Part shown: positions 1-34,716 of the stretch, one piece after another
Layout of the letters: each line of letters opens with the position of its first letter
How positions within the stretch are numbered: position 1 is the first letter of the stretch
Origin: Thermoanaerobaculia bacterium
GTDB lineage: Bacteria > Acidobacteriota > Thermoanaerobaculia > Multivoradales > JAHEKO01
Assembly (NCBI GenBank): GCA_945787575.1
Contig: CALZKB010000013.1
Location: forward strand, 1 to 34,716
Reading direction: 5' to 3'
Length of the DNA stretch: 34,716 nucleotides
Program-made: the position numbers and the translations under genes
The notes under the pieces: model-generated
Seen by the model: only the letters and a program-made list of their open reading frames with translations
Databases searched by the model: none
Told to the model about the DNA's origin: nothing

Positions 1-45
1 CCTGGGCGGGCCTTCGATGCTCGCGTGGGCAGGAGGAGAAACCGC

Positions 46-2307
46 ATGAGCTGCCAACCACCACCTGGCGTCGAGGCTGGCGTCGAAGCTGGCGTCAAAG
101 CCACGAGCCGAGCGACTTGTCTTGGAGCGACCGCCCTCTGCCTTCTCCTGGCGACCCCCTGGCTGAGCGCCGAACAGGCGGCGCCGGTCGACCCACCGCC
201 CGAGACCGACGCCAGGACCTCGGCAGATACCACCGCGGACGCCGGTGCCCCGGACTCCGCCACGCCTGCCGACGAGCGGCTGCGCTTCGGCGAGCACCTG
301 GAAGTCCTGGATCTTTGGTCGCCGATTCCGGCGATCGAGACTCTCGAGCGAGAGGCCCTGCCGACGATGCCGAGCGGCGACGGCGCCGATCTGCTGCGCG
401 GCTTCGCCGGTGTCTCCCTGGGCCGCATGGGGGGCCACGGACTCGAGCCGCGGGTCCGCGGTCTCGGCGAATCGAACCTCAACATCCTGGTCGACGGGGC
501 CTACATCCACGGCGGCTGCCCCAACCGCATGGATCCGCCCACCTCGTTCGCGGCCACCGGCGGCTTCGACAGCGTCACGGTGGTCAAGGGCGTGCAGTCC
601 CTACGCTACGGTGCCGGCGGCAGCGCCGGAACGGTGCTCTTCGAACGCCGGGCGCCGTCGCCCGACGGCGAGCGACCCTGGCGGACAGAGGCCTCGGCCG
701 GCTACGGCAGCTGGAACGCGGCCCCCGAGCTGGGGCTGAACGCGACCTACGCCCGGCAGTCCTTCTACCTGCGGGCCGACGCCGAGTCCCGGCGCCTGGA
801 CAGCTACCGGGACGGCTCCGGCGAGGTCGTGCGCTCGGCCTTCGAGAGCCGGGTCGCCAACCTGATGGTCGGCATCGGCGATCGCCGGCGCAGCTTCCTC
901 GAGCTCGGCTACGAGCGCAGCCGGACCGACGACGCCCTCTTTGCCGGCGCCGGCATGGACTCGCCCTACGATCGCGGCGAGACCTACCGCGTCAGGCTCC
1001 ACCGCAACGAGGCGGTGGGGCCCTGGACCGGGCTCCGGGCGGAGCTGTACCTCAGCCAGGTCGACCACCTGATGGACAACTACTCGCTGCGCCCGCGTGT
1101 CGCGCCGATGGCGATGCGGGTGCCGACAGCCTCGGACACCTTCGGCGGCAGGGCGAGTGGGCAGCTCTCTGTCGGCGAGCTGCTGCGGCTGACGCTGGGC
1201 ATCGACTACCAGCGGAACGAGCGCCAGGCCCTGCGCTTCGCGGGCCCCAGCGCCCAGCAGGTGACGACGCTCCAGTCGGTGATGTGGCCGGCAGCCGAGC
1301 TCGCCCAGACCGGGCTGTTCGTCGAGGCCGACAGGTCTTTCGGCAAGGCCTCCCGGGCCCGCTTCGGGCTCCGCCTGGACTCCTTCGAGGCCGCGGCGGG
1401 CAAGTCCGGCCTGGCGCCCGCGGGCAAGAACCTGAGCCCCGACCAGCTCTACGCGCTCTACTACGGAAGCCCCGCCCAGCCGTGGAGCGAGACCGGCGTC
1501 AGCGCTCTGCTGCGCTACGAGCGTTCGCTGCGACCCGGGTGGACGCTCTTCACCGGCGCCAGCCGCAGCCTGAGCGCCCCCGACGCAACGGCGCGCTACC
1601 TGGGCGCCGGCAACCCCATCGCGTCCAACCGCTGGGTCGGCAACCCGGGTCTCGAGGTCGCCGCTCACCACCAGATCGACCTGGGCATCTCGGCGGCGGC
1701 CGCAAGCCGAAGCTGGAGCGCCACGGCCTTCCTGGATCTGGTGAGCGACTTCATCCTGCGGGATCGGGCCGGCGGCCAGCCGGGCATCCTGCTCGCCGAC
1801 CGCGCCTCGATCTACCGCAACGTCGACGCCCGGCTGCTGGGTCTCGAGCTGGAGGCGAGCTGGGCGCCCTCCAGCGCCCTCGCGCTGCGCGGCAACGCCG
1901 GCTGGGTGCGGGGCGACAACCGCACCGACGACCGGCCCCTGGCCCAGATGCCACCCCTGCAGGGCATCGCGGCAATGGACTACTCACAGGGCCCGTGGCG
2001 CGGCACGGCCACCGTGCGCTGGGCCCTCGAGCAGGACCGCGTGGACGACGACCCACGGACCGGCAGTGGCCTCGACTACGGCCCGACCCCGGGCCATGCC
2101 GTGCTGGACCTCCAGACCGTCTACCGCCTGCGCGGCGGTCTCGAGATCCTCGCCGGCCTCGACAACGCACTGGACGAGACCTACGCGGAGCACCTCAACC
2201 GCGGCAACCTGTTCGATCCCGATCCGGTGCGCGTCAACGAGCCCGGACGGACCGCCTGGCTGCGCCTGCGTTGGCGCGGCGGCGGCGACCGGCCGGAGGA
2301 GGGGTGA
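46..2307 (+). CDS. TonB-dependent copper receptor (OprC/NosA type)
   Basis: This is an outer-membrane TonB-dependent receptor of about 753 residues. I chose the ATG at 46 over an upstream GTG at 25 because AGGAGGAG (31-38) lies 7 bases before it. A hydrophobic signal segment lies near residues 25-42, followed by an acidic/Ala-Pro linker. The plug domain (about 95-205) contains the VRGLGESNLNILVDGAYIHG region and GGCPNRMDPPTS, which is the hallmark of TonB-copper receptors, then TVVKGVQSLRYGAGGSAGTV. The Cys158-x3-Met162 pair matches the CxxxM element known to bind copper in Pseudomonas OprC. The rest reads as alternating beta-strands of a 22-strand barrel. The last strand is followed by a short polar tail instead of a terminal Phe or Trp. 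The N-terminus carries a small tandem repeat (GVEAGVEAGVKA). Likely role: copper uptake across the outer membrane; other metal-chelate substrates are possible. Confidence 0.88.
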   Translation: MSCQPPPGVEAGVEAGVKATSRATCLGATALCLLLATPWLSAEQAAPVDPPPETDARTSADTTADAGAPDSATPADERLRFGEHLEVLDLWSPIPAIETLEREALPTMPSGDGADLLRGFAGVSLGRMGGHGLEPRVRGLGESNLNILVDGAYIHGGCPNRMDPPTSFAATGGFDSVTVVKGVQSLRYGAGGSAGTVLFERRAPSPDGERPWRTEASAGYGSWNAAPELGLNATYARQSFYLRADAESRRLDSYRDGSGEVVRSAFESRVANLMVGIGDRRRSFLELGYERSRTDDALFAGAGMDSPYDRGETYRVRLHRNEAVGPWTGLRAELYLSQVDHLMDNYSLRPRVAPMAMRVPTASDTFGGRASGQLSVGELLRLTLGIDYQRNERQALRFAGPSAQQVTTLQSVMWPAAELAQTGLFVEADRSFGKASRARFGLRLDSFEAAAGKSGLAPAGKNLSPDQLYALYYGSPAQPWSETGVSALLRYERSLRPGWTLFTGASRSLSAPDATARYLGAGNPIASNRWVGNPGLEVAAHHQIDLGISAAAASRSWSATAFLDLVSDFILRDRAGGQPGILLADRASIYRNVDARLLGLELEASWAPSSALALRGNAGWVRGDNRTDDRPLAQMPPLQGIAAMDYSQGPWRGTATVRWALEQDRVDDDPRTGSGLDYGPTPGHAVLDLQTVYRLRGGLEILAGLDNALDETYAEHLNRGNLFDPDPVRVNEPGRTAWLRLRWRGGGDRPEEG

Positions 2308-2411
2308 AGCGAGCCCTGCCAGAGCGGCGAGGACAGTTGATCTGACGACGGATCAAGTTCAGCAAGTGGCTCTCGCTCTGACGGGGCGCTGACGAACCTC
2401 TCGGCTCGGCG

Positions 2412-2446
2412 GGAGACCCCTCCCGGGCGGCACTTCCCGGGTCTCC
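2412..2446 (+). terminator. Candidate stem-loop between the receptor and the Nudix regulator
   Basis: GGAGACCC (2412-2419) pairs perfectly with GGGTCTCC (2439-2446), with a GC-rich 19-base loop that can itself fold. It lies about 100 bases after the receptor stop and directly before the -35 box of the next gene. There is no real T-tract, so intrinsic termination is only plausible. Confidence 0.35.
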
Positions 2447-2475
2447 TTGACAAATATGCGTTATGCATATATGCT
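2447..2475 (+). promoter_or_regulatory. Sigma-70-type promoter of the NrtR-like regulator
   Basis: TTGACA (2447-2452) and TATGCT (2470-2475) are separated by exactly 17 bases. This is a near-consensus housekeeping promoter in otherwise very GC-rich DNA. Transcription should start near 2482, about 20 bases before the ATG at 2502, giving a very short leader. Confidence 0.75.
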
Positions 2476-2483
2476 ATACGCAT
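2456..2483. promoter_or_regulatory. Palindromic operator over the regulator promoter
   Basis: ATGCGT (2456-2461) mirrors ACGCAT (2478-2483), and the centre GCATATATGC (2465-2474) is a perfect palindrome; only the TAT triplets between them fail to pair. The 28-bp dyad covers the spacer, the -10 box and the expected start site. This is the expected position for autorepression by the adjacent DNA-binding protein. Confidence 0.65.
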
Positions 2484-2501
2484 CTAAGCCGGAGCGATCG
2501 C

Positions 2502-3239
2502 ATGAACCCAATCACGCCACAGAATCCCAACCACGACCTCGACCACTTCGAGCGCCCCGCACTCACCGTGGACGTCGTGCTCCTGGGAGTCTCGGAAGAC
2601 TCTCTCTGGACCGTGCTGGTGCGGCGCGCAGAGCCGCCGTTCGCCGGCAAATGGACCCTGCCGGGCGGCTTCGTCCGGCTGCACGAATCGCTCGACGAGG
2701 CGGTCGAACGGGTGCTCTCGACCAAAGTGGGGCTCGGTGACGTCTTCTTCGAGCAGCTCTACACCTTCGGAGAGCTCGATCGGGACCCTCGCACCCGGGT
2801 GGTCTCGGTAGCCCACTATGCCCTGGTCGACCCCGGCCGGTTCGAGACGATCGCCGAGTCGGCCGCCGGCCATCGCGGCATCGCCCGGATCGAGGTGCCC
2901 TGGGAGGGCGAAACGGGAGGGCCGGTCGAGGTCCGCGATGCGGAGGATCGTGCTCTCGCCCTCGGCTTCGACCACGAGGGCATCCTCGGCGTTGCGGTCA
3001 AGCGGCTGCGAGGCAAGCTCAACTACACCCCGGTCGGCTACCAGCTGCTGCCCGAGCGGTTCACCCTGTTGCAGCTGCAGAGGGTGCACGAGACCGTTCT
3101 GGGGCGGCCCCTGAACAAGGACTCGTTCCGTCGCCGCATGCTGGCCTCGGGAGACCTCGAGGCCACCGGACGCCGCCAGCGAGACGTCGGCCACCGGCCG
3201 GCCGAGCTGTACCGCTTCCGCCGGCGCTCGGCGATCTAG
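2502..3239 (+). CDS. NrtR-like Nudix transcriptional regulator
   Basis: The product is about 245 residues with an N-terminal Nudix fold (about 20-160) and a C-terminal winged helix (about 175-240; YTPVGYQLLPERFTLLQLQ and PLNKDSFRRRML). This is the architecture of NrtR, a regulator of NAD metabolism that senses ADP-ribose-type ligands. The Nudix box spans residues 56-78. Gly56, Glu62 and Arg70 are kept, but the three glutamates of the REUxEExGU core are Val71, Thr74 and Lys75, so hydrolase activity is very unlikely. The start is the ATG at 2502, which has GGAG 7 bases upstream; an earlier ATG at 2463 lies inside the promoter. The palindrome over its own promoter suggests autoregulation, and the SPFH and NAD-kinase-like genes follow in the same direction. 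Confidence 0.87.
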   Translation: MNPITPQNPNHDLDHFERPALTVDVVLLGVSEDSLWTVLVRRAEPPFAGKWTLPGGFVRLHESLDEAVERVLSTKVGLGDVFFEQLYTFGELDRDPRTRVVSVAHYALVDPGRFETIAESAAGHRGIARIEVPWEGETGGPVEVRDAEDRALALGFDHEGILGVAVKRLRGKLNYTPVGYQLLPERFTLLQLQRVHETVLGRPLNKDSFRRRMLASGDLEATGRRQRDVGHRPAELYRFRRRSAI

Positions 3240-3274
3240 CAGAGACCCGATGCCACCGAGAAAGGAGAGGACAG

Positions 3275-4369
3275 ATGAGTGAGATTCGCCGATTCCCTTT
3301 TCTGCGTCACCTGAGAAGCGAGCCCAGCTCGCACGTGATGGTCTACCGGAGAGGCAAGCTGGTCAAGAAGGGCCGCGGCCTGACCATCTGGTTCCGGGCG
3401 ATGACGACGGGGCTGGCCGAAGTGCCGACCGACGATCGCGAGATGCAGTTCGTCTTCCACGGGCGCTCGGCCGACTTCCAGGACGTCACGGTCCAGGGAG
3501 TGATCACCTACCGGGTTACCGATCCCGAGCTTCTCGCCCGACGGGTCGATTTCACCATCGATCTCGGCACGGGCAGCTACCTGAAGCAGCCCATCGAGCG
3601 CCTGGAGCTCATGGTCAGCCAGCTGGCGCAACAGTTCGCCTGGGACTACATCGCCTCGACGCCGATCCGCAACGCCCTGACCGAGGGTGCCGAGGCGATG
3701 CGCTCGCAGGTCGCCGCCGGGCTCGAGGCGGATGCCGTCCTCGACGAGATGGGCCTGACGCTGGTGGCGGTGCGCATCTCCTCCGTCCAGCCCACCGCGG
3801 ATCTGGAGCGGGCCCTCGAGGCGCCGATGCGCGAGAAGATCCAGCAGGAAGCCGATGAGGCGGGCTTCGAGCGGCGCGCCCTGGCCGTCGAGAAGGAGCG
3901 CGCCATCCAGGAGAACGAGCTCAAGAACCAGATCGAGCTGGCGCGGCGTGAAGAGGAGCTGATCGCCCAGAAGGGCCAGAACTCCCAGCGCGAGGCGCGG
4001 GAAGAGGCCGAGGCGCGGAAGATCGAGGTGGCTGGAGCGGCGGCGCGCTCGCGTGTCGAGTCGGCGGCCGACGGCGACCAGATCAAGGTCCTGGCGGCAG
4101 CCGAGGCGGAGAGCACCCGGTTGACCGGGGCGGCGCAGGCCGAGAGCCTGAAGGCAGTCGAGCAGGCCAAGGTCGACGCCGAAAAGCAGCGCATGGAGGC
4201 CTACGGTGCGTTGCCCCCGGCGGTCATCTTCGGCCTCGCGGCGCGCGAGCTGGGCAAGAAGCTCGAGCGTATCGATCACCTGAATCTCTCGCCCGAGGCC
4301 TTGACGCCCTATCTCGCCAAGATCCTCGACGCCGGCGCCACCCGGCTGAACGGCGAGGCCTCCAGGTGA
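3275..4369 (+). CDS. SPFH/band-7 domain protein
   Basis: The product is about 364 residues. Residues about 15-190 form a band-7/SPFH domain (VYRRGKLVKKGRGLTIWF, then VQGVITYRVTDPELLARR). Residues about 185-300 are a long charged, Ala/Glu-rich coiled coil of the kind that drives oligomerisation of stomatins and prohibitins. No N-terminal transmembrane helix is visible, so it may attach peripherally or be cytosolic. GGAGAGG lies just before the ATG. The gene begins 35 bases after the Nudix regulator, and its stop TGA overlaps the GTG start of the next gene (GTGA, 4366-4369), so the two products are probably made together. The specific function is unknown; the context suggests NAD-linked membrane or stress physiology. 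Confidence 0.85.
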   Translation: MSEIRRFPFLRHLRSEPSSHVMVYRRGKLVKKGRGLTIWFRAMTTGLAEVPTDDREMQFVFHGRSADFQDVTVQGVITYRVTDPELLARRVDFTIDLGTGSYLKQPIERLELMVSQLAQQFAWDYIASTPIRNALTEGAEAMRSQVAAGLEADAVLDEMGLTLVAVRISSVQPTADLERALEAPMREKIQQEADEAGFERRALAVEKERAIQENELKNQIELARREEELIAQKGQNSQREAREEAEARKIEVAGAAARSRVESAADGDQIKVLAAAEAESTRLTGAAQAESLKAVEQAKVDAEKQRMEAYGALPPAVIFGLAARELGKKLERIDHLNLSPEALTPYLAKILDAGATRLNGEASR

Positions 4370-5265
4370 CCACTCTGCCTCCCAGGGTCGTGGTGGTGAC
4401 GCGGCCCACTCCCTATGCCGAGCTCCTGCTGCGTCACGGCACCCACGAGCAGGGTCGGTTCTTTCTCGAATCGCGGGAGCTTTCGATCGAGCCGCTGGTG
4501 GCCCAGCACCGGCGGCTCGAGGAGGCCCGCGGTGAGGTCGAGAACTCCATCCCCCACACCTGGCGCCGGGCGCGGGTGGGGCGGCGGGATCTCGACCGCT
4601 TTGTCTTCGAGCCCGAAGACATCGTGGTGGCGGTCGGTCAGGACGGTCTGGTGGCCAACTGCGCCAAGTACCTGACCGGCCAGCTCGTCGTGGGCATCAA
4701 TCCCGACGTCGAACAGAACGTCGGCATCCTGGTGCCGCACGAGCCCAGGGCCGCCGGCAAGCTGCTGGCGGCCTGCGCCGCGGGGAGCCAGGAGGTCGAG
4801 AATCGCACCATGGTGCACGCCGCGCTCGACGACGGCCAGGAGCTCTATGCGCTGAACGAGATCTTCGTCGGCCACCGGACCCACCAGTCGGCGCGCTACC
4901 GGCTGCGCTGGAGGGGTCGCGCCGAGCGCCAGTCGTCCTCGGGCCTGATCGTCTCCACGGGGACCGGTGCCACCGGCTGGGCGCTATCGCTCCATCGGCA
5001 GCGACGAGGCCGTATGCAGCTGCCGGCTCCGGCCGAGCGCCGGCTGGTCTTCATGGTGCGGGAGGCCTTCCCCAGCGTGGCCTCGCAGGCCGAGCTGACC
5101 GACGGCCTGCTGGCCGAAGACGAAACGCTCGAAGTGGTGTCGGAGATGAACGAGGAGGGGGTGATCTTCGGCGACGGGATCGAGGCCGATCGGCTCCAGT
5201 TTCGCTGGGGACAGCTCGTCCGGATCGGTCTCTGCGATCGCTGTCTGCGCCTGGTGCGGGGATAG
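4366..5265 (+). CDS. Divergent NAD-kinase-fold protein
   Basis: The product is about 299 residues and resembles ATP-NAD kinases (PpnK/NadK). Residues 84-113 (EDIVVAVGQDGLVANCAKYL onward) align with the nucleotide-binding strand and the GGDGT motif. Here that motif reads GQDGL, so the catalytic Asp93 is kept but the second Gly and the Thr are lost. Asn164-Glu165 fits the conserved NE motif, and SSGLIVSTGTGATGW (191-205) matches the family's DGLIVSTPTGSTAY. The GTG start overlaps the stop of the SPFH gene. Position behind an NrtR-like regulator supports a role in pyridine nucleotide metabolism. It could phosphorylate NAD or a related diphosphate, or be a non-catalytic sensor. It is probably not the cell's only NAD kinase. 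Confidence 0.75.
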   Translation: MTTLPPRVVVVTRPTPYAELLLRHGTHEQGRFFLESRELSIEPLVAQHRRLEEARGEVENSIPHTWRRARVGRRDLDRFVFEPEDIVVAVGQDGLVANCAKYLTGQLVVGINPDVEQNVGILVPHEPRAAGKLLAACAAGSQEVENRTMVHAALDDGQELYALNEIFVGHRTHQSARYRLRWRGRAERQSSSGLIVSTGTGATGWALSLHRQRRGRMQLPAPAERRLVFMVREAFPSVASQAELTDGLLAEDETLEVVSEMNEEGVIFGDGIEADRLQFRWGQLVRIGLCDRCLRLVRG

Positions 5266-5313
5266 AGGAAAGTCCCGCTCCGCTCCGAGGGTGTCGCCGC
5301 CTGGCCTGGAGCG

Positions 5314-5330
5314 CGCCTCGTTGTGAGGCG
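5314..5330. terminator. Hairpin between convergent genes
   Basis: CGCCTC and GAGGCG pair perfectly around a GTTGT loop, midway between the stops of the NAD-kinase-like gene (plus) and the TPR gene (minus). There is no T-tract on either side. It could end both transcripts. Confidence 0.35.
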
Positions 5331-5339
5331 ATCAGTTGG

Positions 5340-6632
5340 CTATGAGGGCCCGCGCCGCGCGACCAGAGCCTGGAAGCGCGGGTGATCGCGAAGGGGGTCC
5401 AGGTTGCTGTCCTGCCGCAGCCAGTCGACGTAGGCATCGCCACCGGCGACGGCCTTCTCGATGCAGTCCACCGCCCGCTCGAGCTGTCCGGCCAACGAGT
5501 AGACGCAACCCACGTTGTAGAGCAGCATCGGCTCGTCGGGCTCGAGCGCCAGGGCCCGCTCGGCCCAACTCAGCCCCTGCTCCGACTGACCCAGACAGAC
5601 GAGTGCGTTCGCCGCCATGTAGAGCGCCCGGGTCTCCTCGGGGTTGTGATGCAGCCGGCGCTCAGCGGCACGGACACCCTGGCGGCGGACCGCCGCGGCC
5701 TCCTCGGGGCGCTCGAGGCTGTCGTAGATCTGCCCCATCAGCAGAGGCGCCTGGTAGTCGTCGGGATCGATGATCGAGGCGTGTTTGAAGAGCTTCGCGG
5801 CGGTCTCCAGCTCTCCCTGGGCGAAGCTGTTGCGGGCGTAGAAGTAGTACGCCTCGAACAGCTTCGGGTCGAGGTCGATCGCTCTTTCGAAGGCCTCCTC
5901 CGAAGCTTCGTACCGCTGCTCGAGCGAGAGCACCAGCCCCCGCGCCACCTGCGCCTCGGCCAGGTCCGGGGCGAGCTCGAGCGAGCGGCGACTCGCCTGC
6001 TCGGCCTGCTCGAGAAGGCGATCCTCACCGTCGGCGTACATGACCAGATAACAGCAGCACTCGGCGACACCGGCCAGGGCACGCGGGTAGTCGGAGTCCA
6101 GCTCCAGAGCCCTGTTGAAGAGCGCCAGGGCGGCCTCCACTCCCCGGCGCCGGTACTCGAAGAACCGCTCGCGCCCCTCGAGGTAGTACTCGTAGGCCCG
6201 AACGTTGGAGGTCGGCGGTCGCTCGAGAGCCCGCGCGTGCTTCTCCCCGAGGCGAAACTCGAGCCGGTGGGCGATCCGCTCCGCGATCTCCCGCTGGACG
6301 GCAAAGACATCCTCCAGAGCACGATCGTAGGTGCGGGCCCAGAGCTCCGCGCCATCATCGGTGCGGACTAGCCGGACGCTGACGCGAAGCCGCTCGTCGC
6401 TCTTGGCGACGCTGCCCTCGACCACGGCGTCCACGGCGAGCTGCCGGCCGGCCTCTTGCGCGTCTGCGGCGTTCCGAAAGCGGATCGAGGAGCTGCGCGG
6501 CGCGACGCGCAGGCCCTCGACGCGAGACAGGGCGCCGATCAGCTCCGCGGCCAGACCATCACAGAAGTACCGCTGATCCCTCTCGGCGCTCAGATCGGCG
6601 AACGGCAGGATCGCGACGGAGGAGACTGTCAT
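5340..6632 (-). CDS. TolB_N/FlgO-like domain protein with TPR repeats
   Basis: The product is about 430 residues. The N-terminus (MTVSSVAILPFADLSAERDQ, then YFCDGLAAELIGALSRVEGL) is the TolB amino-terminal-like domain often found in adenylate cyclases, CadC-type regulators and Ser/Thr kinases. It continues through GSVAKSDERLRVSVRLV to about residue 120. Residues about 165-420 are TPR repeats (ALFNRALELDSDYPRALAGV, AFERAIDLDPKLFEAYYFYA, AERALALEPDEPMLLYNVG). No kinase, cyclase or DNA-binding domain precedes it. The ATG at 6632 starts exactly at the domain edge. A GTG at 6683 in the same frame would add 17 residues, and the frame stays open further upstream without a good start. It may be a stand-alone scaffold or the 3' remnant of a longer signalling protein. 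Confidence 0.75.
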   Translation of the reverse strand: MTVSSVAILPFADLSAERDQRYFCDGLAAELIGALSRVEGLRVAPRSSSIRFRNAADAQEAGRQLAVDAVVEGSVAKSDERLRVSVRLVRTDDGAELWARTYDRALEDVFAVQREIAERIAHRLEFRLGEKHARALERPPTSNVRAYEYYLEGRERFFEYRRRGVEAALALFNRALELDSDYPRALAGVAECCCYLVMYADGEDRLLEQAEQASRRSLELAPDLAEAQVARGLVLSLEQRYEASEEAFERAIDLDPKLFEAYYFYARNSFAQGELETAAKLFKHASIIDPDDYQAPLLMGQIYDSLERPEEAAAVRRQGVRAAERRLHHNPEETRALYMAANALVCLGQSEQGLSWAERALALEPDEPMLLYNVGCVYSLAGQLERAVDCIEKAVAGGDAYVDWLRQDSNLDPLRDHPRFQALVARRGPS

Positions 6633-6765
6633 CGGGCTAGCTGCCACCTTACTCCCGACGGCAGGCGAAAGCCACAGAAGCACCCGGACGCCGCCTTTCT
6701 TCGGACTGTCGAGCTCTTCTCGGGCCCCTCCAGTTGTCAGGTCTACACAGACCTATCTGCCCGGA

Positions 6766-9081
<2,316 letters not shown>

Positions 9082-9531
9082 TCAGTCTCTGGCCGACACC
9101 GGAGTCATCGCGAGACACTCGGGACAGCGGCCCCAATACACCACCTCGGCTTCGTCGATCTCGTAACCCGAGTCGGCGGCGGCGGTCAGGCAGGGGGTGG
9201 CGCCGACCGCACAGTCGACGTCGACCACCCGGCCGCAGGTGCGGCAGATGAGATGGTGGTGGTTGTCACCGACCCGATCCTCGTAGCGGGCCGGCGACCC
9301 GGCGGGCTGGATGCGTCGGATGAGGCCCTTGTCGGCCAGGACCCCGAGGGCGTCGTACACCGCCTGGCGCGAGATGGCACCGATCTCGGCCCGCACGACC
9401 TCGGCGACGTCGTCCGCCGTGCCGTGTGGGCGATCGGACACCGCCCGCAGGACCGCCAGACGCTGGGCCGTGACCTGGACACTGTGTTGGCGAAGGAGAT
9501 CAGCTGGTCCGATGGGCGGCTGCGAGGACAT
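9082..9531 (-). CDS. Fur-family regulator (FurA/PerR-like)
   Basis: The product is about 149 residues: an N-terminal winged helix ([20 protein letters not shown], then [20 protein letters not shown]) followed by a metal-binding dimerisation domain ([19 protein letters not shown]). A second pair CPEC near the C-terminus completes a likely structural zinc site with CRTC. I chose the ATG at 9531; a TTG at 9549 in the same frame has no better ribosome site. It lies directly upstream of katG on the same strand, so it is probably a peroxide- or iron-responsive repressor of katG. The imperfect dyad CACACTATGTG (9535-9545) lies just before the start, but I cannot show it is an operator. Confidence 0.9.
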
Positions 9532-9825
9532 GATCACACTATGTGCCAAACTTCAGACTCTGTCCAGGATTTGCCCTGAGCCAATTTGTTTCGAGAGTGA
9601 AAATACCTGGGCGCCCTCCTCGTGGGCACACAGCTGCGCTACATCACCACGCAAGTCCGTAGCGTTGGTCAGGTTCTCGAGGAGTGGGAAAGCCACTTTC
9701 CGCAGGGGTGGATCCGCCATTGTTGGGCTATTGAGTGGTGAAGCTGCATCCCCCTGGGTCGATGCTCGATCGGCGCCAGGTCAACGGGGCGCGAGGTCCG
9801 CAGAGGCACGCCGCTAGATGACCGC

Positions 9826-10311
9826 GTGAGCGCTCCGTATCAGGACCATCGAACGATCCGATGGTCGAGCTGGGCTCTGAGCGGCTTCGGCTACCGTAAC
9901 TGGGCCGCCTTTAGATCCGAAAGGCAGCGACGCGAGAGCCTTGCCGCAAAGGCCGAGATCCTCCGGTCGGCCGGCCGCAGAGAGGTCCCGGAGCCCTTGA
10001 TCGTGCGCTCCGTCGGCGAGGTCGAGAAGATCGACCCGAGAGATGTCGATTGGATCGAAGGCTGCGGCAACTATGCGCGGCTCCACCTCGGAGCCCGCCA
10101 GATCTTGATTCGACGCACGCTCACGTCGCTATGCGATGAGCTGAGCGTTACCGGCTTCGTGCGGATTCACCGTTCTGTGATCGTCAACGGCGACCGGGTG
10201 GCCAAGGTCAGCACCGGCACCCACGGCGATGCCTTCGTCGAGATGTCGAACGGTCACCGTCTCAAGGTGAGTCGAACCCATCGCCGAGCGCTCGAGATCG
10301 CCACGCTCTAG
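9826..10311 (+). CDS. LytTR DNA-binding domain protein, sensor part lacking
   Basis: About 161 residues. Residues about 55-160 form a full LytTR DNA-binding domain: KIDPRDVDWIEGCGNYARLH, then FVRIHRSVIVNGDRVAKV and KVSRTHRRAL. LytTR proteins usually carry a response-regulator receiver or transmembrane sensor in front; here only about 50 unremarkable residues precede it. The GTG at 9826 has no convincing ribosome site, and the frame is open for a further 80 bases upstream without a good start. It may be a stand-alone regulator or the 3' end of a decayed one. The 290 bases between it and the divergent Fur gene contain no other recognisable gene. Confidence 0.6.
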   Translation: MSAPYQDHRTIRWSSWALSGFGYRNWAAFRSERQRRESLAAKAEILRSAGRREVPEPLIVRSVGEVEKIDPRDVDWIEGCGNYARLHLGARQILIRRTLTSLCDELSVTGFVRIHRSVIVNGDRVAKVSTGTHGDAFVEMSNGHRLKVSRTHRRALEIATL

Positions 10312-10459
10312 CCGATCGGCAGTTGGTCACTCCGTTTGACCAGCTCGTCACTACCACGGCAACCGGCCGCGGATCCGTCCGTAGGCTGGGGTACGACGAG
10401 ATCAGAGCACGTCGATTCGATCCCAGCCCCATCGCTTAGCACGAAAGCACGGCGGAGAC

Positions 10460-11487
10460 CTTCGCGCCTGGCACCCCTGGCGTTGATTGCCCTCCTCGCC
10501 CTTGTTGTCTCCCCAGCCTGTTCAGCGCCCAAACGGCTCCCGAATCCCGGACGTTATGGGCGCCTATCGTTTTGACGACGGGCGCTTGGTCAGCATCCGG
10601 CGAAGCGAGGGCGAGACCCTCCGTGCCCGCTTCTATGACTCCGGCGACAGCCGTCGTCTCTATCCTCGAGGGAAACTGAGGTTCGCCACCGGTTCCAGTT
10701 TTGCGAGCGCCGAGCCGGTCGAGGCGACGATCGAGTTCTGGGCGGGCGAAGACGACGCCACGGCCGGTCTTACTTGGACGCCGCAGGGCTCGCCAGGAAG
10801 TTCCGCTCGGAAAGTGAATCGGTCACGGAGGATCCTGTTCGAGAGCGACGGCGCGGTCCTCTCAGGCAGGCTCGATCTCCCCTCCGGAACCTCTGGTCAG
10901 GCTCCGTCGACGGCCGTCGTGCTGCTTCATGGTTCGGGATCGAGCGTCGCCACCGAATTCTTCTACAACGGCGATTTCCTGGCCGCCAACGGCATCGCGG
11001 CCCTGACGTACGACAAACGTGGAACGGGCGATTCGGAGGGTCGGGCCACCTTCGATTTCCATCAACTCGCCAGAGACGCCAAGGCGGCGGTCGACTACTT
11101 GAGCAGTCACGAGGAGCTCCGCGACGCTCGAGTGGGGTTCTCGGGCTACAGCCAGGGGGCCTGGATCGATCCTCCTCGCCCACACCGCGACCGCGTAGGA
11201 GGATGCTCGGCGGTGCTCCTTCTTGAGTCTCGCCCTGGTACTACGACTCGATCGACGTTCTCGAGGCGCTCGACGACGAGCCCGTAGCTGGTGATGAGGA
11301 ACCGGACCCGTTCGCTCATCGATGCCGCCAGGGGGCGATCGAGGTGAGAGTGTTCGCTGACGCCGAGCATGGGATGCTGCTGCTCGCCTCGGACGGTGGC
11401 GAAGAGGTTGCTGTCGGCTACGCCTCGGGCTACTTCCGACCCGAGGTGGAGGCGGCGTCGAAGCTTTCTGCGGTAAGCCGGGACTAG
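10460..11487 (+). pseudogene. Alpha/beta-hydrolase pseudogene with several frameshifts
   Basis: Pieces of one secreted alpha/beta hydrolase lie in successive frames. The signal peptide and lipobox-like end (LALIALLALVVSPACS) are in one frame up to about 10525. The mature part (GAYRFDDGRLVSIRR onward) is in another frame from about 10555. It has the oxyanion segment VVLLHGSGSSV, the turn TYDKRGTGDSEG and the nucleophile elbow GFSGYSQGAW (11138-11164). Coherence is then lost. A third frame resumes with SPWYYDSIDVLEALDDEPV (from about 11230) and the catalytic-His segment RVFADAEHGM, ending at TAG 11485-11487. The cap region and the acid-residue strand between these blocks are missing. At least two frameshifts and two deletions make an active product very unlikely. 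Confidence 0.8.
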
Positions 11488-11625
11488 ATTGGCAGACCGG
11501 GAACGAGCACGAGCCGGACCAGCACCAGGGCGGCACCCCATCCAATCCCCAAGGAGCGATCCCCCCGCTCACGACGGCGGCTGGTGGCTGCCTGCGGGCG
11601 GCTAGCCGCCGCGTTCGCGCGAACG

Positions 11626-11970
11626 TCAGATCTGCCAGAGGCCGTGGTGGATGCCGCCCTGGATGAAGATGGCGAACGTGCCGTGGCCGGGGATTTCCAT
11701 GGGCGGATGCGCGATCTCCCCGCCGCTCTCAACCGCCGCACCGGCCGCGGCGTCGATGTCCTCCACCAGCAGGTAGGGCCGCACCACCGGTTCTTCGGTC
11801 TCGTGCATCGGCGCCCGGATGCCGAGCCTGCCGCCGCCGGGTAAGGCGGCCATGCGCGCGTTGCCCAGCCCCGCCTCCGGCTCGCTGAAGCTCACGCCGT
11901 ACAGTTGCGCGTAGGTCGCGCAAACCGCGTCGACGTCCTTGGTGACGATCTCGAGGTAGTGGATCTGCAT
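11626..11970 (-). CDS. VOC-superfamily (glyoxalase/dioxygenase-fold) protein
   Basis: A single-domain protein of 114 residues starting MQIHYLEIVTKDVDAVCATY and ending in a beta-strand FAIFIQGGIHHGLWQI. The paired beta-alpha-beta-beta-beta pattern, the VRPYLLVEDIDAAAGAAVES segment and the final G(T)FAIF strand are typical of VOC proteins (glyoxalase I, bleomycin resistance, extradiol dioxygenases). AAAGGAG lies about 9 bases before the ATG. The substrate cannot be read from the sequence, and the metal-ligand set of glyoxalase I is not complete, so a generic VOC protein is the safest call. It lies alone between two pseudogenes. Confidence 0.8.
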   Translation of the reverse strand: MQIHYLEIVTKDVDAVCATYAQLYGVSFSEPEAGLGNARMAALPGGGRLGIRAPMHETEEPVVRPYLLVEDIDAAAGAAVESGGEIAHPPMEIPGHGTFAIFIQGGIHHGLWQI

Positions 11971-12148
11971 CGCGTTGGCGCTCCTTTGCGTCTCCTTGCG
12001 GAGGTCCTCAAGCGCCCGACGCTAGCACGCCCGTCCTGCGCCCTCCTAGCACACCGGCGGCCGAACTCTGGACATGGCGCGAGTCCCGCCCTCTTTGCCA
12101 TTGTAGCGAGGAACATTCCTCGGTCCGGCGCCAGGGGCTCGCCGGTTC

Positions 12149-12397
12149 ATCGGACTTCCGCTCAACATCGATCAACCAGGTCTTGGTCCACGTCTTGCCG
12201 CGGTCGGAGCTGGTTTCGCCGTACCAGTGGTACGCGTCCTTCTCGATGCCGTTAAAGACCCAACGCGACATCGGGCCGGATGCGCCGGCCTCGAACGGGT
12301 GTAGCACGATGTCATCGCCTTCCTCCACGCCGCCGAAGTAGAGAACCGAATGACCCCCGATACCACCGAGTTGATGGAGGTGAACGAAGCGAGACCC
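12149..12397 (-). pseudogene. C-terminal fragment of a small DUF1579-like or lipocalin-like protein
   Basis: The frame reads GGHSVLYFGGVEEGDDIVLH and then RWVFNGIEKDAYHWYGETSS-DRGKTW. This resembles the C-terminal half of proteins with the pattern W-x-F-x-D-I-x-x-x-x-F-x-W-x-G-x-x-S-x-D-G-G-x-T-W. Only about 80 residues remain. No N-terminal half or ribosome site is visible, and the frame begins directly after a stop at about 12398. The 3' end runs on past the expected stop. It is best read as a truncated gene next to the pentaheme cytochrome gene. Confidence 0.5.
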
Positions 12398-12433
12398 CTA
12401 GGAAGCGAGCATCCTCTCCGCCACCGAGCGGGT

Positions 12434-14059
12434 TCAATCTGCGGCAGCCGCGGCCAATATGACGGCTGAGGTCTCGGCGTTCGCCTTGTAGTAGCCGACG
12501 AATCGATTCGTCTCGTGGGAGTCGTAGGTTTCGAGGTTCCGCGCCCACCGGTAGCCGATAGTCTGGTAGAGGAGTTCTACCGCAATCTGAATCGGGCCGA
12601 CGCCATCCGGAAGTGACACGCGATAGCGAATGCTGTCACCGCCGTCCTGAAAGTCGCCGTCGTCGGCCGCCGCACCCCGAACACCAACCGCATCTTCCGC
12701 CGTCGCCTTGTCGAATCCCAACGGGAGCAGGCGATTGTCCTTCGCGTAGGTGGCACCCGAGAGCAGCGAGGTCGTCACCTCGTTCTTGTAGTCATGGATG
12801 ATCGGCTCGTAGATCTGCACCTGATCAGCGCTCGAGATCTCTTTGTAGTGAGGCTCATAGGCGTCGGGATCGGCGTCGTTGTCGTTGCCGACGATCGAGC
12901 CGTCGGCGTTGAGCGCTCCGGATTCGAAGACCGTCCTGCCGCTTTGATCACGGACCGTGACGTGCAGCCAGGCGCGACGCGACGGATAGGCGGAGGGTAG
13001 CTTGTGGCCGGTCTGGTTGGTGACGCTGATGTCGATGAGAGCTTGGGAGCCCGAGAAGCTGAGGCCGGCGACGCTGACCTGCGCAGCGGCCGACTGCAGA
13101 TGGTCGAGCGTTCGTCGCGCCGACTCCTCGAGGTCCGCCACCGGTGTCGTGACGCCGAGTTCGTCGCGGTACTTGTTGAGCATCTTCAGCATGAAGACGT
13201 TGCCGCCCCGGAAGACGTGCCGAGACACGTTCTCTCGGGGCTCACCGAGCACCGAAGAGATCGGGACAGGCACCTCCACCTCCGGCATGTGGCAGTCCTG
13301 GCAACTCGTTTTCTCTCGGTAAACGCTGTGTTTCCACTCGAGATAGGGGACCTGTTCGGCGAACTCGCCGATGACCTCGCCTTTGCCGTCCGTCGCGGGT
13401 GTAAACAACGTGTGGCAGGTGGCGCACAGCTCGGAGCGCTGGATGTGCGCCCCTTCGCCCGGCACGAGCGTCGATGCGGAATGCATGACCCTTTGGAGGC
13501 CCGCGGAAACCTCGTACGGTCCGTAGACCTTGCCCTGGTTCGGCAGGGAAGGCGTGATCACGTAGCCGCCGTCAAAGCTTCCGTGTTCACCAAGGTTCTC
13601 CTCCGAGATCTGATGACACACGGTGCAGGAGACGCCGTCGGCGGCGAGCTCCTGCTCTTGCGGCTGGAATCCGCTTTCGAAATAGCGAATGAGCTCACCC
13701 GACCCGCCGTTCGCCATGGCGGTCGTCCGAAACATCGGCATGTGGCAGACCGAACAAATGTCCTCGATCTGGTCTTGCATTTGCGGACGGTCCGCGATCT
13801 CCCGGCGCACGGCTGCCTGCCAGTAGGGATCTTTCGCGGCCAGAGCCATCATGGACGCTCGCCAGCTATGGCCGATCGACAACGTCTCGCCGTTGGCATC
13901 GACCATGTTGCTGTGACAGGCGATGCACTTGTCGGATGTGACGAAATTGGGGCCGAGCAGGTCTTGCGCGCTCGCAGGCGCAGCCAGCAGGAAGGCGATG
14001 ATCAGCGCGCCCGACCAGGCGATGCTCGGAGACAACTCTCTCAACCTCTCACCAGCCAT
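12434..14059 (-). CDS. Secreted pentaheme c-type cytochrome
   Basis: About 541 residues with a signal peptide (hydrophobic about 14-30, cleavage near APASAQ). Five CxxCH haem sites are visible at Cys45, Cys102, Cys145, Cys212 and Cys253 (CIACH, CSVCH, CTVCH, CATCH, CQDCH). Further His and Met residues nearby could be axial ligands. Residues about 330-541 lack haem sites and look like a beta-rich domain (TNQTGHKLPSAYPSRRAWLH, then VTVRDQSGRTVFESGAL), as in cytochrome c554-like multihaem families. I chose the ATG at 14059 because GGAGG lies 8 bases upstream and the signal peptide follows. It overlaps the stop of the cytochrome-barrel gene by 11 bases, so the two are translationally coupled. Likely role: periplasmic or cell-surface electron transfer. 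Confidence 0.88.
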   Translation of the reverse strand: MAGERLRELSPSIAWSGALIIAFLLAAPASAQDLLGPNFVTSDKCIACHSNMVDANGETLSIGHSWRASMMALAAKDPYWQAAVRREIADRPQMQDQIEDICSVCHMPMFRTTAMANGGSGELIRYFESGFQPQEQELAADGVSCTVCHQISEENLGEHGSFDGGYVITPSLPNQGKVYGPYEVSAGLQRVMHSASTLVPGEGAHIQRSELCATCHTLFTPATDGKGEVIGEFAEQVPYLEWKHSVYREKTSCQDCHMPEVEVPVPISSVLGEPRENVSRHVFRGGNVFMLKMLNKYRDELGVTTPVADLEESARRTLDHLQSAAAQVSVAGLSFSGSQALIDISVTNQTGHKLPSAYPSRRAWLHVTVRDQSGRTVFESGALNADGSIVGNDNDADPDAYEPHYKEISSADQVQIYEPIIHDYKNEVTTSLLSGATYAKDNRLLPLGFDKATAEDAVGVRGAAADDGDFQDGGDSIRYRVSLPDGVGPIQIAVELLYQTIGYRWARNLETYDSHETNRFVGYYKANAETSAVILAAAAAD

Positions 14060-15137
14060 CGAAGAACCCTCCGTCGAACCAGTCCCAAAGCAGGTAGCTG
14101 ACGATCTGAGTGTCGCGACCCGCGGTTTCGGTGACCGGCACTCGCACGCCGACATTGAGCAGGATGTGTTGGCGAGTGTTGAGCGCTACCTGAAACTGCG
14201 GCACGAGATCGACTTTGGTCTTTGCGCCCGAAGCCAGATCCCGGACCGATAGCACTTCGAGCATCGGTGAGAAGGCACGGCCGAACGGGCCGCCAGTCGT
14301 CCATGTCCTGCCGAACCCCATGCGGAGTCCCACCTCGTCGTCGAAGCCACTGTCGGTCGGGAACTCGGCAAACGCGTGCGCCTGGAAGAAGGCGTCAGCC
14401 GGGAGCAGTCTGCCGTAGGTCATGAATGGCTCCAGGACCGCCGTGCCCTTGCCGAGCTCCTTGTCTTCGTCTCCCGTCGGCAGAATCACCTCGCCGCCGA
14501 GGCTGAAAATGTTGCCGTGGTCGAGATTGGCGTAGATGGTGTGCTTGTAGCCAATGGCGATGTCGCCGACACCGGATTCGTGACCGGCCGCCGTGGAATC
14601 GAGGCTGACAACTGGCACAGCGACTTCCACCATGCCCACCGGGCCGAAGCGCTTCTCGTAAAGGAGCTCCAACTCGAGCGCGTTGCTTTCTCCGTTGCCG
14701 TAGCTGGCGGTCACCACCGCCTCGTCTTCGGGAAAGGCTTTCTCCGTGAATAGGAACCGCGGCAGGTTGAACTCACCGCGCGGCCAGCGCGGGTCGTCGC
14801 AGAAGGTGCGAACGTGGTCGAGGATCTTCTGGATCTCGTCGCCGGTCAGCGCGTCGCCAAAGGCAGGCATCATGCGATCGAAGGCCCGTACCGGGCCACC
14901 CTCATGGATGATGGCGTACCAGTCCGGATCCGGCTCGCGGGAAGCAAACTCGCAGTCCGAGAAATCGGGTACTGGCGTCTCGAAGACAAGGTCTTCTCGT
15001 GCTCCTCCCTTGCCGTCGGCGCCGTGGCAGCTTGCGCAGGCGGTCGCGTAGAGTTCCGCGCTGCTGCTGCTTTGGGCCGACGAGACGGCCGGAGCCAGCA
15101 TCAGCAGCGCCGCGGAGATCAACAGAAGCTGTCTCAC
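14049..15137 (-). CDS. Class I cytochrome c fused to an outer-membrane beta-barrel
   Basis: The product is about 362 residues. The start is the GTG at 15137 with GGGAG 9 bases upstream, and a signal peptide follows (LLLISAALLMLAPAVSSAQ). Residues about 24-115 are a monohaem class I cytochrome c: Cys34-x-x-Cys37-His38 in TACASCHGADGKGG and a probable axial Met90 in RMMPAFGDALTGDEI. Cys62 and Cys113 may form a disulfide. Residues about 125-362 are alternating amphipathic strands with short turns (ALELELLYEKRFGPVGMVEV, IFSLGGEVILPTGDED, LVPQFQVALNTRQHILLNVG) ending in an aromatic strand and terminal Trp, as expected for an outer-membrane barrel of roughly ten strands. The layout recalls Cyc2-type fused cytochrome-porins, but the haem domain is different. 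The stop overlaps the start of the pentaheme cytochrome. Confidence 0.82.
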   Translation of the reverse strand: MRQLLLISAALLMLAPAVSSAQSSSSAELYATACASCHGADGKGGAREDLVFETPVPDFSDCEFASREPDPDWYAIIHEGGPVRAFDRMMPAFGDALTGDEIQKILDHVRTFCDDPRWPRGEFNLPRFLFTEKAFPEDEAVVTASYGNGESNALELELLYEKRFGPVGMVEVAVPVVSLDSTAAGHESGVGDIAIGYKHTIYANLDHGNIFSLGGEVILPTGDEDKELGKGTAVLEPFMTYGRLLPADAFFQAHAFAEFPTDSGFDDEVGLRMGFGRTWTTGGPFGRAFSPMLEVLSVRDLASGAKTKVDLVPQFQVALNTRQHILLNVGVRVPVTETAGRDTQIVSYLLWDWFDGGFFDGW

Positions 15138-15325
15138 GGTGTCATTCTCCCAAGGGTTCTCGTAGGTGTCGAGGCATCCGGCTCGCGGGGCCCTCCATTC
15201 GGTGAGAGGCACAGAAGTACAGAGAGGTTCCCGAAAGATCGACACCCCAGGAGATCATCTCGAGCTTCTCGAAGAGCATTTCGCTAGTCTTAGGAAGAGA
15301 CAACCGGAAGACGAGGTTCGGGGCA

Positions 15326-15727
15326 ATGGACAACCGATCACAGCTCCTGGCAGTGGATGGCGCAGCCAACTTGCTTTTCGGGATCGCGCTACTGGCGTTC
15401 CCCAGACCGTTCTTCGAGGCTCTGGGCTTACCCTGGACCGGCCGCGGCCTCTACGCCACGATCCTCGGGAGCGTCCTGGTCGGTATCGGTATCGCGCTTT
15501 TGCAAGAGAGCCGCGCTCGGCCAGGAGCGCGTGTGGGACTAGGACTCGGAGGAGCCATTGCGATCAATCTCGCAGCGGGGCTGGCCATCGCCGCCTGGTT
15601 GCTCTTCTCGGTAGCTGATGGCGTCTCGGCCGGCGGCCGAGTCCTCCTGTGGCTCCTGGTGCTCTTCCTCGTAGGCCTCAGCGCTGGGGAGATCGCCGCT
15701 CAACGGCGCGCGGACCCGCAAGCCTGA
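15326..15727 (+). CDS. Small four-helix membrane protein, unknown function
   Basis: About 133 residues. Four hydrophobic segments are visible: AANLLFGIALLAFPRPFF (about 12-30), LYATILGSVLVGIGIALL (about 42-60), GLGGAIAINLAAGLAIAAWL (about 72-92) and VLLWLLVLFLVGLSAG (about 105-121). The C-terminal tail is positively charged. It starts at the ATG at 15326, with GAGG about 10 bases before. It is transcribed away from the cytochrome operon, with 188 bases of shared upstream DNA. I recognise no catalytic motif. Confidence 0.65.
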   Translation: MDNRSQLLAVDGAANLLFGIALLAFPRPFFEALGLPWTGRGLYATILGSVLVGIGIALLQESRARPGARVGLGLGGAIAINLAAGLAIAAWLLFSVADGVSAGGRVLLWLLVLFLVGLSAGEIAAQRRADPQA

Positions 15728-16077
15728 AGCAGGGGCTCTGAACCAAGGGGCCTGGCGGAGGGCATCATTCGGCCATGCCCCTCGGCCTCATCCGAGTAGC
15801 TGCAGCGGATCGTGGTGATGAAAAGCCGGTGAAGCTGATCGCGGAGGCGCGACGTCGTGCCACGCTTCCCGGTGACCGGGGTGAGTCCGAGCCTGTAAAT
15901 AAAGCTCGAGAAGGTCGGGCCAAGTTCGATCTCGCGGCTGCGTGTTCGCACCGCCTCCAGAGGCTATCATTGGGAACACCCCGCCCTGGCGGGTGGCGAC
16001 CCGGCCATCCTCGCGGGCGTATTCTCGACTCTATCTGGGCCCAAGCACTATCCCGGCGCAACTCGGAGCGGTAGTTC
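15728..16077. other. 350-bp stretch without an intact gene
   Basis: Between the small membrane protein and the GNAT gene I see no complete coding region. The minus strand holds a replication-protein relic (15772-15963), described separately. The rest shows no clear promoter or hairpin. Confidence 0.6.
15772..15963 (-). pseudogene. Relic of a plasmid-type RepA replication protein
   Basis: About 64 codons read LEAVRTRSREIELGPTFSSF, then IYRLGLTPVTGKRGTTSRLR and DQLHRLFITTIRCSYSDE. This matches the central core of RepA_C-type plasmid replication initiators, whose usual wording is TEAVRTxSxxxELGxSLSxF-MxxLGL-PxGG-xGxxxRLRxQxxRLF. An in-frame TAG lies directly before the fragment (15964-15966), and the conserved leader and C-terminal half are not found in any frame nearby. 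It is therefore a fossil and not a working gene. It marks past integration of a plasmid or integrative element. Confidence 0.65.
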
Positions 16078-16662
16078 ATGCAGAAACACGTGAAGCTCAG
16101 AGACGAGAGTGAGGTCCTCATCCGTGAGATGACGCGGAAGGATCTCGCGGGATCCCTCGCTTTCTTCGAGTCACTCTCCGAGGAGGACCGCACCTATCTT
16201 CGTCGGGACGTCACCAAGAACGAAGTCGTGGCGCGACGGATCCGCGAAGCAGAACGGGGGGCGGCAAGGCGGCTGGTCGCCATGGCAGGCGATCAAATCG
16301 TGGCCGACGGCTCCCTGGAGCTCTCGGGCGAGGAGTGGAAGAACCACATCGGCGAGTTGCGATTGATCATCGCTCGCCCCTATCGGCGCAAGGGACTTGG
16401 CATCAGAATGGCCCGTGAGTTGTTCCTGCTAGCGGCCAGCGCCAGGGTGGAGGAGATCGTCGTCAGGATGATGCGGCCCCAGAAGGCGGCCCGCAGCATC
16501 TTCCGCAAGCTCGGGTTCCGGCAGGAGGTCATACTGCCAGACTACGTCCGGGATCTGAGTGGCACGAAGCAGGACATGATTCTGATGCGCTGCGACCTGG
16601 AAGGGCTGTGGAGGGAGATGGAGGACTTCGTCGCCACGGGTGACTGGCAGCGAACCCAGTAG
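16078..16662 (+). CDS. GNAT-family N-acetyltransferase
   Basis: About 194 residues with the GNAT fold. Strand 4 (GELRLIIARPYRRKG) leads into the acetyl-CoA pyrophosphate loop YRRKGLGIRMA (Q/RxxGxG/A type, about 101-110). The C-terminal motif KAARSIFRKLGFRQEVILPD is typical of the family. The N-terminus (VLIREMTRKDLAGSLAFFES) is the usual first strand and helix. GGAG lies about 9 bases upstream of the ATG. It acetylates an amine on a small molecule or protein, but the substrate cannot be read. The following 128 bases contain three imperfect GTCGGT-plus-pyrimidine units and no gene. Confidence 0.85.
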   Translation: MQKHVKLRDESEVLIREMTRKDLAGSLAFFESLSEEDRTYLRRDVTKNEVVARRIREAERGAARRLVAMAGDQIVADGSLELSGEEWKNHIGELRLIIARPYRRKGLGIRMARELFLLAASARVEEIVVRMMRPQKAARSIFRKLGFRQEVILPDYVRDLSGTKQDMILMRCDLEGLWREMEDFVATGDWQRTQ

Positions 16663-16790
16663 CTTCGCTCGTCGGTCTTCCCCGTCGGTTTCCCCCCGTC
16701 GGTATGCCCCCGGCACCTCCCCTCCGGGCGAGCCGAGCTCAGCGGCCGCACCGGGCGCGAACCGGGCGATGCGTGCGCTGCAACCGATTG

Positions 16791-17126
16791 TCAGGCGGCC
16801 TCTCGCGCAACGGTCACCGCCGTGCCGTAGCAGAGGACTTCGCTGACACTGCTCATGACCTCTGTAGCATCGTATCGGATTCCGATTACGGCATTCGCAC
16901 CAAGTTTCTCTGCATGGTCGAGCATCATGTCGAAGGCATCGGCACGGGTCCTTTCGCAGAGTTCCGTAAAGAGTGTTATGTCGCCACCAAACAGCGTCTG
17001 AATGCCGGCTCCTATTGTCCCGAAGAGAGATCGTGACCTGACGATGATTCCCCGTACGACACCGTGATTGGCCGTGATCCGATAGCCATCAATGCCAAAA
17101 GACGTTGTCGTCATCGACTCTTGCAT
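16791..17126 (-). CDS. YbjQ/UPF0145-family protein
   Basis: About 111 residues matching the YbjQ family (once called a heavy-metal-binding domain). It contains GYRITANHGVVRGIIVRSRS, an IGAGIQTLFGGDI segment, ARADAFDMMLDHAEKLGANAV-type helices and the closing EVLCYGTAVTV strand. YbjQ proteins form small pentameric assemblies and their biochemical role is uncertain. I chose the ATG at 17126, which is 6 bases after GGAGG, over the adjoining GTG at 17129. A tandem 15-bp repeat (17152-17181) lies upstream. Confidence 0.87.
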   Translation of the reverse strand: MQESMTTTSFGIDGYRITANHGVVRGIIVRSRSLFGTIGAGIQTLFGGDITLFTELCERTRADAFDMMLDHAEKLGANAVIGIRYDATEVMSSVSEVLCYGTAVTVAREAA

Positions 17127-17151
17127 CACTGTCCTCCAGTATTTGCCTCGA

Positions 17152-17181
17152 GTAACTCGGCGTCGGGTAACTCGGCGTCGC
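17152..17181. repeat. Tandem 15-bp direct repeat upstream of the ybjQ-like gene
   Basis: GTAACTCGGCGTCGG (17152-17166) is followed directly by GTAACTCGGCGTCGC (17167-17181), differing only in the last base. It lies in the 101-bp gap between the ExbB-like gene end and the YbjQ start. Confidence 0.8.
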
Positions 17182-17227
17182 GAAGTTCAGGAACGCAGGC
17201 CAGCTCCACCGACGTCAGCCCGCCAAC

Positions 17228-17602
17228 TCAGTCTTCCGCCCAGAGACCGAGTCGGAGAAAGAACCACAGGAACGCCGCGGCAACGAGCACGGCCATTCCG
17301 GCCACCGGCGTCAGGAGCGACTCGGAGATGCCGTACGCGACTGCTTGCGGACTGACGATGCCCTGATCGGCGATCGCCCGGCTCAGCTTGTGGATGCCGA
17401 TCCACTGACCGAGGAAGCCGAGCACCGCAGCCACCCCGCCCCAGAACAGCACCGCGTCGACGCTATGGCGACGACGGGCCGCCGGCCCTCTCCAGCGGGC
17501 CAGCAGGCAGAGGATATTCCACAGGACCAACAACCCGATCACCAGCGCCAGCAGGATGATCGGCCAGATCAGAGGGCCCGCTTCCATCAGGAATCGAATC
17601 AT
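17228..17602 (-). CDS. MotA/TolQ/ExbB-like proton-channel protein (short)
   Basis: About 124 residues with three transmembrane helices: IWPIILLALVIGLLVLWNIL (12-31), VLFWGGVAAVLGFLGQWIG (51-69) and LLTPVAGMAVLVAAAFLWFF (96-115). The segment VLGFLGQWIGIHKLSRAIAD, followed by AVAYGISESLLTPVAGM, is the MotA/TolQ/ExbB signature. Typical ExbB or TolQ are 220-240 residues; this one lacks their large cytoplasmic insert. AAGGAGG lies 7 bases before the ATG at 17602. It is 23 bases downstream of the HAAS gene and probably in the PadR operon. No ExbD or TonB partner is adjacent, so energy coupling to a receptor cannot be assumed. Confidence 0.72.
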   Translation of the reverse strand: MIRFLMEAGPLIWPIILLALVIGLLVLWNILCLLARWRGPAARRRHSVDAVLFWGGVAAVLGFLGQWIGIHKLSRAIADQGIVSPQAVAYGISESLLTPVAGMAVLVAAAFLWFFLRLGLWAED

Positions 17603-17625
17603 GTCGTGCCTCCTTGTCGATGGGC

Positions 17626-18375
17626 TCAGCCGGCAGACTGGAGGAGTGTTTCGATCTCTCGCGCCTCGCTGCGGGTCACCAGGCCGGCGAGGACGAACCA
17701 GACCATGCCAGCGAGAATCGCCGTCAGCAGGCCGATGCTCATCAGCGACGAGATCGAGATCATCCAGCCCGCGAAGTTCATGAAGAGGGTCTCCGGCGCT
17801 CCGTCCGCGTTGAGTCGGAAGAAGCGCTGCAAGTGGAAGAGGAAACCCAGAGCGGTCACCGCCAGACTCCCGCCGGCGAAGAACAGGGGCATCCCGAGTC
17901 CCGTTCGCAGCCGTCGCGCGCCGACCCCCGAGCGCGAAAAGATCTGCACCAGCTTCCAGACGGTGAACGAGAAGGCCGCAACGGCCAGAGCCGCGATCGG
18001 CCAAAGAAACGGGCTCGGACGGAAGAAGAACGAACCATCGGAGAAGATCTGGACGGCGAGTAGGATCTCGAAGAGGAGCAGAGCAACCATCAGCGTCTTC
18101 GACCACCAGGTGCCGACCTGTCGGGAAAGGCGGTCGGCGACTCTACCGGGGCGTCGTCGGTGGAGTCGCGCCAGGAGGTCCAGAGATTCGTCCGAGGTGC
18201 CGAAGGCCTCCTCGGCACGCCGGGCCGCCTCATTCTCGTCGCAGCCTTGGTCCAGATGATGCCGATAGCTGTCCTCGAGGTCCGAGGCCATCTCCAGGAG
18301 GATCCGGGTGCGGGCAGGCTCGGCAACTTGGAGTCGATCCCCGGCCCGCTTGAGCACACTCGCGAATCGATTCAT
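17626..18375 (-). CDS. HAAS-domain (DUF1700-like) membrane protein
   Basis: About 249 residues. The N-terminal 75 residues form a helical soluble region (ILLEMASDLEDSYRHHLDQG, then EAARRAEEAFGTSDESLDLL) like the HAAS/permease-prefix domain that commonly accompanies PadR regulators. Four or so hydrophobic segments follow (TLMVALLLFEILLAVQIF, PIAALAVAAFSFTVWKLV, PLFFAGGSLAVTALGFLF, ISSLMSIGLLTAILAGMVWF). The ATG overlaps the stop of the PadR gene (18372-18375, ATGA type). PadR-HAAS pairs usually act as a transcriptional switch and its membrane effector. The exact role here is unknown. Confidence 0.75.
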   Translation of the reverse strand: MNRFASVLKRAGDRLQVAEPARTRILLEMASDLEDSYRHHLDQGCDENEAARRAEEAFGTSDESLDLLARLHRRRPGRVADRLSRQVGTWWSKTLMVALLLFEILLAVQIFSDGSFFFRPSPFLWPIAALAVAAFSFTVWKLVQIFSRSGVGARRLRTGLGMPLFFAGGSLAVTALGFLFHLQRFFRLNADGAPETLFMNFAGWMISISSLMSIGLLTAILAGMVWFVLAGLVTRSEAREIETLLQSAG

Positions 18376-18734
18376 GACTTCCTCCTTTCCACCACGTGAG
18401 CGAAGCGATCGAGGAACTCGTGCCAGCCGGCGGTCTGCTCCTGGAGGTACTGGTCGCCGGCCTCAGTCAGCCGATAGCTCTTGCGTCGTCTGCGGCTGCG
18501 TTCCACCATCCAGTCGCCTCGGATCAGGCCCTCGCGCTCGAGCTTGTGGAGAATCGGGTACAGAGTGCCGTGCTGAAAGCGGAAAGCGCCGTCGCTTTTC
18601 TCCTCGATCTCGATGGCGAGCTGATAGCCGTGGTGTGGACCCGAGGAGAGGGTTGAGAGGATCAGGATCCGGTTGCAGCTCCGGCTGAGGTTCTGGATAT
18701 CGACGGCGGGGCTGGGCAGCGAAGGCGGGGGCAT
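18372..18734 (-). CDS. PadR-family transcriptional regulator
   Basis: About 120 residues. The winged helix of PadR is clear: LILSTLSSGPHHGYQLAIEI, then GAFRFQHGTLYPILHKLERE, GLIRGDWMVE and RKSYRLTEAGDQYL. The first 15 residues (MPPPSLPSPAVDIQN) are poorly conserved, and the ribosome site at the ATG at 18734 is weak, so a slightly later start is possible. It heads a three-gene minus-strand operon with the HAAS and ExbB-like genes. A consensus promoter and two tandem 15-bp repeats lie upstream, strongly suggesting autorepression. Confidence 0.9.
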   Translation of the reverse strand: MPPPSLPSPAVDIQNLSRSCNRILILSTLSSGPHHGYQLAIEIEEKSDGAFRFQHGTLYPILHKLEREGLIRGDWMVERSRRRRKSYRLTEAGDQYLQEQTAGWHEFLDRFAHVVERRKS

Positions 18735-18758
18735 CGAGGAATCCGGGCAAGATATTTG

Positions 18759-18788
18759 GAGCCTCTATATATCGAGCCTCTATATATT
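18759..18788. repeat. Tandem 15-bp repeat, candidate PadR operator
   Basis: GAGCCTCTATATATC (18759-18773) abuts GAGCCTCTATATATT (18774-18788). The pair overlaps the -10 box and the expected transcription start of the padR-like operon. The AT-rich half of each unit stands out from the GC-rich surroundings. Confidence 0.75.
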
Positions 18789-18812
18789 AGCGCCACGCAC
18801 CTTCTCTGTCAA
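18784..18812 (-). promoter_or_regulatory. Consensus promoter of the padR operon
   Basis: Read on the minus strand, TTGACA (18812-18807) and TAATAT (18789-18784) are separated by 17 bases. Transcription would start near 18777, leaving a leader of about 43 bases. The tandem 15-bp repeats cover the -10 box and the leader. Confidence 0.75.
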
Positions 18813-18820
18813 ACCCGTTG

Positions 18821-19069
18821 ATGATCGGGTGGACCGTCCTGCTGCTGTGGGCGGACCGGAAGCCCGTGGAGAGAAAGGGCGTTCTGGTGATTACGGTGTT
18901 TCCGGTCGTCATCGGGCTGCTGATTCGCTCCGGCGTCGGAGCCGCTACCGGGGTCTTCGTCAGTCCGACCGCGGTCGCTGCGATCGCGGTGCCGATCCTC
19001 GTGATCGCTCTGCTGACGTACAGCCTCGTTGTCGCGAGGGGCGCCGGGCGCTCCACACTCCCTGCCTGA
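18821..19069 (+). pseudogene. C-terminal fragment of a membrane protein
   Basis: About 82 residues with two or three hydrophobic segments (GVLVITVFPVVIGLLIRSG and VAAIAVPILVIALLTYSLVV). It starts abruptly at MIGWTVLLLWADRKPVERKG inside what looks like a helix-loop of a larger protein. There is no ribosome site, and an in-frame stop lies 30 bases upstream, inside the padR promoter. I read it as the tail of a decayed gene; a small genuine membrane protein is the alternative. Confidence 0.4.
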
Positions 19070-19090
19070 AAGGGCCGAGGCGGCGCGACT

Positions 19091-20164
19091 TCAGCTCGAC
19101 GGTACCTCTTCGGAGCTCGGATAGAGCAGCAAGGCTCGGCGGTTGCCTATCTCCACGAGCCAGAGAGGGACGAAGGAAGAGAGGTCCTTTAGAGTGGCGC
19201 TGAGCTGGCGAGCGACTGCGGCTTGACGGCGACTGAAGACCGCATGACAGCGTTCGAGATCCGCCTCCTGAGCGGGGTCGATCACCCGACTCGATCGTGC
19301 GCCGCCTTCTATTCCTGCGATGACCTCGCAGGCTGCGGCCTGCAACTCCAGAAGGCGTTTGCAGCTTTCGGGAATCTGCCGCGAGTGACGGTCGAGAATC
19401 TCCATCTCGTCGAAGCGAATGCCACGCAGCGCGAGCACCTCACGTAGCCTCTCGGTCAGGTCGTCCAGGCGCCGGACGAATCGCTCGGCCGGTTCCCACT
19501 CCTCGCCCACGAGCATCTGCCGTTCACGCTCGAGGCGTTCGACTCGGGGGACGAAGACCTCACTGTCCTCCAGGGTGAGACCCTCGAGGAAGTGACCCAG
19601 CTTGACGACGCTCTTGTACAGCCATTCGGCTTCTTCGATGTCGCGCGGGAAACGCTTGGACAGGTAGTAGTCCATGTCATTCGTGCTGCGTGGATCTGCC
19701 GCCATCAACGCGCCGAAGGTGTCTTGCATGAAGGAGCTGAGCTGCCCGATCGAGACGCACAGGAGTTTGCGAAGCTCGATCAATCGGCGCCTCGGGACGT
19801 CATCTGGATAGTCGTCAAGTCGGGCCAGGACTTCCCGCGACAGGAGGGACAAGGAGGTCCGGGTACCCTGGCAAGCTGTTTCGATCGCCGGCACGACCGA
19901 GGGGTGCTCGAACAGCGGTGCCAGTTGGGTACGGACGACATCGGCCACCTTCTGCACCTGGTGCCAGACCTCCAGCAAACGGTCGGGCGAGCAGTGCAGA
20001 ATGGCGTAGTTGCTGTCGAGGACTTCCTCGAGAAGCTGGATCGTGCCGAGCAGGGTGCGAATGCGCGGGTTTTGCCACTGCTTGCGCTCGAGCGCCCACT
20101 CGACGAGGTTGACTCCCTCGGGCAACCGCGCTGTCTGATGCCCGAATCCCTTCCCCTCCGCCAC
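19091..20164 (-). CDS. Unknown helical cytosolic protein
   Basis: About 357 residues with no family I recognise. It has no signal peptide or transmembrane helix. It is rich in Leu, Arg and Glu, with long predicted helices (TIQLLEEVLDSNYAILHCSP, RFVRRLDDLTERLREVLALR, KRLLELQAAACEVIAGIEGG). It ends in a beta-like tail VPLWLVEIGNRRALLLYPSS. The GTG at 20164 begins one base after the protease stop (TAAAGTG); another GTG at 20200 would overlap the protease gene. Neither has a clear ribosome site, so the start is uncertain. Its position suggests co-transcription with the S8 protease. The length and regular codon use over 1 kb support a real gene. Confidence 0.6.
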   Translation of the reverse strand: MAEGKGFGHQTARLPEGVNLVEWALERKQWQNPRIRTLLGTIQLLEEVLDSNYAILHCSPDRLLEVWHQVQKVADVVRTQLAPLFEHPSVVPAIETACQGTRTSLSLLSREVLARLDDYPDDVPRRRLIELRKLLCVSIGQLSSFMQDTFGALMAADPRSTNDMDYYLSKRFPRDIEEAEWLYKSVVKLGHFLEGLTLEDSEVFVPRVERLERERQMLVGEEWEPAERFVRRLDDLTERLREVLALRGIRFDEMEILDRHSRQIPESCKRLLELQAAACEVIAGIEGGARSSRVIDPAQEADLERCHAVFSRRQAAVARQLSATLKDLSSFVPLWLVEIGNRRALLLYPSSEEVPSS

Positions 20165-20165
20165 T

Positions 20166-22349
20166 TTATGGGACCGCCAAGCTCCACGCGGAGAGGTCAC
20201 CGCTCTCGAAACCGTCGCTGAAGATCTCGGCCTGGATGACGTCGCCGTTGACCACCAGCGCCCAAGGTTGAGGACCCTGAGGCACGTTGAAGGCCGTCAC
20301 GGTCACGATGTACATGCCCGCGGTGGGACTCTTGACCAGCACCTGCTCGAGGTTGTTGAGACGATCCGGGCTTCCACCCGTGGTCGACTCTCCATTCGAG
20401 AACACGTTGCCGAGGAAGGTCCCGTCCGGGCCCGAGACGGCGAGGTCGAGATCGTTCACGAGGTTGGTCTGAGCAGCTGGAGTCGATGGAAAGTCTGTCC
20501 AGGCCAGCGTGACCTTGAGTGGCTCGCCAGCCAGCACCTCGAGCTCGTGGGACTCGGAGGCAGGGCCGGAGAAACCGGGGTCCTCGTCTCGCACCCAGAG
20601 ACGCCGATTCTCGCCCTCGAAGTGCAAGGCATCGTCCAATAGAATGCGCCCCCACCCCTGGCAGTCGGACGGAATGGCCGGGACATTGGCCATGTCCAGC
20701 GCCGAGTTGACGACGGTCGCGCGCACGAGTGCCGACGATGGGACGAAGCTCGTCCCCGCGGAGGGTGTTCCCGCCGGGTACCAGCCGTCCGCGTAGTACT
20801 GCCGGACCAGAGCGCTGAGCCCTGCCGCCGCGGGCGAGGCCATGCTGGTGCCGCTCATCGAGCGTGTATCGCAGTTATTGGAGCCGGTGTTCTGATCGTT
20901 GTTCGCCGAGATGATCGACACTCCAGGGCTCGTCACGTCCGGCTTGATGCGACCGTCCTCGGTGGGACCGCAACTGCTGAAGCTGGCCATCGAGTCGGCG
21001 CTCGATCCGCGTTGGGTGGCACCGATCGAAAGCACGTTCTTGGCGGTCGACGGGCTTCCGACCGTACCGCTGCTCGAGCCCGAGTTGCCCGCCGCGAACA
21101 GCAGCACGAAGTCTTTGTGGTTCCAGGTGAACTCATCGGCGTCTTCGCTGCCGGCCGAGTAGATGTTGTGGGGCAGGAAGTTCTCTCGGTCTCCCCACGA
21201 GTTCGTGTGCAGGCGGGCGCCCTGCGAGTAGGCCTGTTGGAAGATCGGGTTCAGGTCGACGACCGGGCAGCCCAGACCGGGGAGGTCGGCACAGTTGTCG
21301 GTGGCGAACCCGCCATCCTGGATCACGAGCTTGGCTCCCGTCGCCATGCCGTCGGCCGGGTCGTGAATCAGAGGGTTGGCGAAGTCGTCGCCAGCCGCGG
21401 TGCCGGCGACGTGCGTACCGTGGTCGTGCGTGTCCCACTCGCTGGAAGAGATGCCGCCGGCGCATTCGCCGGACGCCAGGAAGTCGACCGCGATCACCTT
21501 GCGCTGCGAGTTGTCGACCACAGTGCCGCCGTCGCACTCGTTGCGCGGCGGAAGGCCTGCCGACGGATCACGAAAGAAGCACATGTCCGGATCGATGCCG
21601 GTGTCGACCACGCCGACGATCTGACCCTGACCGTAGAGCCCGAGGTCGAACAGTGGCGTCGCCTGACCGCCGTCGAGACCCGACTGACCGACCCAGATGG
21701 TCGTGTCGTTCAACAGCACGCGGCGCGCCTCGACGTCGATCCAGAAGATCTCGGGCGTGCGCGCCAGATCCTCCTTCAGAGCGGACAGTTCCGCGGCGGT
21801 CATCAGCAACCGGAGCCGCGAGAAACGCCCACCGGCTCGTAATCCGACGACGGAACCGGCGCCCACTGCCTCGAGTCGGTCTCGCACGCCCTCGAGATCG
21901 GCATCCGGATAGAGGTGCAGGAGAATCTGGTACCGCTCTGTCTCCGCGGCCCGTTCCTCCAGCACCTCGATCGCAGGCGAGAGCTTGTATGCGGGATGGA
22001 ACGGTCCACCCCAAGCAGCACCCGCCGCTCGCGCCGCGTCCGCCGGCCTCGCGCCCGCGGGCAGAGAGACCAAGAAGGCGTAGTTCGGCAGGTAGGCGTA
22101 CACGCGACTGACAGCGCTTTCGAGCTCGGCGAGTTGTCGGTTTCCCAACGGCCCCTCGAACCGGACGAGCGCGTATCCGCCGCCTTCCACCGGACCGGCG
22201 CTCACCCGAAGCTGGGCCGGTACGACCGCTGTCGTGGTCGTGTCGATGGTCATCGACCGCAGCTCGATCGACGCGGGTCCGGCGCAGAGCGGCGCGACGG
22301 CTACAGCGCAGGAACAGACTGCGAGAATGAGCAGGAAATGGGCTCTCAT
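20166..22349 (-). CDS. Secreted subtilisin-like (S8) serine protease
   Basis: About 727 residues with a signal peptide (FLLILAVCSCAVAVAPLCAG). A propeptide-like region spans about 25-215. The catalytic triad is Asp249 (GVVDTGID), His310 (HDHGTHVAGT) and Ser502 (SMSGTSMASPAAAG), with oxyanion Asn422 (FAAGNSG). A beta-rich P-domain-like region covers about 590-700 (LKVTLAWTDFPSTPAAQTNL, then VNDLDLAVSGPDG), as in KP-43-type subtilases. The protein ends with IFSDGFESGDLSAWSLAVP; this DGFESGD tag recurs at the C-terminus of secreted acidobacterial proteins and may be a sorting or anchoring signal. Several Cys residues suggest disulfides. Likely role: extracellular protein degradation. Confidence 0.94.
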   Translation of the reverse strand: MRAHFLLILAVCSCAVAVAPLCAGPASIELRSMTIDTTTTAVVPAQLRVSAGPVEGGGYALVRFEGPLGNRQLAELESAVSRVYAYLPNYAFLVSLPAGARPADAARAAGAAWGGPFHPAYKLSPAIEVLEERAAETERYQILLHLYPDADLEGVRDRLEAVGAGSVVGLRAGGRFSRLRLLMTAAELSALKEDLARTPEIFWIDVEARRVLLNDTTIWVGQSGLDGGQATPLFDLGLYGQGQIVGVVDTGIDPDMCFFRDPSAGLPPRNECDGGTVVDNSQRKVIAVDFLASGECAGGISSSEWDTHDHGTHVAGTAAGDDFANPLIHDPADGMATGAKLVIQDGGFATDNCADLPGLGCPVVDLNPIFQQAYSQGARLHTNSWGDRENFLPHNIYSAGSEDADEFTWNHKDFVLLFAAGNSGSSSGTVGSPSTAKNVLSIGATQRGSSADSMASFSSCGPTEDGRIKPDVTSPGVSIISANNDQNTGSNNCDTRSMSGTSMASPAAAGLSALVRQYYADGWYPAGTPSAGTSFVPSSALVRATVVNSALDMANVPAIPSDCQGWGRILLDDALHFEGENRRLWVRDEDPGFSGPASESHELEVLAGEPLKVTLAWTDFPSTPAAQTNLVNDLDLAVSGPDGTFLGNVFSNGESTTGGSPDRLNNLEQVLVKSPTAGMYIVTVTAFNVPQGPQPWALVVNGDVIQAEIFSDGFESGDLSAWSLAVP

Positions 22350-22443
22350 AATTGTCGCTGGGTCCGCGCGGGCGCGCCCGGCTGCCTGAGAATAGCAGCG
22401 GTCGCCCGTGCTGCCCCAGTCGCACCGCGCCGGTCGCGAACGA

Positions 22444-23628
22444 CTACGGCTCGAAGCCGTCCGAGAGGGTCTTCAGGAAAGCGACCACAGCCTCCTCCTC
22501 CTCCGGCGTCAGTCCGAGGTCACCCAGCTCGTCGCTGTTGACGTTCTCCTCTACCTCGGGTGGTGGCCAGAACTCGACGTCCCGAGCGTTGTAGAAGTGG
22601 ACCACCTGCTCGAGTGACTTGAAGACCCCGTTGTGCATGTAGGCCTTGGGGAAACCGCTGCCCGGTCGAGCATCCACGTTGCGCAGCGTCGGCACCTTGT
22701 GCTTGCCCCAGTTCTCCGCCGCAAGGTCCGACCACTCGGGCCGCGTCATCAGGAAGCCGCCGAGGCCCGGATCAATCCAAGCTTCGCCGTCCGGATTGAT
22801 CGGCGAGCCGTCGTCGAAAAACACCTGGTCCATGTCGTAGAAGGGGTTTTCGGGGTTCCTCGGCACCCCTAGATTGTCGAAAGTGAAGTCGGTGAAGAAA
22901 GGCGCCGGGTGGCAGGCCGCGCACATGGCGTCGCCGTGGAAGAGCTCCATCCCCCAGGCCTCCTGCTCGGTCAGCTCTGCGGCGCCCGCGAGGTAGTGGT
23001 CGAACTTCGACGAGAACTGGTTGACCTCGCTCGATGCCTCGTAGGCGGCGATCGACAGGGCGATGCGATCGTAGGTCCCCTCGACGTCGGCGACGCAGTC
23101 GAGGGAGCCGGGACCCCAGGCCTCTTCGAACAGGTGCGCGTACTTGGCGCCGGCCACGCTCTCGCACACCGCTTGCTTGCTGGGCATGTTCTGCTCGACG
23201 GGGTTCAGGAAGGGGCCCCCGGCCTGATCCGCGGCGGGATTGCCCAGATGCTCTCCGGTGGCGCGCCCATCCCAGAAGTTGCCGCCGATGAACAGCTCCT
23301 CGGCCGCGTCGTAGTGGAAGACCGGGCTCAACGTGGCGTAGGCGGCCGAGGGCGGCTTGCGGTTGCCGAAGCGCTGCGGCACCGCTCCCCGGTAGACCGC
23401 TCCGTGGAGGTTGATCCCGGCGGTTGGACCGGTCCAGCCGACCGTGGGACCGTGGCAGGTGGCGCACGACATTCTGGGCGGATCGGAGATCTTGTCGAAA
23501 AAGATCTCCTTGCCCAACTGCTCCTTCGGGGTCAGGGTGGACGGCGGCTGGCCTGCCAGAGCCGAGGTGGCCCCGAGTACCGCCAAGACGCCCAGGGAAA
23601 CGAAGCAACGACACGCACTTCTTGACAT
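22444..23628 (-). CDS. Di-haem cytochrome c peroxidase / MauG-family protein
   Basis: About 394 residues with a signal peptide (VSLGVLAVLGATSALAGQ). There are two haem c sites, Cys55-x-x-Cys58-His59 (MSCATCHGPTVGWTG) and Cys236-x-x-Cys239-His240 (AMCAACHPAPFFTD). Family landmarks are LGKEIFFDKISD, GRATGEHLGNP, VPTLRNVDARPGSGF and KAYMHNGVFKSLEQVVHFYN. The product should be a periplasmic enzyme that reduces hydrogen peroxide with electrons from a small cytochrome, or a MauG-like oxidase of protein side chains. GGGAGG lies 6 bases before the ATG. The S8 protease gene follows 94 bases downstream; the divergent upstream stretch holds no gene. Confidence 0.92.
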   Translation of the reverse strand: MSRSACRCFVSLGVLAVLGATSALAGQPPSTLTPKEQLGKEIFFDKISDPPRMSCATCHGPTVGWTGPTAGINLHGAVYRGAVPQRFGNRKPPSAAYATLSPVFHYDAAEELFIGGNFWDGRATGEHLGNPAADQAGGPFLNPVEQNMPSKQAVCESVAGAKYAHLFEEAWGPGSLDCVADVEGTYDRIALSIAAYEASSEVNQFSSKFDHYLAGAAELTEQEAWGMELFHGDAMCAACHPAPFFTDFTFDNLGVPRNPENPFYDMDQVFFDDGSPINPDGEAWIDPGLGGFLMTRPEWSDLAAENWGKHKVPTLRNVDARPGSGFPKAYMHNGVFKSLEQVVHFYNARDVEFWPPPEVEENVNSDELGDLGLTPEEEEAVVAFLKTLSDGFEP

Positions 23629-23962
23629 CTCCTACCTCCCTTCCGGCCATGCCGGAATCAGTTTCGGTGGCATCACACCCTTCGGCGGCTCGGCGGTCCG
23701 GGAGCTCTGTCTGGTGTGCGGAGCAGAGAGATTCGGGACCCGTAGCGTTGCGGCGCCGGCTTTCGCCGGCTGTGCCTTTATCGGGGCATAGAAATGCTAG
23801 GCAATTGCTCTGGCCGATCGCAATGCCAGAGGAGGTGGTAGCTGGATCACCCGAACGGGTGGGATCTCGAGATTGGGCACGAGAAAGTCGATATCGGGCA
23901 ACTCACCAAGGGCGTGCGCTCGTTCGCGCGCCTCTTCGAATGGATGGAAACCTCCTCGGCGG
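23629..23962. other. 334-bp stretch without a recognised gene
   Basis: This lies between the peroxidase start and the end of the peptidase gene. It holds a hairpin GCCGGC-TTTC-GCCGGC (23755-23770; on the minus strand the loop is GAAA) that could end the peptidase transcript. On the minus strand about 50 codons (GELPDIDFLVPNLEIPPVRV and around) look protein-like but match nothing I know. Confidence 0.5.
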
Positions 23963-25015
23963 CTACTCCAGGGCTCGCAGGAAGCCGGGGCTCCACCGCG
24001 CGAGCCCTGCGCCCTCGTCGCGGGGGTACTCGGCGACCACCGCGTTGTAGCGCGACAGCAGCTGTCGGGGGTCGCAGATCGCGGCAACCAGAATCTCGCG
24101 GCCGTATTCGCGCTCGATGAGCGCAGCCATCTTCCAACCGACGGTGTAGAACGCTCCCTGAGGAACTTCGTCGGTGTTGATGAAGGTGAACAGCTGCGCG
24201 CGCTGGGTATCGTCGGGGATGGTGCCGTCGAGGATTCCCTGAAAGAAGGTCTCGATCCTCGCCAGGTCGTGATTGAAGTTCGCGATGTCGCGCTCCCAGA
24301 CGACCCATTGGTTCGAGGGACTGTTGGCGTGTGGGTGGACATCGGGGCCACCGGCGGCGGCCAGGACGGCAATCCCTTCGCCGAAGGCGGAAAGCCAATC
24401 GATCACGCGCCGCACTTCCGGACCCCGGGAGTCGTGGTCGGCAGGGTCAGGGCAACCGGCGGTGCCGACGTGGTGGAGCTCGTGGGCCAGGGTATTGGTG
24501 AGTTGCTCGGGCGTCACTTCCTCGCCCACGTACATGAAGACCGCCGGGTCGCTGTCGAGGTCGACGACGAAACTGTTGGGCTGCTGCTTGATTACCGGGA
24601 AGACGGTGGCGCGCAGCGGGAGTCCCTGAGGAGTGTAGGCGGCGACGAGCTCGGCAGCCACCGCGACGTCCATCGCCTTCCAGTCCGCTGCCGCTTGGCG
24701 TAGGCGGGGCAGCAACTCGAGAGCGTCGGCGGAGCTCAGGAACTCCTTCAGCCGTTGTTGGGTGTTCTCGTCGCCGAAGCTCGCTTGGCGGACGGCGAGG
24801 CGCCGATAGCCGGTGCTTTCCCAAAGCGCCTCCCACTCGGTTTCCGTGACCTCGTTGCCTGAGCCGTACTGCTCGAGGATCCTCAACGCCGCGTCAACCT
24901 GATCGGTGACGATCTGGACATCGACTCGCGGCCCGCTTCCCAGAGATTGGACCGGAGCCGCCGTGAGCCAGGCGACAGCGAGAAGAGAGACCCAGAAGAC
25001 AGGACGTGGGCGAAT
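23963..25015 (-). CDS. DUF5700-like putative zinc peptidase, possible ATT start
   Basis: A secreted protein of about 350 residues. The signal peptide is clear: RPRPVFWVSLLAVAWLTAAP. HELHH in LTNTLAHELHHVGTAG is an HExxH zinc motif. A downstream Glu in AFGEGIAVLAAAG is placed like the third ligand of gluzincins, as in DUF5700 putative peptidases. No ATG, GTG or TTG is well placed at the start. AAGGAG (25022-25027) stands 6 bases before ATT (25015-25013), which begins exactly at the charged n-region of the signal peptide. A longer reading would pass through the 21-bp tandem repeat and place about 80 residues in front of the signal, which is implausible. The substrate is unknown; activity is inferred only from the motif. 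Confidence 0.72.
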   Translation of the reverse strand: MRPRPVFWVSLLAVAWLTAAPVQSLGSGPRVDVQIVTDQVDAALRILEQYGSGNEVTETEWEALWESTGYRRLAVRQASFGDENTQQRLKEFLSSADALELLPRLRQAAADWKAMDVAVAAELVAAYTPQGLPLRATVFPVIKQQPNSFVVDLDSDPAVFMYVGEEVTPEQLTNTLAHELHHVGTAGCPDPADHDSRGPEVRRVIDWLSAFGEGIAVLAAAGGPDVHPHANSPSNQWVVWERDIANFNHDLARIETFFQGILDGTIPDDTQRAQLFTFINTDEVPQGAFYTVGWKMAALIEREYGREILVAAICDPRQLLSRYNAVVAEYPRDEGAGLARWSPGFLRALE

Positions 25016-25438
25016 CGGAGACTCCTTTCTGAACTTCCAGCGGGAAATACGCAGTACGCGCGTCGGGTGTTTCAGTACGCGCGTCGGGTGTTTCAGCGTC
25101 AGGACCAATTCATCCAACGTCCACGGGTGACTCCAGTCGAGCGTCTCGCCCCGAGCGCCGCCCACAGCGTATCGAGCCGCTCCTCCTCCAGCGTCCATGC
25201 CGGCCGGTGAGGTGCGATCTCGGAGCCCCGGCCCGAGCTCGATTCGACGAGCTACAGTCATGCCACGTGGTTCTTCGGTTATAGCGGCGAGATTCCCAAC
25301 TGGGCGAAGGAATTGCTCCGTGACTCCCTCTAACGAAGGCAGTGGCAGGCAATCGAGTCAGAGTGGGCTCGAGTTGATTGCCGCTGCGTCAAGATCAGCT
25401 GAGTCTTCGCGAATGAGTGCCGGGAGAGGAGGAGGCCG
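25016..25438. other. Intergenic stretch between divergent peptidase and barrel genes
   Basis: About 420 bases hold the leader of the peptidase gene, with the AAGGAG ribosome site and the 21-bp tandem repeat, and the leader of the outer-membrane barrel gene. I see no other gene and no consensus promoter. Confidence 0.5.
25055..25096. repeat. Perfect tandem 21-bp repeat
   Basis: TACGCGCGTCGGGTGTTTCAG occurs twice without a gap (25055-25075 and 25076-25096). It lies about 40 bases upstream of the proposed start of the zinc-peptidase-like gene. It is a recent duplication; whether it matters for expression is unknown. Confidence 0.9.
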
Positions 25439-26356
25439 ATGAGGAGAAGCGACTCCGTCGAGGGTGACCGGAGAAGCGAGGGCGGGACAGAAACTGGCGC
25501 CGTGTCGGGACGGGCTCCACTGTCGACACAGATCCTTGCGATCGCCTTCTGTCTCGCGGTCCTTGCGGGCGGGGCAGCAGCGCAGTCCGAGCCGGCGTAC
25601 CTGAGCGACCGAGGTCCCGGGATTCCGACGTCGTTGTTCGGTACCTACATCCGGTCCGGCGAGTGGTTGGTCTACCCCTTTGTCGAGTACATCGAGAACG
25701 ACGAGGACGAGTACAAACCGAGCGAGCTCGGCTTCGTGGGAGACACCGACTTCCTGGGTCACTCTGAGGAGTGGGAGGCTCTCCTCTTCATCGGCTACGG
25801 TCTGAGCGACCGTGTAGCCCTGGAGTTCGAGGCAGCGATCTATACCGAGGTGTCGTTCGAGAAAGCTCCCGAGGACACGTCAGGAGTGCCCGCCCTCATC
25901 GAGGAGTCCGGGTTGGGCGAGATCGAAGCTCAGGTCCGCTGGCGATGGTCAAAGGAGACCGAGCGGCGGCCGGAGCGCTACAGCTTCGTCGAGGTGGCGT
26001 TCCCATTCCAGAAGAACGATCTCTTGATCGGCGCCCAGGACTGGGAAGTCGGATACGGCTTCGGTGTCGTCCGGGGCTACGAATGGGGCACCCTCAACGC
26101 CCGGATGTCCATCGCCTACGAGGCTGAGGAAAGCCAAGTCGAGCTGGGCGAATACGCCTTGGAGTACCTGAAGCGGACTTCGGCCCGGTGGAGGTGGGTC
26201 GCCACCATCGAGGGCGAGGACGACGAGGTTTCGTTGATCACCGAAGCGCAATGGCACTTGAGCGATCGGGTGTTCGTGAAGCTCAACAACGGACTCGGAC
26301 TGACCGAGAAGGCGCCCGACGTCGCCCCCGAGGTCGGAGTCATGCTGTCTTTCTGA
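25439..26356 (+). CDS. Outer-membrane beta-barrel protein, porin/transporter-like
   Basis: About 305 residues. A signal peptide lies at about 28-49 (TQILAIAFCLAVLAGGAAAQ) after a polar 28-residue lead. The mature part is alternating amphipathic strands (EWLVYPFVEYIENDEDEYKP, EEWEALLFIGYGLSDRVALE, IEAQVRWRWSKETERRPERY, FVEVAFPFQKNDLLIGAQDW). It ends in a terminal Phe (APEVGVMLSF), the outer-membrane insertion signal. GGAGGAGG lies before the ATG at 25439. No soluble domain or specific motif names a substrate. It is probably co-transcribed with the smaller barrel gene 17 bases downstream. Confidence 0.78.
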   Translation: MRRSDSVEGDRRSEGGTETGAVSGRAPLSTQILAIAFCLAVLAGGAAAQSEPAYLSDRGPGIPTSLFGTYIRSGEWLVYPFVEYIENDEDEYKPSELGFVGDTDFLGHSEEWEALLFIGYGLSDRVALEFEAAIYTEVSFEKAPEDTSGVPALIEESGLGEIEAQVRWRWSKETERRPERYSFVEVAFPFQKNDLLIGAQDWEVGYGFGVVRGYEWGTLNARMSIAYEAEESQVELGEYALEYLKRTSARWRWVATIEGEDDEVSLITEAQWHLSDRVFVKLNNGLGLTEKAPDVAPEVGVMLSF

Positions 26357-26373
26357 ATGCGGGGGACCCAGCG

Positions 26374-27036
26374 ATGAACTTCAGAGTGGTCGCCTTCGTC
26401 CTGTCGACGGCTCTTGCCGTCTTGTCCGCTCCTCCAGCCAGCGCCGAGTCACGCTCATGGGACCTCGGCTTGCGCCTGGACGTGCTCACCGGTACCGGCG
26501 AGCCGACGAACGACGTCATCAGCCAAGGGGTGTTCGGACATCGCCAGATGAACGACCGTTGGACGCTTGGCTGGGCGGTCGACCATTCCTCCGAGTTCGA
26601 CGTCGAACGGATCGCCAAGTTGGTCGGACTCGCGCCAGATCCCGATGCCAAGGTCATCGATGCCAAGGGCACCGGCACAGCCATCCAGGTTTGGCTCGAG
26701 CAGCGCTCGGGTTCGGACGAAGGGACGTGGGAGTGGTTCTGGGGCGGCGGCTTGGGCATCAACGAGGTCGACATCGACGACCAGAGCGGTCCACTGCCGG
26801 ACGGCGCGGACTTCGACATTCGGGTCGAAGCAGGCACCGAGCTCCTCCTCACGGGCCTGATCGGAATCCGGCGCCGACTGAGCGGTTCCTTGGTCTTGGA
26901 AGCTGCTCTCCGAGCCGAGCAGCACGTCTCCGACTGGGCCTTGGAAGATCGGGTTTCCGGGAGGAGGTCCACGGTCGATGACTATCTGCTCAGCGGAGTC
27001 CACGTCGGGGTGCTCTGGAAGAGGGACGGCGATTGA
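26374..27036 (+). CDS. Small outer-membrane beta-barrel protein
   Basis: About 220 residues with a signal peptide (VVAFVLSTALAVLSAPPASAES). The mature protein begins SWDLGLRLDVLTGTGEPTND and alternates strands and turns (GTAIQVWLEQRSGSDEGTWE, WFWGGGLGINEVDI, LLTGLIGIRRRLSGSLVLEA, LSGVHVGVLWKRDGD), as in eight-strand OmpW/OmpA-like barrels. The last strand ends in a charged tail instead of Phe. It follows the larger barrel gene by 17 bases, so the two form a likely operon. The function is unknown. Confidence 0.72.
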   Translation: MNFRVVAFVLSTALAVLSAPPASAESRSWDLGLRLDVLTGTGEPTNDVISQGVFGHRQMNDRWTLGWAVDHSSEFDVERIAKLVGLAPDPDAKVIDAKGTGTAIQVWLEQRSGSDEGTWEWFWGGGLGINEVDIDDQSGPLPDGADFDIRVEAGTELLLTGLIGIRRRLSGSLVLEAALRAEQHVSDWALEDRVSGRRSTVDDYLLSGVHVGVLWKRDGD

Positions 27037-27125
27037 CCGCTCCGTCGAGTCCTTACGTTGGGCGACGAGTGGAAGATGGCGTCGACGAGGAGGGCCCAGG
27101 TGAGGATCGGGCAGCCTCTTTGTGG

Positions 27126-27767
27126 TCAATCCGCCAATTGCTGATCGACCCACCGTAGTGAAGTCCATATGCGGACACTGGCGACGAGATAGTACAGGCC
27201 CGACACGGGACCCAGGTCAAGAGACTCGGCTTCCCCGGGTGGAATGGGAAAGGTCGCCAGGTTCAGCACCAGGAGTCCGCCGCCGATCAGGATGGAGAGC
27301 GCTCCCCAGATTCTGCCGAACCGGGGATGGCCGAGCATCGCGATGCCCAGCAGGATCATGGCCAACGAGAAATAGATGTCCCAGGAAACATCCATGCCCA
27401 GCTGGACCATGTTGAGACCATCGAAAGCCAATCCAAGATCCGCCCTCGCCTCGCGCGGTACGGTCAGAAATATCGCGGACTGAACAACCAGCATCAGATT
27501 CACGAGCGTGCCTGCAATCACGGCAAAAACCGTGCCCGCTTGAAGCGCTATCGAGTTCCGATACAGCCTCAGAAAATGGTAGTAGCCAATGAAAGCAAGG
27601 CTGATGAGGGGGCCGAAAGCAAAGCCCAACAACATCCGAAGTCCAGTTGGGATCGGCAATGGAGCTATGGCACCGGCGTAAGCGACGTCGCCGAGAATTC
27701 CAGCCACGACGCCGAGAACAATCCAGTTCTTCGTCAACCTCTTCTGTTCAGGGGTATCTGAGCTCAT
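27126..27767 (-). CDS. Integral membrane protein, unknown function
   Basis: About 213 residues with about six transmembrane helices, including WIVLGVVAGILGDVAYAGAI, MLLGFAFGPLISLAFIGYYH, AGTVFAVIAGTLVNLMLVV, IYFSLAMILLGIAMLG and WGALSILIGGGLLVLNLATF. A soluble N-terminus of about 14 residues (MSSDTPEQKRLTKN) precedes them. The overall shape resembles DUF4386-like membrane proteins, but I am not certain of the family. GGGAG lies about 7 bases before the ATG. It is transcribed alone, with 89 bases to the barrel genes on one side. Confidence 0.7.
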   Translation of the reverse strand: MSSDTPEQKRLTKNWIVLGVVAGILGDVAYAGAIAPLPIPTGLRMLLGFAFGPLISLAFIGYYHFLRLYRNSIALQAGTVFAVIAGTLVNLMLVVQSAIFLTVPREARADLGLAFDGLNMVQLGMDVSWDIYFSLAMILLGIAMLGHPRFGRIWGALSILIGGGLLVLNLATFPIPPGEAESLDLGPVSGLYYLVASVRIWTSLRWVDQQLAD

Positions 27768-27844
27768 CGCGCTCTCCCGGGCTCTGCAGGCTCCCCGTCA
27801 GGGCACCAGAGTATTCCATTCGAGTAGGAGTAGTATGACCGGTG

Positions 27845-28183
27845 ATGGAAGTTCTCCAGCAGGGACCCATGGCGGGGGTGGTGGTGGCGATCCTCGGGCT
27901 ATTCCTGCTCTTCGGGCCGATCGAGCTTCTCGCGCGCAAGCCCTCGCCGGTCCGACGCGATTCCCGACCGAAGCTCACGGCAGACGAGGTGCCCACCTGG
28001 ATGAAGGTCTTCTTCCGAGGCCTGGGCATCGCCCTGCTGGTGCTCGCGGGTCTGTTGCTGGCACCTGCACTTGGGGTTTCACCGCCGCATCCCTCACCTC
28101 GTAGTCGCGAAGCTGTCGACGCCGCTCCTGAGCTGCGCCTAGCGTCGCCTGAGCACCTGAGACAAGCGCTCAGAAGCTCTTGA
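27845..28183 (+). CDS. Small two-helix membrane protein, unknown
   Basis: About 112 residues with helices at about 10-28 (MAGVVVAILGLFLLFGPIEL) and about 58-76 (GLGIALLVLAGLLLAPALG), joined by a basic loop, and a polar tail. The best ribosome site (AGGAG, 27826-27830) is 14 bases before the ATG at 27845 and only 4 before an ATG at 27835 in another frame that gives a nonsensical product. The start is therefore imperfect and the gene may be decaying. A pseudogene follows directly. Confidence 0.5.
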   Translation: MEVLQQGPMAGVVVAILGLFLLFGPIELLARKPSPVRRDSRPKLTADEVPTWMKVFFRGLGIALLVLAGLLLAPALGVSPPHPSPRSREAVDAAPELRLASPEHLRQALRSS

Positions 28184-28187
28184 TCAC

Positions 28188-28530
28188 TTGTCACGAGCAT
28201 TCCCTGGTCTGAGTTGGCTGCAGCAACGACTCACCTATCCCCGCATCGGGTACGCCAAGCTGGCAGAAGAGGGTTCCACGCAGGGGCGAGGTATTCTGGT
28301 CTTCGCATTGGTTGTCTTCGCCCTCTCCGTCCTGGCGCTGGTCGGCTTCGGCGTCGCGAGTGATGTCACCTACTGGCGGCGCTGGGCTCCCGCCTTGGCT
28401 GGCGCTCTTTGCTGCGGCGGGTTTCTCGTCCCTGCCAGCTAATCCTGCTTCGCTCGACACTACATCTACATCGCGGCAAGCCTGCTTGGAGGAATCGCAT
28501 TCTCGCTGATCCGGCCCTCCTCCGCAGCCG
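28188..28530 (+). pseudogene. Membrane-protein gene broken by an in-frame TAA
   Basis: The frame reads LQQRLTYPRIGYAKLAEEGS, then ILVFALVVFALSVLALVGFG, WRRWAPALAGALCCGGFLVP, AS and stop TAA (28440-28442). Coding sense continues in the same frame after the stop: SCFARHYIYIAASLLGGIAF, SLIRP. The pattern of a TYPRxGY head, a membrane helix, a WRRW segment and a final YIYxAxSLLxG helix belongs to one small membrane-protein family. A single nonsense codon therefore splits the gene. There is no ribosome site, and the first codons are uncertain. Confidence 0.65.
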
Positions 28531-28552
28531 CCCCAATACCGACGCCGGCCAG

Positions 28553-28852
28553 GACCACATCACCCGCCTCTACACGGGTGCGGCCTACGAGATCCGCCAA
28601 CTCGCCGACCGCGGCGTCATCGTCTTCCCCGAAGACACCGACCACCTCCTCGCTCCGTGGTTCTTCCGCCGAACCGCGGCTGGTTGGGTCTTGGACGGTA
28701 TCTCGCCACCAGCCGTCATCGGCTACAACCACCGAAATCAGTGGCGCTTCAAGACCATCGACCACCCGTACGCCTTTGCCTTCGAAGAGTGGCACATTGA
28801 CCGCCCTCCTCCCGGGTGGCTCTCGAGAGCGCACACCGTCACTTCAGAGTAA
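28553..28852 (+). pseudogene. C-terminal fragment of an unrecognised protein
   Basis: About 99 residues read DHITRLYTGAAYEIRQLADR, GVIVFPEDTDHLLAPWFFRR, AVIGYNHRNQWRFKTIDHPY and AFAFEEWHIDR. The composition is like a folded soluble domain and unlike the random reading frames around it, but there is no start codon with a ribosome site. The frame runs upstream into the broken membrane-protein gene. I read it as the tail of a gene whose front was deleted. The family is not recognised. Confidence 0.5.
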
Positions 28853-29492
28853 GCACGACCTCTGGGAAGAAGCTCTCCGCATCGTAGGTGGAGTCGGCCT
28901 CTCGAATCGCCAAGCGAAGGGCCTGGCCAGAGGATACGCCGAGCTCGGCATAGGGAATCCGCACGGCCACTTCCGATCCCGTGATCTCGGTCCGTGGCGA
29001 TTCCCAGAAGATGTCGTGCACGTCTTTCGCGTCGGTCGCTCCCTGCGTGAACTGCGCCACCTCGTAGGACGAAAAGTACCCCTGCTCGGGAGACGACAGG
29101 CCCCCTACGCAGGCCTCGCCGTCCTCGTAGCGGATGCAGGCTCGAATGCTGACCAGATACTCGAAGCCCTCCTTGCCGCCCCAGAACGTCTTGCCGCCCG
29201 TCGCACTGTCGCTGTCCGTGTCCACGTTGACCTGAATGACATCTCCCGCCTTCCTGCCCGCGAGATACGCGGCGACCTCGTCCGCCAGGAGCACGCTGAA
29301 GGAAAGTTCCTTGCCGTCCGTCGCCACCTGCAGTCTCACCACGTCCTTGCCGAGGTCCTCGCCTTCGTTCAGCACGTCACCCGCCGGGTCCTCGAGCTCC
29401 ACCGCATGGGTCGCCTGAATCGGATCTCCGGCTGCCGCTGACACAAGCACGAGTAGCACGACGTACGCCACGAACAGAGGTGTCTTTCGCAT
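28839..29492 (-). CDS. Secreted protein with DOMON/CBM9-like features
   Basis: About 217 residues. I chose the ATG at 29492, which begins the signal peptide MRKTPLFVAYVVLLVLVSAA and has a GAGAGGGA purine stretch before it. The mature part is beta-rich: VELEDPAGDVLNEGEDLGKD, VVRLQVATDGKELSFSVLLA, then NVDTDSDSATGGKTFWGGKE. The DTDSDSATGG loop looks like a calcium site, and the sandwich layout is like DOMON or CBM9-type domains that bind sugars or haem. No catalytic motif is visible. It ends at the edge of the pseudogene on the opposite strand. The 293 bases upstream hold no gene. Confidence 0.68.
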   Translation of the reverse strand: MRKTPLFVAYVVLLVLVSAAAGDPIQATHAVELEDPAGDVLNEGEDLGKDVVRLQVATDGKELSFSVLLADEVAAYLAGRKAGDVIQVNVDTDSDSATGGKTFWGGKEGFEYLVSIRACIRYEDGEACVGGLSSPEQGYFSSYEVAQFTQGATDAKDVHDIFWESPRTEITGSEVAVRIPYAELGVSSGQALRLAIREADSTYDAESFFPEVVLTLK

Positions 29493-29785
29493 CTCTCTTT
29501 CCCTCTCTAGCTGAAGTCGGCTGGGAGCTCGTTGGAGCTCCGTTATCCGTGTGACACTGAGGATAGGCCTTCGGCCGTCGCTCTTCGCCACCCAAAGGGG
29601 GAGGGACGGAAGGGCCTCCAATGCAGCCTCGAGCAACCCTCGACCGGACTAGCTGGACTGTCGAACTAGACGACGATCGCTGCCGACCGAGGTCGACGGG
29701 CGCGACAGCGAATGTGGCGAGGCAGACGGGGACCCAGCTCGAAGAGGGCCGGGCCCCGCCCGCCGCGCGCCCGAGTGACCTCCAT

Positions 29786-30247
29786 CTAGGGCTCGAACCG
29801 GACCTCGACCTCGAGGGTCTTCGCTCGTTCCAGTCCGTACTTGAGAGTAGCGACCGATGCCTGGGCCACTTTGTGCGCACTCTTCTTCCCCATCACCTCG
29901 TTCGCACTGAAGCCGTCGATGATCCGACCCTCTTCGTCCCGCCAACGCACCGTCACGCGGGCGCGCCACTTCTCAGTCGAGCCATTGCTGTATTCGAGCT
30001 GAAAGCGAACGGGTTCCAGGTAACTCTGATTGTAGGGACGAGCGAGCGTCGACTTGGTCAGACGCCCCTCCTTACGATCGATCCGGATTCGGTGGAGCGC
30101 CACCGGACCGTCGGTCTCTTCGATCTCGTGCCACGCATCTACGACAAAGTCAAAGGTCTTCACGACCTCCGCCGCACCTAGAGTGCCGCCACCGAAAAGT
30201 GGCCCGAGCACAACGCAGAACGACAGCACCTTGAACATCGATTTCAT
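29786..30247 (-). CDS. Small secreted protein, unknown function
   Basis: About 153 residues with a signal peptide (MFKVLSFCVVLGPLFGGGTLG, cut near AAE). The mature part is a single beta-sandwich-like domain: VVKTFDFVVDAWHEIEETDG, IRIDRKEGRLTKSTLARPYN, YLEPVRFQLEYSNGSTEKWR and ARVTVRWRDEEGRIIDGFSA. AGGAG lies 7 bases before the ATG at 30247. No family is recognised. The pattern of strands and the phrase VTVRWRDEEGRIIDGF recall proteins with FxLyD-like domains. Confidence 0.65.
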   Translation of the reverse strand: MKSMFKVLSFCVVLGPLFGGGTLGAAEVVKTFDFVVDAWHEIEETDGPVALHRIRIDRKEGRLTKSTLARPYNQSYLEPVRFQLEYSNGSTEKWRARVTVRWRDEEGRIIDGFSANEVMGKKSAHKVAQASVATLKYGLERAKTLEVEVRFEP

Positions 30248-30250
30248 CAA

Positions 30251-30617
30251 TACGCTCCTCTCGTTTGTCTGGTTTCAGATCATGATCCTTGCAGCACGCG
30301 ACCGGGCCAAGCGGTTGGCTACCCTTCCCCCGCGATTGCCCGCTTTCGTTCGTCCGGACAGACCGGTCGTGAACGCCTCTTCCTAAGGCAAGCACGGTGC
30401 CACCAGCTTCGCGAAAGTGAAGCGAGTGGGCTAACTGGCTTGTTTCGAGAAACTTGCAGGCAAAGCCCGGGGACGTGCCTGGAACTCACGAGTCCAGATC
30501 GGGACCGACGAGCGGCGGAATCGGAACTCGTCCTCCGATCGCCATGACCTCGAGGGCTTCGATCTACTTTCCTCTTATCCGGTCGACCGTGCGCGCCATC
30601 GTGTCCTGGGGGCTCGG
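30251..30617. other. 367-bp stretch without a recognised gene
   Basis: It contains the leader of the small secreted-protein gene and the region after the lipoprotein operon. A perfect palindrome GATCATGATC lies near 30277-30286, upstream of the secreted-protein gene. I see no reading frame with a ribosome site and no clear terminator. Confidence 0.5.
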
Positions 30618-31505
30618 CTAGCGCTTCGGCACGAGCTGCCGCGGAAGCGCTCCCTCGTAGTTGAAGACTCGCGCCGTCGCCGGGTCGACCAGCAGCGTGT
30701 CGAGACGGCGCTCCTCGGTCCCGTGGAGCGCGACCGCGTCGACCAGGCGCAGGCCGTGGCTGTAGTCGGCGTAGCGCTCCCCGTGCACGGTGCTGAGAGG
30801 CTGGATGACCTCGCCCGCCACCCGGTGCCAGCCGTAGATGGCGATGCGGTCGGCCTCTCGCAGCAGCCGCTTGGTGAGCACGACGTCCTTCTTGTGGCCG
30901 GCGGTGAGTGCGCCGAGCGGGCGGCCCGTGCGCGCCGCCTCGATCAGCTGCTGATGGCGCAGGTAGTACTCACTCGACCGCATCCTCGGGCCCGGAGTCA
31001 ACGGCCTCGGCGCGAGCTTGACCTCGGCCTGGACGAAGACGGCGTCGACGATCTTGCGGGTGGGCACGAACATGTCCCACGCGCTTGCGATTTCGAGGGC
31101 GCGCGGCAAGGTCAGCGGAATGCGCAGGAAGTCCCCATCCGATCCGATGGCCAGATAGTCGGGCAGCACCCACACCCAGGCCGCGGGCTCGGAGTGCGCG
31201 GTCGCGGCGGAGCGGCGCTTGCGGGAGTCAGCGGCCAGCGCCACCGGTACCAGGGTGCGAAGGAAGGGCGGCACGTTGCCGGCCAGCAGCTCGTCGACCG
31301 CACGCTGCTGGCGCTCGAGGCCGCTCATGCCGGCCGTGGCGGCAGCGAACTCGGAGCCGGTCGGGGCGTCCACCGGCCGCGGAGGAATCCGCGTCAGAAC
31401 GCGCGGGCCGGGAGATCCGGACTGGGCGATCAAAGCGCAGCCGGAAGCCGCCCAGAACAGCAGGGACGCCAGCAGAGCTCGCCGGCTCAAAGGCTCGCTC
31501 ACCAT
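30618..31505 (-). CDS. Putative lipoprotein, last gene of the SUMF1 operon
   Basis: About 295 residues. The N-terminus MVSEPLSRRALLASLLFWAAS-GC has twin arginines, a hydrophobic stretch and a lipobox-like ASGC (Cys23), so export and lipid attachment are likely. The rest is soluble: VAAWVWVLPDYLAIGSDGDF-type strands, then ALEIASAWDMFVPTRKIVDA, RHQQLIEAARTGRPLGALTA and HKKDVVLTKRLLREADRIAI. It contains a conserved-looking YGWH and a VHGERYADYSHGLRLVDAVA segment with several His, Tyr and Asp residues that could form an active site. I do not recognise the family. The ATG overlaps the stop of the SUMF1-domain gene by 7 bases (ATGGTGA), so translation is coupled. Confidence 0.68.
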   Translation of the reverse strand: MVSEPLSRRALLASLLFWAASGCALIAQSGSPGPRVLTRIPPRPVDAPTGSEFAAATAGMSGLERQQRAVDELLAGNVPPFLRTLVPVALAADSRKRRSAATAHSEPAAWVWVLPDYLAIGSDGDFLRIPLTLPRALEIASAWDMFVPTRKIVDAVFVQAEVKLAPRPLTPGPRMRSSEYYLRHQQLIEAARTGRPLGALTAGHKKDVVLTKRLLREADRIAIYGWHRVAGEVIQPLSTVHGERYADYSHGLRLVDAVALHGTEERRLDTLLVDPATARVFNYEGALPRQLVPKR

Positions 31506-32533
31506 CCGTCGGTCGCCGGCGCCGCGTTCTTGCAGCAGCGAAATCCGAGGTGGTAGTTGTGATGGCTGGCGGCGCTGCGCACCGGCGTGCCGTGCCAGTA
31601 GGGGGCGCGCCAGCGACACCAGTCCTCGTGCGCTCGATAGGAATCGAAGATGAACCAGCTGCCCTTCATCTCGGTGACGCCGAGAGCGCCCGAACCGGCA
31701 CTCGCCATCTGCTCCGGCGCCAGCGGTAGGTTCATGTGCTCGGCGGCGTTGCCGTTGAGGTCGAAGACCTCGAGAGTGCTGCGGCAGGTAGGAAAGGCGC
31801 CGGCCGGGTAGGTGTTCGAGCCGCAGGCCTTCCAGTCGCCACCGCTGCAGTTGAGCGACTTCTGGCTCGCCGACGCGCACGCGCCGGCCCGGTACTCTGC
31901 GCCGTAGCTCCACGACTTGCTGGCGGCGTACTTGGCGTTGTGGGCGCTGCGCATCGCGCGCACGGCGTCTCCGGCCACAGCGCCCCTGGCCAGGTCGAAG
32001 CGGTAGTCCGCTGGACCGAGCGCCCCGGCGCAGGCGCCTTCCCACTCGTGCGCGTCGCACAGCCGCTTGTCCATGGCCTCGCAGATCCGGGCGGCCTCGG
32101 AGGCCCTTACCCAGACTACCGGGTAGCTGCACGGCGCGTTGGGGAACTCGTACTGATCGATGCAGGCGGTGGCGTCCTCCTCCCGCTGATGTGCCGGGTC
32201 GTGGAGCGGTGCCATGTACGGGGCTCCGCAGATGGCCTCGAACCGCGGGGTGCGATCGGCCAGCCCCGCCGCCGCGCGGCGCTCGCGGCAGACCTCGGGG
32301 GTCATCGGGTGTCGCGTGATCGCCGGGTTGCCCTGACCGAGCACGGCCGACTGGGCGAAGATCCTCTCCACCGCGGCGACCTGCTCGTCGCTGAGTCCGT
32401 GCCGGAGACGCAGGAGCTCGAGGACTTGGGTGCGCTGTCGACCGACGGCGTCGAGGTCCGCGCCGGCGACTGGCTGGGCGCGGCTCAGGGGCACGGCAAC
32501 GAAGAGCGCGGCCACGAGCACGAAGTTCTTCAT
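31499..32533 (-). CDS. Secreted FGE/SUMF1 (formylglycine-generating-enzyme-like) domain protein
   Basis: About 344 residues with a signal peptide (FVLVAALFVAVPLSRAQ). Residues about 120-335 follow the FGE-sulfatase fold: YPVVWVRASEAARICEAMDK and RLCDAHEWEGAC (the usual PVxxVSWxDAxxYCxWxGKRLPTEAEWEYA), EVFDLNGNAAEHMNL (the usual GNVWEW), MKGSWF (RGGSW) and NYHLGFRCCK (GFRC). Real FGE makes formylglycine in sulfatases, but many family members have other roles. The aligned positions are altered here (AAEH for VWEW), so the activity is open. There are many extra Cys residues, suggesting disulfides. AGGAAGG lies before the ATG, which overlaps the stop of the phosphodiester-glycosidase-like gene by 4 bases (ATGA). 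No sulfatase is in the window. Confidence 0.82.
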   Translation of the reverse strand: MKNFVLVAALFVAVPLSRAQPVAGADLDAVGRQRTQVLELLRLRHGLSDEQVAAVERIFAQSAVLGQGNPAITRHPMTPEVCRERRAAAGLADRTPRFEAICGAPYMAPLHDPAHQREEDATACIDQYEFPNAPCSYPVVWVRASEAARICEAMDKRLCDAHEWEGACAGALGPADYRFDLARGAVAGDAVRAMRSAHNAKYAASKSWSYGAEYRAGACASASQKSLNCSGGDWKACGSNTYPAGAFPTCRSTLEVFDLNGNAAEHMNLPLAPEQMASAGSGALGVTEMKGSWFIFDSYRAHEDWCRWRAPYWHGTPVRSAASHHNYHLGFRCCKNAAPATDGW

Positions 32534-33705
32534 CGCGCCTTCCTCGACACGTAGAAGAAATCGCGGTTGTCGGGGTAGGCCAGGAAGCGGGGTACGACAG
32601 CGCCCTCGTATGTGAGGTCGAGCACGCTCATTCCCCGGTCGAGGTGGTGCACCTCGCGCTTTCCGTTCCTGGTCTGGTAGACCGCCAGATAGGTGTGCTC
32701 GAGTGCGTTCATGTCGAGCAGCATGGCGTAGCCGCAGCCGTAGGCCTGGAAGACCCGCGCCATCGCCGAGGTGGTGACGCTCGAGAAGTAGCCGTAGATC
32801 AGGAAACGGCCGGCGGCGCTCTCCTGCAGGCAGAGCCCTGCCCGCAAGGTGCGGAACTTCTGATCCTGGGAACCTGACCAGTTGCCCTCGCCCCACTTCC
32901 TGACCAGTGCCCCGGGTCGGCCTGCGCCGGTGTCGGGATCGCGCTCTATGATCGGGACCCCGTTCTGGCGCGCGTGCCGGACGTCGCCGAGGCGGCGGTC
33001 GTCACTCTCGCTCCACGTCTTGAGCTCGACCGCTCCGTCGCGCCATACGATGGCGGTCGCCAGACCCGGTTGCAGGCTGCTCAGAACAACGCCTTCCTCG
33101 ATGAAACCGTAGTGAGTGCCGCGGTTGACCTGCGCCAGCTGCCCGTACTTGAAGGCGCCGTGACTGCGCTTGAAGCCGCCGATGAACGTGGCGACCACGG
33201 CGGCGGCGCGGTGCGGCGCCAGGCGCCCGGTGCGAGCGAGGGGCGCGACGCCGTCGAACCCGTCCGGTCCCGGTAGGCGGCCGTCGACGACGGCCGGCAA
33301 GGCGCGATCCGACCAGCCGACTCGCGGATGGTCGGTGCCGAGCGCGAAGTCGACGTCGAAGCGGGCGAGATCGAAGGCCACCAAGTAGGTCAGCGCCTTG
33401 GCCTCGACGTCGTCGAGCGGGCTGACCGCCTGGCCCTGCTCTCGCACGACGTCTGGCGAGACGTGATCGGACTGCAGACCGCTGACGTAGATCCCCGCCT
33501 CCTCCTCGAGGGCATACCAGCGGCCGACGAGGAGGCGATTCTGAGGATCATCGGTCTTCACTCGCAGGTCGAGATCCCTGGGGACGAAGAGACTGGTCGC
33601 GGCCGCAGTGCCGAGGCGCGGCGGTGCCGGCGCCCCCAGCGGCCGATCGTGCTCGGCACCGGCGTCGCGCACGACGGTAGCCGTGCGCAGGAACGCGTCC
33701 TTCAT
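32530..33705 (-). CDS. Phosphodiester-glycosidase (NAGPA/DUF2233)-like protein, possibly the 3' half of a split gene
   Basis: About 391 residues. The family core is visible: ATFIGGFKRSHGAFKYGQLA, VVLSSLQPGLATAIVWRDGA, VELKTWSE, then LRAGLCLQ and QAYGCGYAMLLDMNALEHTY. This corresponds to the usual xNGGFK, PGxAT-xxxYxDG-xxxxGTW and GCxYAMxLDMN blocks of NAGPA-type phosphodiester glycosidases, which act on sugar-phosphodiester bonds. It has no signal peptide. Its ATG overlaps the stop of the preceding gene (TGATG, 33703-33707), and that product has a signal peptide but no domain of its own. The frame upstream stays protein-like (LWYEEL before MKDAFLRTATVV), which suggests one ancestral exported protein split by a -1 shift. 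It overlaps the SUMF1 gene downstream. Confidence 0.72.
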   Translation of the reverse strand: MKDAFLRTATVVRDAGAEHDRPLGAPAPPRLGTAAATSLFVPRDLDLRVKTDDPQNRLLVGRWYALEEEAGIYVSGLQSDHVSPDVVREQGQAVSPLDDVEAKALTYLVAFDLARFDVDFALGTDHPRVGWSDRALPAVVDGRLPGPDGFDGVAPLARTGRLAPHRAAAVVATFIGGFKRSHGAFKYGQLAQVNRGTHYGFIEEGVVLSSLQPGLATAIVWRDGAVELKTWSESDDRRLGDVRHARQNGVPIIERDPDTGAGRPGALVRKWGEGNWSGSQDQKFRTLRAGLCLQESAAGRFLIYGYFSSVTTSAMARVFQAYGCGYAMLLDMNALEHTYLAVYQTRNGKREVHHLDRGMSVLDLTYEGAVVPRFLAYPDNRDFFYVSRKAR

Positions 33706-34262
33706 CAGCTCTTCGTACCAAAGGTCGCGACCTCCTCGGCGAGGGCTCGCGAATCCGGGCCCCAGAGGGCGCAGCGGGTCTGCCGACCGCCGAGGTCGAA
33801 GGCGACGCCGTGCTGAAAGAGCTCGAGGCGAGGCCCGCGGTCCGCTAGCTGCAGATGGAACTCGGAACGCTTCAGGTCGAGCGCGGTCTGGGCGCTGCCA
33901 TCGGCCCGCAGCACGTACCAGGAGCCGACGCGCGGCGCCAGATTCGTCAGGCTGATCTGGACTCGGCGGCCGTCGGCCGCGGCGGCCACCGCAGTTCGAG
34001 TCGTGGCGGCGGTCTGCAGCGCCAGGACGCTCCGCGCGGCCGTCGCGAGCGGCGCAGAAACGAAGTCCGGCGCCGCGTCCGCGCTCGCGGCGCCCTCCGC
34101 CGGTGACTCGCTTTGGGCGGAGGTCAGCGCCGCTTGCGCGGCCACCTCCGGACCCGCGTGCGTCGTTCGCGAGAAGGTCTCCGCTGAGACCAGGTCGGGC
34201 GTGCCGCCGGGGATGGCCACCATCACCAGGGCGACCAAGGCCCATGTTCTGAAACAGTCCAT
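33705..34262 (-). CDS. Secreted protein, possible N-terminal half of the phosphodiester-glycosidase-like protein
   Basis: About 185 residues with a signal peptide (WALVALVMVAIPGGTPDLVSA). An Ala/Ser/Pro-rich stretch spans about 30-85. A beta-rich part follows: VQISLTNLAPRVGSWYVLRA, DGSAQTALDLKRSEFHLQLA, LELFQHGVAFDLGGRQTRCA, LWGP. Phrases of the form NLxPRxGSWYxLxAxG and CxLW are found at the front of exported phosphodiester-glycosidase proteins. The next gene begins mid-domain at the TGATG overlap, so the two may be one gene carrying a frameshift. If they are separate, the second product would lack an export signal, which argues against two independent proteins. Confidence 0.6.
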   Translation of the reverse strand: MDCFRTWALVALVMVAIPGGTPDLVSAETFSRTTHAGPEVAAQAALTSAQSESPAEGAASADAAPDFVSAPLATAARSVLALQTAATTRTAVAAAADGRRVQISLTNLAPRVGSWYVLRADGSAQTALDLKRSEFHLQLADRGPRLELFQHGVAFDLGGRQTRCALWGPDSRALAEEVATFGTKS

Positions 34263-34304
34263 CGATCGATCTACTCTTGTCGGTTCTCTCTCGGTTCGGG
34301 CACA

Positions 34305-34463
34305 TCAGCGCAACGGCTTGCGCGGTGGATCCGGCGGGGGGGGGATCCTCGTCTCCGGCTCCGGACGCGGTGGTTCCTCCGGCTTTGGGTCCGCCTTCGG
34401 CGGATCGGAGCTCTCCCGCTCTTCGCTGAGCGGCCGTCTGTTCTTCATACCCGGCTTCTCCAT
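34305..34463 (-). CDS. Tiny proline-rich charged protein
   Basis: A 52-residue reading frame (MEKPGMKNRRPLSEERESSD, then PPKADPKPEEPPRPEPETRI, PPPPDPPRKPLR). About a third of the residues are proline, with alternating Glu, Lys and Arg. It has no signal peptide or membrane helix, and it would be disordered. GGAGA stands 7 bases before an internal ATG (residue 6), so the product may be 47 residues. It lies 18 bases after the glycine-zipper gene and 42 bases before the next gene, in the same direction, so it is probably in the operon. A run of nine C bases encodes the IPPPP part. Alternative: a non-coding spacer with biased composition. Confidence 0.45.
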   Translation of the reverse strand: MEKPGMKNRRPLSEERESSDPPKADPKPEEPPRPEPETRIPPPPDPPRKPLR

Positions 34464-34481
34464 GTCCGCGGGGACTACCCG

Positions 34482-34716
34482 CTACTGAATCTGTTTCCAG
34501 GTCCACGTGATATTGATTGGATCCTGGAATTCGAGCCGCAGGACCGTGCCCTGCGGCAGATCGACGTCTTGGCCCTTCTCGGCCAGGAGCGTGCCGCCGG
34601 CGCCGACGCCGGCGCCAATCAGCGCGCCCTTCTTGCCACCCAGGAGACCACCGACGACCGCACCCGCCACCCCGACCGCAGCGGTTCGCCCGACGTCGGC
34701 GCCCTTGGCCTTGATC
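34482..34716 (-). CDS. Glycine-zipper outer-membrane/envelope protein (5' end outside window)
   Basis: The visible C-terminal part of about 77 residues reads IKAKGADVGRTAAVGVAGAV, VGGLLGGKKGALIGAGVGAG, GTLLAEKGQDVDLPQGTVLR and LEFQDPINITWTWKQIQ. The GxxxG-rich stretch is the glycine-zipper (2TM or YMGG type) seen in small envelope proteins that oligomerise in membranes. The tail DVDLPQGTVLRLEFQDPI is the usual end of the YMGG-like family (DIxLPxGTxLxVRL). The frame is open to the window edge, so the start and signal peptide are not seen. It appears to head the minus-strand operon that includes the SUMF1-domain gene. Confidence 0.75.
   Translation of the reverse strand, partial: IKAKGADVGRTAAVGVAGAVVGGLLGGKKGALIGAGVGAGGTLLAEKGQDVDLPQGTVLRLEFQDPINITWTWKQIQ

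Follow-up and report, generated by a model that had tools for sequence, protein, structure and literature searches.

We found that a short stretch of an acidobacterial genome encodes a cytochrome c domain fused to a barrel in one protein and, in an overlapping gene, a secreted pentahaem cytochrome. Both genes lie on the minus strand, which the original prediction left unstated, at positions 12,434-15,137 of the window, the 34,716-nucleotide stretch of DNA analysed here, which makes up an entire contig of a 5.6-Mb MAG. Our computations show the fusion itself, a 12-stranded fold, a conserved partner, an exchange of that partner in a distant clade and a conserved charged lumen. It seems fairly probable that the two genes make one redox unit, in which an outer-membrane-anchored, periplasm-facing cytochrome trades electrons with a soluble exported partner, and this unit probably passes electrons at the inner face of the outer membrane. 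A wire through the outer membrane is unlikely.

The fusion gene and its overlapping neighbour

The fusion gene (14,049-15,137, minus strand; 362 aa, GTG start) is supported by its translation, by Pfam and by 178 related loci. As the original prediction had it, and with translation and Pfam in agreement, the 362-residue product carries a signal peptide, a class I haem c domain, a barrel and a terminal Trp. The signal peptide (15,072-15,137, minus strand) covers residues ~1-22, its SSA-QS cleavage having been judged by eye from the sequence, and is followed by the cytochrome c domain (14,799-15,068, minus strand; residues 24-113) with CASCH at residues 34-38 and Met90. Pfam assigns residues 25-111 to cytochrome c (PF13442/PF00034), with PF13442 scoring 35.1 bits against a curated cut-off of 27, and Cys62 and Cys113 of this domain are near-invariant. 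A conserved linker (14,724-14,798, minus strand; residues 114-138, RWPRGEFNLPRFLFTEKAFPED) leads into the 12-stranded barrel (14,082-14,723, minus strand; residues 139-352), which is delimited by AlphaFold2 strands, fold matches and PF13557; the Pfam match to Phenol_MetA_deg (PF13557) spans residues 165-242 only, at 23.4 bits against a curated cut-off of 22. The protein ends in the tail WFDGGFFDGW (14,052-14,081, minus strand; residues 353-362), within whose codons the next gene begins. The fusion is not a chance arrangement, since the Pfam domains exceed their curated cut-offs and neither domain, nor any haem motif, is lost in the relatives.

The pentahaem cytochrome gene (12,434-14,059, minus strand) encodes, by its translation, 541 aa from an ATG start, with a signal peptide and exactly five CxxCH sites (residues 45-49, 102-106, 145-149, 212-216 and 253-257), followed by a C-terminal Ig-like domain at ~323-541. 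Its ATG lies 8 nt ahead of the TGA of the fusion gene, so that the stop of the fusion overlaps the start of the secreted five-CxxCH protein, as had been claimed, by 11 nt (14,049-14,059, minus strand; GGAGGGTTCTTCGATGGCTGGTGA). A Shine-Dalgarno-like stretch, GGAGGG, is found 7 nt 5' of this ATG, inside the fusion codons for DGGFFDGW. A lipid anchor on the pentahaem protein was considered and rejected, a lipobox-like string being present in only 6 of 71 N-termini and most having ordinary signal peptides.

Elsewhere in the window we observe a c-di-GMP-I riboswitch (23,681-23,786, minus strand; 48.4 bits) directly upstream of a gene of the di-haem cytochrome c peroxidase/MauG family (22,444-23,628, minus strand; PF03150), an arrangement that suggests c-di-GMP control of a second cytochrome gene. 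There is also a catalase-peroxidase type gene (6,766-8,964, minus strand), which matches PF00141 in two stretches.

Distribution of the fusion and exchange of its partner

Searching 84,980 species genomes (GTDB) with a profile, we found 178 encoding loci, of which 80 were kept. By record titles they come from several phyla, including Acidobacteriota, Gammaproteobacteria, Myxococcota, Gemmatimonadota, Latescibacterota, Balneolota/Rhodothermota, Thermodesulfobacteriota and others; most are MAGs whose taxon titles may be wrong, and one locus titled Acidimicrobiia (L080) is nearly identical to an acidobacterial copy. Two sequenced strains carry the fusion, Rhodohalobacter sulfatireducens WB101 (L088) and Fodinibius sediminis DSM 21194 (L108), and no relatives were found among the plasmids and viral contigs searched. 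One CxxCH precedes the barrel in 79 of the 80 kept loci, and in the remaining one (L072) the match begins only at residue 41, past the haem site. No unfused form was seen among the 80, although the search patterns sat in the linker and the tail and would thus have allowed unfused barrels to be picked up. Met90 and the CxxCH ends are kept in 65/65 relatives.

Upon searching 396 genomes of the phylum, we obtained ~50 matches that were fused and full-length, and a single match to the barrel alone (L172). The latter was rejected as a separate-gene homologue, as its cytochrome and barrel halves sit in overlapping frames of one locus; the split (L172:5432-6714) would most simply be an assembly frameshift or a gene in decay. 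The kept loci and this second search confirm the fusion as a real, conserved domain order, its homologues not being always separate genes. Two genomes of a related genus (G061, G056; L040:9300-9460 and L041) hold a short remnant of the fusion's cytochrome domain (56% matches), while other members of that genus keep the whole pair. We rejected these cytochrome-only matches as stand-alone cytochromes, given that they are decayed remnants, and they may be a sign of fusion loss by decay. In open-access full texts we found no published description of a cytochrome fused to PF13557 or to a 12-stranded barrel, and the family, which is common, is apparently undescribed.

The conservation of the pentahaem neighbour, also part of the original prediction, was borne out: of the 79 scorable loci, 71 have it directly downstream of the fusion and one more has it as a divergent neighbour. 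In 50 of the 71 pairs an in-frame start for it overlaps the end of the fusion gene, with the same 11-nt overlap in 28. Among 148 relatives of the window's organism, a pentahaem match above 550 bits was always accompanied by the fusion in the same genome. Additionally, pairwise distances among the fusion proteins correlate with those among the pentahaem proteins (r = 0.737; highest value in 2000 permutations, 0.141), a correlation to which shared vertical descent contributes, and all five haem motifs of the pentahaem protein are invariant (57/57). In the other seven loci the fusion has no adjoining pentahaem gene and the same genomes hold no full-length copy, which indicates that this partner is not obligatory. 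No conserved third gene was found among the family loci, other neighbour clusters being opposite-strand shadows or local synteny, and the surroundings of the pair showed no fap-like cargo genes.

The AlphaFold2 model of the pentahaem protein, built from 57 sequences (pLDDT 89.9), matches the penta-haem c552 of T. tepidum (5ze8; Z 25.9, 3.0 Å over 352 residues), which alone stands out among solved structures, the next match having Z 9.4. With five CxxCH in the haem domain and an Ig-like domain it belongs to the pentahaem cytochrome (PHC) family, a group in which Geobacter ExtKL and Gsu2801 have been placed and which has been likened to an archaeal cytochrome nanowire (PMC11976967). Against the ExtKL model NF040886 it scores 38.7 bits, with a curated cut-off of 250, and on its sequence it may be called kin of ExtKL, not an ExtKL. 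Two variants of the protein were also observed: one with a C-terminal extension of ~590 residues that has no Pfam match (L098:11034-14348), and, in four genomes of the phylum, frames of ~940-1050 aa with two tandem pentahaem-matching stretches (G037:C15:329386-331017, G103:C6, G091:C17, G100:C7), which are likely double pentahaem proteins.

In a distant Acidobacteriota clade the partner is a different one. There, in L160-L163, L165 and the frameshifted L172, the gene that overlaps the fusion encodes a ~220-residue protein, not the pentahaem cytochrome, and the pentahaem protein is replaced by a cupredoxin-like protein in 5/6 members of this separate clade. The replacement has an invariant His, a CxxHxWM motif and a carboxypeptidase-regulatory domain. 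We call it cupredoxin-like because its profile matches copper nitrite reductase and blue-copper domains of solved structures (E 4e-4 and 3e-3), with weaker matches to pseudoazurin and amicyanin. A similar protein lies downstream of the fusion in one locus of the main clade (L118), and a third deep group of fusions adjoins neither the pentahaem nor the cupredoxin-like protein. Upon building a tree, we observed that the partner type follows it.

Predicted structure and possible function

The AlphaFold2 model of the fusion, built on 65 sequences, has a pLDDT of 88.8, a pTM of 0.82 and 12 transmembrane-type strands; such a pTM would be hard to reach if the cytochrome and barrel domains were freely oriented. 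The best fold match of the barrel is FapF (5o65; Z 23.3, 2.5 Å over 219 residues, 14% identity), followed by the COG4313 channel 4rl8 (Z 22.3, 2.5 Å over 215 residues) and by KdgM and NanC (Z 19-20), all of which are closed 12-stranded barrels. The expectation that the residues after the haem domain form a closed-type barrel is thereby upheld by both the model and its homologues. The cytochrome domain matches 5mxy with Z 12.6 (VIA-align) and, with its CxxCH and distal Met in a cytochrome c fold, is of class I. For a barrel of 12 strands we computed a backbone radius of 11.3-12.0 Å and a lumen radius of ~6-7 Å, compared to ~10 Å for 16 strands and ~18 Å for the 26-stranded MtrB, so neither the cytochrome domain nor the pentahaem protein fits inside. 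In an even-stranded barrel with its C-terminus inside, an N-terminal domain is periplasmic, and from this topology we infer that the haem domain of the fusion is periplasmic, at the mouth of the barrel.

The conservation of the fusion is concentrated towards that side. Mean conservation is 0.75 in the periplasmic turns and tail against 0.50 in the extracellular loops, and 0.70 in the periplasmic strand halves against 0.59; the contrast between turns and loops is weak on its own, since in barrels the turns on the periplasmic side are frequently better conserved than the outer loops. Most extracellular loops are short and variable, and of the six L2 (0.52) and L3 (0.65) are fairly conserved. The linker (0.80) exceeds every strand and the cytochrome domain, and the C-terminal tail reaches 0.87. 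The gene overlap was rejected as the cause of the conserved tail, as the seven loci without the pentahaem gene keep WDW(F/Y)DGGxFDGW; the tail therefore serves the fusion protein itself. Conserved residues that are polar or charged number 17 in the lumen (8 acidic, 4 Arg/Lys), and there are none on the lipid face.

In the mechanism that we propose, the narrow 12-stranded barrel would seat the fusion in the outer membrane and the conserved linker would hold the cytochrome c domain at the periplasmic mouth. From there the haem domain would dock and exchange electrons with a soluble exported partner, which would be the pentahaem protein here and appears to be the cupredoxin-like protein in the distant clade. 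The barrel could act as an anchor, keeping the cytochrome at the outer membrane, or as a narrow channel filled with water that would let a small solute reach the haem plug, as proposed for Cyc2; a cation would be favoured as that solute because the lumen is net acidic. Electron flow is probably inward, as the organism's own genome has four COX1 (haem-copper oxidase) genes and a search of it for MtrB/PioB (PF11854) found none. The fusion is the only PF13557 protein of that genome.

The original prediction held that the pair may carry electrons across the outer membrane, and of this claim the predicted barrel, the fusion and the conserved pentahaem protein stood, whereas the transfer across the membrane was not supported. 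An electron conduit to or from an outside solid or partner would account for a fused cytochrome-barrel with a multihaem partner, and among the pentahaem family is Geobacter ExtKL, whose gene adjoins that of the porin ExtI (PMC5877670); a link of the family to archaeal cytochrome nanowires has also been drawn (PMC11976967). However, a barrel of 12 strands is too narrow to house a haem protein, the haem domain is periplasmic by topology, and a single haem at one mouth cannot bridge a barrel of ~40 Å without more cofactors. The outer loops, moreover, are short and mostly variable, and no extracellular haem protein or conserved third gene adjoins the pair, which makes the conduit improbable. Reduction of an oxyanion or other small molecule, admitted by the barrel and reduced by the pentahaem protein as a periplasmic reductase fed by the tethered cytochrome, is slightly less probable again. 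Normal selenite and tellurite reduction in Geobacter needs the porin ExtI, and ExtKL is a pentahaem cytochrome of the same wider family (PMC5877670) whose model NF040886 the protein does match, but with a score far below the cut-off; in addition, a net acidic lumen is poor for anions, and some fusion relatives lack any pentahaem protein.

A barrel that is only an anchor or secretion channel, with the cytochrome as an electron sink and no solute function, would fit the amyloid exporter FapF as top structural match. Yet COG4313, KdgM and NanC match nearly as well, meaning that the match reflects the 12-stranded fold; no folded haem protein could get through a barrel of this kind, and the conserved lumen charges suggest more than an anchor, leaving this reading about as improbable as the reductase. 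Stronger, if still doubtful, is the case for a Cyc2-like oxidase arisen by convergence, in which a small reduced metal ion would enter the acidic pore and lose its electron to the haem plug, from where the pentahaem or cupredoxin-like protein would lead the electrons to a terminal oxidase. The haem domain lies N-terminal to the barrel as in Cyc2, where Fe2+ is thought to enter the pore (PMC8406198), the conserved lumen is net acidic, the genome has four haem-copper oxidases, and the distant clade's partner is cupredoxin-like, as is rusticyanin in the acidophile pathway (PMC10654088). Against this, genes for iron or other metals do not recur around the pair, halophilic Balneolota are among the hosts, as are many sponge or sediment MAGs not known as iron oxidisers, and the lumen charges may simply hold the linker.

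The reading that we prefer is thus the redox unit at the inner face of the outer membrane. A broader proposal, which we advance tentatively, is that the family, spread over several phyla, is a second fused cytochrome-porin redox system that evolved independently of Cyc2 and has no kinship with it. In such a system a small reductant would come into the narrow, acidic 12-stranded pore and reduce the cytochrome plug, which would feed exchangeable pentahaem or cupredoxin carriers leading to respiration. The family would widen the range of organisms with outer-membrane redox chemistry, its hosts being aerobic-looking soil, sediment and sponge-associated bacteria and two sequenced strains, with a fixed redox partner. 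The pair is a tractable system for how a one-haem barrel protein works, and the swap between pentahaem and cupredoxin-like proteins makes the idea of exchangeable electron carriers directly testable.

Comparison with known systems

The pair shares with porin-cytochrome complexes (MtrAB, PioAB, OmbB-OmaB-OmcB) a barrel and a multihaem cytochrome that are encoded together. Their barrels, however, have 20-28 strands with a multihaem wire inside, whereas that of the fusion has 12 and no room for one, and the pair is not an MtrAB-type porin-cytochrome complex. The barrel resembles the COG4313/Phenol_MetA_deg channels, with PF13557 above its cut-off and the match to 4rl8, although the solved member is without a cytochrome domain and PF13557 is matched at E 0.001 in only 31/65 fusion relatives. 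FapF likewise has a 12-stranded barrel, but without haem. The pentahaem protein shares its five haems and C-terminal Ig-like domain with T. tepidum c552 and the PHC family, being only ~19% identical to c552, but its gene is paired with that of a cytochrome-barrel fusion and neither accompanies ExtI nor stands by itself.

Iron oxidisers are the main known source of cytochromes that are fused to outer-membrane barrels (Cyc2, Cyc572), and the present family represents a second, unrelated design of this kind. As in Cyc2, one protein combines a signal peptide, a single N-terminal CxxCH haem and then an outer-membrane barrel, and the haem plug is expected at the periplasmic mouth with electrons passing to a soluble periplasmic carrier. 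Cyc2 has a 16-stranded barrel, an AXPXFAR[Q/K][T/Y] motif before the haem site and PXL after it (PMC8406198). The fusion differs in its 12 strands, in a barrel of PF13557/COG4313 type where that of Cyc2 is of OprO/OprP type, and in the overlapping pentahaem gene. Its haem domain is a class I cytochrome c with an invariant Met ligand, and each of the two Cyc2 motifs occurs in 0/65 fusion relatives, in keeping with the earlier view that this domain differs from the Cyc2 type. In layout, then, the fusion is Cyc2-like, but it is not a member of Cyc2.
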